Shown here in pieces: positions 1-64,000 of a stretch of 64,000 bases of DNA. The notes beneath the pieces were generated by a model. That model saw only the letters and a list, made by a program, of their open reading frames with translations. It ran no database searches and had not been told where the DNA came from. Positions within the stretch are counted from its first letter, which is position 1. Every line of letters begins with the position of its first letter. Made by a program: the position numbers and the translations under genes. The DNA is from Sinorhizobium fredii (GTDB taxonomy: Bacteria; Pseudomonadota; Alphaproteobacteria; Rhizobiales; Rhizobiaceae), in NCBI RefSeq assembly GCF_002944405.1, contig NZ_CP024310.1, positions 558,001-622,000 on the forward strand, written 5' to 3'.

Positions 1-523
<523 letters not shown>

Positions 524-552
524 CCGTTTCCCTTTGAACTCTTTCGGTCGCG

Positions 553-846
553 TCATCGCCTGAATTTTCTGAAATAGGGCAGCAAGCCGATCGCGGCACC
601 CGCGGCGGCGCCGACAAGGGCGAAGGGCGCAAGCACCGTCGCTGCGGCAAGCAACGGGTCGGTGGAGCGCGCCACCAGCGTGCCGATCGAGCCGATGTCG
701 AGCATCATCAGCGTGCCGACAGCGACCGCCCCGGCGACGAGCCCGGAGAGGGTGCTCATCGCCAGATGCCGCAGCAAGCGGCGGTGACCGCGGCCGGCGG
801 CGTTGGGCGTCATCCGAACCTGCAGTTTCTGCCCCATGGTGTCCAT
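553..846 (-). CDS. Small hypothetical membrane protein between pccB and pccA
   Basis: This 97-residue protein is not one I recognise. It has a basic N-terminal third ([20 protein letters not shown] and following Arg/His residues), then two hydrophobic stretches, about residues 33-52 and 63-90, and a basic C-terminus FRKFRR. That pattern predicts a two-pass inner-membrane protein with both ends in the cytoplasm. The ATG start shares one base with the pccB stop codon (TGATG on the minus strand), so translation is probably coupled to pccB. The gap to pccA is only about 30 bases. Its place inside the carboxylase operon suggests a linked role, but no enzymatic motif is visible. Confidence 0.72.
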
Positions 847-2378
847 CAAAGCGGAATCGTATCGTGCTTGCGCCAGCGGGTCTCCACCTGCTTGTTGCGA
901 AGCGAGGCGAAGGCGCGGGCGATGCGGCGGCGCGAGGAGTGCGGCATGATCACCTCGTCGATAAAGCCGCGCTCTGCGGCGACAAAGGGATTGGCGAAGC
1001 GCTCCTCGTACTCCTTCGTGCGCGCCGCGATCTTCTCCGAATCGCCGAGTTCGGAGCGATAGAGGATCTCGGTCGCGCCCTTGGCGCCCATCACGGCGAT
1101 CTCGGCCGTCGGCCAGGCATAGTTGACGTCGGCGCCGATATGCTTCGAGGCCATGACGTCATAGGCGCCGCCATAGGCCTTGCGAGTGATCAGCGTCACC
1201 ATCGGCACCGTCGCCTGGCTGTAGGCGAACAGGAGCTTGGCGCCGTGCTTGATGACGCCGCCATATTCCTGGGCGGTGCCGGGCAAGAAGCCGGGCACGT
1301 CGACGAGCGTCAGGATCGGGATCGAGAAGGCGTCGCAGAAGCGCACGAAGCGCGCGGCTTTCCGCGAGGAATCGATGTCGAGGCAGCCGGCGAGCACCAT
1401 CGGCTGGTTGGCGACGACACCGACTGTCTGGCCTTCCAGGCGGATGAAGCCGGTGATGATGTTGCGGGCGAAATCCGCCTGCAGCTCGAAGAAGTCACCC
1501 TCGTCGGCAACGGCGAGGATCAGCTCCTTCATGTCGTAGGGCTTGGCGGCGCTTTCCGGAATGAGGCTGTCGAGCCGCATCTCGAGGCGTGCAGGGTCGT
1601 CATGGAAGGGCCGCACCGGCGGCTTCTCGCGGTTGTTCAATGGCAGGAAATCGAACAGCAGCCGTACCTGTTCGAGCGCCTCGATGTCGTTCTCATAGGC
1701 GCCGTCGGCGACCGAGGATTTGGTCGTGTGGGTACGGGCACCGCCGAGTTCCTCCGCCGTGACGATCTCGTTCGTCACCGTCTTCACCACATCCGGCCCG
1801 GTCACGAACATGTAGGATGAGTCGCGCACCATGAAGATGAAGTCGGTCATCGCCGGCGAATAGACGGCGCCGCCGGCGCAGGGCCCCATGATCACCGAGA
1901 TCTGCGGGACGACGCCGGAGACCTCGGCATTTCGGCGGAACACCTCGGCATAGCCGGCGAGCGAGGAGACGCCTTCCTGGATGCGGGCGCCGCCGCTGTC
2001 GTTGAGACCGATCACCGGGGCGCCGTTGCGAGCCGCCATGTCCATGACCTTGCAGATCTTCTGGGCGTGGGTCTCGGAGAGCGAGCCGCCGAGCACGGTG
2101 AAGTCCTGGGAAAACACATAGACCTGGCGGCCGTTGATCGTGCCCCAGCCGGTGACGACGCCGTCGCCGGCGACCTTCTGGTTGGCCATGCCGAAATCGA
2201 CGCAACGATGCGTCACATACATGTCGTACTCTTCGAAGGAGTCTTCGTCGAGCAGCACGTCGATGCGCTCGCGCGCCGTCAGCTTGCCCTTGCCGTGCTG
2301 AGCGGCAATGCGCTTCTCGCCGCCGCCGGCGCGTGCCTCGGCCCGCCGGGCCTCGACCTGTTCAAGTATGGCGCGCAT
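846..2378 (-). CDS. pccB: Propionyl-CoA carboxylase, carboxyltransferase (beta) subunit
   Basis: PccB transfers the carboxyl group from biotin to propionyl-CoA. The 510-residue length equals the family norm. The protein begins [20 protein letters not shown] and carries the two crotonase-like carboxyltransferase halves: N-terminal acyl-CoA site near [14 protein letters not shown] and the oxyanion glycines [13 protein letters not shown]-terminal biotin half with [15 protein letters not shown] and [12 protein letters not shown] chose the ATG at 2378 because CAGGAGGAG sits just upstream and it matches the family start; a longer frame to 2468 adds unrelated residues. It is transcribed away from pccR, followed by a coupled small membrane gene and pccA. 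The 240-base divergent region to pccR probably holds both promoters. Confidence 0.96.
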
Positions 2379-2603
2379 CGCTCTCCTCCTGTTTTTTGCT
2401 GATTGTGCAGAGGCTTCGCTCCTGCATATCAACTCAAATCCTAGCGGATTTAAAGAAACATGCAGCAATTCAAAAGTGCTATGGCGACGCTTACGCGTCT
2501 GATCGGACGCGCGGCGCTGCAGGATGGCAATAGCGCCGAAGGTCGGATGGTAAAACGGCCGATGATGTGCAAAGGTGGAATATAGAAACTTGTAAACCGC
2601 AAA

Positions 2604-2618
2604 TTGCGAAGTTGCGAA
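2604..2618 (+). promoter_or_regulatory. Candidate PccR (ScfR-type) operator at the pccR start codon
   Basis: The heptamer TTGCGAA occurs twice, 8 bases apart from start to start, and the second copy abuts the pccR ATG. From memory, short-chain acyl-CoA regulators such as PccR of Rhodobacter sphaeroides bind paired TTTGCAAA-like octamers. The match here is partial (C in place of A), so operator identity is inferred. Binding here would block the pccR ribosome site directly and fits autoregulation. Confidence 0.5.
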
Positions 2619-4037
2619 ATGGCGATCGGCAAGCTCTATATCGGCCGCAAGGTCAGGGAAGTCAGGGAAGCAAACCGCGCCACCCAGGGCCAGTTCGCCG
2701 AGCGGATCGGCATCTCGACGAGCTACCTCAACCAGATCGAGAACAATCAGCGCCCGGTCTCGGCGGCGGTGCTCCTGGCGCTGGCGGAGAAATTCCAGAT
2801 CGATATCGCCGAACTCTCCACCGGCGAGGGTGACCGGCTGCTATCGGCGCTTACGGAAGCGCTCAGCGACCCGCTGTTCGAGACCTATGCGCCGAGCCTC
2901 CAGGAACTCAAGCTGATCAGCCAGAACGCGCCGGGACTAGCGCATGCGCTGATCAAGTGCCACCAGGCCTATCGCCGCAACAGCGAACAGCTCGCCAGCA
3001 TCGACGACACGATCGGCCGCAACGCTTCCTTCGTCGAGACCACCCCCTACGAGGAAGTGCGCGACTTCTTCCATTTCGTCGACAACTACATCCACGAGAT
3101 CGACACTCTGGCCGAGCGCCTGGCGGGCGAACTCCGCCTGGGAGAGGGCGACAGTCACGCCGCGCTCACAAGCTATCTCGAACAGCGGCACGGCGTGCGC
3201 GTCGTGCGGGGCGCCGCCGGCGACGAGGCGATCCGCCGCTTCGATCCGCGCGCCCGTATTCTGACCTTGAATCCCTACGCCCCGCCGCCGACGCGCGACT
3301 TCCAGCTGGCGCTGCAGATCGCCCAGCTTCACGCCCGCGAGGAGATCGATCGGGTGGCGGGAAGCGCCGGCTTCCGCACCGAGGAGGCCCATGAAATCTG
3401 TCGCATCGGCCTGCAGAATTATTTCGCAGGCGCGCTGATCCTGCCCTACCAGACATTCCTCAAGGCGGCGCGCGAGCTGCGCCATGATATCGAACTCATC
3501 GCCGCCCGGTTCGGCGCCTCGCTGGAACAGGTCTGCCACCGGCTGTCGACCTTGCAGCGGCCGGGCCAGAAGGGCATTCCGATCTTCTTCGCCCGCATCG
3601 ACCGGGCCGGCAACATCACCAAGCGCCACAGCGCCGCCAAGCTGCAATTCGCCCGTTTCGGTGCGGCCTGCCCGCTCTGGAACGTCCATCAGGCCTTCGA
3701 GGCGCCCGGCCGGATCATCCGCCAGCTCGCCGAGACGCCCGACGGCGTGCGCTACCTGTGTCTCGCCACCCAGATCACCAAGGGCGGCGGCGGCTACCGC
3801 GCCGCCCATCCGCGCTATGCGCTGGCGCTCGGCTGCGAGATCTCCTATGCCGACGCCTTCGTCTATGCGGACGACCTCGATCTCGGCAACCGTGCCGCCT
3901 TCGATCCGATCGGCATCTCCTGCCGCATCTGCGACCGCACCAAATGCGCGAGCCGCGCCGTCCCTCCGCTGAAGCGCAAGTTGATCGTTGACCATGACAT
4001 GCGCGGCTCTCTGCCGTATCGTTTGAGTGAGAGCTGA
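2619..4037 (+). CDS. pccR: Short-chain fatty acyl-CoA regulator, XRE family (PccR)
   Basis: A 472-residue transcription factor that senses propionyl-type CoA status and controls pcc genes. Residues about 10-60 form an XRE helix-turn-helix ([25 protein letters not shown]). The middle is an IrrE-like (DUF955-type) segment around [20 protein letters not shown], and the C-terminal ScfR domain (DUF2083) ends with a cysteine cluster [13 protein letters not shown]. This is the architecture of PccR/PrpR/RamB. It is divergent from pccB, supporting regulation of the carboxylase operon. The start MAIGKLYIG fits the family, but no Shine-Dalgarno is present: a TTGCGAA repeat occupies that position, so initiation may be leaderless or the repeat may be the operator. 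Confidence 0.93.
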
Positions 4038-4164
4038 TCTGCCTCGTCTCGCAGGTCTGTTCGATTTTGAACAGATGCTGTGAGAATTTGCGTCTGTGCC
4101 TGTGCGAGATTTGATGTAACTACAGCGCCATATCGTCAATATGCCGGTCAGGGAGGACATGCAT

Positions 4165-5307
4165 ATGGATTTTCGCCTGTCGGAGGAGCAGGAAGCCATC
4201 CGCGCGATGGCGCTCGATTTCGCCTGCGACGAGCTCGCGCCCCACGCGATCGACTGGGACCAGCAGAAGCATTTTCCGGTGGAGACGCTGCGCGCCGCCG
4301 CCGCCCTCGGCATGGCGGGCATCTATGTCCGCGACGACGTCGGCGGCACGGGGCTCACGCGCCTCGACGCCGCGATGATCATTGAGGCGCTGGCGACCGG
4401 CTGCCCGGCGATCGCCTCCTTCGTATCGATCCACAATATGTGCGCCGGCATGATTGATCGCTACGGGACCGAGGAGCAGCGTCAGCGGCTGCTGCCGCGG
4501 CTGCTCACCATGGAAATCCTGGCGAGCTATTGCCTGACCGAGCCCGGTTCCGGCTCGGACGCGGCGGCGCTGAAGACCAAGGCCGTGCGTGACGGCGACG
4601 CCTACCTGCTCACCGGGCAGAAGCAGTTCATTTCCGGGGCCGGCGAATCCGGCTTCTACATCGTCATGGCGCGCACCGGCGAAGAGGGGCCGAAGGGCAT
4701 TTCCGCCTTCGTCGTCGACAAGGAGACGCCCGGTCTGACCTTTGGCGCCAACGAGAAGAAGATGGGCTGGCACGCCCAGCCGACGCGGGCGGTGATGCTC
4801 GACAACGTCCGCGTTCCGGCCGAGAACCGCCTGGGCGCCGAGGGCCAGGGCTTCAGGATCGCCATGGCAGGGCTCGATGGCGGTCGCCTCAACATCGCCG
4901 CCGCCTCGCTCGGAGGTGCACAGGCCGCCTTCGACAAGGCGCTCGCCTATGTCCAGGAGCGCCGCGCCTTCGGAAGAGCGATCGGCGAATTCCAGGCGCT
5001 GCAGTTTCGCCTCGCCGACATGGCGACCGATCTGGAAATCGCCCGCACCTTCCTCTGGCGTGCGGCCTCGGCCCTCGATTCGGGTGACCCGGAGGCGACC
5101 AAGCTCTGCGCCATGGCCAAACGTTTCGTCACGGATCGCTGCTTTGCTGTCGCCAACGAAGCGCTGCAGCTGCACGGCGGCTACGGCTATCTCGCCGATT
5201 ACGGCGTCGAGAAGATTGTCAGGGACCTAAGGGTGCACCAGATACTCGAAGGAACGAACGAGATCATGCGGCTGATCGTGTCGCGCGCCGTCATGGGACG
5301 GAAATAG
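4165..5307 (+). CDS. Acyl-CoA dehydrogenase, isobutyryl-CoA dehydrogenase type
   Basis: FAD-dependent oxidation of a short branched acyl-CoA, most likely isobutyryl-CoA to methacrylyl-CoA in valine breakdown. The 380-residue protein has the usual N-terminal helical domain, the FAD/substrate motif YCLTEPGSGSDAAALKT, and the C-terminal domain ending LEGTNEIMRLIVSRAVMG, whose Glu is the general base in this family. The start at 4165 (MDFRLSEEQEAIR) lies eight bases after GGGAGG; in-frame ATGs at 4141 and 4159 are too far or too close. It is followed after 12 bases by a 3-hydroxyisobutyryl-CoA hydrolase and then mmsB, which is why I favour isobutyryl-CoA over other short acyl-CoAs. Confidence 0.92.
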   Translation: MDFRLSEEQEAIRAMALDFACDELAPHAIDWDQQKHFPVETLRAAAALGMAGIYVRDDVGGTGLTRLDAAMIIEALATGCPAIASFVSIHNMCAGMIDRYGTEEQRQRLLPRLLTMEILASYCLTEPGSGSDAAALKTKAVRDGDAYLLTGQKQFISGAGESGFYIVMARTGEEGPKGISAFVVDKETPGLTFGANEKKMGWHAQPTRAVMLDNVRVPAENRLGAEGQGFRIAMAGLDGGRLNIAAASLGGAQAAFDKALAYVQERRAFGRAIGEFQALQFRLADMATDLEIARTFLWRAASALDSGDPEATKLCAMAKRFVTDRCFAVANEALQLHGGYGYLADYGVEKIVRDLRVHQILEGTNEIMRLIVSRAVMGRK

Positions 5308-5319
5308 GAAGGACACTTC

Positions 5320-6387
5320 ATGGAGATGCAGACCGCTCAACCGGAGGTCATCGTCGAACGTCAAGGCGCGATCGGCAGGCTCCGGCTCAACCGGCCGCGC
5401 GCGCTGAACAGCCTCAACCTGGCGATGATTCGGGCGATCGACGCGGCGCTCACCGAATTCGAGGATGATCCGGCCATCGCCGCCGTTCTCGTCACTGGCG
5501 AGGGCGAGCGCGGGCTTTGTGCTGGCGGCGATATCCGCATGATCTACGAGAGCGGCCGCGAACGCCCGCAGGAGGGAGCGCAATTCTGGCGCGAGGAGTT
5601 CATCGTCAACAGCCGCATTGCCGCCTATGGCAAGCCCTATGTCGCCATCATGGACGGCATCGTCATGGGCGGCGGGGTCGGCATCTCCTCCCATGGCAGC
5701 CACCGCATCGTCACCGAGAAAACGCGCTTCGCCATGCCCGAGACCGGCATCGGCTATTTCACCGATGTCGGGGCGACATGGCTCCTGCCGCGGGCGCCGG
5801 GCGAATTCGGCACCTATCTCGGTCTCACCGGCCGCGACGTTGGGGCTGCGGCGGCGATCTACGCGCGGCTTGCCGACAGTTTCGTTTCGTCGGAGAAGCT
5901 CGATCAGCTGATTGGCTCTCTCGTCGGGCTTTCGCCGTCCGCCACTGCCGAGGATGTTTCGGCCGCGATCCGCGCCGTGTCAAGCGAGGCGCCAGCCTCG
6001 GCGCTGCTCGCGCACATTGCCCTCATCGACCGCTGCTTCGCCTTTGACACGGTCGAGGAAATCTTGGCGGCACTGGAAAAGGACGGTTCGGACTTCGCCC
6101 GCGAGACGCTTGCCCTCCTGAAGACGCGCTCGGCGATCAGCCTGAAACTCACCCTTTCGCTGCTGCGGGCCGGCCGCGAGAGCGTGACGCTGAACGACTG
6201 CCTCGAGCGGGAATATGCGGGCTGTGTCGCCATGCTGTCGAACCCGGATTTCTACGAAGGCGTGCGCGCCGCGGTGATCGACAAGGACCGCAATCCGAAG
6301 TGGTCGGTCGGGCTCAAGGAGGCCACGCCGCAGATGCTTGCGCGCTTCGGGAACTTTAACGGCGCGCCGCTTTTTGCCGGTGGCTGA
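5320..6387 (+). CDS. 3-hydroxyisobutyryl-CoA hydrolase (enoyl-CoA hydratase/isomerase family)
   Basis: Hydrolyses 3-hydroxyisobutyryl-CoA to free 3-hydroxyisobutyrate, the CoA-releasing step of valine catabolism. It has 355 residues, the HIBCH length, against about 260 for simple enoyl-CoA hydratases. Crotonase motifs are GLCAGGDIRMIYESG and MDGIVMGGGVGISSHG, followed by the HIBCH-characteristic stretch MPETGIGYFTDVGATWLLPR. The ATG has GGAAGGA upstream. It sits between the acyl-CoA dehydrogenase and 3-hydroxyisobutyrate dehydrogenase in one transcriptional run. A separate enoyl-CoA hydratase for the preceding hydration is not in the window, so that step is either supplied elsewhere or done by a broad hydratase. 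Confidence 0.92.
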   Translation: MEMQTAQPEVIVERQGAIGRLRLNRPRALNSLNLAMIRAIDAALTEFEDDPAIAAVLVTGEGERGLCAGGDIRMIYESGRERPQEGAQFWREEFIVNSRIAAYGKPYVAIMDGIVMGGGVGISSHGSHRIVTEKTRFAMPETGIGYFTDVGATWLLPRAPGEFGTYLGLTGRDVGAAAAIYARLADSFVSSEKLDQLIGSLVGLSPSATAEDVSAAIRAVSSEAPASALLAHIALIDRCFAFDTVEEILAALEKDGSDFARETLALLKTRSAISLKLTLSLLRAGRESVTLNDCLEREYAGCVAMLSNPDFYEGVRAAVIDKDRNPKWSVGLKEATPQMLARFGNFNGAPLFAGG

Positions 6388-6444
6388 CGCGGCCGCGCCA
6401 ATCGCTGGGCCATGGGACGTGAGTTGAGGAGGAGGAGAGACAAG

Positions 6445-7341
6445 ATGACCAAGATCGCCTTTATCGGGCTTGGCAATATGGGCGGCCCGATGGCCGCCAA
6501 CCTGGTGAAGGCGGGACACGCCGTCACCGGCTTCGACCTGTCGGAGGCCTCGCGCAACGCGGCCGCCAAGTCGGGCGTTTCCGTGGGCGGATCGATCTCC
6601 CAGGCGGTGCGCGAAACCGAATGCGTCATCACCATGCTGCCGGCCGGATCGCATGTCATCTATGTCTGGGACGAGCTGCTCGGCTTCGTCGATCCGGGCA
6701 CGCTGATCATCGACAGTTCGACGATCGACGTCGAAAGCGCCCGCAAGGTCCACGGTTTTGCCGACAAGGCCGGTTGCCCATCGCTCGATGCGCCGGTTTC
6801 CGGCGGCACCGCCGGTGCGGCCGCCGGAACGCTGACGTTCATGGTCGGCGGCAGCGACGGGGCCTTTTCCCGCGGCAAGCACCTTCTCGAAGCGATGGGC
6901 AAGAAGATCGTCCATTGCGGCGATGCCGGTGCCGGCCAGGCCGCCAAGATCTGCAACAACATGATCCTCGGCGTCTCGATGGCGGCGGTCTGCGAAGCCT
7001 TCGTGCTCGCCGAGCGGCTCGGCCTGTCGCACCAGGCGCTCTTCGACGTCGCCTCCACCTCCTCCGGCCAGTGCTGGTCCCTGACCAGCTATTGCCCGGT
7101 GCCCGGACCCGTGCCGGCCTCGCCGGCCAACAACGACTATAAGCCCGGCTTCATGGCGAGCCTGATGCTGAAAGACCTGATGCTGGCCCAGCAGGCGGCG
7201 AGCGCGAGCGGCGCGACGACGCCGTTGGGCGCCCAGGCGGCGCAGCTCTACAGCCTGTTCGAGAAGCTCGGCCATGGGGCCGAGGATTTCTCGGGGCTGA
7301 TCCGCATGTTGCGTGGGACGGAGGAGGCGAAGAGCGGGTAG
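6445..7341 (+). CDS. mmsB: 3-hydroxyisobutyrate dehydrogenase
   Basis: NAD-dependent oxidation of 3-hydroxyisobutyrate to methylmalonate semialdehyde. The 298 residues match the family. An N-terminal Rossmann motif IAFIGLGNMGGPMAANL begins at residue 4. The substrate loop DAPVSGGTAGAAAGTL is near residue 115 and the catalytic lysine region GAGQAAKICNNM near residue 170. AGGAGGAG precedes the ATG at 6445; the longer frame from 6412 has no ribosome site. Third gene of the valine run. Its product leads to propionyl-CoA through a semialdehyde dehydrogenase not present here, linking this run functionally to pccA/pccB. Confidence 0.95.
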   Translation: MTKIAFIGLGNMGGPMAANLVKAGHAVTGFDLSEASRNAAAKSGVSVGGSISQAVRETECVITMLPAGSHVIYVWDELLGFVDPGTLIIDSSTIDVESARKVHGFADKAGCPSLDAPVSGGTAGAAAGTLTFMVGGSDGAFSRGKHLLEAMGKKIVHCGDAGAGQAAKICNNMILGVSMAAVCEAFVLAERLGLSHQALFDVASTSSGQCWSLTSYCPVPGPVPASPANNDYKPGFMASLMLKDLMLAQQAASASGATTPLGAQAAQLYSLFEKLGHGAEDFSGLIRMLRGTEEAKSG

Positions 7342-7380
7342 TAATGCTCACGCATTTAGGAGCACACAGGTGGCTGTTGC

Positions 7381-7522
7381 CCCCTCTGCACTGCCGGGCA
7401 TTAGCGTGGAGAGAGGCGGCACTTTAAGCCCTTGCCCAATCTGCGGAGTGGCCGACGGGCGAAAGCGCAGATCCTTGCCGATCTCCACCCTTTTGGGGGA
7501 GATGCCCGGCAGGGCAGAGGGG
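7381..7522. repeat. RIME-like Rhizobium intergenic mosaic repeat
   Basis: Two 21-base arms (7381-7401 and 7502-7522) are inverted copies with one mismatch; the left arm begins CCCCTCTGCACTGCCGGGCA. The sequence between them includes the CTCCACCC...GGGGGAGAT stretch. Arm sequence and size resemble the RIME elements described in rhizobia; assignment is by recall. It lies between mmsB and the end of the convergent SDR gene, with no ORF of its own. Confidence 0.7.
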
Positions 7523-7602
7523 TATCGCCCTCGACTCAGAGCTTTACTTCGCGGGGAGATTCCCCAGTGGATCCAGTCGAGGTCGCTGTCGCTTCGCCGG
7601 CT

Positions 7603-8352
7603 TTACATCTGCACCGTCATGCCGCCGTCGACCGTCAGCGTGATGCCGTTGACGAAGCTTGCTGCGGGCGAGGCGAGGAAGACGGCGGCGGGCGCAATTT
7701 CTTCCGGCCGGCCCCAGCGTTTCAACGGAATGCGCACTTCGACAAAGGCCTGAAGCGCCGGATCGGCGGCGAGATGGGCATTGGTCTCGGTCGAGAACCA
7801 GCCCGGCGCGATCGCATTGACGGTGAGATTGTCGGGACCGTGCTCGACCGCAAGTGATCGGGTGAGCGCCGAAAGCCCGCCCTTTGCCGCCGTATAGGCC
7901 GGGTCGCCGGCGCGGGCGGCAAAGGCGGCGATCGAGGTGACGAAGATCAGCCGGCCGGCCGTGGAACGCTTGAGGAGCGGAAGGGCTGCTCTTGCGACGG
8001 CGTAGGCCGCAGTGAGGTCGGTGTTCAGGAGCTGCGCAAAGTCCTCCGGCTCCATTGCCTCGGTGCCGCGCCTGTCGCGCTCGCCGACCGCATGAATGAG
8101 GATATCAAGCTGGCCGGTCTTGGCGATCGCCTGGGCGAGGATGGGTCCGACATCGCGCGTGATATCGCCTGGCGCGATACCGATCGCAATGCCTTCGCTG
8201 GCAAGCCGCTCGCACACCTCTTCGAGGTTTTGCCGGCTGCGGCCGTTGATCACCGTCCAGGCGCCCGCCCTTGCCAGCGCTTTCGCCATTTCCAGCCCGA
8301 GCCCGCGGCCGCCGCCTGTGACAAGCGCTGTCTTGCCGGTGAGATCGAACAT
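7603..8352 (-). CDS. Short-chain dehydrogenase/reductase (classical SDR, gluconate 5-dehydrogenase-like)
   Basis: A 249-residue NAD(P)-dependent oxidoreductase. It shows the cofactor motif TGGGRGLGLEMA near the N-terminus, the NxGR pocket segment INGRSRQNLEE, the catalytic serine in VTSIAAFAARAG, and the YTAAK catalytic pair, ending with the usual NGITLTVDGGM. Start at 8352 (MFDLTGKTALVTGG) has GAGGG upstream; the longer frame to 8388 is less likely. The overall pattern is closest to gluconate 5-dehydrogenase or 3-oxoacyl reductase types, but the substrate cannot be read from sequence. It stands alone between a repeat and carbonic anhydrase. Confidence 0.85.
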   Translation of the reverse strand: MFDLTGKTALVTGGGRGLGLEMAKALARAGAWTVINGRSRQNLEEVCERLASEGIAIGIAPGDITRDVGPILAQAIAKTGQLDILIHAVGERDRRGTEAMEPEDFAQLLNTDLTAAYAVARAALPLLKRSTAGRLIFVTSIAAFAARAGDPAYTAAKGGLSALTRSLAVEHGPDNLTVNAIAPGWFSTETNAHLAADPALQAFVEVRIPLKRWGRPEEIAPAAVFLASPAASFVNGITLTVDGGMTVQM

Positions 8353-8465
8353 CGCTTGCCCTCGTCGCTCGTGGAGCCATCGATCCATGGGGTGGCTCCT
8401 TCGTCCCGAGGGACATTTGCAGCGAAGGGTTCTTTACGCAAGTGTTGCCGTGAACGCGTCGCGAC

Positions 8466-8501
8466 ACACATCCGGCAAGGCGATGGCCTTGCCGGATGTG
8501 T
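8466..8501. terminator. Perfect 16-bp stem-loop downstream of carbonic anhydrase
   Basis: Arms ACACATCCGGCAAGGC and its exact complement enclose a four-base loop. It begins 38 bases past the carbonic anhydrase stop on the minus strand. There is no T-run on the minus-strand exit side, so it is either a Rho-dependent or RNA-stabilising hairpin rather than a textbook intrinsic terminator. Confidence 0.55.
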
Positions 8502-8539
8502 CAGCCCTCAGGAGAAGCAAACGCTGCCGAAAGCACCAA

Positions 8540-9289
8540 TCAGCTGGAGCCCAGAACATAGCGGCGGTTGCCGGCAACCGCCGGCCGCGCGTTCATCGAG
8601 TAGAGCGCCGTGAACTTCTTGATGTCGGCCGAATCGACCTCGATCGGTTCCATCGCCACCATCCAGTCGACGATCTCGCTGCAGGGCGGGGTGGTGAGCG
8701 ATCCCTCATAGGCCCAGTATTTGAGCGAGGTGGGCAGTAAGCCCTTCGGGTCGACGGCGTCGAGCGCTACCTCTTCGCCGGCCTTCTGCGGGAATTTGGC
8801 GGCGACGCTGGCGAAGGTCTCGTTGCGGGCGCCGGGAACCATGAACACGCCTAGGACACCGAGTTCGCCGGTCTCGGCGTGCTTGTGGACGAAATGCACT
8901 TCCATCGGGAAGCCCTTGCCGTCGACGAGATGCTCGCTCGGCGCGTGGAAGTGGTACTGCACCAGTTCGTAGGTCTTGTCGCCGCGCTTGAGCGTGCCGC
9001 CGGCCGCCTTCACCTGGATCGTATGGCCGTTGTTGAGGATCGTGCCGCCGCTCTTCCAGTCGGTCGCGAGGTCCGGGATATCGGCCTTGATCGCGCCCGT
9101 GATGTCGATCGGCGATTGCTGCGAGCCGGCCGAGCAGGCACTGTTCTCCTTGCCCAGGGAGCCCCAATGCTCCGGGCCCTCTTCGCCTTCATAGCCCCAA
9201 TGTACGCCTTCGGCGGCGTAGGCCGTCTTGACGCAGAGCGGGCAAGCGGCAAGCAAGGCCAGGCCCCGGAGGAATTCACGCCTTTCCAT
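8540..9289 (-). CDS. Alpha-class carbonic anhydrase, Tat-exported
   Basis: Periplasmic zinc enzyme interconverting CO2 and bicarbonate. The 249-residue precursor starts MERREFLRGLALLAACPLC, a twin-arginine signal (RREFLRG) with likely cleavage after TAYA. The mature part has alpha-class features: WGYEGEEGPEHWG, SPIDI, zinc histidines in YHFHAPSEH and MEVHFVHKH, and YEGSLTTPPCSE near the end. ATG at 9289 is preceded by AAGGGAATA. Export through Tat fits folding and zinc loading in the cytoplasm first. It is monocistronic, followed by a strong stem-loop. Confidence 0.95.
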   Translation of the reverse strand: MERREFLRGLALLAACPLCVKTAYAAEGVHWGYEGEEGPEHWGSLGKENSACSAGSQQSPIDITGAIKADIPDLATDWKSGGTILNNGHTIQVKAAGGTLKRGDKTYELVQYHFHAPSEHLVDGKGFPMEVHFVHKHAETGELGVLGVFMVPGARNETFASVAAKFPQKAGEEVALDAVDPKGLLPTSLKYWAYEGSLTTPPCSEIVDWMVAMEPIEVDSADIKKFTALYSMNARPAVAGNRRYVLGSS

Positions 9290-9721
9290 TCTTATTCCCT
9301 TTCGAATATTCGCGAGCGGATGCGCCCGCGGGGACGGGATGTTGTGCTTGCAAACCTGTCCAACAACTGTCCGAAACGCCGCAGCTCAAAATGGCTGCGC
9401 GAAACGGATATCGCCTGCGGGATTCGCCTGTTCGGGGAGGAGGATCTGGCATTCCGCCGGCGGCCGCCCAGGCCGACACTCTTCGAAAAGTTCGCCATTT
9501 ACTTGTGCTCCAACTGCGCAGAAAATAGGCGGATGGGAGGGAGCCTTCGACGCGCCTCTCGCAAACCGCGCCCGAACCGCTTTCGCCCGCTGACACATGG
9601 AGGGGGAAGGGGCAAAATGTACGCGGTTTTCCACCTGTATCCCGCTCTAGCCACTGGGAAATGATCACGCAGGCTTCGGTTGCGAAGACCGGCCCGAGGC
9701 GTGATCCAAGGGAGGAAAGCC
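9290..9721. other. Non-coding divergent region between carbonic anhydrase and the sugar ABC operon
   Basis: This 432-base stretch separates two divergent genes and should contain both promoters. I see no open frame with a ribosome site and recognisable protein. The right part (about 9601-9670) resembles a rhizobial intergenic repeat. Confidence 0.6.
9601..9670. repeat. Degenerate copy of a rhizobial palindromic intergenic repeat
   Basis: The segment contains GCGGTTTTCC, CCCGCTCTAG and GGAAATGATCACG in the same order as a better preserved copy near 59272-59345 in this window. I recognise this as a common Sinorhizobium intergenic motif, from memory. The left arm is poorly conserved. Confidence 0.4.
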
Positions 9722-10804
9722 ATGAGGCGAGTTTTGCTCTCCGCGGTCTCGGCCGCGGCGTTATCAGTTGGCGTCACGTCTGCATTCGCGCAATCGGGCA
9801 GCGTGGAAAAGGCCGTCGGCGGCTACAATTTCGATGACGCCGCCAAGGAAGCACCGGAAACTAAGAACTTCCATTCCGCGGACGGTCGTCTGACCTTTGC
9901 GATCGTCACGCACACGGCCGGCAACGGCTTTTTCGATCCGGTCTATGTCGGTGCAAAGGTGGCCGGCAACATGATCGGCGCCGATATCCTGCTGCTCGGC
10001 TCCGAATCGCCGGTGGACGACCCGGCCCGCGAAATCGAGATTCTTAATCAGATCGTCCGTGATCCGAAAATCGACGGCATTATTATGACGACGCCGCAGG
10101 TCGGCGCCTATAACGACATCGTCAAGGCGGCCGAGGCGGCCGGCATTCCGGTCGCCACCACCAATTCGTTCGATGGAACGCTCCTCAACCGCAGCGGCAT
10201 CAGCCACACCGGCCAGGATGCCTCGGCGGCGGCGATCGGCGGCGAGGCGCTTGCCAAATGCGTGCTCGACAGCGGCAAGACCAGCGGCTCGATCCTGCTG
10301 CCGTCATCGACCGCCATGGGCAATATCGAGGTGAACAACCGCGTCACCGCCGCCTTCAACGCGATCGTCAAGACGCTGAAGGACGCCGGCAAGCTCGAGG
10401 CCTTCAAGGTCGATGCCGGGCCGGAGAATGTCGGCATCGACACGAACCCGAACGATCCGGTCAATGCACTGGTGACGCTCTTCGAATCCCGCGGCGACGT
10501 CGTCGGCGCCTTCACAGCCAACAACGTCTTCACGCCGCCGCTCGTCAAGGCGGTGGAGCAGATGGGCTGGACGAGCAAGTTTTGCGCCTTCGGCTTCGAC
10601 CTCGGCCCGGCACAGCAGGAAGGCATCGCCGCCGGCAACCTGACCGGCTCGCTCGGCCAGCAGCCCTTCCTCCAGGGCTTCTGGCCGGTCATGCAGCTCT
10701 ATCTGCAGATCGACCGCGGCATCTCGGCCGCCAATCTCGACACGCGCGCCCAGCTCGTGACGAAGGAGAATGTCGCCAAGGTCGGCAAGCGATTCGAGAA
10801 CTGA
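9722..10804 (+). CDS. Sugar ABC transporter substrate-binding protein (ribose/fructose class)
   Basis: Periplasmic type I (RbsB-like) binding protein of 360 residues. A Sec signal MRRVLLSAVSAAALSVGVTS ends near AFAQ. The mature part has LTFAIVTHTAGNGFFDPVYVGAK, VDDPAREIEILNQIV, and DGIIMTTPQV, the lobe-one pattern of this family, and a second lobe with GAFTANNVFTPPLVKAVEQMG. GGGAGGAAAG precedes the ATG at 9722. It heads an operon with a fused permease and a single ATPase that resembles the fructose FrcBCA type; the ligand is not determined. Confidence 0.9.
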   Translation: MRRVLLSAVSAAALSVGVTSAFAQSGSVEKAVGGYNFDDAAKEAPETKNFHSADGRLTFAIVTHTAGNGFFDPVYVGAKVAGNMIGADILLLGSESPVDDPAREIEILNQIVRDPKIDGIIMTTPQVGAYNDIVKAAEAAGIPVATTNSFDGTLLNRSGISHTGQDASAAAIGGEALAKCVLDSGKTSGSILLPSSTAMGNIEVNNRVTAAFNAIVKTLKDAGKLEAFKVDAGPENVGIDTNPNDPVNALVTLFESRGDVVGAFTANNVFTPPLVKAVEQMGWTSKFCAFGFDLGPAQQEGIAAGNLTGSLGQQPFLQGFWPVMQLYLQIDRGISAANLDTRAQLVTKENVAKVGKRFEN

Positions 10805-10850
10805 GCGCGAAGTCCGGCGCGATGAAGAGCGGATGATGGCGGCGCTGCAC

Positions 10851-10886
10851 CCCCCTCTCACCTGCCGGCCATCTCCCCCACAAGGG
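10851..10886. repeat. RIME-like half element inside the ABC operon
   Basis: CCCCCTCTCACCTGCCGGCC followed by ATCTCCCCCACAAGGGG matches one RIME arm. A clear matching second arm is not seen; a CTCCCCCCTTGGGG remnant lies near 10977. It sits in the 243-base gap between binding-protein and permease genes, so it is transcribed within the operon. Confidence 0.55.
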
Positions 10887-11047
10887 GTGAGAACGCCTGA
10901 GGCACGCCCGGTGCCGCCATCAGAGGGCCGTCCATGCCGCACCGTGCCGTTTGTGCGGCTGACTCGCCGCGAGTCGATCTCCCCCCTTGGGGACCCTCGG
11001 TTGCGGCGGCCTGACCCGCATGCGAGGAGCACGCGGAAGAAGCCGCC

Positions 11048-13303
11048 ATGATACCGACCGCAACGACATCGCTCGGCCGCGCACCCTTCCAACTCGCGGG
11101 TAGCTGGGAGGGTGGGCTGCTGATCTTCATCGCACTGCTCTATCTTGCCGGAGCGGCCGTCAACCCCGCATTTTTCGGTTCGACCGAGGGCCTCCATGCG
11201 CTTCTTCGCGACACCTCCCGCGTCGGGATCATCGCCGTCGGGATGACCTTCGTCATCGTCAACAAGGATCTCGACCTCTCCGTCGGCTCGATCTACGGGC
11301 TGATCGCCGTCGTCTTCGCGAGGCTCTTCGCGTCGAGCTTTCTCGATCTCGGCATCGTCGCGGCCATCGTCCTCTGCCTGCTCCTTGGCGCCGCGATCGG
11401 CCTTCTCAACGGCGTGCTCGTCACACTCCTCAAAGTCCCGGCCTTCATCGCCACGCTGACGATGCTGTTCATCGGCCGCGGCTTCGTGCTGGCGCTGACG
11501 CATGGCCAGGCGATTTACTATTCGGGCAAGGCGAGGGAATATCCGACTTTCTTTCATCTGGGCGAGACGAATGGTTTTGGCTTCAACAACCAGATCGCCA
11601 TCTTCGCCATCGCCGCAACGGTGGGGGCGATCGTGCTTGGCAAAACGCGGTGGGGATACGAGACCTTCGCCACCGGCGGCAACGAACAGGCTGCCGTCTA
11701 TGCCGGTATCCCGGCGAATTGGGTGCGGATTCGCGCCTATCTGATCTCGTCGCTCTCGGCGACCGTCGCCGCTCTGTTGGCGGCCGCGCAGGACAAGGGC
11801 GTCACGCCGCTCTATGGCGTCAGCTGGGAACTGACCGTGATCGCCTCGGTGATCATCGGCGGCGCCTCGATCCTCGGCGGCCGCGGCCGGGTCGTCGGCT
11901 CCTGCCTCGGCGCGGCCCTCGTCGTGCTCATCGACAAGGTGCTACGCGAAGGCTGGCCGATCACCCGTACCGTTGTCATCGACGGCGAAAGCATTGCGGT
12001 CAGCGCCCGCTATACGCTGCCAGCGGGCGCGGTGCTGGTCTTTCTCGGCCTGCTACTCGTCGCCGCCGTGCTCATCGAACCCTATCTCATTCGCCGCCAG
12101 GTGCTTGCCCGCTTCTGGGCCTGGCTGCGCCGACGGCCGCCGCCCGCGGCCATGGAGATTGGCGGCGTCGCGCTCGAAGGCGTACAGACCAAGGGAGCGA
12201 TGGCGGCGGACATGGCGCTGTCGGCGATCGGGTTCGGCAAGTTCCTGGCGCGTCGCGATGCGCTCGCCATCATACTTGCAGCTGTCTTGTGGCTGACGGG
12301 GCTGGCGCTCCGGCCCGACTATTGGTGGAATCTCTCCAACACATTCGCCATCCTGCTCAATTATACGGAGCTGGCGCTGATCACCATCGGGCTCACCTAT
12401 GTGATCGCCGCCGGGGACATCGACCTCTCGGTCGGCGCGGTCCTCGCCCTTGCCGGCAGTACGGCCGCCTATTTCCTGAAGGTGCTCGGCGCCGATCCAA
12501 TGACGGCGATCGCCATGGGGCTCGTCGCCGGCATGGCCGCCGGGCTCGTCAACGCCACCTTGACCGTCGGTCTCAAATTGCCCTCCTTCATCGCCACGCT
12601 TGGCATGTTCTACATCGCCCGTGGTCTCGCCGCCTGGTTCGTCGCTGGGCAGCAATTGACCGGCTGGACGGAGGCCTACAATCTGATCGGCCGCAAGGTT
12701 AGCGACGTGCTCCTCTACTTCGGCGTCTCGCTGCAACCGGGCATCATCCGGACCGTCGCGGAGGTCGTCAGCGTCCAGACCGTCTGGATGTTCCTCGTCT
12801 CCATCGTCGCCGGCATCGTGCTCGCCTATACACCGTTTGGCCTGAAGGTCTGCGCGACCGGCGGCAATCAGCGGGCCGCCGCCTACGCCGGCATCAACAC
12901 CAACCGCATACGCTTCCTCTCGTTGATGCTGGCTGCGCTCTGCGCGACCATGGCCGGGCTGATCAACGTCGCCTATTTCCGCAGCTTCAATCCGGTCGCC
13001 GGGCAGTTCCGCGAGCTCGACGCCATCGCTTCGGTGATCATCGGCGGCGGGTCGATCTTCGGCGGCCACGGGACGATGATCGGCGCGCTCGCCGGGGCGG
13101 CCGTCATCACGCTGATTCGGGCGCTGCTGCAGCTGAACGTCCAGGGCTTTACGATGCCGCAGCACTGGATCAACGTCTTCATCGGCGTCATCCTGATCGT
13201 CGCGGTGCTGATCGACATATGGGTGCGTCAGGCCAACATTCTCGGAACGCTGCGGGCGCGCTTCGCGAGGCGAGCGCCAACAGGAGCGGGCAGTCATGGT
13301 TGA
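11048..13303 (+). CDS. Fused double sugar ABC permease (two BPD_transp_2 domains in one chain)
   Basis: A 751-residue inner-membrane protein, twice the normal RbsC/FrcC size. Each half is a complete permease. First-half landmarks are NKDLDLSVGS, FATGGNEQAAVYAGI and SVIIGGASILGG; the second half repeats them as AAGDIDLSVGAV, CATGGNQRAAAYAGI and SVIIGGGSIFGG. The halves join around residues 345-390 through a basic linker (RRQVLARFWAWLRRRPPP). The ATPase follows with an eight-base overlap and has only one nucleotide-binding domain. Usual members of this class have single permeases and double ATPases, so the layout here is inverted. No frameshift is needed to read through both halves. Confidence 0.93.
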   Translation: MIPTATTSLGRAPFQLAGSWEGGLLIFIALLYLAGAAVNPAFFGSTEGLHALLRDTSRVGIIAVGMTFVIVNKDLDLSVGSIYGLIAVVFARLFASSFLDLGIVAAIVLCLLLGAAIGLLNGVLVTLLKVPAFIATLTMLFIGRGFVLALTHGQAIYYSGKAREYPTFFHLGETNGFGFNNQIAIFAIAATVGAIVLGKTRWGYETFATGGNEQAAVYAGIPANWVRIRAYLISSLSATVAALLAAAQDKGVTPLYGVSWELTVIASVIIGGASILGGRGRVVGSCLGAALVVLIDKVLREGWPITRTVVIDGESIAVSARYTLPAGAVLVFLGLLLVAAVLIEPYLIRRQVLARFWAWLRRRPPPAAMEIGGVALEGVQTKGAMAADMALSAIGFGKFLARRDALAIILAAVLWLTGLALRPDYWWNLSNTFAILLNYTELALITIGLTYVIAAGDIDLSVGAVLALAGSTAAYFLKVLGADPMTAIAMGLVAGMAAGLVNATLTVGLKLPSFIATLGMFYIARGLAAWFVAGQQLTGWTEAYNLIGRKVSDVLLYFGVSLQPGIIRTVAEVVSVQTVWMFLVSIVAGIVLAYTPFGLKVCATGGNQRAAAYAGINTNRIRFLSLMLAALCATMAGLINVAYFRSFNPVAGQFRELDAIASVIIGGGSIFGGHGTMIGALAGAAVITLIRALLQLNVQGFTMPQHWINVFIGVILIVAVLIDIWVRQANILGTLRARFARRAPTGAGSHG

Positions 13304-14084
13304 TACGCAATCGCCCCGGCCGATCGTCGAGATGCGCGGCATCGAAAAGGCCTTCGGGGCCGTACAGGCGCTTCGCAAGGTCGATCTCGTCCTCTATCCC
13401 GGAGAAATTCTCGGCCTCGTCGGCGACAACTCGGCCGGCAAGTCGACGTTGATGAAAATCCTCACCGGGGCCTATCAGCGCGATGCCGGCGAAATCCTCG
13501 TTGCCGGTCAGCCGGTGCAGTTCAGGAGCCCGCACGAGAGCCGCGACGCCGGCATCGAGATGATCTACCAGGACTTCGCGCTCTGCGGAAATATGGATGT
13601 CGGCCAGAACATCTTTCTCGGCCGGTGGCCGCTGAAAGGTCCCTTCGTCGACCGGCGGGCGATGTATGCGGAAGCCGATCGCGTTCTGAAGCGGCTCAAG
13701 GTCGACGTCAACTCGGTCTACCAGAAGGTCGAAAGCCTCTCGGGCGGTCGTCAGCAATCCGTGGCGATCGCCCGCGCCATCTCCTTCGAGCCGCGGGTAG
13801 TGATCCTCGACGAACCGACCGCCAATCTGTCGGTGATGGCGACTGAGCGGCTGCTCGAAACCATGCTCGAACTGAAGAGGCAAGGCGTTGCCCAGATCAT
13901 CATCTCGCACCGGCTCATCGACATCTTCGCCGTCGGCGATCGCGTCATGGTGCTGAAGCGCGGCGAATATGTCGGCGACCGCTTTATCAGGAACACTGAC
14001 GAGCACGAGGTGCTGGAGATCATCGTGTCCGGCACCCAGGACACGGCGCTGACGGCAGACCAGGCAAGAGACCGCCGGTCATAG
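13296..14084 (+). CDS. Sugar ABC transporter ATP-binding protein, single domain (FrcA-like)
   Basis: A 262-residue ATPase powering the fused permease. Walker A is GDNSAGKST, Q-loop IYQDFAL, signature LSGGRQQSVAIARA, Walker B VVILDEPTANL, H-loop IIISHRL. It overlaps the permease stop by eight bases (ATGGTTGA arrangement), so translation is probably coupled. Length fits the fructose/FrcA type with one nucleotide-binding domain. No regulator or sugar kinase lies next to it in this window, so the substrate is open. Confidence 0.93.
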   Translation: MVDTQSPRPIVEMRGIEKAFGAVQALRKVDLVLYPGEILGLVGDNSAGKSTLMKILTGAYQRDAGEILVAGQPVQFRSPHESRDAGIEMIYQDFALCGNMDVGQNIFLGRWPLKGPFVDRRAMYAEADRVLKRLKVDVNSVYQKVESLSGGRQQSVAIARAISFEPRVVILDEPTANLSVMATERLLETMLELKRQGVAQIIISHRLIDIFAVGDRVMVLKRGEYVGDRFIRNTDEHEVLEIIVSGTQDTALTADQARDRRS

Positions 14085-14114
14085 CATGGACCACAACGGA
14101 AACCGCTCCAGGCT

Positions 14115-15509
14115 TCAGATCAATTGTGCGGTCACGCAGTGGATCGAGTTGTTGCCGTAGCCCAGGCGGTTCCACTCGGCGTGCTCAGGCTGGGTCCGGC
14201 CCGCCATGTCGGTGGCGCGCGCCCGCACGATGAGCGGCCCCGTCTCGTCGAGGCGGGTGATCAGTTCCCACCATTGCCACGCGGAGCGCCGCCGTTCGCC
14301 GACGAGCCGCGCCTCGCGCCACGGCCCACCGTCCAGGCTGACGTCGACCCTCGCTATGCTGCCGGCGCCCGACCATGCGACACCGCGGATCGCCGTCTCG
14401 CCACGCGGCAGGCTCTCGCCTTGAGCGGGCGTTGCGATCAGCGCCCTCACATTCATCAGCGTCACCGGCGCGCGCTCGTCGTGGCCGTTGCGTATCCACT
14501 CGTACCAGTACTTTTCCACCTGATAGTGTGCCTCGCAGGGCTTGTCGGTGACGATGATCTCGGTCAGCCATTTCACGGACGCCACAGCGTACCAGCCGGG
14601 CACGACCAGCCGCAACGGGTAGCCGTGCGGCGGCGGCAGCGGCTCGCCGTTCATCTCGTAGGCGAGCAGCGCGCCCGCTTCGCGGATCTGGTCGACGGTA
14701 AGGCCCCGCTCGAAACTGATCGGCGCATCGTGACCCTCGACGAGCCCGCCGTCGGCGCCGCGGAAGGTGAGTTGCGTTGCGCCGGGTTGCAGCCCGGCCC
14801 GTTCGACCACCTCGACCAGGGGCACGCCGGTCCATTCGGCGGTGCTGACGGCGCCCATGCCCCAGGCCTCGCCGGGCACCGCCGGATCGAACAGGCTGCG
14901 GCCGTTACCGGCACATTCGAGGGTGACCACAAGGCTCTCGGCATGAAGATTGCGAAGGTCCCGCATGCTCAGGCTCAGGGGTTTTTCGACCAACCCGCCG
15001 ACCGAGAGGCGGTAGCGCTCGCCATCGAGGTGCGGGATATCGAAATGGTTGCGCAGGTAGAACCGACCGTTGGGCATGACGGCCCCGCCGGCGAGGTCCG
15101 GCACCGACGTCTCGCCGTTCAACGGGTAGGCCCGGTGGACGAGAAGTCCCGCCTCGATGGCTTCCTGGCAAGCGTCGGCCGGAGCGAGCAGCGCCGCCGA
15201 AATGTCTGCCGGGGGCGCATCGCAGCCGCCACTCGCGACTACCTCCGCGCAGGTCGACGCGGCCATCACTTCCACCTCGCCGACTTGCCGGAACGGCGTT
15301 AAGAACGCCTGGAGGGCGGCCTCATCCGCCGCTTCGGCGATGAAGAACAGCGTGTGTGCACCGCGAACGACGGCCTCGCCCTTGATAACGACCCCGTGGC
15401 GCGCGGCGCTTGGCCTGCTCAGATGGTTCAGCAACATCCCGCCCATGGCCGGATCGCGCGCGGGGCAGGCTTCGGGCGAGTGCTGATGTCGCACAATGAA
15501 CAGAGGCAT
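14115..15509 (-). CDS. Sulfite oxidase-type molybdopterin oxidoreductase with an extra N-terminal domain
   Basis: A 464-residue cytoplasmic-looking protein. From about residue 130 it has the sulfite-oxidase Moco fold: FYLRNHFDIPHL, the cofactor cysteine in ECAGNGRSLFDP, WGMGAVSTAEWTGVPL, and the C-terminal dimerisation domain with RGVAWSGAGSIARVDVSLDGG. No Sec or Tat signal and no haem domain are present. Residues 1-95 form a separate alpha/beta unit (MPLFIVRHQHSPEACPARD...) that looks like a small DUF3303-type ferredoxin-like domain, unusual for this family. Start at 15509 has a G-rich site upstream; the frame extends to 15632 without a better start. Electron acceptor and substrate are unknown; sulfite is only one possibility. 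Confidence 0.85.
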   Translation of the reverse strand: MPLFIVRHQHSPEACPARDPAMGGMLLNHLSRPSAARHGVVIKGEAVVRGAHTLFFIAEAADEAALQAFLTPFRQVGEVEVMAASTCAEVVASGGCDAPPADISAALLAPADACQEAIEAGLLVHRAYPLNGETSVPDLAGGAVMPNGRFYLRNHFDIPHLDGERYRLSVGGLVEKPLSLSMRDLRNLHAESLVVTLECAGNGRSLFDPAVPGEAWGMGAVSTAEWTGVPLVEVVERAGLQPGATQLTFRGADGGLVEGHDAPISFERGLTVDQIREAGALLAYEMNGEPLPPPHGYPLRLVVPGWYAVASVKWLTEIIVTDKPCEAHYQVEKYWYEWIRNGHDERAPVTLMNVRALIATPAQGESLPRGETAIRGVAWSGAGSIARVDVSLDGGPWREARLVGERRRSAWQWWELITRLDETGPLIVRARATDMAGRTQPEHAEWNRLGYGNNSIHCVTAQLI

Positions 15510-15846
15510 CGGGACCCCCACGCCTTTCGGCAAGGACGAGCATTCGCGGCAATATATCATGCGGCATCTTCGCTTTCGCCGGGTATCGCTGAAAAGCTCC
15601 TTTTGGAGGAAGCCTGTCCGCAGCCGGGGCACGCAGTTCCACGCCGGTCACGGGCTATATCGATAATTCCATTCAGTCGCGCACCGGATGTCGAGCTGTT
15701 GAACGCCTACTCTCGGACGGTGGCCGATGCGGCCGACCTCATCGGCCCGGCGGGCAGGGATCCGTCTTCGCGATCTCTCCCGACGGGCCGAGTCGTCTGC
15801 TGTCTTGACTGGACGCAGGACGGACCTATCCGCAAGTCATCCTGGA
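15510..15846. other. Region without intact gene between two minus-strand genes
   Basis: These 337 bases lie between the OmpA-like gene's stop and the molybdoenzyme start. They hold a probable protease remnant near 15687-15755 and presumably the molybdoenzyme promoter. No intact coding frame with a ribosome site was found. Confidence 0.55.
15687..15755 (+). pseudogene. Possible remnant of an S1C trypsin-like protease N-terminus
   Basis: The plus-strand frame reads VELLNAYSRTVADAADLIGP, which resembles the start of rhizobial S1C (DegP-like) serine proteases, where LLDAYSxAV...GPAVVxI is typical. After this the frame turns into unrelated residues and no catalytic triad follows. This is a short match judged by eye and could be coincidence. 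Confidence 0.33.
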
Positions 15847-16401
15847 TCAGAGGGAGTCGCGCTCGGTGCGCAAGTTGGAGACGACGCGCCGGTTCTGCAC
15901 CTTGCAGGAGCGGTCCGTGCAGTCACGGACCTCGCGCTCGTTGCCGTAACCCTTGGCCCACATGCGGTTGGCATCTACGCCCTTCGAGACGAGATAGGCC
16001 ATCGCCGCGTCGGCGCGTCTCTGCGACAGCGTTGCCATATTTGCCCCGGACCCGGAATCGTCTGCAAATCCCTGCAGCTTGACCAGCCAACGCGGATTGC
16101 TGTTGAGCCAGATCGCCTGCTTGTCCAACGTTGCCATGGCGACGGAGTCGAGCGTGGCCGAGTCCTCCGTGAAGTAGGTCCGTCGGCCGACATTCAGGAT
16201 GAAGTCCTCTTCGCTGCCGGTCACGACATTCTCGAAGCCGGGCGCCGGATCATTGGTCTGTCCGATCATCGGTGACGCAGTCGGCTCTTCCAACGCCGCG
16301 ATTTCAGTCGTGTTGCAGGCGGCGAGCGTCAGCAGCATGGCCACGCCAACAAGCAGCCTCGTATATCCGGTCAAAGCAGACATCAAGGTGATATTCCTCA
16401 T
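15847..16401 (-). CDS. OmpA-family lipoprotein
   Basis: A 184-residue outer-membrane-anchored protein. The N-terminus has a signal peptide with lipobox LAAC near residue 29. Residues about 65-180 form an OmpA peptidoglycan-binding domain: FTEDSATLDSVAMATLD, LQGFADDSGS with the binding aspartate, LSQRRADAAMAYLVSKGVD, and NRRVVSNL with the paired arginine. The ATG at 16401 overlaps the L,D-transpeptidase stop as ATGA, pointing to coupled translation; an alternative start six codons in is less well supported. The pairing suggests a joint role in tying outer membrane to cell wall. Confidence 0.9.
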   Translation of the reverse strand: MRNITLMSALTGYTRLLVGVAMLLTLAACNTTEIAALEEPTASPMIGQTNDPAPGFENVVTGSEEDFILNVGRRTYFTEDSATLDSVAMATLDKQAIWLNSNPRWLVKLQGFADDSGSGANMATLSQRRADAAMAYLVSKGVDANRMWAKGYGNEREVRDCTDRSCKVQNRRVVSNLRTERDSL

Positions 16402-17075
16402 TCGACCGGGCTTGCTTGGCTGACCTGAGCGGCGGCACTTTCAGCCTGGTCGGCAATATGCGGCAGGACTTGCACCGCGGTGCCGATGGGGCAACGCTGA
16501 TAAAGATCGATTGCGTCTTCGTTGAACATGCGGATGCAGCCGCTGGAGGCATCCTTGCCGATGCTGCCCGGCTCCAGCGTACCGTGCAAACGATAGCCGG
16601 TATCGACCCCATCGCGAAGCAGGTACATGGCGCGCGGGCCGAGCGGGTTCTTTGGCGAACCTCCCTCGACCGATTCAGGCAGTTCGGGGTGGCGCTCACG
16701 CATTTCCGGCGGCGGCGTCCAGCGTGGCCAGTGCGATTTCCGGTCGATCGTGGCGCGACCATACCATTCGAAGCCCTCTCGGCCGACACCGACGCCATAG
16801 CGAATGGCAGTCTTGTTCTCCATGATCAGGTAGAGAAAATGGTGCCTTGTATCGACAACGACGGTGCCAATCGGCTCGCTGCTGAAATATCTGACAACCT
16901 GGCGGCGCCACTTCTTGTCGATCTTGGCAAAGTTGGTGCTTCGGAATGTCACACCATCGTCGACGGCGGTGCCGGAAAAATAGGAAGTCGCCGCTGCCAA
17001 TGTGGGTTTCTGCACCGCCACGGTGCCAAATGACGCTAAACCGCCAAGCACAATATCCCTGCGCGTCCACCCCAT
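16398..17075 (-). CDS. L,D-transpeptidase (YkuD domain)
   Basis: A 225-residue periplasmic enzyme that makes L,D-crosslinks in peptidoglycan or attaches proteins to it. The N-terminus MGWTRRDIVLGGLASFGTVA carries a twin-arginine-like signal. The YkuD domain spans about residues 65-205: GTVVVDTRHHFLYL, GVGREGFEW, LGPRAMYL, and the catalytic cluster YRLHGT...SSGCIRM with active-site cysteine. A G-rich ribosome site precedes 17075; the frame to 17213 has an implausible leader. It is immediately upstream of, and overlaps, an OmpA-like lipoprotein gene. Confidence 0.93.
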   Translation of the reverse strand: MGWTRRDIVLGGLASFGTVAVQKPTLAAATSYFSGTAVDDGVTFRSTNFAKIDKKWRRQVVRYFSSEPIGTVVVDTRHHFLYLIMENKTAIRYGVGVGREGFEWYGRATIDRKSHWPRWTPPPEMRERHPELPESVEGGSPKNPLGPRAMYLLRDGVDTGYRLHGTLEPGSIGKDASSGCIRMFNEDAIDLYQRCPIGTAVQVLPHIADQAESAAAQVSQASPVE

Positions 17076-17468
17076 CGGCAATATCCCCCGTAAAGCCAAG
17101 TAGCGAAGTGGCAGTAAATCAGATTTTTCACCTGCCACAACATAAACCTTCGCCGGATTTCCAAGTAGAACGGCGTTTTGGTCTCTCGTGGGTTCCGATG
17201 CGCTCCCGCCCAACCCTCGCGCGCCTCCATGTTCGCGAACCTATGGCGCGGATTGCCTCATTTGCGCCGCGCCGAGCGCCTCTTGCCGTGTCGGGCGAGT
17301 GCGATCTTCACGACGACTCGGCGAGAGATGAAGGTCGACGACTACACTTCGCAACCATGTATCAGGTTCACTCTGTTACCATATATAGGCTGGACGGAGA
17401 GTGCGGTATCATCCGTTCCCTCTGTCTGTCAGGGAGAAGGTGCAGCAGCCGATGAGGGGCGTATCGAC
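17076..17468. other. Intergenic stretch without recognised gene
   Basis: 393 bases upstream of the L,D-transpeptidase and downstream of the dehydrogenase gene, both on the minus strand. Probably holds the transpeptidase promoter. I see no conserved coding frame, repeat or clear terminator in it. Confidence 0.5.
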
Positions 17469-18929
17469 TCACGCATGGGCGCGCAGCGTTGCCGCCGAGC
17501 CCTCTACGAAGAGCCTCGTCAAAGCCTTGACAAGGGCAAGGCGGAACGGAACACTCCCGGCGAGATCCGCATCGAACACATCCCGCATCGTCAGATAGGC
17601 GTCGACGATCTGCTCAGGCTCGACTATGTCGCGGACGAGTGCGGCAATCCGGGCGGCATGCGGGTCTCGGACGTCGATCTCCCGGCCATGTTCGTCGAGG
17701 CCACGCGCGTAGCGCATCCAGGCAGCGACGCCGAGCGCCAGGCGCTCGTAGCCGGCTCCGGCCTGCAGGCGGTCGCGGATGGTGCCGAGCAGCCGTTGCG
17801 GCAGTTTCTGCGAGCCGTCCATGGCGATCTGCCAGGTCCGGTGCCGGAGCCGTGGATTACGGAACCGCCGGAGGAGGTCGGCGCGATAGGCGGAGAGGTC
17901 GAATCCGGGGAGCGGCGGCAAGGTCGGCGTCGCTTCTTCGCGCATCAAGCCCTCGATGAGCACCTCCATCCCGGGAAGGGCCATGGCCTCGGCCACCGTT
18001 TCGGCGCCCGCCAGATAGCCGAGATAGGCAAGGGTCGAATGGCTGCCGTTGAGCAGCCGGAGCTTCATCATCTCGAACACGGCGACATCGTCGACGAAGA
18101 CGGCGCCCGCCTTCTCCCAAGCCGGACGGCCGAGCGGAAAGTCGTCCTCGATCACCCATTGCTGGAAGGGTTCGGTCATGATCGGCCAGGCGTCCTCGAG
18201 CCCCAGCGCCGTCGCGATGGCCTCCCGATCGCTGTCCGTGGTGGCCGGCACAATCCGGTCGACCATGGTGGAAGGGCAGGAGAGACGGCGCGCGAGAGCC
18301 GCAAGGACCGGATCGCGGAGTTCCGCAAAGCGTGTGACCACGCGTTTCAGCACATGGCCGTTGGACGGAAGGTTGTCGCAGCAAAGCAGGGTGAACGGAG
18401 CAATGCCGGCCGCCTCCCGTCTGGCAAGCGCCTCGACGATGAAGCCGATTGCGGAGCGTGGCCGCTGCGAATTTGCAAGATCGTGGACGACATCGGGGTG
18501 GGCTTCGTCCAGCGTCCCGGTCGCGGGGTTGTGGCAATAGCCCTTCTCGGTGATCGTCAGCGAAACGATCCGGGTGTCGGGACCGGCCATCCGGCGGAGA
18601 ACGGCTTCCGGATCCTCCGGTGCGCAGAGTAGCTCGACGACGCTGCCGACGACCTGCAGCCGCTCGCCTTCGCCGTCCTGTATCCTGAGCGTGTAAAGCC
18701 CGTCCTGAGGCTCAAGGGCGTCCCGCGTATCGGGGCTGCGGAGCGAGACGCCAGAGATGCCCCAGGAAGGATCCTCCGCCATGATGGCGTCGGTAAAGGC
18801 CGCCTGGTGCGCTCGGTGAAAGGCGCCGATGCCGAGATGGACGATGCCTACGGAAATATTTGCCGGATCGTAGCCCGGCTTCTTCACGGTTTCCGGCAGA
18901 CGGTCGAGCGTCATTCTTGAAAGCCGCAT
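17469..18929 (-). CDS. Mannitol dehydrogenase family protein (mannitol 2-dehydrogenase or fructuronate reductase)
   Basis: A 486-residue NAD-dependent polyol/hexuronate oxidoreductase. The Rossmann segment is VGIVHLGIGAFHRAHQAAF near residue 28; the catalytic region includes PSTMVDRIVPATT and later the family KLRLLNGSHSTLAYLGYL with the active-site lysine and Asn/His residues. GGAGGAAGG precedes the ATG at 18929. Fructuronate reductase (UxuB) and mannitol 2-dehydrogenase share these motifs, so the exact sugar is uncertain. A divergent FCD-type GntR regulator and a near-perfect palindrome in between suggest local control by a sugar acid or polyol. Confidence 0.88.
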   Translation of the reverse strand: MRLSRMTLDRLPETVKKPGYDPANISVGIVHLGIGAFHRAHQAAFTDAIMAEDPSWGISGVSLRSPDTRDALEPQDGLYTLRIQDGEGERLQVVGSVVELLCAPEDPEAVLRRMAGPDTRIVSLTITEKGYCHNPATGTLDEAHPDVVHDLANSQRPRSAIGFIVEALARREAAGIAPFTLLCCDNLPSNGHVLKRVVTRFAELRDPVLAALARRLSCPSTMVDRIVPATTDSDREAIATALGLEDAWPIMTEPFQQWVIEDDFPLGRPAWEKAGAVFVDDVAVFEMMKLRLLNGSHSTLAYLGYLAGAETVAEAMALPGMEVLIEGLMREEATPTLPPLPGFDLSAYRADLLRRFRNPRLRHRTWQIAMDGSQKLPQRLLGTIRDRLQAGAGYERLALGVAAWMRYARGLDEHGREIDVRDPHAARIAALVRDIVEPEQIVDAYLTMRDVFDADLAGSVPFRLALVKALTRLFVEGSAATLRAHA

Positions 18930-18965
18930 GGCCTTCCTCCCGCGTCGATTGGCAGTGCACGGAAA

Positions 18966-18985
18966 TTGATATACTAGTATTACAA
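18966..18985. promoter_or_regulatory. Palindromic operator candidate between dehydrogenase and GntR genes
   Basis: TTGATATACTAGTATTACAA matches its own complement at 16 of 20 positions, with a perfect 10-base core ATACTAGTAT at 18971-18980. It lies 37 bases upstream of the dehydrogenase start and about 75 bases upstream of the regulator start. Position and symmetry fit the binding site of the divergent GntR/FCD regulator. Confidence 0.6.
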
Positions 18986-19060
18986 ACACTGTCAAACACG
19001 GCGGCACGGGTCTTGCGGCATCAACCTTCAGATCGGACGAGCGGCATAAGGCTGCGCCGG

Positions 19061-19711
19061 GTGACGACGGCGGCTGCTATTTACCAGCAGCTCCATGCTG
19101 CAATCCTGTCGCTTGACTTGCCGCCGGGAATGCCGCTGCAGGAAAAGGTCCTTGCCGAGGAATTCGGCGTCAGCCGGACGCCGGTGCGCGAGGCGCTCCT
19201 GCGGCTTGCCGAAGCAGGCCTCGTCGAGATTTTCCCGCAATCAGGCACCTTCGTCTCGCGCATTCCGCTGTCGGCCATCCCCGAGGCGGTGATCATACGC
19301 AAATCCTTGGAGCGCACGACCGTCGAGCGTGCGGCGCAGGTCGCCGCTGCGGAGGATGTTGCACGCCTCGATGCGATTATTGCCCGCCAGCGGGCTCATG
19401 CAACGCTCAACGACGCTTCACTCTTCTACGCAGAGGACGAGGCTTTTCACGAGGCGATTTCCGCAATCGCCGGCTATCCCGGCATCTGGACTCTCATCAA
19501 AACGGTCAAGCTGCAGATCGATCGCGCCCGCCGGCTGACATTGCCTGTCCCTGGTCGCATGGCGACGGTCATGGAGGAACATACGGCAATCCGCGACGCG
19601 ATCGCGGCGCAGGACGTCAAAAGGGCCTGCGAGGCGATGATGCTTCACCTCGGCGCCGTTATTCCCGACGTCACGGCCCTTCGGCAGCACCATCCGGACT
19701 ATTTTGCATAG
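19061..19711 (+). CDS. GntR-family transcriptional regulator, FCD (FadR-type) subfamily
   Basis: A 216-residue regulator. Residues 5-70 form the winged helix (IYQQLHAAILSLDLPPG, GVSRTPVREALLRLAEAGLVEIFPQSGTFV). Residues 80-210 form the FCD ligand-binding bundle with the metal-binding pattern FHEAISAIAGYP and the later EEHTAIRDAIAAQD and HLG. The GTG at 19061 has AAGG ten bases upstream and a family-like N-terminus; a TTG at 19013 is an alternative. Divergent from the mannitol/fructuronate dehydrogenase, which it probably controls. Confidence 0.87.
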   Translation: MTTAAAIYQQLHAAILSLDLPPGMPLQEKVLAEEFGVSRTPVREALLRLAEAGLVEIFPQSGTFVSRIPLSAIPEAVIIRKSLERTTVERAAQVAAAEDVARLDAIIARQRAHATLNDASLFYAEDEAFHEAISAIAGYPGIWTLIKTVKLQIDRARRLTLPVPGRMATVMEEHTAIRDAIAAQDVKRACEAMMLHLGAVIPDVTALRQHHPDYFA

Positions 19712-20051
19712 GATCTTGAGGGCCCGGAGGACTGGCAGAGACGCACGGCGCCGTAATGCATGTCACCCAAAAGTGTGCAGCGTTTTTGGAGATGACGACA
19801 TGCACAAAAACAAGGACCTGAAGCGCGCCGCGTGAATGTGTTTGAACGCGACGCGCTTTACGGGTCATGCAAATGCCACAAAACTGGAGACCCTCGGAAC
19901 CGGATAGAGAACGATCTTCGCCGCCCGTTGGCCCAATACGCCGAGGGCTCCGTCGCGCCGATAAGGGTGCGCTCTCCCGGAGCGGGCATTTCCCCAAGGA
20001 CCCGAATGAGAAGGTTCGCCGCAACCAAAGCAGATCTGCGAGGTTTATGCG
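19712..20051. other. Intergenic stretch carrying a rhizobial repeat
   Basis: 340 bases between the GntR and glycosyltransferase genes. The left part contains an inverted repeat (19758-19803). The rest shows no convincing gene; it should contain the glycosyltransferase promoter. Confidence 0.5.
19758..19803. repeat. Sinorhizobium-type intergenic inverted repeat
   Basis: Outer arms GCATGTC and GACATGC and inner arms CCAAAA and TTTTGG face each other around AGTGTGCAGCG. I recognise this sequence, with the following ACAAAAACAAGGACCTGAAG, as a motif common between genes in Sinorhizobium; that rests on recall. Confidence 0.55.
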
Positions 20052-21116
20052 ATGCATTCCATCCAAGACCGTCTTCCAGTCTCCATCATCATCGCCAATT
20101 ACAACTATGCCCGTTTCCTGCGGCACGCGATCGAGAGCGCGCTCGGCCAAGACTACGGCGAGGTGGAGGTGATCGTCGTCGATGACGCGTCCACCGACAA
20201 TTCCGCCGAGGTCATCGCTTCTTACGGCCCCCGCATCAAGGCATGCTTGAGAGAGGCGAACGGCGGTCACGCCGCAGCGTTCAACACGGGCTTTGCGGCA
20301 AGTCGCGGGGCGATCGTTCTGTTCCTCGATGCGGACGACTATCTCTACCCGAACGCCGTCTCGGAAATCATCGGCCAATTTGATGGCGACGTGGTGCAAA
20401 TGCAGTTCCGCCTGCACATCGTCGACGAGCGGCAGCGCGTCCAGGACGTTTTTCCGCCGCCCGAAGTGCCCTTCGATTCCGGCGACGTCACCCCGCAACT
20501 CTTGCGCCGGGCCCGCTACCAGACCACGGTGACCAGCGGACTGGCCTTCACCCGGTCCGCGCTCGACAACATCATGCCGGTACCGGAACAGGAATTCCGC
20601 CAGGGTGCGGACGGCTACCTGGTCACGTTGGCACCCCTTCACGGCAAGGTCGGGTCGATCGATACCTGCCTTGGTGCCTACCGCATGCATGGAAGCAATC
20701 ATTCGGTCTTCGCCGAGAAGCTGGGCCAGAGGGCCCGGTGGCGCGTCCAGCACGACTTTCACCGCTTGCATGCTCTTTCGCACCAGGCCGAGGAGGTTGG
20801 CCTGGAAGTCCCGCCGGACGCCAATCTGCGCGATCCGACGCACATCGAGGAACGTCTGGCGTCGCTCTGCGTGGACCATCGGCGCCATCCGGTGGCGGAG
20901 GATTCGCGGCTTTCGCTTGCCGCGGCCGGTGCCGCCGCCAGCATGGAAATGAATGTCTCGCTCCGCCGCCGCGCCATGCTGGCGGCCTGGTTCCTGTCGG
21001 TCGGGCTCCTGCCGCGACGCATGGCACAGGCGGTGCTCTCCTGGAAGCTTGTCGCCTCTTCGAGGCCCGCTTTTCTCACCCGGTTGTCGAAAACCATTCG
21101 CTATGTGATGGGATAG
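20052..21116 (+). CDS. Family 2 glycosyltransferase
   Basis: A 354-residue inverting GT-A glycosyltransferase. The N-terminal catalytic domain has SIIIANYNYARFLRHAIESAL, VIVVDDASTDNSAEVI, and the metal/nucleotide-sugar DxD region LFLDADDYLYP near residue 96. The C-terminal third lacks transmembrane helices typical of processive enzymes, so it is probably a soluble or peripheral transferase adding a single sugar to a surface polymer or lipid. No polysaccharide genes are adjacent; acceptor unknown. Confidence 0.88.
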   Translation: MHSIQDRLPVSIIIANYNYARFLRHAIESALGQDYGEVEVIVVDDASTDNSAEVIASYGPRIKACLREANGGHAAAFNTGFAASRGAIVLFLDADDYLYPNAVSEIIGQFDGDVVQMQFRLHIVDERQRVQDVFPPPEVPFDSGDVTPQLLRRARYQTTVTSGLAFTRSALDNIMPVPEQEFRQGADGYLVTLAPLHGKVGSIDTCLGAYRMHGSNHSVFAEKLGQRARWRVQHDFHRLHALSHQAEEVGLEVPPDANLRDPTHIEERLASLCVDHRRHPVAEDSRLSLAAAGAAASMEMNVSLRRRAMLAAWFLSVGLLPRRMAQAVLSWKLVASSRPAFLTRLSKTIRYVMG

Positions 21117-21188
21117 TTCGGTCCCCAGCGCGGAGCGCAGGCTGGCTCTGCAACAAAAGCAGTAGCTAATACAACCCTCTCTTAATCG

Positions 21189-21211
21189 AGCGCAATGTGG
21201 TAGATTGCGCT
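21189..21211. promoter_or_regulatory. Perfect inverted repeat upstream of the sugar ABC unit
   Basis: AGCGCAAT, seven bases, ATTGCGCT. It lies 72 bases after the glycosyltransferase stop and about 140 bases before the binding-protein start. With no T-run after it, an operator is more likely than a terminator, though no regulator gene is adjacent. Confidence 0.45.
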
Positions 21212-21353
21212 GGGAGCAACGTCGGCTTGTGGAGAAGCCCGATGACGCCGGGCCTGCCCGAGCTCATGCACGTTGCATCAGCCTCTCCGCCAGCCGATCG
21301 GGCGGGACCTCCATGAGGAGGACTCGTCAAGAGCTCGGATTGGGAGGTGTTCA

Positions 21354-22613
21354 ATGGTGCGCAAATTCTGTCTGGCCTTCGCCGTCACGGCATCGGCACT
21401 CGCGATCAGCGCGTCAGCCTGGGCCGACATCACGATCCTCGTGCCTTCCGGCAGCGAGGGTGACGGCCTCAGAGCCGCAGCCGCCGACTACGCGAAAATG
21501 AAGAATACGAAGGTTGAGACGGTGCAGGCGCCCTATGCCAATGTGTTCGAACAGGGTGCCAATGCCGGGGCAACCAAGTCCGGCGTTTTCGACATCGTCC
21601 TGATGGACGATCCGTGGATCCCGTTCTTCGCCGAGAACGGCCATCTCGAAGATTTGACGTCCTATTTCAAGGGCGCCGGGGTGGAGGGGCCGGACAGTGA
21701 CTTCCTTTCGAAGTCGCTGGCGATCTGCCGCAATCCCTATAATTCAGGGCCCTATGTGTGCCTGCCTTATGTGGGCAACGCCCAGATGTTCTTCTATGAC
21801 GCCGCCAAATTCAAGGAAGCGGGCGTCGAAGCCCCGAAGACCTGGGACGATGTGCTGAAGGCTGCGAAGGCGCTGACCGAGCAGGGCGGCGGCCGCTATT
21901 TCGGCTATGTCTTCCGCGGCGGCCAGGGTAATCCCGTCGTTGCCGACTTCATGCCGATCTTCTGGTCCTACGGTGCCGACATGTTCAATGCGGATCGCAC
22001 CAAGGTGACGATCGACACGCCCGAGGGCGCCGCCGCCATGAAGATGTTCATGGCGCTGCGCGACGTCTCGCCGAAGGGCGTTGAGAGTTATAACGCCAAC
22101 GAGGTCGGCACGGCCCTTGCGGCCGGCACTGCCGCCTCGTCGATCAACTGGCCCAACTGGGTAGCGACCTTCGAGGACCCGAGCCAGTCGAAGATGGTCG
22201 GCAAGATCTCCTTTAGCCCGATCCCAGCCGGCACCAAACCGGGCAGCTCGGAGATCGGCCACTGGACGATGGGCATCATGGCGGCGTCCAAGAACAAGCA
22301 GGAGGCCTTCGACTTCATGATGTGGGCGACCACGGCCGAGCAGATCAAGATCTCCGCCGAACGCGGCAATCCGCCGGTTCGCACCTCGGTCTTCACCGAT
22401 CCGGAACTCACCAAGCAGGAGAAGTTCCGCCATTACCCGGTGCTGATGGAGGCGATCCAGGCCTCGACGCCGCGGCCGCGCCACCCGAAATGGCCGGAGA
22501 TCGAGAATGCCTTCGGCATCGAGCTTTCGAAGGCCGTCGCCGGCACGATCACGCCGGAGGAGGCGCTGAAGAACTCGCAGGCGGCGGTCGAGCAGATCAC
22601 CGGCCTCAAATAG
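21354..22613 (+). CDS. Extracellular sugar-binding protein, family 1 (UgpB/MalE-like)
   Basis: A 419-residue periplasmic binding protein. The signal peptide MVRKFCLAFAVTASALAISA ends near AWA. Mature landmarks are VPSGSEGDGLRAAAADYAK, FDIVLMDDPWIPFFAENGHLEDLTSYF, and AAAMKMFMALRDVSPKGVESYNANEVGTALAAGTAA, typical of carbohydrate-uptake type 1 transporters. GGGAGGTG precedes the ATG at 21354. First gene of a seven-gene plus-strand unit with MalF/MalG-type permeases and a UgpC/MsmX-type ATPase. Substrate not evident; the HAD phosphatase at the end of the unit hints at a sugar phosphate. Confidence 0.92.
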   Translation: MVRKFCLAFAVTASALAISASAWADITILVPSGSEGDGLRAAAADYAKMKNTKVETVQAPYANVFEQGANAGATKSGVFDIVLMDDPWIPFFAENGHLEDLTSYFKGAGVEGPDSDFLSKSLAICRNPYNSGPYVCLPYVGNAQMFFYDAAKFKEAGVEAPKTWDDVLKAAKALTEQGGGRYFGYVFRGGQGNPVVADFMPIFWSYGADMFNADRTKVTIDTPEGAAAMKMFMALRDVSPKGVESYNANEVGTALAAGTAASSINWPNWVATFEDPSQSKMVGKISFSPIPAGTKPGSSEIGHWTMGIMAASKNKQEAFDFMMWATTAEQIKISAERGNPPVRTSVFTDPELTKQEKFRHYPVLMEAIQASTPRPRHPKWPEIENAFGIELSKAVAGTITPEEALKNSQAAVEQITGLK

Positions 22614-22728
22614 GTGGTTTGCCTGCATCGAGCGGGGCCTCGCGCCGGTCCCGCTCTCGCGGCCGCAAAAAGAACCGCTGCGGCGGCCGGTGTCGAGGTA
22701 TGCAGGGAGAAGGTCTGCGGAGGGACCG

Positions 22729-23643
22729 ATGTTGCAAACCGGCAAAAGCGCGTCGGTTCGACGGAGAGGGCCGCTGGAGCAATGGACGGAGCGCCATCTG
22801 CGCTACCTGATGCTCGCGCCGACGGTGCTCATCCTGCTGGCCCTGACGATCTTTCCGAGCGTCTACATGTTCTATGCGGCGGTCCACCGGATCAGCCCCA
22901 ATCCCGACCTCCCCTGGGAATTCGTCGGCATCGGCAATTTCGCGCGGCTCATTTCCGATCCGCAGTTTCACGTGGCGCTCCGCAACACCGCAGTGTTCAC
23001 CATTGTTGCCGTGACGCTCGAATTCCTTCTCGGCCTCGGGCTCGCTCTCCTTCTCGATAGATTCATCCGCCGGCTCAGCTTCTTGAAAACGGTGCTGATG
23101 ATCCCGATGATGCTGCCGCCGATCGCGGTCGCGATCACCTGGAAGCTCATCTACGAGCCGCAGTTCGGCGTTCTGAACGAGGTCATGTTCCTGCTCGGCC
23201 TGCCCGTTCAGGCCTGGGCCGGCGACGTAAACCTCGCCATGTTCTCGATCATCGTCGCGGATGTCTGGCAATGGACGCCGTTCATCTTTCTTCTGATGCT
23301 GGCGGGGCTCGCAAGCCTGCCGGTTGAACCCTATGAGGCGGCCGCGCTCGACGGCGCCTCGTCCTGGCGGCAGTTCTGGGATCTGACGTTGCCGTTCCTC
23401 AAGCCGGTCATCGCCATTGCGCTGCTCCTGCGCGTCATGGATGCGCTGCGCCTTTTCGACCTCGTCTTCATCCTGACGGGGGGCGGCCCGGCAGACCGCA
23501 CCAAGGTCCTGAGTCTCTACATCTACCAGGTCGCCTACCGCTTCGCCGACCCCGGCTACGCGGCGGCGATGTCGCTCTTCGTGCTGTTCGTCACTATCGT
23601 GCTCAGCACCTGGTTCATGAAGCGCATGCGGCTGGCGGAGTGA
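22729..23643 (+). CDS. Sugar ABC transporter permease (MalF type)
   Basis: A 304-residue inner-membrane permease with six predicted helices. The hydrophobic start LRYLMLAPTVLILLALTIFP is followed by NTAVFTIVAVTLEFLLGLGLALLLD and the ATPase-docking EAA loop PYEAAALDGASSWRQFWDLTLPFL near residue 205. The ATG at 22729 follows GGAGGGACC. Partner of the next permease; 115 bases separate it from the binding-protein gene. Confidence 0.93.
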   Translation: MLQTGKSASVRRRGPLEQWTERHLRYLMLAPTVLILLALTIFPSVYMFYAAVHRISPNPDLPWEFVGIGNFARLISDPQFHVALRNTAVFTIVAVTLEFLLGLGLALLLDRFIRRLSFLKTVLMIPMMLPPIAVAITWKLIYEPQFGVLNEVMFLLGLPVQAWAGDVNLAMFSIIVADVWQWTPFIFLLMLAGLASLPVEPYEAAALDGASSWRQFWDLTLPFLKPVIAIALLLRVMDALRLFDLVFILTGGGPADRTKVLSLYIYQVAYRFADPGYAAAMSLFVLFVTIVLSTWFMKRMRLAE

Positions 23644-23647
23644 GAGG

Positions 23648-24508
23648 ATGGCGACGATCAGAACACGCAGCCGCACCCGGGAGATGCTTCTTCGCCTGTC
23701 GGCCTATCTGGCGATTCTCGTCGCGCTAATCCTGACGCTGTTTCCGGTCTACTGGATCGCAGCGAACTCCTTCAAGTTCGACATCGACATCTTCGCCGTG
23801 CCGCCGGAATGGGTGCCGCGCAACCCGACCCTGAAGCACTATGACGAAGCTTTCGTCCAACGCCCCTTCCTGCGCTATGCCCTGAACAGCTTCCTCGTCG
23901 CGATAGGCACGACCGTGATTTCGGTGACCTTTGGCACCATGGCCGGCTATGCGCTGGCGCGGTTCAGCTATCCCTGGCAGTGGCGCAAGCAGATTTCCTT
24001 CTGGATACTTTCGACGCGCATGATGCCGCCGATCGTCAGCATCATTCCGCTCTACCTGTTCTTCAACTATTTCGACATGCTCAACACCAAGTCGGCACTC
24101 GTCATCGCCTATACCGCCTTCAACCTGCCGTTTGCGACCTGGATGATGAAGAGCTATTTCCAGGATCTTCCGGTCGAGCTGGAGGAAGCGGCGATCGTCG
24201 ACGGCGACACGCGCTGGGGCGCCTTCCTGCATGTCGCCCTGCCGCTCGCCCGGCCCGGACTTGCGGCGACTGCTATCTTCTGCCTGATCATCTCGTGGAA
24301 CGAGTTCCTGCTGTCACTCGTCATCACGCTGACAGAGCAATCACAGACGCTGCCGATCGGCATTGCCGGCCGGGTGACGCAGTACAGCACCTATTGGGGC
24401 GAGATCAGCGCCGCGGGCTTCATGGCCTGCGTACCGATCGTCATCTTCGCCTTCGTCGTCCAGAAGCACCTCGTCCGGGGACTTTCCCTCGGCGCCGTCA
24501 AGGGTTGA
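23648..24508 (+). CDS. Sugar ABC transporter permease (MalG type)
   Basis: A 286-residue permease beginning four bases after the preceding one. It shows AYLAILVALILTLFPVYWIAANSFK at the N-terminus, NSFLVAIGTTVISVTFGTMAGYALARF, and the EAA loop LPVELEEAAIVDGDTRWGAFLHVALPLARPG near residue 180. The MalG-like feature is the large first periplasmic loop with VPRNPTLKHYDEAF. Confidence 0.93.
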   Translation: MATIRTRSRTREMLLRLSAYLAILVALILTLFPVYWIAANSFKFDIDIFAVPPEWVPRNPTLKHYDEAFVQRPFLRYALNSFLVAIGTTVISVTFGTMAGYALARFSYPWQWRKQISFWILSTRMMPPIVSIIPLYLFFNYFDMLNTKSALVIAYTAFNLPFATWMMKSYFQDLPVELEEAAIVDGDTRWGAFLHVALPLARPGLAATAIFCLIISWNEFLLSLVITLTEQSQTLPIGIAGRVTQYSTYWGEISAAGFMACVPIVIFAFVVQKHLVRGLSLGAVKG

Positions 24509-24513
24509 GACCT

Positions 24514-25575
24514 GTGGCCTCCGTCCGGTTCGACAATGTCACAAAGAAGTTCGGCGAGTTCGTCGCCGTCCACGATTTCAACCTCGAGATCCGCGACAAG
24601 GAATTTCTCGTGCTGCTCGGACCCTCGGGCTGCGGCAAGACGACGACGATGCGGATGGTCGCGGGCCTCGAGGAGGCGACAACCGGGGATATCTACATCA
24701 ACTCGGACCGGATCAACGACGTGCTGCCGAAATATCGCGACGTCGCGATGGTCTTCCAGTCCTATGCGCTCTATCCTCATCTCTCCGTCGAGGACAATAT
24801 CGGCTATCCGTTGAAGATCCGCAAAGTGCCGCCGGAGGAATATAAGCGCCGCATCGGCGAGGTGGCGCGGCGGGTCGAGCTCGATACGATGCTCAAGCGA
24901 CTGCCCAAGGAGCTATCGGGCGGCCAGCGCCAGCGCGTGGCGCTCGCCCGCGCCATCGTGCGCACGCCGCGCGTCTTCCTCATGGACGAGCCGCTGTCGA
25001 ACCTCGATGCGAAGCTCCGCACCCAGATGCGCGCCGAGCTGAAACACCTGCAGCACGAGCTGCAGGTGACGACGATCTACGTGACCCACGACCAGATCGA
25101 GGCGATGACGCTCGCCCAACGCGTCGCGGTGATGAACCGCGGCGTCATCGAGCAGCTCGGAACGCCGCGGGACATCTATAACGACCCGCGCACGCTCTTC
25201 GTCGCCGGCTTCATCGGCTCGCCGGCGATGAACCTCATCTCCGGCGAGGTGAAGGACGGCGTGTTTGCCAGTGCGGGTCTCCGGGTAGGGGGTGCTGGAA
25301 ACGTCAGCATTCCGCGCGCCGTGCTCGGGGTGCGTCCGGAGGATGTCCATGTGGTGAACCCGGAAGACCCTGGTGCAAACCTGGTAGCGCCGATCTATTC
25401 GGTGGAACTCACCGGCGAAAACACGCTTGTCAGCCTGCAACTCGGCGGCCGGCTCATGACCGTGCGCGCCGACAAAAACTTCGCCGGCCAGATCGACCAG
25501 CGGGTCGGCGCCAGGATCGAGACGGACCGGATGTTCCTGTTCGATGCGGAGACGGAGCGACGTGTCGATTTCTAG
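24514..25575 (+). CDS. Sugar ABC transporter ATP-binding protein (UgpC/MsmX type)
   Basis: A 353-residue ATPase for the MalF/MalG permeases. Walker A is GPSGCGKTT, signature LSGGQRQRVALARAI, Walker B VFLMDEPLSNLDAKLR, H-loop TIYVTHDQ. The C-terminal ~110 residues form the TOBE/OB regulatory domain (VLGVRPEDVHVV). The start is GTG at 24514, which puts FDNVTKKFGEF at the usual position and follows the permease stop by five bases; a much longer frame upstream is only the shadow of the permease gene. The end overlaps the next gene. Confidence 0.92.
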   Translation: MASVRFDNVTKKFGEFVAVHDFNLEIRDKEFLVLLGPSGCGKTTTMRMVAGLEEATTGDIYINSDRINDVLPKYRDVAMVFQSYALYPHLSVEDNIGYPLKIRKVPPEEYKRRIGEVARRVELDTMLKRLPKELSGGQRQRVALARAIVRTPRVFLMDEPLSNLDAKLRTQMRAELKHLQHELQVTTIYVTHDQIEAMTLAQRVAVMNRGVIEQLGTPRDIYNDPRTLFVAGFIGSPAMNLISGEVKDGVFASAGLRVGGAGNVSIPRAVLGVRPEDVHVVNPEDPGANLVAPIYSVELTGENTLVSLQLGGRLMTVRADKNFAGQIDQRVGARIETDRMFLFDAETERRVDF

Positions 25576-26377
25576 ACTCATAGGACATTGTAAGGGAGGT
25601 GCCGCGATACGTCGCCTTCGCCTTGCGGGAACCGCGGCAATCGCTCTCCTCACGGCATCCGCAGCGCTCGCGACCGGGGCCGGGCCTATCGCCGGCAATC
25701 CGCTCATCGCGGTTTCGGCTGGTCCCTTCGTCTTCGGCCGCGACGACGGCCCTGACAACGAACGCCCGCGGCGCGTGGTGCAGGGACGGCCATTCGCGAT
25801 CAACCGCACCGAGATCACCAACCGGCAATATGAAGCCTTCGTGGCGGCGAGCGGCCACCGTCGCGCCTTTTATGCCGATCACCCGCTCCTGGGACTTCCC
25901 GATCGGCCGGTCGTCGGCGTCAGCTGGGGCGATGCGATTGCCTTCTGCCGCCACTACGGCCTCGCTCTGCCGTCGGAGCAACAATATGAGAGAGCGGCGC
26001 GGGGCGTGGAAGGTGATGCCTTTCCCTGGCAGGAGGGGCCTCGCGACGAGGCGCGGGCCAATGTCGGTGCCGATGTCTGCTGCTCCGGTGATGAAAGGGA
26101 TGGCTATCCGATGACGGCGCCGGCAGAGTCCTTCGCCGCGGGCGCCAGCCGGGAAGGCGTGCTCAACCTCGTCGGCAATGTCTGGGAATGGACGAGCGAC
26201 GTTTATGCGCCTTACGTAGGCGTATCGACTACCGCCGAGGGTCGCCATCGCGTGCTTCGTGGCGGATCCTGGAACAGCGACGCACGCCACCTGACAACCA
26301 CTTACCGGCTCGCCTATGATCCCGACTTCCGTTTCGCAGCTAATGGCGGCTTCCGATGCGTCCGCTCCTCGCCCTGA
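25562..26377 (+). CDS. Exported formylglycine-generating-enzyme-like protein lacking the catalytic cysteines
   Basis: About 271 residues of SUMF1/FGE-sulfatase fold: PFVFGRDDGPDNERPRRVV, INRTEITNRQYEAFV, GVSWGDAIAFCRHYG, LPSEQQYERAARG, NLVGNVWEWTSD, and the closing RGGSWNSDARHLTTTYR...GGFRC. True formylglycine-generating enzymes have two copper-binding cysteines in the last segment; here those positions hold other residues, so oxidase activity is doubtful. A signal peptide is formed by RRLRLAGTAAIALLTASA. Start is unclear: GTG 25562 (used here) or ATG 25544 overlap the ATPase gene, while an ideal AAGGGAGG lies seven bases before an ATA codon at 25607 that would begin the signal peptide exactly. 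The gene overlaps its neighbours on both sides. Confidence 0.8.
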   Translation: MSISRLIGHCKGGAAIRRLRLAGTAAIALLTASAALATGAGPIAGNPLIAVSAGPFVFGRDDGPDNERPRRVVQGRPFAINRTEITNRQYEAFVAASGHRRAFYADHPLLGLPDRPVVGVSWGDAIAFCRHYGLALPSEQQYERAARGVEGDAFPWQEGPRDEARANVGADVCCSGDERDGYPMTAPAESFAAGASREGVLNLVGNVWEWTSDVYAPYVGVSTTAEGRHRVLRGGSWNSDARHLTTTYRLAYDPDFRFAANGGFRCVRSSP

Positions 26378-27351
26378 TCATCGCTGCCGGGGTCCTGCTT
26401 CTGGCACATAGCGCGGGTGCCGAGCCCGTGGCGGCAGCGGGCTACCGCTTCGCGACGGTTCATGTCCCCGGCGCCGCCTTTGCCGGTCTTGCGCGCGACG
26501 GCGATACGTTGCTCGTCACCGATCTTGCGAAGGGCCGCCTTTATCGCCGCGATGCGAACGGGTACCTTGTCGCCTTCGGTCCCGTCTTTCCCCATGGCCC
26601 CGACGTGGTAGGCGACCCGACGGGGCCCTATCGTGCCGTTCGTGTCGGTGGCGAGTTCATCGTGGCCCAGGGATGGACGCCGACCAACGCCGATCAGAAC
26701 CCGCTCGATCACAGCCTGGTCGCGGTCGATGACGCAGGCAAGACGCGGATCATCAGCAATGATTTCTGGAACCCGTTCGATTTCGTCGCCGTCGACCAAG
26801 GCTTCTACGTCGTCGACGCGGCGCGCAACAGCGTCGAGCATGTAAGACGCGATGGTCGAAGGAGGACGCTTATCAGTTTCCGCCGATTGCCTCAGGCGGC
26901 AGGAGCCTTGCAGAGCCTTTCGCCGACGGAATTCGCGGCGGGCAGCGGCTACGAGGTCGATGCCGTACCGACCGGCATAACGCTTCACAGAGGGCGCCTC
27001 TATGTCGCGCTCTTCGGCGGCTTTCCCTTCCTTGCCGGGGCAGGGAAGGTCGTTTCGATCCCCACCGTGGGCGCCTCCGAACCGCGCCTCGAGGCCGACG
27101 GACTGAACGCGCCGGTGGCGATTGCCTTTGCGGGTGACGGAGGCATGCTCGTGCTCGAACACGGGACCTACGATCAGAAGCAAGGCTTCGCAAATGGCAG
27201 CGGCCGACTGCTGAGGATGGATGCTGAAACGAAGAGCAGAAGCACCATCTTCGACGGCTTGACACGGCCGGTCTCGGTGCTCGTCTTGGACGAGCGGCAA
27301 GTTATCGTTTCCGATCTTGCCGGCAACCTGCACGTTCTGGCGCGTCAGTAG
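26356..27351 (+). CDS. Secreted ScyD/ScyE-like beta-propeller protein
   Basis: A 331-residue exported protein. MRPLLALIIAAGVLLLAHSA is a clean Sec signal ending at GAEP. The rest is a run of NHL/propeller-like strands (DGDTLLVTDLAKGRLYRRD, YVVDAARNSVEHVRRDG, LYVALFGGFPFLAGAGKV, VLEHGTYDQ, VIVSDLAGNLHVL). The pattern is closest to ScyD/ScyE-family proteins, whose biochemical role in most bacteria is unknown. It overlaps the FGE-like gene by 22 bases and is co-directional with a sugar ABC system, so a periplasmic carbohydrate-related role is an inference only. Confidence 0.75.
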   Translation: MRPLLALIIAAGVLLLAHSAGAEPVAAAGYRFATVHVPGAAFAGLARDGDTLLVTDLAKGRLYRRDANGYLVAFGPVFPHGPDVVGDPTGPYRAVRVGGEFIVAQGWTPTNADQNPLDHSLVAVDDAGKTRIISNDFWNPFDFVAVDQGFYVVDAARNSVEHVRRDGRRRTLISFRRLPQAAGALQSLSPTEFAAGSGYEVDAVPTGITLHRGRLYVALFGGFPFLAGAGKVVSIPTVGASEPRLEADGLNAPVAIAFAGDGGMLVLEHGTYDQKQGFANGSGRLLRMDAETKSRSTIFDGLTRPVSVLVLDERQVIVSDLAGNLHVLARQ

Positions 27352-27427
27352 CGCGCCGACAGCCCTGTTCTTCCCCCGATGCTGCTCCATATCTCCAGCG
27401 GCACCACAGGAAAGCAGGAGAGAAGAC

Positions 27428-28102
27428 ATGCGCATTGAACCGGCCTTCCTGTTCGATCTCGACGGCACGCTCGTCGACAGCGTCTACCAACATGTGCTTG
27501 CCTGGAAGGAAGCGCTCGAGGGCGAGGACATCGACCTCTCGGTCTGGCGCATCCACCGCAAGATCGGCATGAGCGGCGGCCTCTTCACCAACCAACTGCT
27601 GCGCGAGACGGGCGTGGAGATCAGCCCGGAACGGGTGGCGCGTCTGCGACAACGCCATGCCGAGGCTTACAAGCGGCAGGCGGATCGCATCCGGCCGCTG
27701 CCGGGCGCGCGCTCTCTTTTGCAATGGCTCACTGACACAAAGATTCCCTGGGCGATCGCCACCAGCGGCCGGATGGAGACGGCTGCCGTCAATCTCGCTG
27801 CTCTCGGCGTCGACCCGGCCGTCGTGCCGGTTGTGACCCGGGACCTGGTCAAATACGCCAAGCCCGATCCGGATCTCTTCGTTGCGGCCGCCGAGCGGCT
27901 CAGCGCCCCGATCGAGACGGCGGTCGTCGTCGGCGACAGCATCTGGGACATGCTGGCGGCGGTTCGCTGCCGCGCCTTGGGCGTCGGGCTATTGAGCGGC
28001 GGCTATGGGCTTGAAGAGTTGCGGCACGCCGGCGCGTTCCGCATCTATGAGGATCCCGCCGACATGCTCATGCATATCGACGAGGTCGGCGGGCGTCGGT
28101 GA
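27428..28102 (+). CDS. HAD-superfamily phosphatase/phosphomutase (beta-phosphoglucomutase-like subclass)
   Basis: A 224-residue cytoplasmic hydrolase. Motif I is FLFDLDGTLVDS with the nucleophilic aspartate and an alpha-helical cap (residues about 20-85). Motif II is ATSGRM, motif III YAKPDPDLF, motif IV VVGDSIWDM. This is the subfamily with beta-phosphoglucomutase and phosphoglycolate phosphatase. ATG at 27428 follows GGAGAGAAG. Last gene of the sugar ABC unit, suggesting it acts on a phosphorylated form of the imported compound; 14 bases separate it from the convergent DUF2735 gene. Confidence 0.88.
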   Translation: MRIEPAFLFDLDGTLVDSVYQHVLAWKEALEGEDIDLSVWRIHRKIGMSGGLFTNQLLRETGVEISPERVARLRQRHAEAYKRQADRIRPLPGARSLLQWLTDTKIPWAIATSGRMETAAVNLAALGVDPAVVPVVTRDLVKYAKPDPDLFVAAAERLSAPIETAVVVGDSIWDMLAAVRCRALGVGLLSGGYGLEELRHAGAFRIYEDPADMLMHIDEVGGRR

Positions 28103-28116
28103 TCGACGCCTGGAGC

Positions 28117-28311
28117 TCAGTGTTTGGTGGTCGTTTCCTCGCGAACCGCTTCCTCGTGGTACCAGCAGCCGTCAATGGCAGCCGCGCACACGTCCGACGA
28201 AGTGAGATCCGCTTGGCGCTGTGCTTCGGAACGACGATCTTCGGCCTTGCGCGAGATGCGTGTCGGGAACTGATAGATCGTCGCACTCTTGCCGTGGAAA
28301 CTCGTGGCCAT
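28117..28311 (-). CDS. DUF2735 family small protein
   Basis: A 64-residue soluble protein with the DUF2735 pattern: an N-terminal SATIYQFPTRISRKAEDRR and a C-terminal GCWYHEEAVREE. Small proteins of this family are common in Rhizobiaceae and, in my memory, often sit beside glnII, as here (divergent, about 500 bases apart). The function is unknown; the placement suggests a link to nitrogen status. Charged and without membrane segments. Confidence 0.82.
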   Translation of the reverse strand: MATSFHGKSATIYQFPTRISRKAEDRRSEAQRQADLTSSDVCAAAIDGCWYHEEAVREETTTKH

Positions 28312-28487
28312 GCTCTGGTCTCCGGTGAGTCCTGTCGAGAAAAGATAGTACGCCGCGGCAGAAATTGCACATCATTTACGCGAATTGCCGAAAAATCGTT
28401 CAATTGAATGCCGGAATCGCAAGCACGCGCCCTCATTGCGCTTGAGGGAGCGTATTCAATGCGATTTTTTAGGCAGCTGCGCGCAAC

Positions 28488-28504
28488 TGACGCATTTTGG
28501 AGCA
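28488..28504. promoter_or_regulatory. Weak NtrC-like enhancer site
   Basis: TGACGCATTTTGGAGCA keeps the outer TG/CA and the CAnnnTGG core of NtrC sites (TGCACCAnnnTGGTGCA) but misses several half-site bases. It lies about 200 bases upstream of the -24/-12 promoter, a workable enhancer distance. A perfect palindrome (28499-28512) overlaps its right half. Confidence 0.35.
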
Positions 28505-28704
28505 GGTGCTCCTTCGCCGCTCATGGCGGACACTTGAACGTCAAGTGCAGGAGAGGCGCGGGATATCCAGCAAAATCAAGGGGGTGAAACGAAGTCAGCG
28601 CCTCGGGGGTCGATTTGCCGTTCGCCGCGACCCTGACCGGCAGCCACTTGGAATCCAGTTTGAGTCCCCTGCGGGTCAAAAAAAGATTCGCACCCACCAC
28701 CGAG

Positions 28705-28721
28705 TTGGCACGCTTGATGCT
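28705..28721 (+). promoter_or_regulatory. Sigma-54 (-24/-12) promoter of glnII
   Basis: TTGGCACGCTTGATGCT has the GG-N10-GC spacing and differs from the consensus TTGGCACG-N4-TTGCT at one base. It lies about 100 bases before the glnII start. Sigma-54/NtrC control of glnII is well known in rhizobia. Confidence 0.75.
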
Positions 28722-28819
28722 TGAAGGGAGTCGATCCCTAGTGGTCTGGCACGTTTTTCGTGCAAGGCCGCGCCAGGAATTGCTCAAACCTCGCAGCACC
28801 ACGTTAGAGAGATTCGCTA

Positions 28820-29854
28820 ATGACCAAGTATAAGCTCGAGTACATCTGGCTCGATGGCTACACGCCCGTACCAAATCTCCGCGGCAAGACGCAGATCAAG
28901 GAATTCGACGCGTTCCCGACGCTCGAGCAACTGCCGCTCTGGGGTTTCGACGGCAGCTCGACGAACCAGGCCGAAGGCCGCAGCTCCGATTGCGTGCTGA
29001 AGCCGGTCGCCGTCTACCCGGATCCGGTCCGCACCAATGGCGTGCTGGTCATGTGCGAGGTCATGATGCCGGACGGCAAGACGCCGCATCCGTCGAACAA
29101 CCGCGCCACCATCCTCGACGACGAAGGCGCCTGGTTCGGTTTCGAGCAGGAATACTTCTTCTACAAGGACGGCCGTCCGCTCGGCTTCCCGGAGCAGGGC
29201 TACCCGGCACCGCAGGGCCCGTACTACACCGGCGTCGGCTACAAGAACGTCGGCAACATCGCGCGCCAGATCGTCGAAGAACACCTCGACATCTGCCTGG
29301 CCGCCGGCATCAACCATGAAGGCATCAACGCCGAAGTGGCCAAGGGCCAGTGGGAATTCCAGGTCTTCGGCAAGGGCTCCAAGAAGGCTGCCGACGAAGT
29401 CTGGATGGCTCGTTACCTGCTGCAGCGCCTGACGGAAAAATACGGCATCGACGTCGAGTACCACTGCAAGCCGCTTGGCGACACCGATTGGAACGGCTCG
29501 GGCATGCACTGCAACTTCTCGACCGCCTACATGCGCGAAGTTGGCGGCAAGGACTATTTCGAGGCGCTGATGGCCGCCTTCGAGAAGAACCTGATGGAAC
29601 ACATCGAGGTCTACGGCCCGGACAACCACTTGCGCCTCACCGGCAAGCATGAGACGGCGCCGTGGAACAAGTTCAGCTACGGCGTTGCCGACCGCGGCGC
29701 GTCGATCCGGGTTCCGCACAGCTTCGTTAACAACGGCTACAAGGGCTATCTCGAAGATCGCCGCCCGAACTCCCAAGGCGACCCCTACCAGATCGCTTCG
29801 CGCGTGCTGAAGACGATTGCGTCCGTTCCGGCGCAAGTCTCGAAAGTAGCTTAA
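28820..29854 (+). CDS. glnII: Glutamine synthetase type II
   Basis: ATP-dependent synthesis of glutamine from glutamate and ammonia, using the eukaryote-like octameric/decameric GSII enzyme rather than GlnA. The 344 residues are standard. Visible landmarks are the beta-grasp N-terminal part with YIWLDGYTPVPNLRGKT and LPLWGFDGSSTNQAEG, the ATP/metal site GFEQEYFFYKDGRP, PYYTGVGYKN, INHEGINAEVAKGQWEFQV, and the catalytic NGSGMHCNFST. A sigma-54-type promoter precedes it and a strong intrinsic terminator follows, so it is expressed alone under nitrogen control. Unlike GSI, this type has no adenylylation site. Confidence 0.98.
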   Translation: MTKYKLEYIWLDGYTPVPNLRGKTQIKEFDAFPTLEQLPLWGFDGSSTNQAEGRSSDCVLKPVAVYPDPVRTNGVLVMCEVMMPDGKTPHPSNNRATILDDEGAWFGFEQEYFFYKDGRPLGFPEQGYPAPQGPYYTGVGYKNVGNIARQIVEEHLDICLAAGINHEGINAEVAKGQWEFQVFGKGSKKAADEVWMARYLLQRLTEKYGIDVEYHCKPLGDTDWNGSGMHCNFSTAYMREVGGKDYFEALMAAFEKNLMEHIEVYGPDNHLRLTGKHETAPWNKFSYGVADRGASIRVPHSFVNNGYKGYLEDRRPNSQGDPYQIASRVLKTIASVPAQVSKVA

Positions 29855-29877
29855 GCGTAAGACTCCCAAGACCTTGG

Positions 29878-29904
29878 GCGCCGACCTCGGTCGGCGCTTT
29901 TTTT
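29878..29904 (+). terminator. Intrinsic terminator of glnII
   Basis: GCGCCGACC, two-base loop TC, GGTCGGCGC, then seven T residues. The stem begins 23 bases past the glnII stop codon. Confidence 0.92.
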
Positions 29905-29922
29905 CGTTCGGCTATGATAGAT

Positions 29923-30702
29923 TCATTCGGTTCCGCCGCGCCTCGCAAGGATCCAGTCCACCGCCGCCGCAACGTCGGGCACCGTGGCGCTCGGCGCCGG
30001 CGCGAAGCGCGTCTCGTCGCCCTCGCGATATTTTCCCGTACGCACGAGCAGCGCGTGAGCGAGACCGGCGCTCAATGCACCGGCGACGTCTGTTTCCGCA
30101 TCGTCCCCGACCATCACCGCTTGCGTCGCCGCGCAGGGTATGGTGGCAAGGGCTGCGTGGAAAAAGCCGGGTGCTGGCTTGCCGAGGACGATGGCATGCT
30201 TCTGGCTGGCGAATTCCAGCGCGGTAACGAATGGGCCAGCATCGAGGCTCAACCTGCCGTCGGCGTCCCGGAAGGAGCGGTTCGGCGCGAGCGCCACCAA
30301 TTCGGCGCCGTCGATCAGTTGCCGGAAGGCCGCATTGAGGGCCACATAGTCAAAGGCGTCGCCGGCATCGCCGACAACGACAGCCATGCGGCCGTTCACC
30401 GGTAGGTCCCGGAATTCGGACGTTAGCTCGGGATGGACGAGAAGATGGACGGCACGCTCGTGCCTGCGAAGCCAGTCGCAGGCAGCCTCGGCCGGCGTGA
30501 AGAGCTCGCTGCCCGTTACCGGAAGTCCAAGTTTTGCGAGCCGGGCAAGGATCGCCGGCTTGCTCGAGCGGGTCGTGTTGCTGACGAAGCGAATGGGGAG
30601 CCCGGCCGCGCGCAGCCGGGCGACGGCCTCGGCGGCGCCAGGCACGGCCTCTTCGCCATCATAGATGACGCCGGCAAGATCCAGGAGCACAGCGCTGATC
30701 AT
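29923..30702 (-). CDS. HAD-IIA family hydrolase (LHPP/TIGR01458-like)
   Basis: A 259-residue HAD phosphatase with the C2a cap. Motif I is LLDLAGVIYDGEEAV; the second aspartate of the usual DxD is replaced by Ala-Gly, as seen in some HAD-IIA members. Motif II is FVSNTTRSS, motif III GKPAPGFF, motif IV VMVGDDAETDVAGA. The subfamily includes LHPP-type (phospholysine/phosphohistidine/pyrophosphate) phosphatases and NagD-like nucleotide phosphatases. Convergent with glnII, sharing its terminator region. Substrate unknown. Confidence 0.85.
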   Translation of the reverse strand: MISAVLLDLAGVIYDGEEAVPGAAEAVARLRAAGLPIRFVSNTTRSSKPAILARLAKLGLPVTGSELFTPAEAACDWLRRHERAVHLLVHPELTSEFRDLPVNGRMAVVVGDAGDAFDYVALNAAFRQLIDGAELVALAPNRSFRDADGRLSLDAGPFVTALEFASQKHAIVLGKPAPGFFHAALATIPCAATQAVMVGDDAETDVAGALSAGLAHALLVRTGKYREGDETRFAPAPSATVPDVAAAVDWILARRGGTE

Positions 30703-30915
30703 CCGATGAGGATGACATGGGTGCGCTGCGGGTCAAGCTCTGGTGGCTTTGCCGCCAGCGACGGTCCCGGTGCTCCAGAAAGTTGCCGTGACAGCCGGAC
30801 GACTGCTTCCGCTTGAAATTGGTTGTGTTTCTCCGAGCCTCAACTCACCGAGACATTGACATTCGTCCCAATCTCCCAGCATTTTAGCGGCGGGGATTCA
30901 TCAGACACTTCATCA

Positions 30916-33900
30916 ATGCACAAACTGAGACTAGCGGTTGCAGCACTTGTGTTGCTGGCAAGCGGGCTGCCAACTGCGGCCGAGCTATTGCCGCGCGCGG
31001 CGTCTGCCGAGGGTTCCGTCATTTCCCGCAAGTCCGGTGAGGAAATTAGCTTCATCGACATCGAAGGCTGGCGCAGCGTGGAGGTCAGTCAGGACCTTCT
31101 TGCGGGCGACATACTGCGCACGAACGCCGCCGGTAGCCTTGCTCTGTTGTTCTCCGATGACACGCAGATGCGTATGGGGCGCAATACGACGCTTCTCGTC
31201 AAGAAAATCGGTCAGGGCTCCGACAGCGAACTTGAACTCAAGTCCGGGACCGTGTGGGCGCGAGCCAAGCGTGGGGGCAGCGGCCTCACAGTCGACACAC
31301 CCTCAGCTGCCGCCGCGATCCGCGGGACGGATTGGACGCTTAGCATAGGTGAGAACGGCGCTACCACTCTCTCGGTGCTTGAGGGAAGCGTCGAACTCAA
31401 GAACGCGCAAGGATCGGTCGTCGTAAATCAGGGGGAGGGCGCGTTTGCGGCAATCGGACAAGCGCCCCGCAAATATGTCCTCGTCAATCTCAAGGAGCGC
31501 GAACAGGTACTTCTCTATTCGGAGCTGCGTGGCGTCTTCGCAGGTTTGCCGACAAGCGGGATGAGCGGCCGCCAGACTCGTGCCGAGCGGGCGCGCGTTC
31601 TGGCCATTCCTCCTGCTCGACGGAGCAGCGAGGATTGGGTCTCACTTGCCGAGGCCTCGCTATCGCATGACGGCCGGGCAGCTGCCAGAGAGGCTCTAGT
31701 TGGACTGATGCGGCCCTTGCCGGCCCAGTTGGAGGCGCGTGCCAACCTAGTCGAGGCGATGATCGCCGGACTGGAGCAACGCTATGGTGATGCGAACCGG
31801 CTGTTCGCCGCCGCCTTGCCGGCGCTGCCGCGCAATCGCAGAGCATCTGCGATTTACGGTCGCTGGTTCGCCGCAGCCTTGGAGAACCCCGATGGGGAAG
31901 CGCCGCCACCAGCAGTCGGCGCGTTTGCCGACGATCCAACGATTGCCGAAGCGACGTCCCATACGCTCGGGCCAGCCGAAGGGATTGAGGTTTTGAGAGC
32001 GGCCGAGCAGCGCTTCCGCGACGATGCACGGCTACCGGTCATGCGTGCGAACCTCGCCTTCGAGCTCGATCGTCGTGACGAAGTGAGGGAAGCACTTGCC
32101 CGCGCAGGCGCAATCGACCCCGACGAACCGGCCTATCTCTTGATGAAGGCACGCTTCCGCGCTTCCGTTTCCAGCGATCTTGATGGCGCGCTAAGCGACC
32201 TGAAGCGCGCCGCGCAGATTGCGCCAGGCGACGACGCCGTTTGGAACGAGCTCGGTAATGTTCAGAGCGATCGCAACGCGATGGTGGAGGCCGATGCCGC
32301 CTATCGCCGCGCCATTGACTTAAACCCCGAAAATGCCGTCCTGCACGCCAATTATGCGCGCTTCCTGATGGACAACGATCAGATCGCAGCGGCAAAGGCG
32401 GAGATCGACAAGGCGGAGACGCTGGATCCTCATTCCTATGCAGTTCTCGCGGCCAAGGGCCGCTACCTCTTGCGGATCGGCAAAACCGAGGAAGGCGAGA
32501 AGACGCTTCTCGAGGCCTCTGCCAGCAATCCGACCTATGGTGACAGCCTCATCGGTCTGGCGCTCGCGAGCTACCAGCTCGGAGCGAAGGAGGCGACCGC
32601 CCAGGCACTCGACAACGCGGACAGGTTTGAACCCGACAATCCGTCAATTCCGTTGATCCGCTCGGCCATCGCTCTCGACGAATATCGAGCCGAGGATGCG
32701 ATCGTTGAGGCACGTGAGGCGCTTCGCCGCCGGCAAGCGCGTGGAGGTTACTATTCGGGCTATGACGTAAACCGGCAGGCCTCTGCTTTTCTTGGCGTCA
32801 CGCTGGACAATATTGGACTGACCGAATGGGGACAGTACTATGCAGATCGCTCCTTTGATCCGTTCAAATCAACGAGCTACATCGATCAGGCGGTAAGCGG
32901 ACAGCTCAGCCCTTTCGTGGGAGAACCGCTTTCTGGCCTGGATCGGTTCCCATTCGGTGCAACGTCCACTTCCTTGCAGATGCAAGGCCTTCTTTTTGAT
33001 CCGCTGGCAGTCGCTTCAGAGGGTAAGCGCAATTCGCTCGAACGGCGAAGCTTCGTTGAAGGCGCGATCGGGGCCGGGCTTCTCGACAGCGGTGCGGGTC
33101 CGGGCTGGAGGCGTGATGTCCTTCTACAGGGCACGAGCTACCGTGGCATTCCCTTGGGCTACTACATACAGGGTGAAATATCGCGTCCGGAGTTCGAGCG
33201 CGACAATGATGCCGAGGATTTCGATGGCGCCCTCTTCCAACTCGGGATCCGGCCCACGCTCGCCGACAGTGTCTTCCTGTTTGGAAATAATATCCGACAG
33301 GAGGCCGGTTATCCCGGTCAAATCTGGAACCCGGCGCCATTCAACGAGGTCGCAGCTCGCGACAATACGATCGGGGGCGCATGGAGCCATACGATCTCGG
33401 ACCGCAACGTCATCCAAGCCTTTGCTGTAGCGAGCGATGTCGACACTCGGCGGCAGTTCCGGACGAGAGAATTTGTAGGCAACCAGGAGATAATCTACAG
33501 AATCAACGAAAGGAACGAAGATGACGACGTTACCTACGGTATAAGTCATCTATTCGGTATCGGCCTCCTTGCCGTTCGCTACGGGGCGGAAGCGGCGAAC
33601 TCTCAGTTCTGGATCTCTCAGACAGCGACCGAATTGAGCTCGGGTATTGTTGACGATCTAGGGGAGTTTTCCGGAGAGAGCAACGCGACCCGCGTCTATG
33701 TCGACGGCATGCTGGAGGTATCCGAGGATTTTCAGTTCCAGGGCGGGGCGTACGTCACTCGGTTCGACGGCGAAAGCGGGGTTTGGGGGCCGGTCGACCC
33801 GCGCGTAGGCATCGCGTGGTCCCCCAGCGAGGGCCAATGGCTTCGGACCTATTATAGGCAGGACACCCAGTTCCTTACCAACCACACGCTATCACCTGTG

Positions 33901-34524
33901 ACGACGGTTGGCTTGGCTCCGCTTCAGCTGCCATTGTATTCAAGTGGGCAGAGCCGCACAGCAGCCGTGCGCTGGGACGCGGAGTGGAACGAGCGCTTCT
34001 TCACGGCCGTCGAATACCAGCATCAGCGCTTCAACGGCCTCACGCTTGAGCCCGAGGACCTGCTGACGACCTTTGTTACGTCGGATGGTGAGATTGATCG
34101 CCTGAATTTCAGTGCCAATTACTGGGTCGGCCACGGCCTCGGTGTTTTCGTAGCGTTGACGCTGAACGACAGCAAAGACACCACGCCCTTCTGGAATTCC
34201 GACTTCAAGGTGCCGCTCATTCCAGATTACGTCGCCCAGCTCGGCCTGACCTATGTCCACCCCTCACGCGTGACTGTGACTATCGCAGAAACACTTGTCG
34301 GTCCTCGAGTCGGCTCGCAGTACTACGACGAGGATGGCAGCCCCGTGGCCCCGGAAGTGGCAGCCTACACGACGACCGACGCGGCAATCGCTTGGAAATC
34401 GGAAAGTGGGCACCTGGAGATCGGAGCGCAGGTGCTGAATGTTTTCGACGCGGAAATAGATATGGCTGACGGGCTCCCCTCATCCGGCCGAACTATCCGT
34501 GCTACCATCCGGGCTCGATTTTAG
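30916..34524 (+). CDS. FecR-domain / TPR / outer-membrane beta-barrel fusion protein
   Basis: A 1202-residue exported protein with three parts. After the signal MHKLRLAVAALVLLASG comes a FecR-type periplasmic domain at about residues 30-175 (DLLAGDILRTNAAGSLALLF, DDTQMRMGRNTTLLV, GTVWARAKRG, VDTPSAAAAIRGTDW, VLEGSVELKN). Residues about 215-620 are TPR repeats (e.g. EADAAYRRAIDLNPENAVLHANYARFL with PEN/PGD turns). Residues about 690-1202 alternate polar/aromatic strands and end in RATIRARF with a terminal Phe, the signature of an outer-membrane barrel. No TonB box or plug domain, and no FecI-type sigma gene nearby. Longer upstream frame (from 30823) lacks a signal peptide. Role unknown; possibly an outer-membrane channel with periplasmic scaffold. 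Confidence 0.85.
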   Translation: MHKLRLAVAALVLLASGLPTAAELLPRAASAEGSVISRKSGEEISFIDIEGWRSVEVSQDLLAGDILRTNAAGSLALLFSDDTQMRMGRNTTLLVKKIGQGSDSELELKSGTVWARAKRGGSGLTVDTPSAAAAIRGTDWTLSIGENGATTLSVLEGSVELKNAQGSVVVNQGEGAFAAIGQAPRKYVLVNLKEREQVLLYSELRGVFAGLPTSGMSGRQTRAERARVLAIPPARRSSEDWVSLAEASLSHDGRAAAREALVGLMRPLPAQLEARANLVEAMIAGLEQRYGDANRLFAAALPALPRNRRASAIYGRWFAAALENPDGEAPPPAVGAFADDPTIAEATSHTLGPAEGIEVLRAAEQRFRDDARLPVMRANLAFELDRRDEVREALARAGAIDPDEPAYLLMKARFRASVSSDLDGALSDLKRAAQIAPGDDAVWNELGNVQSDRNAMVEADAAYRRAIDLNPENAVLHANYARFLMDNDQIAAAKAEIDKAETLDPHSYAVLAAKGRYLLRIGKTEEGEKTLLEASASNPTYGDSLIGLALASYQLGAKEATAQALDNADRFEPDNPSIPLIRSAIALDEYRAEDAIVEAREALRRRQARGGYYSGYDVNRQASAFLGVTLDNIGLTEWGQYYADRSFDPFKSTSYIDQAVSGQLSPFVGEPLSGLDRFPFGATSTSLQMQGLLFDPLAVASEGKRNSLERRSFVEGAIGAGLLDSGAGPGWRRDVLLQGTSYRGIPLGYYIQGEISRPEFERDNDAEDFDGALFQLGIRPTLADSVFLFGNNIRQEAGYPGQIWNPAPFNEVAARDNTIGGAWSHTISDRNVIQAFAVASDVDTRRQFRTREFVGNQEIIYRINERNEDDDVTYGISHLFGIGLLAVRYGAEAANSQFWISQTATELSSGIVDDLGEFSGESNATRVYVDGMLEVSEDFQFQGGAYVTRFDGESGVWGPVDPRVGIAWSPSEGQWLRTYYRQDTQFLTNHTLSPVTTVGLAPLQLPLYSSGQSRTAAVRWDAEWNERFFTAVEYQHQRFNGLTLEPEDLLTTFVTSDGEIDRLNFSANYWVGHGLGVFVALTLNDSKDTTPFWNSDFKVPLIPDYVAQLGLTYVHPSRVTVTIAETLVGPRVGSQYYDEDGSPVAPEVAAYTTTDAAIAWKSESGHLEIGAQVLNVFDAEIDMADGLPSSGRTIRATIRARF

Positions 34525-34609
34525 TGCCCAGTAACCTGTATGCCGTTATCGCGAATTCGCCATTCCCTCAGCGGGTGGGGACGCTGATCGTATTAATGAC
34601 GCCGCGTCA

Positions 34610-34774
34610 TCAGCCGCGGCGGGTGTCCGGGAAGCTGGCCGGGTTGATGCCGAGGGTGTGGAGGTCGCGGGCGTTCGGGCGGCGGTGACCTTCGACTGCC
34701 GCGGCTGCGGCGGTCGCTGCGCCGAGGACGGCGAAGGCGCGACCGATGAAGCCCATGCGGTTCTTGCTAGTCAT
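34610..34774 (-). CDS. Small conserved-looking protein, 54 residues
   Basis: The minus-strand frame starts MTSKNRMGFIGRAFAVLGAA, continues through an Ala-rich helix and ends with RRPNARDLHTLGINPASFPD and a short basic tail. Residues about 8-27 could be a membrane helix. The C-terminal RPxARDLxTLGI motif is familiar from small hypothetical rhizobial proteins, but I cannot name a family. A purine-rich AGTGAG stretch lies about nine bases upstream of the ATG. Codon use (C/G at third positions) matches coding sequence. Confidence 0.6.
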   Translation of the reverse strand: MTSKNRMGFIGRAFAVLGAATAAAAAVEGHRRPNARDLHTLGINPASFPDTRRG

Positions 34775-34876
34775 TGTCTTTGCTCACTTTCTTTCTCAAT
34801 TCGATGAGCAAAAGATGGGGCCCGTCGGGCTTTTTTGCAATGCACAAATCCTCACCCCAGCCATGCAACGCAAGCA

Positions 34877-34905
34877 GGCCCGGCTGGCGGTCTGCCAACC
34901 GGGCC
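34877..34905 (-). terminator. Stem-loop after tctA
   Basis: GGCCCGG...CCGGGCC outer arms with an inner GGC/GCC pair form a hairpin about 30 bases past the tctA stop on the minus strand. No T-run follows, so termination strength is uncertain. Confidence 0.5.
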
Positions 34906-34936
34906 CGCGCCAAAGCGCCTTGGGAGGCGAAAGCGA

Positions 34937-36454
34937 TCAATCTTCGCTGGCAGCAAGCTGGGCGAGTACCTCGCCGCGGCCGCGGGCTCTGAGGATCAGC
35001 GGCACGATGAAGGCCAGCGCCGCAATCACCAGCAGGACAGCGGCGATCGGCGAGGTGAAGAGCACGGTCACGTCACCTTGGCTGATCGACAGCGCCCGGC
35101 GCAGCTGCTGTTCGGCGAGCGGCCCGAGGATCAGGCCGACGACGACAGGCGCGATCGGATAGCCGAAGACGCGCATGACGTAGCCGAGCAGGCCAAAGGC
35201 GAGGAGCATGCCGAGTTCGAACACCGAGGGGTTGGCGCCGATGGTGCCGAGCGTCGCGAACAGCAGGATGCCGGCATAGAGCCAGGGTTTCGGGATCGTC
35301 AGCAGCTTCACCCAGAGGCCGACCAGGGGCAGGTTCAGGACGAGCAGCATGAAGTTGGCGATCAGCAGGCTGGCGATCAGGCCCCAGACGAGCTGCGGGT
35401 TGGTGGCGAACAGCAACGGCCCCGGCTGCAGGCCATATTGCTGGAAGCCGGCCAACATGATCGCCGCCGTTGCCGACGTCGGCAGGCCGAGCGTCAGCAG
35501 CGGCACGAGCGTACCGGCTGCCGAGGCGTTGTTGGCGGCCTCCGGGCCGGCGACGCCCTCGATCGCGCCATTGCCGAATTCTTCCGGATGCTTGCTCAGC
35601 CGCTTTTCGGTCGCATAGGAGAGGAAGGTGCCGATTTCGGCGCCGCCGGCCGGCATCGCGCCGATCGGGAAGCCGATGAAGGTGCCGCGCAGCCACGCCT
35701 TCCAGGAGCGCGCCCAATCCGAGGCGCTCATCCAGACCGAACCGCGCACCGCCTCGACCTTGTCGGGACCCTTGTCGCCCTGGGCGGCGATGTAGAGCGT
35801 CTCGCCGATCGCGAACATGGCGACCGCAAGCGTCGTCACCTCGATGCCGTCGAGCAGGTCCGGGACGCCGAAGGAAAGCCGCGCCTGGCCGGTCAGCTGG
35901 TCGATGCCGATGCAGGCAAGCGTCAGGCCAACGAAGAGCGAGGTAAGGCCGCGCAGCGTCGAGTCGCCGAAGGCGGAGGAGACGGTCACGAAGGCGAGCA
36001 CCATCAGCGCGAAATATTCGCGCGGCCCGAAGACGAGGGCCAGCTTGACGATATAGGGGGCGACGAAGGCGAGCCCGAGGGTCGCGATAAGGCCGGCGAC
36101 GAAGGAGCCGATCGCTGCCGTTGCCAGAGCGGGGCCGCCGCGGCCGGCGCGCGCCATCTTGTTACCTTCGAGCGCGGTGACGATCGAGGAGCTCTCGCCG
36201 GGCGTGTTCAGCAGGATGGACGTCGTCGAGCCACCATACATGCCGCCGTAATAGATGCCGGCGAACATGATCAGCGAGCCGCCGGGGTCGAGCTGATAGG
36301 TCACCGGCAAAAGGAGCGCGACGGTGAGCGCCGGGCCGATGCCCGGCAGCACGCCGACGGCCGTGCCGAGGGTGACGCCGATCAGCGCGTAGAGCAGGTT
36401 CATCGGTTGCGCAGCAACCAGCAGCCCCTGCAAAAGGAAGTCAAGAGTACCCAT
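34937..36454 (-). CDS. tctA: Tripartite tricarboxylate transporter, large permease
   Basis: A 505-residue inner-membrane protein with about 11-12 helices. Family motifs are [25 protein letters not shown] near residue 27 and [22 protein letters not shown] near residue 80, the conserved region of TctA, repeated in weaker form near [20 protein letters not shown]. It is the main transport subunit, working with TctB and the periplasmic TctC. Gene order tctC-tctB-tctA on the minus strand. Substrate is a tri- or dicarboxylate by family, not specified by sequence. Confidence 0.96.
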
Positions 36455-36468
36455 AATTGTCGGCCTTT

Positions 36469-36960
36469 CTAGAAGAGCAGGCGTTCAAGCGGTCCTGCCG
36501 GCAGCGACAATTGCAGGACTTTGGCGAAAATCGTCCAGACGAGGAAACTGGCGACGATGCCGAAGGGAATTGTCAGCCAAAGTTGCCGTTTCCCGAAGCC
36601 GCGCGCCGTCATGGCGAAGAGGATGCCGGTGGCAATCGAAAAGCCGAGCGTGTTGAGCAGCAGCATCTGCGCCGCAAGCCCGCCGACGACCCAGGCGACC
36701 GGTCCGAACTGCTGCGGTTCACGCTCGGCAAAGTCGCCCCTGAAACCCTCGACGGCCGTCCAGATGGCAAGCACGATCAGACAGCAGGCGATCGCATAAG
36801 GCACCGTGGTCGGGCCGACCTGCGAGTAGCCGGCAAGCCCGGTAAGCCGGGAAACGTCCCAGAAGATCACGCCGGCAATGGCAGCCAGCACTACGGCGAT
36901 GATCAGCGCCGCCCGATCAGGGCGGCGCGTTTCGACGGAAGGACTATCTCCCCTGCTCAT
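36469..36960 (-). CDS. tctB: Tripartite tricarboxylate transporter, small permease
   Basis: A 163-residue protein with four predicted transmembrane helices ([72 protein letters not shown]). This matches TctB in size and topology. Its ATG overlaps the tctC stop as ATGA, and tctA starts 14 bases after it, so the three are one operon with coupled translation. Confidence 0.93.
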
Positions 36961-37901
36961 TTGACCAGTCCGATGTCCTTGAGGACGGCTTCCGTGGCCG
37001 CGACGTCCTTGGCGAGCTGCTCGTTGAAGGCGTCGCCGGCGAGATAGGTGTCCTGCCAGCCCTTGGTCTTCAGCACTTCCTGCCAGCCGGCGGACTTGGC
37101 GAGCTTCTCGATATCGGCGGAGACGGCAGCCTTCTGCTCGTCGGTGAGGCCCGGAGCGGCGGCGACCATGCGCCAGTTCTCGACGACGACGTCGAGGCCG
37201 GATTCCTTCAGCGTCGGGGCATCGATGCCGGGGATGCGCTCGGCGCTCGTCACCGCGAGGAGGCGGAGCGTGCCGGCCTTGACCTGCGACTCGAATTCAC
37301 CATAGCCGGAGATGCCGGCCGTCACCTGGCTGCCGAGGATCGCGGCAAGCGCCTCGCCACCGCCGGAATAGGCGATGTAGTTGATCTTGGTCGGATCGAC
37401 GCCGGCCGCCTTGGCGATGAGGCCTACGGCGATGTGGTCGGTACCGCCGGCCGAGCCGCCGCCCCAGGATACGGCGCCCGGATCCTTCTTCAGGGCTTCG
37501 ACGAGATCAGCCATCGTCTTGATCTCGGAAGCGGCCGGAACGACGATCGCCTCGTATTCGCCCGTCAGGCGAGCGATCGGCGTGACGTCCTTGAGGGTGA
37601 CCGGCGAGTTGTTGGTGAGGATGGCGCCGACCATGACATAACCGCCGACGAGCAGCGCGTTCGGGTTGCCCTTCTGCTGGCTGGCGAACTGGGCGAGGCC
37701 GATCGTGCCGCCGGCGCCGGGTACGTTCTGCACCTGGACATTGCCGGAGATGCCTTCCTGCTGCATGACGGTCTGCAGCGAACGGGCGGTCTGATCCCAG
37801 CCGCCGCCGGGATTGGCCGGCGCGATGATCGTGTAGTCGGCGGCATAGGCCGGAAGCGCCAGCGCGCCGGCGAGAATGGATGCGAGGAAGAAGTGTTTCA
37901 A
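36957..37901 (-). CDS. tctC: Tripartite tricarboxylate transporter, periplasmic binding protein
   Basis: A 314-residue Bug-family receptor. The signal KHFFLASILAGALALPAYA precedes DYTIIAPANPGGGWDQTARS, the classical TctC/Bug N-terminal motif; VQNVPGAGGTIGLAQFASQ follows. The start codon is TTG at 37901, with GGAGGACCGACC directly upstream; no ATG is in the right place. The long upstream frame is non-coding. Control probably by TctD/TctE encoded nearby, through direct repeats at 38077-38098. Confidence 0.94.
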   Translation of the reverse strand: MKHFFLASILAGALALPAYAADYTIIAPANPGGGWDQTARSLQTVMQQEGISGNVQVQNVPGAGGTIGLAQFASQQKGNPNALLVGGYVMVGAILTNNSPVTLKDVTPIARLTGEYEAIVVPAASEIKTMADLVEALKKDPGAVSWGGGSAGGTDHIAVGLIAKAAGVDPTKINYIAYSGGGEALAAILGSQVTAGISGYGEFESQVKAGTLRLLAVTSAERIPGIDAPTLKESGLDVVVENWRMVAAAPGLTDEQKAAVSADIEKLAKSAGWQEVLKTKGWQDTYLAGDAFNEQLAKDVAATEAVLKDIGLVK

Positions 37902-38076
37902 GGTCGGTCCTCCGTAGGCGCGGTTCGTCCGCGCGTTGATCGTTGTCGCGAACGGGAGAAACGGGCGGCTGACCTTGAAAGCGGCAGCCTCCGACCGGAT
38001 TGGCAATTTCCTCCCGATGCGCTGCTGGCATTCCGCCTCCACGGGTCGCCAGCGGCCCTAAACCAACATAGAAAGC

Positions 38077-38098
38077 TGACATTAACCTGACATCAACC
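38077..38098. promoter_or_regulatory. Tandem direct repeat, likely TctD binding site upstream of tctCBA
   Basis: Two abutting 11-base repeats, TGACATTAACC and TGACATCAACC, differ at one base. They lie about 175-200 bases upstream of the tctC start. OmpR-class response regulators such as TctD typically bind tandem repeats with 10-11 base phasing, so this is the natural candidate site. Confidence 0.6.
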
Positions 38099-38154
38099 GG
38101 CTGGCTCGTAAACGGTTTGTTTCGGCTCCACAAATATCACTGGAGGAAGAATAT

Positions 38155-39222
38155 TCACTGGAGTCTGAGCACCTCGTTCCAGCGGGCGATCAGCCGGGCG
38201 CGTTTGACTTGGTCGAGATAGACCATGAGTCCCGGACTGACCGGCACCGGCTTCAACTGGCCGCCGAGCATTTCCTGCATGGTGTTGGCGGTGTTCTCGC
38301 CGGCGACCTCGGGACTCACGGCCGGGATCTCAAGCTCGCGCGCCATGATCGTCTGACCTTCCTTCGACATGAAGAATTCGAGATAGCGGCGGCCGAGATC
38401 TGGAGAGGCGGCGGCCTGCGGAACCAGGCCGATTCGCGACATCACCACGGTATAGTCCTTCGGCAGCACGATGCCGACATCCGGATGCCTGGAGGCCCAG
38501 TCGGCGGCATAGGAGCCGAGGATATTGTAGCCGAGCACGAAGCGCCCGTCCGCCACCCGCTCGAGGATCGCCTGGCTGGTCGAATAGAGCTTGACGCCCG
38601 CAGCACCCATTGCCTGGATGACGCTCCAGATGTCGCCGAACTGTTCCTGGTCGCGCGCCATGAACAGGAAGCCGACGCCGGATCGCTCGATATCATAGGT
38701 GCCGATCCGGCCGAAGATCTCGCTTCCCTGACGCTTCAGATAGTCGACGAATTCGGCGCGCGTCGCCGGCGGCTTTTCTTTTGAAAAACTCGGTTTGTGA
38801 TAGACGAACACGGCCGGCTCGAAGGTTAGCGCATAGGCCGTGTTGCGCCAGTTCGCCCAGGCCGGCCAGCGGCCGCTCATCGGCAGGTCGCTGCGCTGGG
38901 CATAACCGTCATTGCTGAGCTTCACCTGCAGGTCCATCGCGGAGGAGAAGGCGAAATCGGCCGTCCTCTGGCCGGCATCGGTCTCCTTGACGATCCGGTC
39001 GTAGATCTCGCCGGTCAGCATGTCCTCGTAGCGGACCGCGACATCCGGATTGGCCTTCTGGAAGCCGACGATCATCGGGCGCGCCAGCGGCTCGTCGAGC
39101 GAGGAATAGACGACGAGAACGGGCGCCGCCGCATCGCCGGAAAAGGCCGGGAAGAGCACCGGCGCGGCGCAGGCGAACCCGACGAAAAACAACCAAAAAG
39201 CGAAGGAAATCAAGAACTGCAT
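38155..39222 (-). CDS. Stand-alone periplasmic solute-binding protein (AfuA/Fe3+-type family) divergent from tctDE
   Basis: A 355-residue exported protein of the iron/phosphonate-type binding-protein class: signal MQFLISFAFWLFFVGFACAA, then VLVVYSSLDEPLARPMIVGF, VRYEDMLTGEIYDRIVKE, SAMDLQVKLSNDGYAQ, and a C-terminal FFMSKEGQTIMARELEIPAV. The ATG at 39222 gives the signal peptide; the frame extends far upstream only as a shadow of tctD. No ABC permease or ATPase is adjacent. Its position between tctCBA and the divergent tctDE suggests a sensing role for the histidine kinase rather than transport, which is an inference from context. Confidence 0.88.
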   Translation of the reverse strand: MQFLISFAFWLFFVGFACAAPVLFPAFSGDAAAPVLVVYSSLDEPLARPMIVGFQKANPDVAVRYEDMLTGEIYDRIVKETDAGQRTADFAFSSAMDLQVKLSNDGYAQRSDLPMSGRWPAWANWRNTAYALTFEPAVFVYHKPSFSKEKPPATRAEFVDYLKRQGSEIFGRIGTYDIERSGVGFLFMARDQEQFGDIWSVIQAMGAAGVKLYSTSQAILERVADGRFVLGYNILGSYAADWASRHPDVGIVLPKDYTVVMSRIGLVPQAAASPDLGRRYLEFFMSKEGQTIMARELEIPAVSPEVAGENTANTMQEMLGGQLKPVPVSPGLMVYLDQVKRARLIARWNEVLRLQ

Positions 39223-39300
39223 AATTTCACAATGCCTCACCCGCACGCCGTTCACAAGCAAGGTCGCGGCCGATAAGGTGAAGCGGGGGAGAGTGACGAT

Positions 39301-39978
39301 TTGCGTATCTTGCTTGTTGAAGACAATCAGGCCCTGGCAGAGGGTCTCTCGGCGCTTTTGCGCGGCAGCGGCTATGCCGTCGACGTGGTGAACGACGGCG
39401 CCTCGGCGCATGCCGTCGCCGCCGCCGAGAGCTTCGATCTGGTGATCCTGGACCTGAACCTGCCGGAGATGGACGGGCTCGACGTGCTGCGCGCCATGCG
39501 GGCCCGGCAGAACCGGGCGGCCGTCCTGATCCTGACGGCCCGCGGCTCGCCCGAAGAAAGGATCAAGGGCCTCGATCTTGGCGCTGACGACTACCTGATC
39601 AAGCCTTTCGACATCGGCGAGTTCGAGGCGCGCGTGCGGGTCCTGCTCCGCCGTCAGGCCGGCCTGCGCAGCTCGATCGTCAGCTACGGCAATGTCTCGC
39701 TGGATCTGAACGCCCGCAGTTTTTCCGCCGGCGGCGTGCCGATCGAGATTCCGGCGCGCGAGCTCGGGCTGCTCGAGCTTCTCTTCATGCGCGCCGGCAA
39801 GGTGGTCGCCAAGGACGCGATCGTTCAGTCGCTGACCGGCCTCGATGACGATCTCAGCCCCAATGCGATCGAGCAATATGTCAGCCGGCTGCGCAAGCGC
39901 CTGGCGCCCTACGGGCTGACGGTGCGCACGGCCCGCGGCATCGGTTACTACCTCGACAAGGCAACGGGCCCCGAATGA
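39301..39978 (+). CDS. tctD: Response regulator TctD (OmpR family)
   Basis: A 225-residue regulator. Receiver domain: acidic pocket VEDN, phospho-acceptor in LVILDLNLPEMDGLDVL (Asp near residue 51), LTARGSPEE and the KPFD lysine. The C-terminal winged helix (residues about 125-220) has ELGLLELLFMRAGKVV and NAIEQYVSRLRKRL. It starts with TTG at 39301 behind GGGGAGAG; no ATG fits. The stop overlaps the tctE start as ATGA. Expected to activate tctCBA when phosphorylated by TctE. Confidence 0.94.
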   Translation: MRILLVEDNQALAEGLSALLRGSGYAVDVVNDGASAHAVAAAESFDLVILDLNLPEMDGLDVLRAMRARQNRAAVLILTARGSPEERIKGLDLGADDYLIKPFDIGEFEARVRVLLRRQAGLRSSIVSYGNVSLDLNARSFSAGGVPIEIPARELGLLELLFMRAGKVVAKDAIVQSLTGLDDDLSPNAIEQYVSRLRKRLAPYGLTVRTARGIGYYLDKATGPE

Positions 39979-41354
39979 GGACGGCCGTCTATTCGCTGAG
40001 AAGAAGGCTGCTCGGCTGGCTGCTGATCTCGACCGCGGTGATCGGGGTCATCGCCTTGATGGATACCTATCGGGAAGCGGTCAAGACGGCGAATGTCGTT
40101 TCGGACCGCGTGCTCGCAGGCTCGGCGCTGGCGATCGCCGAGCGTGTGGTCGTCGCCGAGGACGGCACGCTTCAGGTCGACATACCCTATGTGGCGCTGG
40201 AAATGCTGACCTCGGCCGCGCAGGACCGCGTCTTTTACCGGGTGGATGGCCCTCCGGGGGAGTTCATCACCGGCTACCAGACGCTGCCGTCGCTTCCCGA
40301 GGCCGCCGGCCAGTCGACGAGCTTTGCCGATGCGGTCTTCCGCGGCGAGCCCATACGGCTGGCGGTGCTTCGCCGCTCCGCCTCCACCGGCGTCAATTCC
40401 GTTCCCTTCGTCGTCACCGTCGCCGAGACGACGATTGCGAGACGCCAGCTGACGCAGACGATCCTGCTGCACTCGGCGCTCCGCCTCGGCTTGATGATCG
40501 CCGGTGCCGCCCTGATCGTCTGGGTGGCGGTGACCTTTTCCTTACGGCCGCTCTACCGGCTCGGCGACGCGATCGCCGAGCGCAGTCCAGACGATCTCCA
40601 TCCGATCGGCGAGCGTGTGCCGAGCGAGGTGCAGGGACTGGTCGACACGGTCAATTCCTTCATGGTGCGGCTGCAGTCGGCGCTCGATGCGCTTCGCCAT
40701 TTCACCGGCAATGCCAGCCATCAGTTGCGCACACCGCTCGCGATTATCCGCACACAGCTGGCGCTCGCCCGCCGGGCGGCGACCGTCAACGAGGCTCTCT
40801 CGGCCGCCGCGAAGGCGGACGAGGCGGTTGCGAACGCCGAGCGCATCCTGGCGCAGTTGCTGCTGATGGCGAAGATCGATGCGGCGGCCAAGGAGGAGGC
40901 GCGCGGATCGGAGCGGATCGAACTTGCTCGGCTGGCACGCAGCGTCACCGCCGAGCACGTGCCGGCGGCCGGCGAGGTGGGCATCGATCTCGGTTTTGCC
41001 GGCGAGGGGGAGCATTGGATCCGCGCCGAACCGCTGCTTGTCGGAGAGCTCCTGAAGAACCTCATCGGCAATGCGCTGCTCTATGCCGGGCGCGGGGCGG
41101 AGGTGACGGTGCGCGTCTCAAGGTCGGATGACGAGATTGCGCTTGAGGTGGAAGACAACGGGCCGGGTATCAGGCCGGAGCTGCGCGAGGCGGTGCTGAA
41201 GCGCTTCCGGCGCGGCGGCAATGAGGCGCCCGGCACCGGGCTCGGCCTGCCGATCGTCGAGGAAATCGCCACGCTTTATGCCGGAACGATGCGCCTCGAG
41301 GACGGCGAGGGCGGTCGCGGTCTGAAGGTGGTCGTGACTTTTCCGGCAGGGTGA
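39975..41354 (+). CDS. tctE: Sensor histidine kinase TctE
   Basis: A 459-residue membrane kinase. Two membrane helices (residues about 12-30 and 168-190) bound a periplasmic sensor domain (2CSK_N type), followed by a HAMP-like linker. The H-box is FTGNASHQLRTPLAIIRTQL with the phospho-histidine near residue 248. The ATPase domain shows N-box LLKNLIGNALLYA, G1 EVEDNGPGI and G2 GTGLGLPIVEE. Coupled to tctD by a four-base overlap. Signal: an extracellular carboxylate, by family. Confidence 0.94.
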   Translation: MRTAVYSLRRRLLGWLLISTAVIGVIALMDTYREAVKTANVVSDRVLAGSALAIAERVVVAEDGTLQVDIPYVALEMLTSAAQDRVFYRVDGPPGEFITGYQTLPSLPEAAGQSTSFADAVFRGEPIRLAVLRRSASTGVNSVPFVVTVAETTIARRQLTQTILLHSALRLGLMIAGAALIVWVAVTFSLRPLYRLGDAIAERSPDDLHPIGERVPSEVQGLVDTVNSFMVRLQSALDALRHFTGNASHQLRTPLAIIRTQLALARRAATVNEALSAAAKADEAVANAERILAQLLLMAKIDAAAKEEARGSERIELARLARSVTAEHVPAAGEVGIDLGFAGEGEHWIRAEPLLVGELLKNLIGNALLYAGRGAEVTVRVSRSDDEIALEVEDNGPGIRPELREAVLKRFRRGGNEAPGTGLGLPIVEEIATLYAGTMRLEDGEGGRGLKVVVTFPAG

Positions 41355-41375
41355 AGAGCCGCAGCCGCGAAGCCG

Positions 41376-41519
41376 TTACGAGCGCTCTTCGCTTTCCTCG
41401 CGGTCGCGGGCTTCGAGAAGAGATGCGGCGTCGCGGGTTTGAACCCGCAGCAGCTCGTTCCAGAGCTGGCGAGCGAAACGCGATTGAACCTGGTTCGCAG
41501 GCTTGCGCTGCGATGACAT
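41376..41519 (-). CDS. Small charged protein, 47 residues
   Basis: The minus-strand frame MSSQRKPANQVQSRFARQLW continues as an amphipathic, highly charged helix (NELLRVQTRDAASLLEARDR) and ends EESEERS. GGAG stands seven bases before the ATG, an ideal spacing. No membrane segment or known motif. It lies just past tctE on the opposite strand. I do not recognise the family; the ribosome site and helix-like periodicity support a real gene. Confidence 0.55.
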   Translation of the reverse strand: MSSQRKPANQVQSRFARQLWNELLRVQTRDAASLLEARDREESEERS

Positions 41520-41666
41520 GACAAATCTCCGATAGGTTTGGAATGCCGTTCATATAGTCTATCGACGAGCCGATGGCCACGGCAGAGTCTACCGAGCTGC
41601 TTTGCAAGGGAAGCATATGTCGAGTAGCAAGAATATCGATAGATCCGCGTAGCAGACAACAAAAAT

Positions 41667-41692
41667 GCCGGGATGAATTTCTTCATCCCGGC
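41667..41692 (-). terminator. Intrinsic terminator of the inositol-type ABC operon
   Basis: A perfect 11-base stem GCCGGGATGAA/TTCATCCCGGC with a four-base loop; on the minus strand it is followed by TTTTTGTT. It begins 28 bases past the permease stop. Confidence 0.9.
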
Positions 41693-41719
41693 GAGCGGCT
41701 GCACTGGGAGGCAGTTTCT

Positions 41720-42745
41720 TTACGTCTTTTTCCGGCCTTTCTGGCGATAGACGTCGACGACCACGGCGGCAACGATGATCACGCCCTTGACGATCTCCTG
41801 GTAGTACGCGTCGACCCGCAGAAAGGTGAAGCCGGAGGTCATGACGCCGAGGATGATCGTGCCGATAACGGTGCCGGTGATGCGGCCGACGCCGCCGGTC
41901 AGCGACGTGCCGCCGATGACCGTCGCGGCGATCGCGTCGAGTTCGTACATGACGCCCATGCCGGCCTGGGCGGTCTGGGCCCGGGCTGCGGTGACGACGC
42001 CCGCAAGGCCGGCCAGCATGCCGGCGATGGCGTAGACCTTGATCAGATGCGCTTCGACATTAATGCCGGAGACGCGTGCGGCCTGGACGTTGGCGCCGAT
42101 CGCATAGGTGAACTTGCCGTAGCGGGTGTAGCGGAGCGCAATATGGAAGATCAGCGCGACCACGAGGAAGACGATGACCGGCCAGATGCCCGTGCCGATG
42201 AAATTGAACTGCTCGGTAAGTCCGGAGACCGGCTGGCCCTTCGTGTACCACTTGGAGATGCCTCGCGCTGACACCATCATGCCGAGGGTGGCGATAAAGG
42301 GCGGGATCTTGGTCTTGGCGATCAATTGCCCGTTGATATAGCCGGCGAAGAGGCCGATGCCGACACCAAGCCCGATCGGCACGATGGCCGGCAGGTCGGT
42401 CAGCGAGGGATAGAGCGCTCGCGGCCAGGTGGAGGCTTGCGCGACGCTCGCCGAAATCATTGCCGTCATGCCGACCACGGAACCTGAAGAAAGGTCGATG
42501 CCGCCGGTGATGATGACCTGCGTCACGCCGACGGCGATGATGCCGATTACCGATACCTGGAGGATCATGATCGTCAGGCGCTGCGGGTTCATCAGGAAGC
42601 TCTGGCCGACGAGAAGCCAGCCGAGAACTTCATAGACGAGCGCGATGCCGATCAGCACCAGGAAGATGTTGAACTCGGGCGGCAGGCGCCGTCTCGACCC
42701 GGCAATCGGCGAACCCGCGCCCTGTGCAGCGATATTGGTTTCCAT
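41720..42745 (-). CDS. iatP: Inositol-type sugar ABC transporter permease
   Basis: A 341-residue RbsC-class permease with about ten helices. Markers are IITGGIDLSSGSVVGMTAM near residue 80, PPFIATLGMMVSARG, YAIGANVQAARVSGINV and AATVIGGTSLTGGVG. Third gene of ibpA-iatA-iatP, followed by a strong terminator. Assignment to myo-inositol rests on similarity in my memory to the rhizobial/Caulobacter Ibp-Iat system and on the IolR-type sites nearby. Confidence 0.88.
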   Translation of the reverse strand: METNIAAQGAGSPIAGSRRRLPPEFNIFLVLIGIALVYEVLGWLLVGQSFLMNPQRLTIMILQVSVIGIIAVGVTQVIITGGIDLSSGSVVGMTAMISASVAQASTWPRALYPSLTDLPAIVPIGLGVGIGLFAGYINGQLIAKTKIPPFIATLGMMVSARGISKWYTKGQPVSGLTEQFNFIGTGIWPVIVFLVVALIFHIALRYTRYGKFTYAIGANVQAARVSGINVEAHLIKVYAIAGMLAGLAGVVTAARAQTAQAGMGVMYELDAIAATVIGGTSLTGGVGRITGTVIGTIILGVMTSGFTFLRVDAYYQEIVKGVIIVAAVVVDVYRQKGRKKT

Positions 42746-42775
42746 TGTCTTTCCTCCCTGCGGTCGGCATCCGCG

Positions 42776-44317
<1,542 letters not shown>

Positions 44318-44420
44318 GGTCATTGCCTCCCGATCCTCCGGCCCCGGCCGGAACGTCCACGCGGCGGGCGGAACAGCCCTCTCTTAGGCCCAAGCGGGCT
44401 TCAGGCTGGACTCGCTTAGA

Positions 44421-44450
44421 GTGGGAGCGCGGCTGAAGCCGCGCTCCCAC
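44421..44450. terminator. Perfect stem-loop between ibpA and iatA
   Basis: GTGGGAGCGCGGC, loop TGAA, GCCGCGCTCCCAC. It starts nine bases past the ibpA stop on the minus strand. There is no T-run. Such hairpins after a binding-protein gene typically protect its mRNA and give excess binding protein over membrane subunits. Confidence 0.7.
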
Positions 44451-44459
44451 GACGAACGA

Positions 44460-45389
44460 TCAGTTCTTGGCCTGGTACTTGGCTAGGTTTTCCTTGGTGA
44501 CGAGCTCGAAGGGGATGTAGACCTTCTTCTCGACCGGTTCGCCCTTGGCGAGCTTGAGCGCGGCATCGACCGAGCCCTGGCCCTGGCCGGCGGCGTTCTG
44601 GAATACGGTCACGTCGAGGTCGCCGGCAGCCATGGCGGCGAGCGCGTCCTGGGTGGCGTCGACGCCGCCGATCACGACCGAGTCCATCGACCGGCCGGCA
44701 GCTTTCAACGCCTGGATGGCACCGATCGCCATTTCGTCGTTATTGGCAATCACGGCATCGAACTCAACGCCGGCGGAAAGCCAGTTGGTCATCAGGTCGG
44801 CGCCCTGGGTGCGCGACCAGTTGGCGGTCTGCTCTTCGACGATCTCGATCCCCTTGCAGGCGTCGGTGGCGAGAACGTCGTGGATGTCCTTGGTGCGCAT
44901 GCGGGCGGCCTGGTTGGAGAGTTCGCCCATCATGACGACGGCCTTGCCCTTGCCACCGAGCATTTTGCAGACTTCCTGCGTCTCCAGCGTGCCGGATTCG
45001 ACTTCGTTCGATGCGACGAAGGCCTGCTTTTCCGGGAGCGAATCGATGTTCACCGGCTCGCGGTTGACGTAGACGAGCGGAATGCCGGCGTCTGCGGCGA
45101 TCTTCGACATGGCGGCGGTTGCATCCGTGTCGACCGGGTTGACGATGATCGCGTCGACGCCGGCAGCGATGAAGTTCTGGATCTGGCTCTGCTGCTTGGC
45201 GACGTCGTTCTGCGCGTCTTCGATCTGCAGCTCGACGCCGTTCAGCGTCTTGGCATAGTCCTGCATGCCGTTGCGCAGAACCGTCAGGAAGTTGTCGTCG
45301 AACAGCGCCATCGAGACGCCGATCGTCTCCGCGTGCGCAGCCGTCGACAGCATGACAGCCATCGCAGTGCCAAGAATGAATTTCTTCAT
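44460..45389 (-). CDS. ibpA: Inositol-type sugar-binding periplasmic protein
   Basis: A 309-residue type I binding protein. Signal MKKFILGTAMAVMLSTAAHA; mature part begins ETIGVSMALFDDNFLTVLRN. NPVDTDATAAMSKIAADAGIPLVYVNREPV and ANNDEMAIGAIQALKAAGR are lobe and hinge motifs. AGGAGAAGT precedes the ATG at 45389. The set with iatA and iatP and the GGAA-N6-TTCC palindrome about 150 bases upstream support the inositol assignment. Confidence 0.88.
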   Translation of the reverse strand: MKKFILGTAMAVMLSTAAHAETIGVSMALFDDNFLTVLRNGMQDYAKTLNGVELQIEDAQNDVAKQQSQIQNFIAAGVDAIIVNPVDTDATAAMSKIAADAGIPLVYVNREPVNIDSLPEKQAFVASNEVESGTLETQEVCKMLGGKGKAVVMMGELSNQAARMRTKDIHDVLATDACKGIEIVEEQTANWSRTQGADLMTNWLSAGVEFDAVIANNDEMAIGAIQALKAAGRSMDSVVIGGVDATQDALAAMAAGDLDVTVFQNAAGQGQGSVDAALKLAKGEPVEKKVYIPFELVTKENLAKYQAKN

Positions 45390-45537
45390 GTCTACTTCTC
45401 CTCCACTTTGGTGCCGGCCACACCTTTTCTTGCCGGAAACTCGATTCTCGTTGATCGAGCTCATCTCCTGTCAGAAGCAACACTCCCGTTGCGCTTCTGA
45501 TGAAAACGGAACAAACAAACCAGTGGTTCGCTAAGAC

Positions 45538-45551
45538 GGAATATGTATTCC
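45538..45551. promoter_or_regulatory. IolR-type operator upstream of ibpA
   Basis: GGAATATGTATTCC is a perfect inverted repeat outside its two central bases and fits GGAA-N6-TTCC, which I recall as the motif proposed for the RpiR-type repressor IolR of S. meliloti. Confidence 0.7.
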
Positions 45552-45625
45552 ATTTTATCCGGACGCCGTCAAGTGCATCTTGCGGCGCCCGGGCCAATTT
45601 CCGCGCCCTCTCTCCCGTCAAGCGA

Positions 45626-46435
45626 TCAGGCGCGGGATTGCAGGTAATCCATGCTCTTACGAACGGCAGTGGCCGGCTCGCTCAAGGCATGGACGGAAGG
45701 CGCGAAGGGCTCGAACGAGAAGGGACCTTCGTAGCCTTCGGCGCGAAGCCGACGGATCTGTGCCGCATTGTCCAGCCGGTCTGCAGCGTCGACCAGAATC
45801 CTGTGCGGGTCGCGCATTTCGGAGACCGCAACAGCCTCGTCGCTGACACCGGAAATGTGGACGAGGCCGGTCAGTTCCGGGAAGAAAGCGTCCTCGCCGG
45901 CGAGGTGATGGTGGAAGGTATCGTGGACGAGCCGGAAGGTCTCGCCGCCGATTTCCCAAATCGCCTCGGCGGCCTCGGTCTTGGATCGCAGCGAGCAGAT
46001 TTCGAAGCCGAGCGGCTCGACAAGGCCGATGACGCCGGCCGCATCGAGCAGCGGCTTCAGGGCTCGCAAAGCCCTGCGAAGGTTGGCCTGGCGCTCGCCG
46101 TCCTCCTGGCCGCTGCCGTCATTGACAGGCACCAGCACCAGAGCCTCGGCGCCGCAATCGCGCGCATAGGAAATGAGCTCGCGCGCCTCCGCCTCCCGTG
46201 CCTCGTTCCATTCGTTGAAGCGCTGCAGGGCGTTGATCGAAATGATCGTCAGTCCGTCTCTTTCCGCAAGCGCCTTCACCTTAGAGGGCGTCGTGCCGTC
46301 GAGAATGGCATTGCCGGAAAGGTCGTTGCGAATTTCCACCGCCGAGACTCCGAGCGATCTCGCCAGCGCGAAAAAGGCATCGAGCGGGAGCGCCGGAGCG
46401 GCCATATGGTTGAGGGCGAAGGGAAGGGCGGTCAA
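45626..46435 (-). CDS. TIM-barrel sugar isomerase/epimerase family protein of the inositol locus
   Basis: A 269-residue member of the AP-endonuclease-2/xylose-isomerase-like TIM-barrel superfamily that includes IolE, IolH and IolI. Strands and metal ligands appear as AVEIRNDL, GLVEPLGFE with the Glu, VHDTFHHHLAG, HISGVSD, and PFSFEPF with the terminal Glu. The start is TTG at 46435, with GGAGG seven bases upstream; a frame to 46561 lacks a ribosome site. An IolR-type palindrome sits about 45 bases upstream. It is upstream of ibpA on the same strand. Exact reaction unknown; inosose or keto-inositol isomerisation is plausible. Confidence 0.83.
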   Translation of the reverse strand: MTALPFALNHMAAPALPLDAFFALARSLGVSAVEIRNDLSGNAILDGTTPSKVKALAERDGLTIISINALQRFNEWNEAREAEARELISYARDCGAEALVLVPVNDGSGQEDGERQANLRRALRALKPLLDAAGVIGLVEPLGFEICSLRSKTEAAEAIWEIGGETFRLVHDTFHHHLAGEDAFFPELTGLVHISGVSDEAVAVSEMRDPHRILVDAADRLDNAAQIRRLRAEGYEGPFSFEPFAPSVHALSEPATAVRKSMDYLQSRA

Positions 46436-46479
46436 TGGATGTCCTCCAGGAATGTTTGGAATGGCTGTCGCCGTTGTTC

Positions 46480-46493
46480 GGAACGTTTGTTCC
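46480..46493. promoter_or_regulatory. IolR-type operator upstream of the TIM-barrel gene
   Basis: GGAACGTTTGTTCC fits GGAA-N6-TTCC with a further matching C/G pair. It lies 45 bases before the TTG start, in promoter position. Confidence 0.7.
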
Positions 46494-46687
46494 ATTTCGG
46501 CGACCACATTCACCGTGAAGACGCGTTCAGTCAAAGTCCTAGTCGTGCAGCGGCATTGCATTCCTGCAAGATTGCGCCGCGGCGATGAGAGGAATCTGTC
46601 AAAGCGCCGGAGCGATGCGCCGGCGATCGGTTTCAGGATTCGACAGTCAAGCCTAGATCGAACCAGGCAAATTCCGCCCGCGTGGGT

Positions 46688-47575
46688 TCACTTGACCCCG
46701 TTGGCCTCGGCAACGAAATCCGAGAGCATCGGCACATAGTCCTCGCCCCGCCCGGCCCCGACTGCCTGGGCGAAGGCGTTCCTGACGGCCGCGCCGATCG
46801 GATTGGCGACGCCGGCGGCATTGGCGAAGGCGGCGAGATAGCTCATGTCCTTGAAGCCGTTGCGGATGGCGAACTTGTGGGCATTCGGGTCGCGCTCCAG
46901 CACCCAGCGGAAGAAGGTCTGGTAGAAGGGGCAATCCATGCGGCCGCCGCGGATCACGCTGTCGAAGATCTCCGGCTCGAGGCCGGCCTTTCGCCCGAGC
47001 ATTAGCGCTTCGGAATAGAGCGCCGCATAGCCCATCGACAGGAAGTTGTTGAGCAGCTTCATCGTGTGGCCGGTCCCCGTCGGGCCGGTGTGAATGATGC
47101 GGCCCGCAAAGCACTCAAGCACCGGCCAGACGCGACGCACGTCTTCGTCCGCCCCGCCGACCATGATATCGAGCGTGCCGGCGGCGGCGTCCGCCGGGGT
47201 GCGGCTCAGCGGCGCATCGACGAGCGTAATGCGCCTCGGGGCCAGGTCCGCAGCGAGCTTCGTCGTCACCGAAGGATCGGAGGTCGAGCAATCGACGATC
47301 GTCAGCGGCCTCCCGGCGGCGGCAATGCCGTCCGCGCCTTCGACGACGGCCAGCACTTCAGGCGAGCCGGTCACACAGAGCACGATGACTTCGCAGTGCT
47401 CCGCCATCTCGCGCGGCGTCCTCACCTCCTTCGCGCCTTCTGCAACGAGCGTCTCGACCGGCGCGCGGTTGCGGTGCGCCATGACCGAGAGCGGCCAGCC
47501 CTTTTTCAGGATGTTGGCGGCCATGCCCTGGCCCATCAGCCCGAGCCCGATGAAACCCACATTCGCCTTTGTCAT
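46688..47575 (-). CDS. NAD(P)-dependent beta-hydroxyacid dehydrogenase (HIBADH family)
   Basis: A 295-residue member of the 3-hydroxyisobutyrate/tartronate-semialdehyde dehydrogenase family. Rossmann motif VGFIGLGLMGQGMAANIL, substrate loop DAPLSRTPADAAAGTL (Ser-Arg in place of the usual Ser-Gly-Gly), catalytic lysine region GTGHTMKLLNNFLSMG. The departure in the substrate loop sets it apart from mmsB and glxR in this window and implies a different acid. The ATG at 47575 follows GGAGG by five bases. It lies upstream of the inositol block on the same strand but across a 250-base gap with its own operator. Confidence 0.88.
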   Translation of the reverse strand: MTKANVGFIGLGLMGQGMAANILKKGWPLSVMAHRNRAPVETLVAEGAKEVRTPREMAEHCEVIVLCVTGSPEVLAVVEGADGIAAAGRPLTIVDCSTSDPSVTTKLAADLAPRRITLVDAPLSRTPADAAAGTLDIMVGGADEDVRRVWPVLECFAGRIIHTGPTGTGHTMKLLNNFLSMGYAALYSEALMLGRKAGLEPEIFDSVIRGGRMDCPFYQTFFRWVLERDPNAHKFAIRNGFKDMSYLAAFANAAGVANPIGAAVRNAFAQAVGAGRGEDYVPMLSDFVAEANGVK

Positions 47576-47653
47576 GTTCGCCTCCATGGTGCTGACGCCA
47601 TGGTGCACGATTGGCGCGGGATCGCCAGACCGAAATTCTGGCCGCTCCGCCTG

Positions 47654-48427
47654 CTAATCTCTCAAGGTGACCCACACCGGCGCGTGGTCGCTGGCATTTT
47701 CCCACGCGCGCACGTCCCGGTCGATGCCGGCGCCGGTCAGCCGGCGCCTGAGTTTTCGACTGAGCAGGATGTGATCGAGCCGCAGCCCGGCGTTTCGCTG
47801 CCAACGATTGCGGCGATAGTCCCAGAAGGTGAAAAGCTGCTCGTCCGGGCAGATCTTGCGCAGCGCATCGAGCCACCCCTGCTCGAGCAATTGCCGGAAG
47901 GTGGAGCGGCTTTGCGGCTGGATGAGGGCGTTGTCGTCGTAGGAGCGGGTCGGATATATGTCGCGCGGTTCCGGGACGACATTGTAGTCGCCGGCAAGCA
48001 CGACCGGCAGGCCGGTCTCGAACAGGTCGGCGGCGTGGCTGGCGAGGCGCTGGTGCCAGGCGAGCTTGTAGTCGAATTTCGGGCCCGGCTGCGGATTGCC
48101 GTTCGGGGCGTAGAGCGAGGCGATCAGGATGCCGTTCACGGCCGCCTCGATATACCGGCTCTGCGTGTCGGATGGGTCGCCGGGCAGGTCCGTGCGTGTC
48201 AGGACCGGTTCGCCGTCGCGGGCAAGGATTGCCACGCCGTTCCAAGCCGATTGGCCTCGCCAGACGGCGCCATAGCCTGCGGCCTCGATCGCCTGCTTGG
48301 GAAACTGCCCGTCCGTTGCCTTGAGCTCCTGCAGGCAGACGACATCCGGCTCGGCCGCTGCGAGCCAAGCCAGCAGGTTGTCCAGCCGCTTGTTGACGCC
48401 GTTGATGTTGAAGGTGGCAATCTTCAT
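47654..48427 (-). CDS. xthA: Exodeoxyribonuclease III / AP endonuclease
   Basis: A 257-residue Mg-dependent DNA repair nuclease (EEP fold) that cuts at abasic sites and trims 3' ends. Motifs are FNINGVNKRLDN, CLQELKA with the metal Glu, AGDYNVVPEPRDIY with catalytic Asp/Asn, GLRLDHILLS and the final SDHAPVWV. It follows the alpha/beta hydrolase gene by six bases on the same strand and is downstream of the ku/ligD operon, so the two repair functions may be expressed together. Confidence 0.95.
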   Translation of the reverse strand: MKIATFNINGVNKRLDNLLAWLAAAEPDVVCLQELKATDGQFPKQAIEAAGYGAVWRGQSAWNGVAILARDGEPVLTRTDLPGDPSDTQSRYIEAAVNGILIASLYAPNGNPQPGPKFDYKLAWHQRLASHAADLFETGLPVVLAGDYNVVPEPRDIYPTRSYDDNALIQPQSRSTFRQLLEQGWLDALRKICPDEQLFTFWDYRRNRWQRNAGLRLDHILLSRKLRRRLTGAGIDRDVRAWENASDHAPVWVTLRD

Positions 48428-48433
48428 GCGGGC

Positions 48434-49072
48434 TCAGCGGACCAAGTCGCCGGCCCAGCGCGTGACAGCGTCAGCGAGCGTTTTCAGATGATCGGCCGCG
48501 GAGAAGCCGGAGATGCTCTTGCGCGGTTTCAGGTCATGGTCGCCGTCCTCCAGCCAGAGAACTTCGATCTGGTCGGACAGCGTATAGCCCCGAACCTCTT
48601 CGCGCGTGCCGAACTCGTCGCGGGTTCCCTGGCAGATCAGCGTCGGCGTCTGGAGTCCGGCGAGATGCCTGGTGCGGAGCTGCTCGGGTTTGGCCGGCGG
48701 GTGGAAAGGATAGCCGAGGCAGATGAGCCCCGCGACTTTACCGCCGGCATGAAGCTCGTCGGCGACCATGCTGGCGACGCGTCCGCCCATCGACTTGCCG
48801 CCGATGATAAGCGGGCCCTTCGCGCGGAGTTCGGCGACCGCGGCGCGATATTCCGGATTGAGGGTTTCGGCGCGGGGCGGGGGCTTGCGCTCGCCGGTGC
48901 GCCGCGCCGCCATATAGCCGAATTCGAACCGGACGACGCGGAATCCTGCCTCCGCGAGCGCCCTGGCCGTGGCGCTCATCGAGGCCGAATCCATCGGCGC
49001 GCCGGCGCCGTGGGCAAGAAGAATGGTGACCGACGCGTCCTCCGGTCCGTCGAACAGGAACTTTCCGACCAT
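48434..49072 (-). CDS. Alpha/beta hydrolase (KANL3/Tex30-like)
   Basis: A 212-residue hydrolase with nucleophile elbow GGKSMGGR, an N-terminal LLAHGAGAPMDS, acid residue in QGTRDEFG and histidine in EDGDHDLKPR. The GxSMGGR elbow and short length fit the Tex30/KANL3-like subgroup, whose bacterial substrates are not known. Ninety bases after the BRCT/TPR gene and six bases before xthA, so probably in the same transcript as the repair genes. Confidence 0.85.
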   Translation of the reverse strand: MVGKFLFDGPEDASVTILLAHGAGAPMDSASMSATARALAEAGFRVVRFEFGYMAARRTGERKPPPRAETLNPEYRAAVAELRAKGPLIIGGKSMGGRVASMVADELHAGGKVAGLICLGYPFHPPAKPEQLRTRHLAGLQTPTLICQGTRDEFGTREEVRGYTLSDQIEVLWLEDGDHDLKPRKSISGFSAADHLKTLADAVTRWAGDLVR

Positions 49073-49162
49073 TCAGGCAGCCGTCCTCTGGATGATTCCG
49101 TTTATCAGGCGATCTCAGGATAAGATCATGCGGCGATCCAAAGCGCCACAGGCCGCACCTGT

Positions 49163-50251
49163 TCAGGCGCTGGGCGCCGTCGGGAGAAGGTGAAGGTTCA
49201 CGAACTGCACGCCGCGCTCGGCGGTTCGCGCCCATTCGGAATCCCTGTCGAGTTCGAGATAACGCTTCCACCAACGGCGTGCCTCGCCGAGATCGCCGGC
49301 ATCGAATTCGAGCTTAGCCAGGTTGAAGATCGCATCAGCGTAATTGCCGCCGACGTCGATCGCCTTTTGAAGGTATCTGCGGGCGGTGTCGATGCGGCCG
49401 CGCTCGCCCATGAGCCCGGCGAGGTTGAACCATGCCTCGGCAAAGGAGGGGTCGAGCTTAAGCGCCCGGGCGTAGTCATGCGCGGCATCCAGTTCGCGGC
49501 CGGCAGCCCGAAGGCAGTTGGCGCGGTTGAAGGCGGCGACGGAGTCGGTACGGTCGATGGCGAGGTAACGCTGATAGATGGAGGCTGCTTCGTCATATTC
49601 GCCTTCTTGCTCGGCCTCCTCGGCTTGCGCGAAGAGCTCCTCGAGTTCCGCCTCCTCGACGGCGCCGAGGTCGAGCAGTAACTGCCCATCGAGTTCGCTC
49701 AGGCCCTCGGCCCGCCGGGCATAGATCGTCCGCGGGCCTTCGTGATGGAGCGACAGCGCCGTCAGCGAAGCGACATGGCTGGATCGCTGGACGGAGCGCG
49801 CGATCGTCCCCCAGCCAGCGCCGCTTGAGATCAGTCCGGCATACTTGCGGGCGAGGATCACGTCGCGGAATGAGTAGGGTTCGCTGTCGTGTTCGAAGGC
49901 GTCGAACAGCGACAGCAGGTCGAAGAGGCGAGGCGTGATCTTCGCTTGGTCGATCAGCGATTGCCGCGGCAGCGCTGACGTTTCCGGCGCGGTCGCGAGG
50001 CCCAGGAGCCGAAGGAAGCCGTTTTCGCTGAGCAGGCGCCGTCCGAAGACGGCCTCCCGTTCGAAACGCGCCTCGATGTCCGCATCGGTTGCCTTCAGGA
50101 GTAAGCCGCGGCCGAAGACCACATGGGTAGTTTGCCGGGTGACGCCGCGTCGCAGATGTCCGCCCTGGCGTTCGACCTCCCGTGCGATTAGCCGCCGCGG
50201 ATAAGCGGCGAGCGGCCCGACGATGCCGAATGTCTTGCCGGCGACCGCCAT
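49163..50251 (-). CDS. BRCT / helix-turn-helix / TPR protein coupled to ku
   Basis: A 362-residue cytoplasmic protein with an unusual build. Residues about 5-80 look like a BRCT domain (GKTFGIVGPLAAYPRRLIAR, then RRGVTRQTTHVVFGRGLL). Residues about 115-160 resemble a MerR-type helix-turn-helix (YSFRDVILARKYAGLISSG, GWGTIARSVQRSS). Residues about 205-345 are TPR units (EGEYDEAASIYQRYLAIDRT, LDAAHDYARALKLDPSFAEA, GDLGEARRWWKRYLELDRD). Its ATG shares one base with the ku stop, giving tightly coupled translation. BRCT domains are rare in bacteria outside NAD-dependent DNA ligase, so location behind Ku and LigD suggests a repair accessory role; this is inference. Confidence 0.8.
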   Translation of the reverse strand: MAVAGKTFGIVGPLAAYPRRLIAREVERQGGHLRRGVTRQTTHVVFGRGLLLKATDADIEARFEREAVFGRRLLSENGFLRLLGLATAPETSALPRQSLIDQAKITPRLFDLLSLFDAFEHDSEPYSFRDVILARKYAGLISSGAGWGTIARSVQRSSHVASLTALSLHHEGPRTIYARRAEGLSELDGQLLLDLGAVEEAELEELFAQAEEAEQEGEYDEAASIYQRYLAIDRTDSVAAFNRANCLRAAGRELDAAHDYARALKLDPSFAEAWFNLAGLMGERGRIDTARRYLQKAIDVGGNYADAIFNLAKLEFDAGDLGEARRWWKRYLELDRDSEWARTAERGVQFVNLHLLPTAPSA

Positions 50252-51135
50252 CAGGCCTTCTTCTGTGTGGTCGTCTTCTTTGCCGCGGCGGGTTTGGCGG
50301 CAGCGCTCTTCGCTGCGGGCTTGGCAGTCGGCTCGGTTTTGCTCTTGCTTTTGGCCGGCGGCTTCGTCTGCGACAGGCTCGCCTTCAATGCATCCATCAG
50401 GTTGATGACGTTGCCGCGGTCAGGCGGCGCCGCGATGATCGGCTTATGGCCCTTCAATTTTTCGCGGATCATCTGCATCAGCGCGATCTCGTAGCGATCC
50501 TCGTAGTTCTTCGGATCGAAGGTCGTGGTCTTTTGCTGGATGAGCGCCTCGGCGAGCTGCAGCATTTCCGGGTCGGGACTGCCGACCGGAATGTTGCCGA
50601 AATATTCGGCCGTGCCGCGCACCTCGTTCGGGTTCCTGAGCGTGCAGACGAACATGCCGGTCTCGCGTGGGCCGATAGTGATCACTCGTTCACGGCTCGA
50701 GAGTACCAGGCGGGCGATGGCGAGCTTGCCGCTCCGCCGCAGGGCCTCCCGCAGGACGATGAAGGTCTCCTCGGCCATCGCCCCGTCCGGCGCCAGATAA
50801 TAGGGCGCATCCTGGTAGATCACGTCGACGGAGCCTTCCTCGACGAAGGCCTCGATGTTCATCGTGTGGTTCGATTCGATCCTGACGCTGTCGAGGTCGG
50901 CCTCGTCGATGACGATGTATTTCTTGTCCTCGTATTCGTAGCCCTTCACCAGGTCGGATCGTTCGACAAGGCCAAGCTCCGGATCGACCGGCTTCATGTT
51001 GATCCGGTTGTGGGTATCCTTGTGCAACTGATTGAATGTAATGCGTTCGCTGCTGCTGGTGGCCGGATAAAGCCTAACCGGGCAGCTCACGAGACTGAGT
51101 CTGAGATATCCCTTCCAACTTGCCCTGGGTGCCAT
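50251..51135 (-). CDS. ku: Non-homologous end-joining protein Ku
   Basis: A 294-residue bacterial Ku that forms a homodimeric ring on DNA ends and recruits LigD. The core runs from WKGYLRLSLVSCPVRLYPATS through NRINMKPVD, EYEDKKYIVIDEADLDSV, DVIYQDAPYYLAPDG and FDPKNYEDRYEIALMQMI. The last about 40 residues are Lys/Ala/Pro-rich, like a histone-tail extension that binds DNA. It follows ligD by 25 bases and its stop overlaps the next start. Confidence 0.97.
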   Translation of the reverse strand: MAPRASWKGYLRLSLVSCPVRLYPATSSSERITFNQLHKDTHNRINMKPVDPELGLVERSDLVKGYEYEDKKYIVIDEADLDSVRIESNHTMNIEAFVEEGSVDVIYQDAPYYLAPDGAMAEETFIVLREALRRSGKLAIARLVLSSRERVITIGPRETGMFVCTLRNPNEVRGTAEYFGNIPVGSPDPEMLQLAEALIQQKTTTFDPKNYEDRYEIALMQMIREKLKGHKPIIAAPPDRGNVINLMDALKASLSQTKPPAKSKSKTEPTAKPAAKSAAAKPAAAKKTTTQKKA

Positions 51136-51160
51136 GGTGGTCTCCTACGCGGCACTACGA

Positions 51161-53623
51161 TTACTTTTCCGTCCCGGACTGAGGCGGCAGTTCCCTGGCG
51201 AAGTCGCCGATGTCGGCCCAGGGATCGCCGGATGTGGCCAGAAGGCCTGGCAGCGAAGAATAGTTCAAATCCCCCGGAGCGTCGATAGCTTCGAGATCGG
51301 ACCAACTGAGCGGCGTCGAGGCCGGCAGGTTGGTACGGGCGCGCAGCGAATAGGGTGCGGCCCAGGTATGGCTGCGCGCATTGCGGTGGAAGTCGATGAA
51401 GATGCGCCTTACGCGATTGCCCTTGCCCATGGTGGTGGTGAAGGTCTCCGGCGCGGTCGCCGCCAGGCGGGCGGCGATCGCGCTTGCCGCCTGGTGGAAC
51501 TTCTTCCAGTTAAACTTCGGTCTGACCGGCAGGACGACATGGAGGCCGTTGCCGCCCGAGGTCTTGACGAAGGGGACGAGGCCGACCGCCTCGAGTTCGG
51601 CCTTGATGTGAATGGCCGCTTCGACCACTACCCGCCAGGCGACACCTTCGCCGGGGTCGAGGTCGAAGACCATGCGATCGGGCTTGTCGAGCAGCATGCG
51701 CGTCGTACCCCAATTGTGGAATTCGACGACGCCGAACTGCGCCAGCGCCAGATAGGATTTCGCATCCTCGACGGAAAGATAAGTTCTGGTTTCGCCGTCC
51801 GAGTTGGCGGTTTGGAAGGTCGCGACCGAAGGCGGCATGCCGGTGAAGGGGTGGCGCTGAAAGAAGCAGTCCGCCGTTTTTCCCGTCGGGCAGCGCACCA
51901 GAGAGACGGGTCGGCCGAGGATGTGCGGCAGCATGAAATCGCCGATCATGGCGTAGTAGACGGCGAGGTCGAGCTTGGTCGGGCCGGACTTGCCGAACAG
52001 GCGCCGGGTCGGATTGGTGATCGAGATGCTGGCCAGGTCCGCGTCGGAGATCAGCCGTTTTTGCCGCGGTGAAACTGGCGTCGAGAGGTCGACGTCACGG
52101 AGGCCCCGGAACACCGCATGGCGCAGAATATTGTCGGCTGTTCGATTCCCGTAGTGAATGCGCGCCCTCAATACCGGTCGGACCCAGATGATCTCCTTCG
52201 GAGCACCCTCGAGCTTCGCCGCACCTGCCCTCAGCGGCTCCAGCCGCGCCAGCAATTGTTTCAGCGTTTCGGCGTCAAAGCCGGTTCCGACCTTGCCGCG
52301 ATATTGCAGTTCGCCGTCGACCCATTCGCCGAGCGCGAGCGCGGCAAGGCCTTCGGCGGCTTCCGACATGGTATAGCCGGCGATGACGAAATCTTCCGCC
52401 TTCAGCGCCTTGGTCTTGGTCCAGGTCTTGGAGCGGCCGCTCTGGTAGGGCGCCGAGGCGCGTTTGGAAATGACACCCTCGAGCCCCAGTTCCGAGGCCT
52501 GCTGGTAAAAGGCGCGCCCGTCGCCGATGACGTGATCGCTCAACTGGATGGCGGAGCGGCTCGACAGTTGCGCCGCGAGCACCTGCTTGAGCAGAGCCTT
52601 GCGCTTCTCGAGCGGGACAGCGGCGAGGTTCCAGCCGTCGAGATGCAGAAGATCGAAGGCATAGAACACCAGCCGGTTGCCTGCGCCGGCGGAAAGCGCC
52701 TCCTGAAGGAGCGCAAAACGGCTGATGCCCTCCTCGTCGAGCACGACGATTTCGCCATCGATGACGGCTTCGGGGCACGACAGCCGGCGAAACGCCTCCG
52801 GCAGATCACCGTAGCGTCGCGTCCAGTCGAGGCCGCCGCGGGTGATGAGGCGCACCTCGCCGCTGGATAAGTGCGCCATCGTGCGGTAGCCATCGAACTT
52901 GATCTCATGCAGCCACACCTCGCGCCCGGGGGCACTGTCCGGCGGTGCGGCGGTTGGCATTGCGAGTTGCGGTTCGATGCGTGTCGGCATCGGTGCCTTC
53001 GTCGCGCCGGGAAGAGCGCCCGGCTTGAGCTTCACCGTCTTGGCGGCTGGCGTCGGCTTTTCAACGAGCTCCTCGATCCGCCGCCCCGATTTGACGCTTT
53101 CCGGCCGGGCGGCAAGAATATCGATGGAGGGATCGGCGGCCGGATCGCGTTCCTTGAAGAGAAGCCAGTTGCGATCGTCCTCTTCGCCGGGCCTCGCCTT
53201 CAGCCGCGTCAGCATCCAGCCGCCGTTGAGCTTTTCGCCGGCCAGGCGAAACTTGAAAGCGCCCTTGCGCAGGCTCTCCTCGACATCGTCCATCGGCGCC
53301 CACACACCGGTGTCCCAGACGATCATCGGCCCGGCGCCATATTGGCCCTCCGGAATGACGCCTTCGAAGTCGATATAGTCAATCGGATGGTCCTCGGTCT
53401 CGACCGCCAGGCGCTTGTCGGCCGGGTTGAGCGAGGGGCCCTTGGGGACCGCCCAGCTCTTCAGCACGCCGCCGACTTCGAGCCTCAGATCGTAATGGTC
53501 TGCAGTCGCATGATGCTTGTGCACGACGAAACGGTTGCCGCCGCCGGCCGGGCGCCCGGCCGGCTCCGGCGTCTTCGAAAAATCGCGCTTCTTGCGGTAG
53601 GCCTCAAGCTTCGACGTCGCCAT
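51161..53623 (-). CDS. ligD: ATP-dependent DNA ligase D (phosphoesterase-ligase-polymerase)
   Basis: An 820-residue three-domain end-joining enzyme. Residues about 30-165 are the 3'-phosphoesterase (RFVVHKHHATADHYDLRLEV, EGQYGAGPMIVWD). The ligase domain follows with adenylation motif EIKFDGYR (Lys about 242), GEIVVLDEEG, EGVISKR and an OB part with YRGKVGTGF. The C-terminal about 290 residues are the primase-polymerase domain (VFDLDPGEGV with catalytic aspartates, KTSGGNGLHVV, IDFHRN). Domain order PE-LIG-POL is the Pseudomonas-like order. First gene of the ku operon. Confidence 0.97.
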   Translation of the reverse strand: MATSKLEAYRKKRDFSKTPEPAGRPAGGGNRFVVHKHHATADHYDLRLEVGGVLKSWAVPKGPSLNPADKRLAVETEDHPIDYIDFEGVIPEGQYGAGPMIVWDTGVWAPMDDVEESLRKGAFKFRLAGEKLNGGWMLTRLKARPGEEDDRNWLLFKERDPAADPSIDILAARPESVKSGRRIEELVEKPTPAAKTVKLKPGALPGATKAPMPTRIEPQLAMPTAAPPDSAPGREVWLHEIKFDGYRTMAHLSSGEVRLITRGGLDWTRRYGDLPEAFRRLSCPEAVIDGEIVVLDEEGISRFALLQEALSAGAGNRLVFYAFDLLHLDGWNLAAVPLEKRKALLKQVLAAQLSSRSAIQLSDHVIGDGRAFYQQASELGLEGVISKRASAPYQSGRSKTWTKTKALKAEDFVIAGYTMSEAAEGLAALALGEWVDGELQYRGKVGTGFDAETLKQLLARLEPLRAGAAKLEGAPKEIIWVRPVLRARIHYGNRTADNILRHAVFRGLRDVDLSTPVSPRQKRLISDADLASISITNPTRRLFGKSGPTKLDLAVYYAMIGDFMLPHILGRPVSLVRCPTGKTADCFFQRHPFTGMPPSVATFQTANSDGETRTYLSVEDAKSYLALAQFGVVEFHNWGTTRMLLDKPDRMVFDLDPGEGVAWRVVVEAAIHIKAELEAVGLVPFVKTSGGNGLHVVLPVRPKFNWKKFHQAASAIAARLAATAPETFTTTMGKGNRVRRIFIDFHRNARSHTWAAPYSLRARTNLPASTPLSWSDLEAIDAPGDLNYSSLPGLLATSGDPWADIGDFARELPPQSGTEK

Positions 53624-53708
53624 GCGACCAAGCTATGGCTTATCCATCGAACCCGCAATATCGGCTGACGCGAGCCGCAACGAAGTGCCCCGGCTCGCGT
53701 GGCTCAGC

Positions 53709-54545
53709 TCAAGCGCACCGACCCGGCGTGCCGAGCGCCATATGGCGGTTGACGTCCTTGTAGAGCAGATAACGGAACTTGCCCGGACCGCCGGCATAGC
53801 AGGCCTGCGGGCAGAAGGCCCTGAGCCACATATAGTCGCCGGCTTCGACCTCGACCCAATCGGCGTTGAGGCGGTAGACCGCCTTGCCCTCGAGAACGTA
53901 GAGGCCGTGTTCCATCACATGGGTCTCCATGAAGGGAATGACGCCGCCCGGCTCGAAAGTGACGATCGTCACATGCATGTCGTGGCGCATGTCGGACGGA
54001 TCGACGAAGCGGGTCGTCGCCCAGCGGCCGTCCGTATCGGGCATCGGCGTCGGGGTGATTTCACGTTCGTTGGTGACGATCGGTTCGGGGAGAGGGATTC
54101 CATCGACCTTTTCGTAGGCTTTGCGGAACCAGTGGAATCGGGCCGGCGTGGAACCGTCATTGTGGAGGCTCCAGTCGGCGCCGGGCGGGATGAAGGCGTA
54201 GCCGCCGGGCTGCATCCGGTGGGTCTCACCGCCGATCGTCAGCCGGAACTCGCCGTCGACCACGAACAACACGGCTTCTGCGCGCGGATCGCTTTCAGGT
54301 TGGTCGCTTCCCCCAGAAGGCCCGACCTCCATGATGTATTGCGAGAATGTTTCGGCGAAGCCTGACAGAGGACGCGAGAGGACCCACAGACGGGTATTCG
54401 TCCAATGCGGCAGGTAGCTGGTGACGATGTCGCGCATCACCCCCTTCGGAATGATCGCATAGGCTTCGGTGAACACCGCCCGATCCGTCAGCAGGTTCGT
54501 TTGCGGCGGATGCCCGCCTTCGGGGAAATAGTAGTTGCTCTTCAT
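53709..54545 (-). CDS. allE: (S)-ureidoglycine aminohydrolase
   Basis: A 278-residue bicupin Mn enzyme that converts ureidoglycine to ureidoglycolate and ammonia in allantoin breakdown. The N-terminus YYFPEGGHPPQTNLLTDRAVFTE, the first cupin MQPGGYAFIPPGADWSLHN and the second cupin GGVIPFMETHVMEHGLYVLEGKAVY with metal ligands Glu/His are typical of AllE. It follows the IclR regulator on the same strand and is near allA, gcl and hyi, which act downstream. Confidence 0.93.
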   Translation of the reverse strand: MKSNYYFPEGGHPPQTNLLTDRAVFTEAYAIIPKGVMRDIVTSYLPHWTNTRLWVLSRPLSGFAETFSQYIMEVGPSGGSDQPESDPRAEAVLFVVDGEFRLTIGGETHRMQPGGYAFIPPGADWSLHNDGSTPARFHWFRKAYEKVDGIPLPEPIVTNEREITPTPMPDTDGRWATTRFVDPSDMRHDMHVTIVTFEPGGVIPFMETHVMEHGLYVLEGKAVYRLNADWVEVEAGDYMWLRAFCPQACYAGGPGKFRYLLYKDVNRHMALGTPGRCA

Positions 54546-54643
54546 CTTTCTCGCCTATCGGGGTGGCTGGTGAGCCGGGCTCTGCCGATCCCGGCGGTGG
54601 TAAATCGCTGTGGCGCCGTTTGTCGGCAGGCCAGGGGGTTTTA

Positions 54644-55465
54644 CTAGCGCTCCTCCGGTCTGTGCCCGCCGATGGCGTGCGTCAACGCGTCGGCTGTCCG
54701 GCGGACGACAGGCCCGATGATCGTGAGCTTGGCGTCGTCGATGCGGACCGTGGGGCCGGAGATCGAGATGCCGCCGATCGCCTCGCCATATTCGTTGAAG
54801 ACGGGCGCCGCGATGCAGCGCATGCCAAGCGTATGCTCCTCGTCGTCGATCGACCAGCCGCGAAAGCGGATCTCCGTGATATCGGCGAGGAGCGCCGGGA
54901 GCGTATCGAGTGTGCGCTCGGTGAAGTGCGCAAGCGTTCTGCCGTTAAGTGCCTTGGCGATCTCGGTGTCCGACCATGTGGCGAGGATCGCCTTGCCGAT
55001 ACCGGATGCATGGATCGGCCCGCGGCGGCCGGGGCGGAAGAAGGCGCGCATCGGCGCGTGGCTCTCGACCTGGGATATGAAAACCACGTCGCCGTCGTCC
55101 TCGATGCCGATATTGGCCGTCTCGCCGCTCTTCTCCATCAGTTGCTTCAGGAAGGGCCGGCTGATCGTGCCGAGCTTGCGGAAGCGCAGGAAAGCATTGC
55201 CGATCTCGAAGGCCTTGACGCCGACGGTCCAGGTGCCGGTGTCGCCGTCGTTCGTCACCATGCCGTGACTGGCAAGCGAACTGAGCAGCCGGTGCACCGT
55301 CGAGGGCGCCATGCCGGTCCGCTCCGAGAGAGAAGTCAGGGTCGAGCCGTCACCCTCGGCGACGATGGCAAGCAGCGACAGGCTCCGGTCCAGAACCTGG
55401 ACGGAGGAGGGGGCGGCATTCTCTGCCGCCTTGCGCCCGCGCTTGCCTTTGACTGTCGACTCCAT
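54644..55465 (-). CDS. IclR-family transcriptional regulator of the glyoxylate/allantoin genes
   Basis: A 273-residue regulator. The N-terminal winged helix (residues about 20-85) has [38 protein letters not shown]; the C-terminal effector domain has [41 protein letters not shown]. The start at 55465 follows GGAG by eight bases; a start at 55528 is possible. Divergent from gcl with an IclR-type palindrome between. Similar in placement and sequence to AllR-type regulators that sense glyoxylate/allantoin; effector not shown. Confidence 0.9.
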
Positions 55466-55557
55466 CAGTCCGACTCCAAATCGCTTCTCATCATCATGCT
55501 CTATCGCGATTGCGTCTGATTTTCTCATATTTGTTGAAGATGTTTATTTCCACATGA

Positions 55558-55572
55558 TGGGAATGATTTCCA
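55558..55572. promoter_or_regulatory. IclR-type operator between regulator and gcl
   Basis: TGGGAATGATTTCCA differs at one base from TGGAAATNATTTCCA, the E. coli IclR-family palindrome as I recall it. It lies 60 bases before the gcl start and about 93 bases before the regulator start, in position to repress both. Confidence 0.72.
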
Positions 55573-55631
55573 TAAATTTGTTGATCGCCGCGGCATATGG
55601 GTTAGCATCCCACTCAACAGGAGGAGTTCCC

Positions 55632-57416
55632 ATGGCCAAGATGCGTGCTGTCGATGCAGCGGTTCATGTTCTGGAAAAGGAGGGGATCGATTGTGCCTTC
55701 GGGGTCCCGGGGGCGGCGATCAATCCGCTCTATTCGGCGCTCAAAGCGCGCGGATCGATCCGCCATATTCTCGCCCGTCACGTCGAAGGCGCCTCCCACA
55801 TGGCCGAGGGCTACACGCGGGCAAAGCACGGCAATATCGGCGTCTGCATTGGCACGTCCGGCCCGGCCGGCACCGACATGATTACCGGCCTCTACTCGGC
55901 CTCGGCCGATTCGATCCCGATCCTCTGCATCACGGGACAGGCGCCGCGGGCGCGTCTCGACAAGGAGGATTTCCAGGCAGTCGACATCGCCAAGATCGCG
56001 GCGCCCGTCGCCAAGTGGGCGGTCACGGTCATGGAGCCGGCGCTCGTTCCCTTCGTCTTCCAGAAGGCGTTCCATCTGATGCGCTCCGGCCGTCCCGGTC
56101 CGGTTCTGATCGACCTGCCGGTCGACGTCCAGCTTGCCGAGATCGAGTTCGATCCGGAGACCTATGAGCCGCTCGCGCCCTACAAGCCGGCCGCGACGCG
56201 CGTCCAGGCCGAAAAAGCGCTTGCCATGCTGAACGCGGCGGAACGGCCGCTGATCGTCGCCGGCGGCGGCATCATCAATGCGGATGCGTCGGACCTCCTC
56301 ACCGAATTTGCCGAGATCACCGGCGTTCCGGTCATCCCGACGCTGATGGGTTGGGGCGCGATCCCCGACGACCACCCGTTGATGGCCGGCATGTGCGGTC
56401 TGCAGACCTCGCATCGCTACGGCAACGCGACGCTGCTTGCCTCGGATTTCGTCTTCGGCATTGGCAACCGCTGGGCCAACCGCCACACCGGTAACGTCCC
56501 GATCTATACGGAAGGACGCAAGTTTATCCATGTCGATATCGAGCCGACGCAGATCGGCCGCGTCTTCGCGCCGGATTTCGGCATCGTCTCGGATGCAGGC
56601 GCCGCCCTCAAACTCTTCCTCGACGTTGCGACCGAATGGAAGACTGCCGGCAAGTTGCGAGACTGGTCTGCCTGGGCGGCCGAATGCCGCGAACGCAAGC
56701 GCACCATGCTGCGCAAGACCCATTACGACCAGACGCCACTGAAGCCCCAGCGCGTCTACGAGGAGATGAACAAGGCCTTCGGCCGTAAGACCTGCTACGT
56801 CTCGACCATCGGCTTGAGCCAGATCGCCGGGGCGCAGTTCCTGCATGTCTACAGACCGCGCAATTGGATCAACTGCGGTCAGGCGGGTCCGCTCGGCTGG
56901 ACGCTGCCGGCAGCGCTCGGCGTCCGCGCCGCGGACCCAAACCGCCCGATCGTCGCGCTTTCGGGCGACTACGATTTCCAGTTTCTGATCGAGGAACTCG
57001 CGGTCGGGGCGCAGCACAAGCTCCCCTACCTGCATGTCGTCGTCAACAACTCCTATCTCGGCCTGATCCGTCAGGCCCAGCGCGGCTTCGACATGGACTT
57101 CGAGGTAAGCCTCGCCTTCGACAACATCAATGCCAACGGCGACGCCGAGAAGGGTTACGGCGTCGATCACGTGGCCGTCGCCGAAGGCCTCGGCTGCAAG
57201 GCGATCCGCGTCAGGAACCCCAATGAGTTCGCCGATGCCTTCGAACGGGCGCAGGCGCTGATGGAGGAACACCAGGTGCCGGTCGTCATCGAATTCATCC
57301 TCGAGCGCGTCACCAACATCGCCATGGGCGCCGACATCAATGCGGTCGTCGAGTTCGAGGAGCTTGCCGAACGCGGCGAGGACGCGCCGACCGCAATCGC
57401 CGCCCTGCTCGATTGA
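55632..57416 (+). CDS. gcl: Glyoxylate carboligase (tartronate-semialdehyde synthase)
   Basis: Condenses two glyoxylate molecules to tartronate semialdehyde with release of CO2, using thiamine diphosphate. The 594 residues and motifs are standard: [16 protein letters not shown] with the family-specific Val at residue 51 where most ThDP enzymes have Glu, [16 protein letters not shown], a central FAD-binding part with [11 protein letters not shown], and the ThDP motif [12 protein letters not shown]...[18 protein letters not shown] lies before the ATG at 55632. First gene of gcl-hyi-glxR-glycerate kinase-allA. Confidence 0.97.
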
Positions 57417-57485
57417 AACCATCAACAGCAGGATGAGGGAGGTCTTCCGGCCGCATCCTGCTTCCCCTTCCAGAGGAGTAACCGC

Positions 57486-58301
57486 ATGCCGAGATTTGCG
57501 GCAAACCTGACCATGCTGTTCAATGAGGCGCCGTTCCTCGACCGCTTCGCACTTGCCGCCAAGGCTGGCTTCGAAGGCGTGGAATATCTGTTTCCCTATG
57601 AATTCGAGAAAATAGCCTTGCGCAGCGCTCTCGATCGCTACGGACTGACGCAGGTTCTTCACAACCTTCCCGCCGGCGACTGGGCGCGCGGCGAACGCGG
57701 CATCGCCATCCTGCCGGATCGGATCGACGAATTCCGCAGGGGTGTCGCAACCGCCATCGATTATGCGATGGCGCTCGATTGCAAGCAGGTCAATTGCCTC
57801 GTCGGCATCGCGCCGGACGGAGTGCCGGACCGCGTGCTGCGCACGACCCTTGTTGCCAATCTGAGGCTCGCGGCGAGCGAACTCGGCAAGCATGGCATCC
57901 GCCTGCTGATCGAACCGATCAACCGCTTCGACATTCCCGGCTTTTATCTCAATACGGTTGGGCAGGCGGCCGCGATCATCGAGGAGGTCGGCAGCGATAA
58001 CCTGTTCATACAGTGCGACCTTTACCACCAGCAGCGGACCGAGGGCGAACTGATCGGCACCTATAAGCGCTATTCGGACCGGATTGCGCATGTCCAGCTC
58101 GCCGACAATCCGGGCCGCAACGAGCCGGGCACCGGCGAGATTAACTACCCCTTCGTTTTCGATGCGCTGGAAGCCGCCGGCTACGAGGGCTGGATCGGTT
58201 GCGAATACAAGCCGCGCACGACCACGACGGAGGGGCTCGGCTGGCTCGGGGCCGAGCGCAAGCGCAACCGATCCGCAGACATCATCAAGATCAGGAGCTA
58301 A
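57486..58301 (+). CDS. hyi: Hydroxypyruvate isomerase
   Basis: A 271-residue TIM-barrel enzyme that interconverts tartronate semialdehyde and hydroxypyruvate. ANLTMLFNEAPFLDRFALAAKAGFEGVEYLFPYE at the start (first part) is typical; metal ligands are in LIEPINRFDIPGFYLN, QCDLYHQQRTEGE, HVQLADNPGRNEPGTGEINY and the final IGCEYKP. AGAGGAGTA precedes the ATG. Second gene of the glyoxylate run. Confidence 0.95.
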   Translation: MPRFAANLTMLFNEAPFLDRFALAAKAGFEGVEYLFPYEFEKIALRSALDRYGLTQVLHNLPAGDWARGERGIAILPDRIDEFRRGVATAIDYAMALDCKQVNCLVGIAPDGVPDRVLRTTLVANLRLAASELGKHGIRLLIEPINRFDIPGFYLNTVGQAAAIIEEVGSDNLFIQCDLYHQQRTEGELIGTYKRYSDRIAHVQLADNPGRNEPGTGEINYPFVFDALEAAGYEGWIGCEYKPRTTTTEGLGWLGAERKRNRSADIIKIRS

Positions 58302-58307
58302 GCAAAA

Positions 58308-59192
58308 ATGGCATCTATCGGCTTTATCGGACTGGGCATCATGGGCACGCCGATGGCGCGCCACCTGCAGGATGCAGGCCACACCATCATCACGTCGAAA
58401 TTCGCGATCCCGCCGCGTCAGGAACTGCTTGATCATGGCCTACAGTTCGCCGAAACGCCGAAGGCGCTCGCCGAAACCGTCGACACGATCATCCTGATGC
58501 TGCCGGACACGCCGGAAGTGAAGGATGTTCTCTTCGGCGAGAACGGCGTTTCCTATGGCCTCGGCAAGGGCAAACTGGTCATCGACATGAGCTCGATTTC
58601 GCCGATCGAGACGAAGGAGTTCGCCAGGCGGATCCGCGAAACCGGGGCGGAATATATAGACGCGCCGGTTTCGGGCGGTGAGGTCGGTGCCAAGAATGCT
58701 ACGCTCAGCATCATGGCCGGCGGCACGCCGGACTCCTTCGAGCGCGCCTTGCCGCTGTTCAAGCTGATGGGCAAGAACATCACCCTCGTCGGCGATTGCG
58801 GGGACGGCCAGGTCACCAAGGTTGCCAACCAGATCATCGTCGCGCTGACAATCGAGGCGGTTTCCGAGGCGCTGGTCTTCGCCTCCAAGGCGGGCGCCGA
58901 CCCGGCCCGCGTCCGCGAGGCGTTGATGGGCGGCTTTGCCTCTTCGCGGATTCTCGAGGTTCACGGCGATCGGATGATTAAGCGGACCTTCGAGCCGGGC
59001 TTCCGCATCTCGCTGCACCAGAAGGATCTGAACCTGGCGCTGCAGGGGGCGAAGAGCCTTGGCATCTCGCTGCCGAACACGGCGGCGACGCAGGAGCTCT
59101 TCAACAACTGCGCCGCCAATGGCGACAGCGGCCTCGACCATTCGGGTCTGGTTCGGGCGCTTGAGCGCATGGCGAACCACGAGGTCGCCTGA
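58308..59192 (+). CDS. glxR: Tartronate semialdehyde reductase
   Basis: Reduces tartronate semialdehyde to D-glycerate with NAD(P)H. A 294-residue beta-hydroxyacid dehydrogenase with IGFIGLGIMGTPMARHL, DAPVSGGEVGAKNATL and the lysine region GDGQVTKVANQIIVALT. It starts six bases after hyi. The Val-Thr-Lys-Val-Ala-Asn-Gln motif is characteristic of GarR/GlxR and distinguishes it from mmsB in this window. Confidence 0.95.
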   Translation: MASIGFIGLGIMGTPMARHLQDAGHTIITSKFAIPPRQELLDHGLQFAETPKALAETVDTIILMLPDTPEVKDVLFGENGVSYGLGKGKLVIDMSSISPIETKEFARRIRETGAEYIDAPVSGGEVGAKNATLSIMAGGTPDSFERALPLFKLMGKNITLVGDCGDGQVTKVANQIIVALTIEAVSEALVFASKAGADPARVREALMGGFASSRILEVHGDRMIKRTFEPGFRISLHQKDLNLALQGAKSLGISLPNTAATQELFNNCAANGDSGLDHSGLVRALERMANHEVA

Positions 59193-59194
59193 AC

Positions 59195-59345
59195 TACAGC
59201 GCGGCGCTGTAACACGTTGAATCTAGGCATCGTGCTTTCCGAAAATCGATGCCGATTTCGGGCGCTGCGCTGGAGCGGGATGAGGAAAGTGTGTGCGGTT
59301 TTCCGCCCGCACCCCGCTCCATGCTTTAGAATCGCGCATGATCGG
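59195..59345. repeat. Composite palindromic rhizobial repeat with three hairpins
   Basis: Three inverted repeats follow one another: TACAGCGC-G-GCGCTGTA (59195-59211), CCGAAAATCG/CCGATTTCGG (about 59239-59261) and GGAGCGGG...CCCGCTCC with inner GGAAA/TTTCC (59272-59320), then TTTAGAATCGCGCATGATCGG. I recognise the last two blocks as common in Sinorhizobium intergenic regions, from memory. A degenerate copy lies at 9601-9670. It separates glxR from the kinase and could attenuate the operon. Confidence 0.7.
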
Positions 59346-59436
59346 CCCGGCGGGCGTCCCCATCCACTGCGGCAATCATGCATCCGGGCGGCGGAAGGAG
59401 GAGCCGCCGCCCGGGCATTTGCGAACAGGAGGAAAA

Positions 59437-60705
59437 ATGGCCGTCATCGCCGATCCGCGTCAATTCCTGGAATCGTTGTTCGCTTCGGCGGTCGCCGCCG
59501 CCGATCCGGCGCGCGTTCTTGCGGCCAATCTGCCGCAACGGCCTAGGGGCCGCACCGTGGTCATTGGCGCCGGAAAGGGTGCTGCACAGATGGCGCAGGC
59601 CTTCGAGGCACTGTGGCAAGGGCCGTTCAGCGGCGCCGTCGTAACGCGCTACGGTTTCGGTGTTCCTTGCAGACACATCGACGTGCTCGAAGCCTCGCAC
59701 CCCTTGCCGGATGAAAGCGGGCTCCAGGCCTCGAAACGACTGCTTTCCGAGGTCGGCGGCCTGACGAAGGACGACCTCGTCGTGGCGCTGATCTGCGGCG
59801 GCGGTTCGGCGCTGCTGCCGCTGCCGCCGCCAGGGCTCTCGCTCGAGGACGAAATTGCCGTCAACCGCGCCTTGCTGGCTTCGGGCGCGCCGATCCGGGC
59901 GATGAATGCCGTGCGCAAGCACGTCTCGGTGATCAAGGGCGGGCGGCTGGCCGCTGCCGCTTACCCCGCGCGGGTCGTATCGCTCGTCGTCTCCGACATA
60001 CCCGGCGACGATCCGGCATTGGTGGCCTCCGGTCCGACGATCGCCGACAACAGTACGCGTGCCGATGCGTTGAAAATCATCGAGCGCTACCGCTTGGCGC
60101 TGCCGGAACGCGTTCACACATGGCTGGCGGGTGAAGCGGCGGATGCACCAAGGCCTGACGATCCGCGTTTTGCCCGAAACGAGGTTCGGCTGATCGCCTC
60201 GGCCGGCGTCTCGTTGGAGGCGGCCGTGACCCAAGCGCGTGCCTCAGGCGTCGAGGCAATTATTCTTTCGGATTCGATCGAGGGCGAGGCCCGTGATGTC
60301 GGGCTGGTGCATGCGGCGATTGCGCGCGAGGTGGCGACCCGCAGCCGTCCCTTCGAAAAGCCGGTTGTCCTGCTCTCCGGCGGCGAAACCACCGTGACGG
60401 TGAGAGGCGCCGGCCGAGGCGGTCGCAACAGCGAGTTCCTGCTGTCGCTCTCTCTCGGCATTGACGGCGTCGGCGGCATTTCGGCGCTGGCGGCCGACAC
60501 CGACGGGATCGATGGCTCGGAGGACAATGCCGGCGCTTTCGCCGACGCCACGACGATCGCCCGGCTGTTTCAGCAGCGGATCGATGCGGCGGCGTTGCTT
60601 CAGCGCAACGACAGCTGGTCGGCCTTCGATGCGCTCGGCGACCTCTTCAAGCCCGGGCCGACCGGCACCAACATCAACGACTTTCGGGCGATGCTGATCC
60701 AATGA
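59437..60705 (+). CDS. Glycerate 2-kinase (MOFRL family, GckA/TtuD type)
   Basis: Phosphorylates D-glycerate to 2-phosphoglycerate, completing glyoxylate salvage into glycolysis. 422 residues: an N-terminal DUF4147 domain with VVIGAGKGAAQMAQAF, ICGGGSALLPLPPPGLSL and VVSDIPGDDPALVASGPT; and a C-terminal MOFRL domain with LLSGGETTVTVRGAGRGGRNSEFLLSL, DTDGIDGSEDNAGA and GPTGTNINDF. AGGAGG precedes the ATG at 59437. It lies beyond a 240-base repeat-bearing gap after glxR. Confidence 0.94.
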   Translation: MAVIADPRQFLESLFASAVAAADPARVLAANLPQRPRGRTVVIGAGKGAAQMAQAFEALWQGPFSGAVVTRYGFGVPCRHIDVLEASHPLPDESGLQASKRLLSEVGGLTKDDLVVALICGGGSALLPLPPPGLSLEDEIAVNRALLASGAPIRAMNAVRKHVSVIKGGRLAAAAYPARVVSLVVSDIPGDDPALVASGPTIADNSTRADALKIIERYRLALPERVHTWLAGEAADAPRPDDPRFARNEVRLIASAGVSLEAAVTQARASGVEAIILSDSIEGEARDVGLVHAAIAREVATRSRPFEKPVVLLSGGETTVTVRGAGRGGRNSEFLLSLSLGIDGVGGISALAADTDGIDGSEDNAGAFADATTIARLFQQRIDAAALLQRNDSWSAFDALGDLFKPGPTGTNINDFRAMLIQ

Positions 60706-60746
60706 GCGCGGCCGGGAGCAAACGACAACAAACGGGAGGAAATGCG

Positions 60747-61238
60747 ATGAAATCCCTGCCGATCCGGCCCCTGTCGCGGGCCGAATTCGCCCCCTTCGGC
60801 GACGTGATCGAAGTCGACGAGGCAAAGAGCTTCCCCATCAATGCGGGCAAATGCATCCGCTACCACGATCTCGCAACGGTCGAGACGACCGGCCCGGAGG
60901 CGCGCGCCCTGATCAGCCTGCTGCGCGGCGAGCCTTACGAGATTCCGCTGCCGCTCAGGATGGTGGAGCGCCACCCCCTTGGCAGCCAGGCCTTCGTGCC
61001 GCTGACGGAGAACGCCTTTCTTGTCGTGGTCGCTCCGGATGAGGGAGGCAGGCCGGGCGAACCAATCGCTTTCGAGACGGCGTCCGGCCAGGGCGTCAAC
61101 ATCGCCCGCAACGTCTGGCACGGCATTCTGACGCCGCTCTACGGCGTCTCCGATTTCGTCGTCGTCGACCGCGGCGGCGAAGGTTGCAATCTGGAGGAGC
61201 ATTTCTTCGATACGCCCTATCGGGTCGAGTACGCGTGA
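60747..61238 (+). CDS. allA: Ureidoglycolate lyase
   Basis: Splits ureidoglycolate to glyoxylate and urea. 163 residues with the AllA pattern: LSRAEFAPFGDVIEVDE at the N-terminus, RMVERHPLGSQAFVPL, NVWHGILTPLYGVSDFVVVDRGGEG near the end. The ATG at 60747 follows GGGAGG by seven bases; a start at 60702 overlapping the kinase stop is possible but lacks a ribosome site. Its product glyoxylate feeds Gcl in the same run, linking it to allE. Confidence 0.94.
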   Translation: MKSLPIRPLSRAEFAPFGDVIEVDEAKSFPINAGKCIRYHDLATVETTGPEARALISLLRGEPYEIPLPLRMVERHPLGSQAFVPLTENAFLVVVAPDEGGRPGEPIAFETASGQGVNIARNVWHGILTPLYGVSDFVVVDRGGEGCNLEEHFFDTPYRVEYA

Positions 61239-61318
61239 CGGACATTGTCGCCTGCGCCCTTGTTGCGGGGCCATCAAGCTCTTAGGTTCGGGCGATCGAG
61301 TCCGTGATCCATTGAGCA

Positions 61319-62257
61319 ATGCTGCAGACGGCCAGAACAATGTGGGGAGAAACCGGGTGGGGCATTCCGACCTCGGTCGCCCTGCATCTGGCGCTGGCCT
61401 TCCTGCTTCTCGTTCGGCTGCCGGAGCATGCGCCGCCTGCAAAAGAGCAAAGCATCAATGTCGAGCTTGTTCCGCCGCCGAAGCCTGAGGAAAAGCCACA
61501 GGAAAAATCGAACCAGCCAAGGCCTCAGTCATCCCGGGCGCAGCCACAGGTATTCGAATCCGCTTCGTCTGAGGTTGACAAGGAAAAGCCGCCGCAGCCG
61601 CAATTGCCGCCCACCGCGCCAAGCAGGATCGAGAGGCCCAAGACACCGGCTGAGCAGGCAAGTGCTCCCTCTGCCAGGAAGGACAACGCCGACAAGCCAT
61701 CCGAAACTAGAACGGCATTGGCTGAGTTGCGCGTCGAAGCCAAGGACGCGGTAAACAAGTCGGACGAGGCTGCTCCAGCGCGTCAAGGAGCGCCTGTTCT
61801 CAGCGAGAAGCCGCTGCCGGAAGAAGCGAAGGCGGATGCGGCGCAAAAGCCGGCAGAGACCGCCTCCGAGCGCCAGTCGAGCAATCTGGTCGAGGCGAAG
61901 GAAATCTATTCCAAGGATGCCCTGTCGGACCCCCGCGTCAAACAGGCGATGGGACGGCTGCCGCCGAAGAGGCGGATCGTGCAGCTTTGCACCATCGAGG
62001 CGCTCGAACAGGTGCGCCGAGAGAGACCTGATGCCTTTCCGGACATGCTTGTCCCGTTTGGACCGATCGGCGGTATGGTTTCGGCTTCGGGTCTCAATGC
62101 CAGCGGCGGCGCCTTCCGCAGCCGGGGAAAATGGTACACGATCGACTTCAAATGCGAGGTCAACTCGGAGACGACGTCGGTCGCCTCCTTCAGCTTTGCG
62201 ATCGGTAAGGCGATTCCCAGGGGCGAGTGGAGCACGCGCCAGCTGCCGAAGGAGTGA
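61319..62257 (+). CDS. DUF930 family protein with membrane anchor and proline-rich linker
   Basis: A 312-residue rhizobial protein. An N-terminal helix (WGIPTSVALHLALAFLLLVR, residues about 15-34) is followed by a long Pro/Glu/Lys/Ala-rich low-complexity linker (about residues 38-190), reminiscent of TonB/TolA-like periplasmic spans. The C-terminal about 110 residues are the DUF930 domain (KDALSDPRVKQAMGRLPPKRRIVQLCTIEALEQV...WYTIDFKCEV). Function unknown; the layout suggests anchoring in the inner membrane with a periplasmic head. Monocistronic. Confidence 0.85.
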   Translation: MLQTARTMWGETGWGIPTSVALHLALAFLLLVRLPEHAPPAKEQSINVELVPPPKPEEKPQEKSNQPRPQSSRAQPQVFESASSEVDKEKPPQPQLPPTAPSRIERPKTPAEQASAPSARKDNADKPSETRTALAELRVEAKDAVNKSDEAAPARQGAPVLSEKPLPEEAKADAAQKPAETASERQSSNLVEAKEIYSKDALSDPRVKQAMGRLPPKRRIVQLCTIEALEQVRRERPDAFPDMLVPFGPIGGMVSASGLNASGGAFRSRGKWYTIDFKCEVNSETTSVASFSFAIGKAIPRGEWSTRQLPKE

Positions 62258-62345
62258 GAGCGCGGTGCGTCTTTCAGATAATGGCGAAATGAGCTTGACG
62301 GATTCCTTCCACCCGCACCCATCTACCACAGATCATACACACAGG

Positions 62346-62368
62346 ATTCCTGTGACGAGCACAGGAAT
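62346..62368. terminator. Stem-loop between convergent genes
   Basis: ATTCCTGTG, loop ACGAG, CACAGGAAT. It lies 36 bases past the otnK stop (minus strand) and about 90 past the DUF930 stop. I recognise ATTCCTGTG(N5)CACAGGAAT as a recurrent rhizobial intergenic palindrome, from memory. No T-run. Confidence 0.55.
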
Positions 62369-62404
62369 GAGGATCGAGGAAGGCCTGCCGGGTGGTTGCG
62401 GGCC

Positions 62405-63685
62405 TCAGCGCATCATCGCCAGCGCCGTGGCGAAGAAGTCGTCGCCGCCGAAATTGCCGGACTTCAGCGCCAGCAGCATGTCGCCCTGGGCATTGCCGAC
62501 GGTGCGAAGAACCGGCACGCCGGGAGCGATCTCGGGGCCCATCAGGAAGGCGGGGATGGCCAGCCTGTCGACCGTTGCGCCGGAGGTCTCGCCGCCGGCG
62601 ACGACGAGGCGCTTGACGCCGCGCGCCACCAGTTCGCTGGCGACGGTTGCAGTTGCGGTTTCGATCGCGTGGCCGGACGCTTCGCGCCCATAATGCGCTT
62701 GCAGGCGTGAGACCACATCGGGCGAGGCGCTTGCGGCAATGACAATCGGGCCTGCGGAAATCCGCTCGCCGGCCCAGGCGATCGCCGCGGAAATTTCATC
62801 GGACCCTCTGAGCAGCTTCTCCGTGTCGAGCCGCAGCACCGGCATGGAGCGTTCGGCAATCTCGAGCTGCCGCAGCGTTGCTGCCGAGCAGCTGCCGGCG
62901 ACAATGGCGGCAAGTCCCCCGACGGGGCGCACGGCATCCGTCGTGGCTGTGCCTGCCGAAGAAGCGCGACCGGAGCGCACGATGGCGCGGGCGAGGCCGA
63001 GCCCAAGGCCGGAGGCGCCGGTCGATACGGGCGTCCGCAGCGCCACCTCGCCGAGCGTTTCGAGGTCGCGCTCCGAGATCGCGTCGGCAAGGGCGGCGGA
63101 AGTTCCTTCCGCGCCCAGGGCATCGAGCCGGGCCGTTACGGCGGCGGGGCCGGCCATGATCGTCGCCAGGTCGACGAGGCCGATCTTGCCCTGAGACTGC
63201 CGGCCCATGACGCGAACCAGATTGGCGTCATGCATCGGATTGAGCGGATGGTCCTTGAGGGGGCTTTCGTCGAGCGGCTGTCCGTTGACGAAAAGATGGC
63301 CGAGATAGACGGTCCGGCCGGTTTCCGGAAAGGCCGGGGTGACGAGCGCGATGCCGCCGCCCGCGGCTTTCGCCAGCGCCTCGGTCACCGGGCCGATATT
63401 GCCCTCATCGGTGGAATCGAAGGTCGAGCAGATCTTGTAGAGAACATGGGCGGCGCCGCGGTCGCGCAGCCACCGTTCCGCCCTGCTTGCCGCAGCGACA
63501 GCCTCGTCGGCGGCAACAGAGCGGATCTTCAGCGAGACGACCACTGCGTCGACGTCGGGCAGGGCGAGCGCCGGATCGGGAATGCCGACCGTCTGCACCG
63601 TGCGCAGGCCGTTCTTCGTCAACGTATTGGCGAGGTCGGAGGCGCCCGTGTAGTCGTCGGCGATCGATCCCAAAAGGATTGTCAT
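62405..63685 (-). CDS. otnK: Four-carbon acid sugar kinase (DUF1537 family)
   Basis: A 426-residue kinase of the OtnK/DtnK/LtnK group, phosphorylating 3-oxo-tetronates derived from erythronate or threonate. The N-terminal domain has LGSIADDYTGASDLANTL, SLKIRSVAADEAV and KICSTFDSTDEGNIGPV; the C-terminal nucleotide-binding domain has VAGSCSAATLRQL and LVVAGGETSGATVD. It lies three bases after the isomerase gene on the minus strand. The 2-oxo-tetronate isomerase neighbour supports OtnK. Confidence 0.92.
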   Translation of the reverse strand: MTILLGSIADDYTGASDLANTLTKNGLRTVQTVGIPDPALALPDVDAVVVSLKIRSVAADEAVAAASRAERWLRDRGAAHVLYKICSTFDSTDEGNIGPVTEALAKAAGGGIALVTPAFPETGRTVYLGHLFVNGQPLDESPLKDHPLNPMHDANLVRVMGRQSQGKIGLVDLATIMAGPAAVTARLDALGAEGTSAALADAISERDLETLGEVALRTPVSTGASGLGLGLARAIVRSGRASSAGTATTDAVRPVGGLAAIVAGSCSAATLRQLEIAERSMPVLRLDTEKLLRGSDEISAAIAWAGERISAGPIVIAASASPDVVSRLQAHYGREASGHAIETATATVASELVARGVKRLVVAGGETSGATVDRLAIPAFLMGPEIAPGVPVLRTVGNAQGDMLLALKSGNFGGDDFFATALAMMR

Positions 63686-63688
63686 TGG

Positions 63689-64000
63689 TCAGCTCCGTGC
63701 AAAGGGTTTGAACCAGGCAAGGCCGTCGAGCGTTCCGCCGCGCGGGGTGTATTCGCAGCCGACGAAGCCGGTGTAGCCGAGCCGGTCGATCTCGGCGAAG
63801 AGATAGGGGTAGTTCAGCTCTTCGCCGTCCGGCTCCTGCCGCGACGGCACGCTGGCGATCTGGATGTGGCCGGTGATCGGTATGAGACGTCGGAGCGCCA
63901 TCGCGACATCGCCATGGATGATCTGGCGATGGTAGATGTCGAACTGGAGCTTCAGGTTGGCGAGGTTCAGCTCGGTGATCAACCGTTCGGCGGCGCCGAA
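63689..64000 (-). CDS. otnI: 2-oxo-tetronate isomerase, C-terminal part (runs off the right edge)
   Basis: Only the last about 103 residues are visible: [60 protein letters not shown]. This is the hydroxypyruvate-isomerase-like TIM-barrel family of OtnI, about 258 residues in full, so the start lies beyond the window; the internal ATG at 63982 is not the start. Similar to hyi in this window but with [17 protein letters not shown] where hyi has NPGRNEPGTGEINYPFVF. Paired with otnK. Confidence 0.88.

Follow-up and report, generated by a model that had tools for sequence, protein, structure and literature searches.

Bacterial non-homologous end joining (NHEJ) is usually described as a two-protein system. 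Among the eukaryotic end-joining factors, ligase IV carries tandem BRCT domains, and XRCC4, XLF and PAXX have coiled-coil folds. A Sir2-like accessory of mycobacterial NHEJ has been reported (PMC3102665).

We analysed a stretch of 64,000 nucleotides from Sinorhizobium fredii (the window), in which an original prediction, made from the sequence, had pointed to a third gene, here called BT, behind ligD and ku. The Ku and the three-domain LigD of the window are the same as in the two-component systems and are ordinary family members by Pfam and NCBIfam. Unlike those systems, this locus includes a third gene that is conserved, and two more conserved genes follow in Rhizobiales. The nearest named relatives belong to Sinorhizobium/Ensifer, and the annotated Sinorhizobium plasmid records seen label BT merely as 'tetratricopeptide repeat protein', so that it is easily overlooked. 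No description of a BT-like gene was found in the literature searched, including the accessible parts of PMC7719229, PMC10932983, PMC1378119, PMC8656161 and PMC11936186, an earlier mention in the key Sinorhizobium NHEJ papers (Kobayashi 2008, Dupuy 2017/2019) being possible; a keyword search of the accessible text of PMC7719229, PMC8656161 and PMC1378119 gave no mention of BRCT. Our preferred reading, to which the sequence comparisons lend slightly better than an even chance, is that BT is a dedicated accessory, likely an adaptor, of one proteobacterial Ku-LigD end-joining lineage, and is probably made with Ku.

Organisation of the Operon

According to the list of open reading frames, BT is the third gene of a ligD-ku-BT operon lying entirely on the minus strand. 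ligD (51161..53623) encodes 820 aa in the order phosphoesterase-ligase-polymerase, ku (50251..51135) encodes 294 aa with a basic 44-aa C-terminal tail of net charge +11 (both by Pfam/NCBIfam), and BT (49163..50251; reading frame, Pfam and structure model) encodes 362 aa. The fourth gene of the conserved cluster is an alpha/beta hydrolase gene (PF20408, 48434..49072, minus strand), and the fifth is an ExoIII-like gene of the endonuclease/exonuclease/phosphatase family (PF03372, 47654..48427, minus strand), annotated as xth in S. meliloti. The source genome has one copy of BT and five ku matches, the four other ku genes being without BT.

The plus strand reads catca at positions 50249-50253, which gives TGATG on the coding strand (50249..50253, minus), where the TGA of ku and the ATG of BT have base 50251 in common. 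BT does begin inside the ku stop codon, as had been predicted. It had also been called 'translationally fused' to the operon, which is too strong, since the frames merely overlap by 1 nt and there is no protein fusion; we infer from the overlapping frames that translational coupling of BT to ku is likely. Among the best 80 of 153 relatives, with start codons chosen by a script, BT and the ku stop share 1 nt in 28 cases, 4 nt in 36 and more in one, and in the remaining 15 BT starts 6-25 nt past the stop.

Domain Structure of BT

The original prediction read BT, by eye, as a BRCT-like N-terminus, a MerR-like helix-turn-helix (HTH) and TPR repeats. Profiles and the predicted structure place a BRCT domain at residues 1-87 (49991..50251, minus strand). 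The AF2 elements (E7-11, H19-28, E32-34, E43-46, H56-68, E72-75 and H76-82) follow the b1-a1-b2-b3-a2-b4-a3 order of the BRCT fold, and in a fold search with the N-terminal model, the rows beginning at residue 1 or 2, among the 50 matches listed, are BRCT-bearing chains. As a single sequence, the BT of the window matches PTCB-BRCT (0.002) and BRCT (0.035) too weakly to reach the Pfam cut-offs, and MerR is absent among the 25 Pfam families listed for it; at E 1, PTCB-BRCT was found in 9 and BRCT in 3 of 33 relatives (best 0.0013). Because single-sequence Pfam is too weak for BRCT and silent for MerR, family profiles were needed for both calls. With a profile of 25 diverse relatives searched against the PDB, the seven top matches are all BRCT, led by ligase A (9vse, 1.5e-7) and RFC1 (2ebu, 7.2e-7), with other ligase A/RFC1 chains reaching down to 0.0015. 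XRCC1 (0.014) and Rad4 (0.024) follow, and centrins and a tRNA synthetase appear only from 0.14. A narrower profile, A4, matched the PDB weakly (RFC1 0.048 and 0.092, ligase A 0.9, and the non-BRCT ATP phosphoribosyltransferase 0.81). In hhalign, the BT BRCT aligned with 17 ligase A BRCTs with a probability of 98.4 (E 5.5e-15), compared to 0.1% in a control with MerR-type sequences.

Structure prediction, hhalign and the PDB profile therefore agree on a BRCT fold, but the comparison drawn earlier with ligase IV and PTIP found no support, the nearest BRCTs being those of NAD-dependent ligase A and of RFC1, which are single. The BT domain shares with these the b-a-b-b-a-b-a order, the glycine turns and an Arg in alpha-1; unlike them, it is N-terminal in an HTH-TPR protein encoded inside a ku operon. 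The 5′-phosphate pocket of RFC1, which we take to consist of T-G, R and K residues, is not kept in BT: position 11 holds V/I throughout the 33 rows of A4, an L replaces R19 in 42 of 80 sequences (the window and 79 loci, from the best 80 of 153 relatives), and the GSK region of the ligase A/RFC1-type BRCT falls in an alignment gap in hhalign. Since the Thr of TG is replaced and the GSK region is gapped, with R19 often L, it is doubtful that BT reads 5′-phosphates in the manner of RFC1. These residues define that mode of binding, not the BRCT fold.

Residues ~88-160 (49772..49990, minus strand) form a MerR-type winged HTH according to profiles and the predicted structure, and are followed by a beta-hairpin linker with an ELDGQ-LL motif (residues 161-198, 49658..49771, minus strand), of low confidence (pLDDT) at 189-198. 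G189 and Q190 are invariant in the alignment of the family, and GQ likewise in relatives without a BRCT domain. A profile of the HTH region of 19 BT relatives matched that of four such BRCT-less relatives with a probability of 97.3 (E 1.7e-11), compared to 0.1% for the ligase A BRCT; the BRCT-less HTH profile had no PDB match at E 0.1. In the eight proteins scanned, Pfam MerR_1 reached its cut-off in the BRCT-less L166 (21.6 bits), was weak in L141 (0.0092) and was unlisted in the other six. The MerR-like HTH is thus borne out by the family profile together with a fold search of the predicted structure. One shorter, ku-linked form of BT, L147, keeps the BRCT and TPR parts and is missing the HTH, unless this is an assembly fault.

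The C-terminal part is an acidic TPR superhelix (residues 199-357, 49181..49657, minus strand; Pfam, model and fold search) with an Asn ladder, N242/N245/N276/N310. It is clear by Pfam (E 1.4e-16), the 34-residue helix-turn-helix repeat of TPR proteins is present, and the matches listed in a fold comparison of the whole model are all TPR, with OGT and LGN among the nearest, so that this part of the prediction also stands. The TPRs of OGT and LGN are peptide-binding, the Asn ladder holding extended peptides. They differ from BT in that only ~160 residues align and that the BT TPR is joined to DNA-type domains. Over 80 sequences (the window and 79 loci of the best 80 of 153 relatives, L065 being omitted for its odd length), the median net charge is +7 for the BRCT and -11 for the TPR, and R20, R24, R39, R81, N242, N245, N276 and N310 are invariant in 80/80. 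The acidic TPR, the basic BRCT, the +11 Ku tail and the invariant Asn and Arg residues suggest that the TPR may contact the Ku tail and the BRCT may contact DNA.

MerR-type HTHs are more typical of transcription regulators, and BT could instead be a regulator specific to this operon, with its HTH on the ligD promoter and its TPR/BRCT parts sensing, for example, free Ku or broken DNA. Apart from the MerR fold, this would fit a promoter-like conserved element just upstream of ligD, TATTGC(A/G)G-N15-CATAGC (53632..53660, minus strand), the sole exact match of which in its own genome lies upstream of this ligD. However, the element looks like a core promoter by eye, no dyad operator was seen upstream of ligD when looked for by eye, and no obvious copy of the element is present in most of the rows shown for Mesorhizobium, Chelativorans and Devosia. 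Unlike Tn501 MerR, TnrA and GlnR, the BT model has no long dimerisation helix behind the HTH (the next elements after H147-156 being H160-165 and strands), and a beta-hairpin linker and TPRs come after it. Coupling to ku would moreover give similar amounts of the two proteins, which would be unusual for a regulator, and the ku-linked L147, unless misassembled, dispenses with the HTH while retaining the other two domains. Hence, we consider a regulator unlikely.

Linkage of BT to ku and Order of the Neighbouring Genes

A scan of contigs gave 153 BT relatives, of which the best 80 were analysed; ku lies directly 5′ of BT on the same strand in 80/80 of these named loci. The same adjacency was found in whole-genome match sets (35/35, identity to ~30%), in L136-L147 (12/12, identity to ~27%, L147 being the shorter form) and in 20/20 further loci, sets that, like the 80, overlap in genomes. 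Homologues therefore adjoin ku and are not mostly found away from it. BT resides on pSymB in the case of S. meliloti and is chromosomal in Mesorhizobium; phages gave no match. In one whole-genome search, ku adjoins the match in 36 of the 37 hits. The 37th, L283 (genome G280), is an unrelated protein of 316 aa whose C-terminus carries a Pfam-grade BRCT, and there is no ku within its 8.3-kb region.

Several other matches were rejected as BT. Seven ku-less ligase-like matches proved to be NAD-dependent ligase A (7/7 scanned), and ten more, used in profile A7, were judged by eye to be ligase A. Three matches, L148, L149 and L157, proved to be exonucleases of the DnaQ type, and Pfam recognises a BRCT in the last two of them. 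This identification of ku-less matches leaves out L153, L174 and 13 places without a locus, except for one of these places, in G771, which was covered as L155, and nothing was found in the region (L284) of a weak second match in genome G005. As weak matches of the BT profile, the exonuclease-BRCT proteins share with BT a BRCT outside ligase A, which weakens the earlier statement that such domains are rare in bacteria; they differ in having a nuclease domain in place of the HTH-TPR part and no ku found at their loci.

The expected co-occurrence with ku and ligD holds for ku, the constant neighbour, but BT does not keep to ligD. In the best 80 of 153 relatives, ligD was found in 76 loci, the misses being contig ends at L080, L088 and L104 and real within the locus at L100. 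It is 5′ of ku in most loci and 3′ of BT in L134, L135, L141 and L142; near L140 (region L278) it was not found, and L144 and L145 have merely a weak partial ligase match nearby on the opposite strand. The ku-BT order is thus constant, with ligD placed before the pair or behind it (ligD-ku-BT, ku-BT-ligD) and, in some loci, found elsewhere or not at all.

BT might alternatively recruit or regulate end-processing partners (the ExoIII-like nuclease or the hydrolase) rather than act on Ku. The ku-BT-hydrolase-xth order is indeed kept: among the best 80 of 153 relatives, the hydrolase gene is found 3′ of BT, at most 1 kb away and in the same orientation, in 76 loci and the ExoIII-like gene within 1.8 kb behind BT in 75, all misses being at contig ends, and both are behind BT in the 20/20 further loci. 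However, BT is still with ku in distant Alphaproteobacteria where neither gene was found beside it (L273, L275-L280), as compared to L282, with the hydrolase only, and L274 and L281, with both; in Mesorhizobium, BT and the hydrolase gene are also loosely spaced, by as much as 935 nt. Partners other than Ku are therefore a quite improbable main function.

Distribution and Evolution

In a sample of the phylum, 61 of 299 genomes have ku. BT is present in 9 of the 13 ku genomes of its own family, and BT or a BRCT-less relative in one of the 47 other ku genomes examined (G1288); these are 47 of 48 non-family genomes and 66 regions, with G1138 and one partial G512 match omitted and L211 stopping short of its ku. 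BT thus predicts ku, and ku does not predict BT; the constant genomic partnership that would mark a dedicated NHEJ component holds in one direction only. BT is absent from most of the ku genomes sampled and so is not essential to bacterial NHEJ at large.

In G1288, two of the three ku genes are accompanied by the HTH-TPR form. One of these proteins, L166, is encoded between ku and ligD. The whole L166 protein matched 45 plasmid records and its N-terminal 138 residues (the HTH part) 22, from Paraburkholderia, Cupriavidus, Caballeronia, Variovorax and Burkholderia. The check for ku covered these 22 of the 45 records, and a BRCT-less MerR-HTH/TPR relative lies behind ku in 22/22 of these Burkholderiales records (20 by coordinates, H78 by annotation and H84 inferred across the record origin).

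In a tree of 114 Ku proteins made by a quick method, 27 of the 34 BT-linked Ku fall in one clade (SH-aLRT 99) and the remaining seven are scattered in a neighbouring group. Long branches meet in this tree (L142, L144, L145), and the seven outlying proteins may be misplaced. The BT-linkage label changes five times, compared to a shuffle mean of 33.4, near-copies contributing to the difference. This pattern fits an old association of BT with ku and some losses. Distances in the Ku and BT trees correlate over 40 loci (r 0.88, with 0/999 permutations as high), a match that co-inheritance of the operon by itself would also yield. That BT is a bystander, travelling with ku for historical reasons and playing no part in end joining, is very improbable. 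Congruent trees would be expected of any co-inherited operon and so fit this reading, but the adjacency survives to ~27% identity and through changes in the order of ligD, occurs on both pSymB and Mesorhizobium chromosomes, and recurs with a related MerR-HTH/TPR gene behind ku in another class.

Discussion

BT is a real and conserved gene that keeps to ku operons, and the original prediction divided it correctly into its domains; its role is that of a candidate. As the BRCT fold, the MerR-like HTH and the TPRs are real and the homologues adjoin ku, the genomics supports well the proposal of a new NHEJ component, and BT is a strong candidate for a third component, so far undescribed, of the Ku/LigD repair machine. 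The further suggestion of the original prediction, a scaffold for Ku/LigD, is conjectural.

In the preferred reading of BT as a dedicated accessory, the protein would probably be produced in step with Ku via translational coupling and would most likely act as an adaptor at Ku-bound ends. The acidic TPR superhelix with its invariant Asn ladder may hold an extended peptide, for which the lysine-rich C-terminal tail of Ku is the best candidate, and the arginine-rich BRCT and the winged HTH may touch DNA or another repair protein. BT could then stabilise the end complex or recruit end-processing enzymes, for example the ExoIII-like nuclease encoded in the cluster.

A third protein, one that carries a BRCT domain, is inherited together with ku across Alphaproteobacteria and has a BRCT-less relative behind ku in Burkholderiales, would alter the two-protein picture of NHEJ. 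It would make testable why Ku and LigD do not suffice for such bacteria, and might be relevant to the stress survival of rhizobia and their uptake of foreign DNA. We regard as tentative, and on balance improbable, the more far-reaching version in which NHEJ is a three-component system in a whole proteobacterial lineage. BT would then be a core factor, with its TPR on Ku and its BRCT/HTH on DNA or a second end, and a bacterial equivalent, in function, of the XRCC4/XLF/PAXX layer of eukaryotes, assembled from unrelated domains. Ligase IV, XRCC4, XLF and PAXX were not among the matches listed in the PDB profile search with the 25 relatives or in the N-terminal fold search. What BT has in common with the eukaryotic end-joining scaffolds (ligase IV-XRCC4, XLF and PAXX) is the notion of an extra factor besides Ku and the ligase.

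Organization of the ku-ligD Locus

In the Rhizobiales, the end-joining cluster comprises five genes and includes two that lie 3′ of the BRCT-HTH-TPR gene, on the same (minus) strand: an alpha/beta hydrolase gene (PF20408) and an ExoIII-like gene, together spanning window 47654-49072. Among the best 80 of 153 relatives of the BRCT-HTH-TPR protein, this order, hydrolase then ExoIII-like gene, is kept at 75 loci. In the 16.6-kb locus L100, ku and the BRCT-HTH-TPR gene are both there but ligD was not found. A ku-linked member (L147, 1460-2143) retains the BRCT and TPR parts without the HTH. At L065 (8001-9725), the homologue's frame extends to 575 aa and the match stops at residue 333, possibly owing to a frameshift close to the end.

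On the other side of the cluster, the genes upstream of ligD (window 53709-58301) look like purine/glyoxylate catabolism, encoding a two-cupin protein (from Pfam) and, as judged by eye, an IclR-type regulator and carboligase-like and hydroxypyruvate isomerase-like proteins. A promoter-like element, TATTGC(A/G)G-N15-CATAGC (window 53632-53660, minus strand), ends 8 nt 5′ of the ligD ATG and has no second exact match anywhere in its own genome; the ligD mRNA may be leaderless. The same genome carries four more ku genes (G000:C4:1342973-1347395 and G000:C3:34092-35531; regions L290 and L291), none of which has a BRCT-HTH-TPR neighbour.

Other Bacterial BRCT Proteins

A distinct 316-aa protein (L283, 4111-5058, minus strand) has a C-terminal BRCT domain above Pfam's cut-off and otherwise no Pfam family at 0.001; ku was not found in the region fetched around it. 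It is one more unusual bacterial BRCT protein. The DnaQ-type exonucleases of L148, L149 and L157, with a BRCT-like part at the C-terminus, are cases of bacterial BRCTs outside ligase A.
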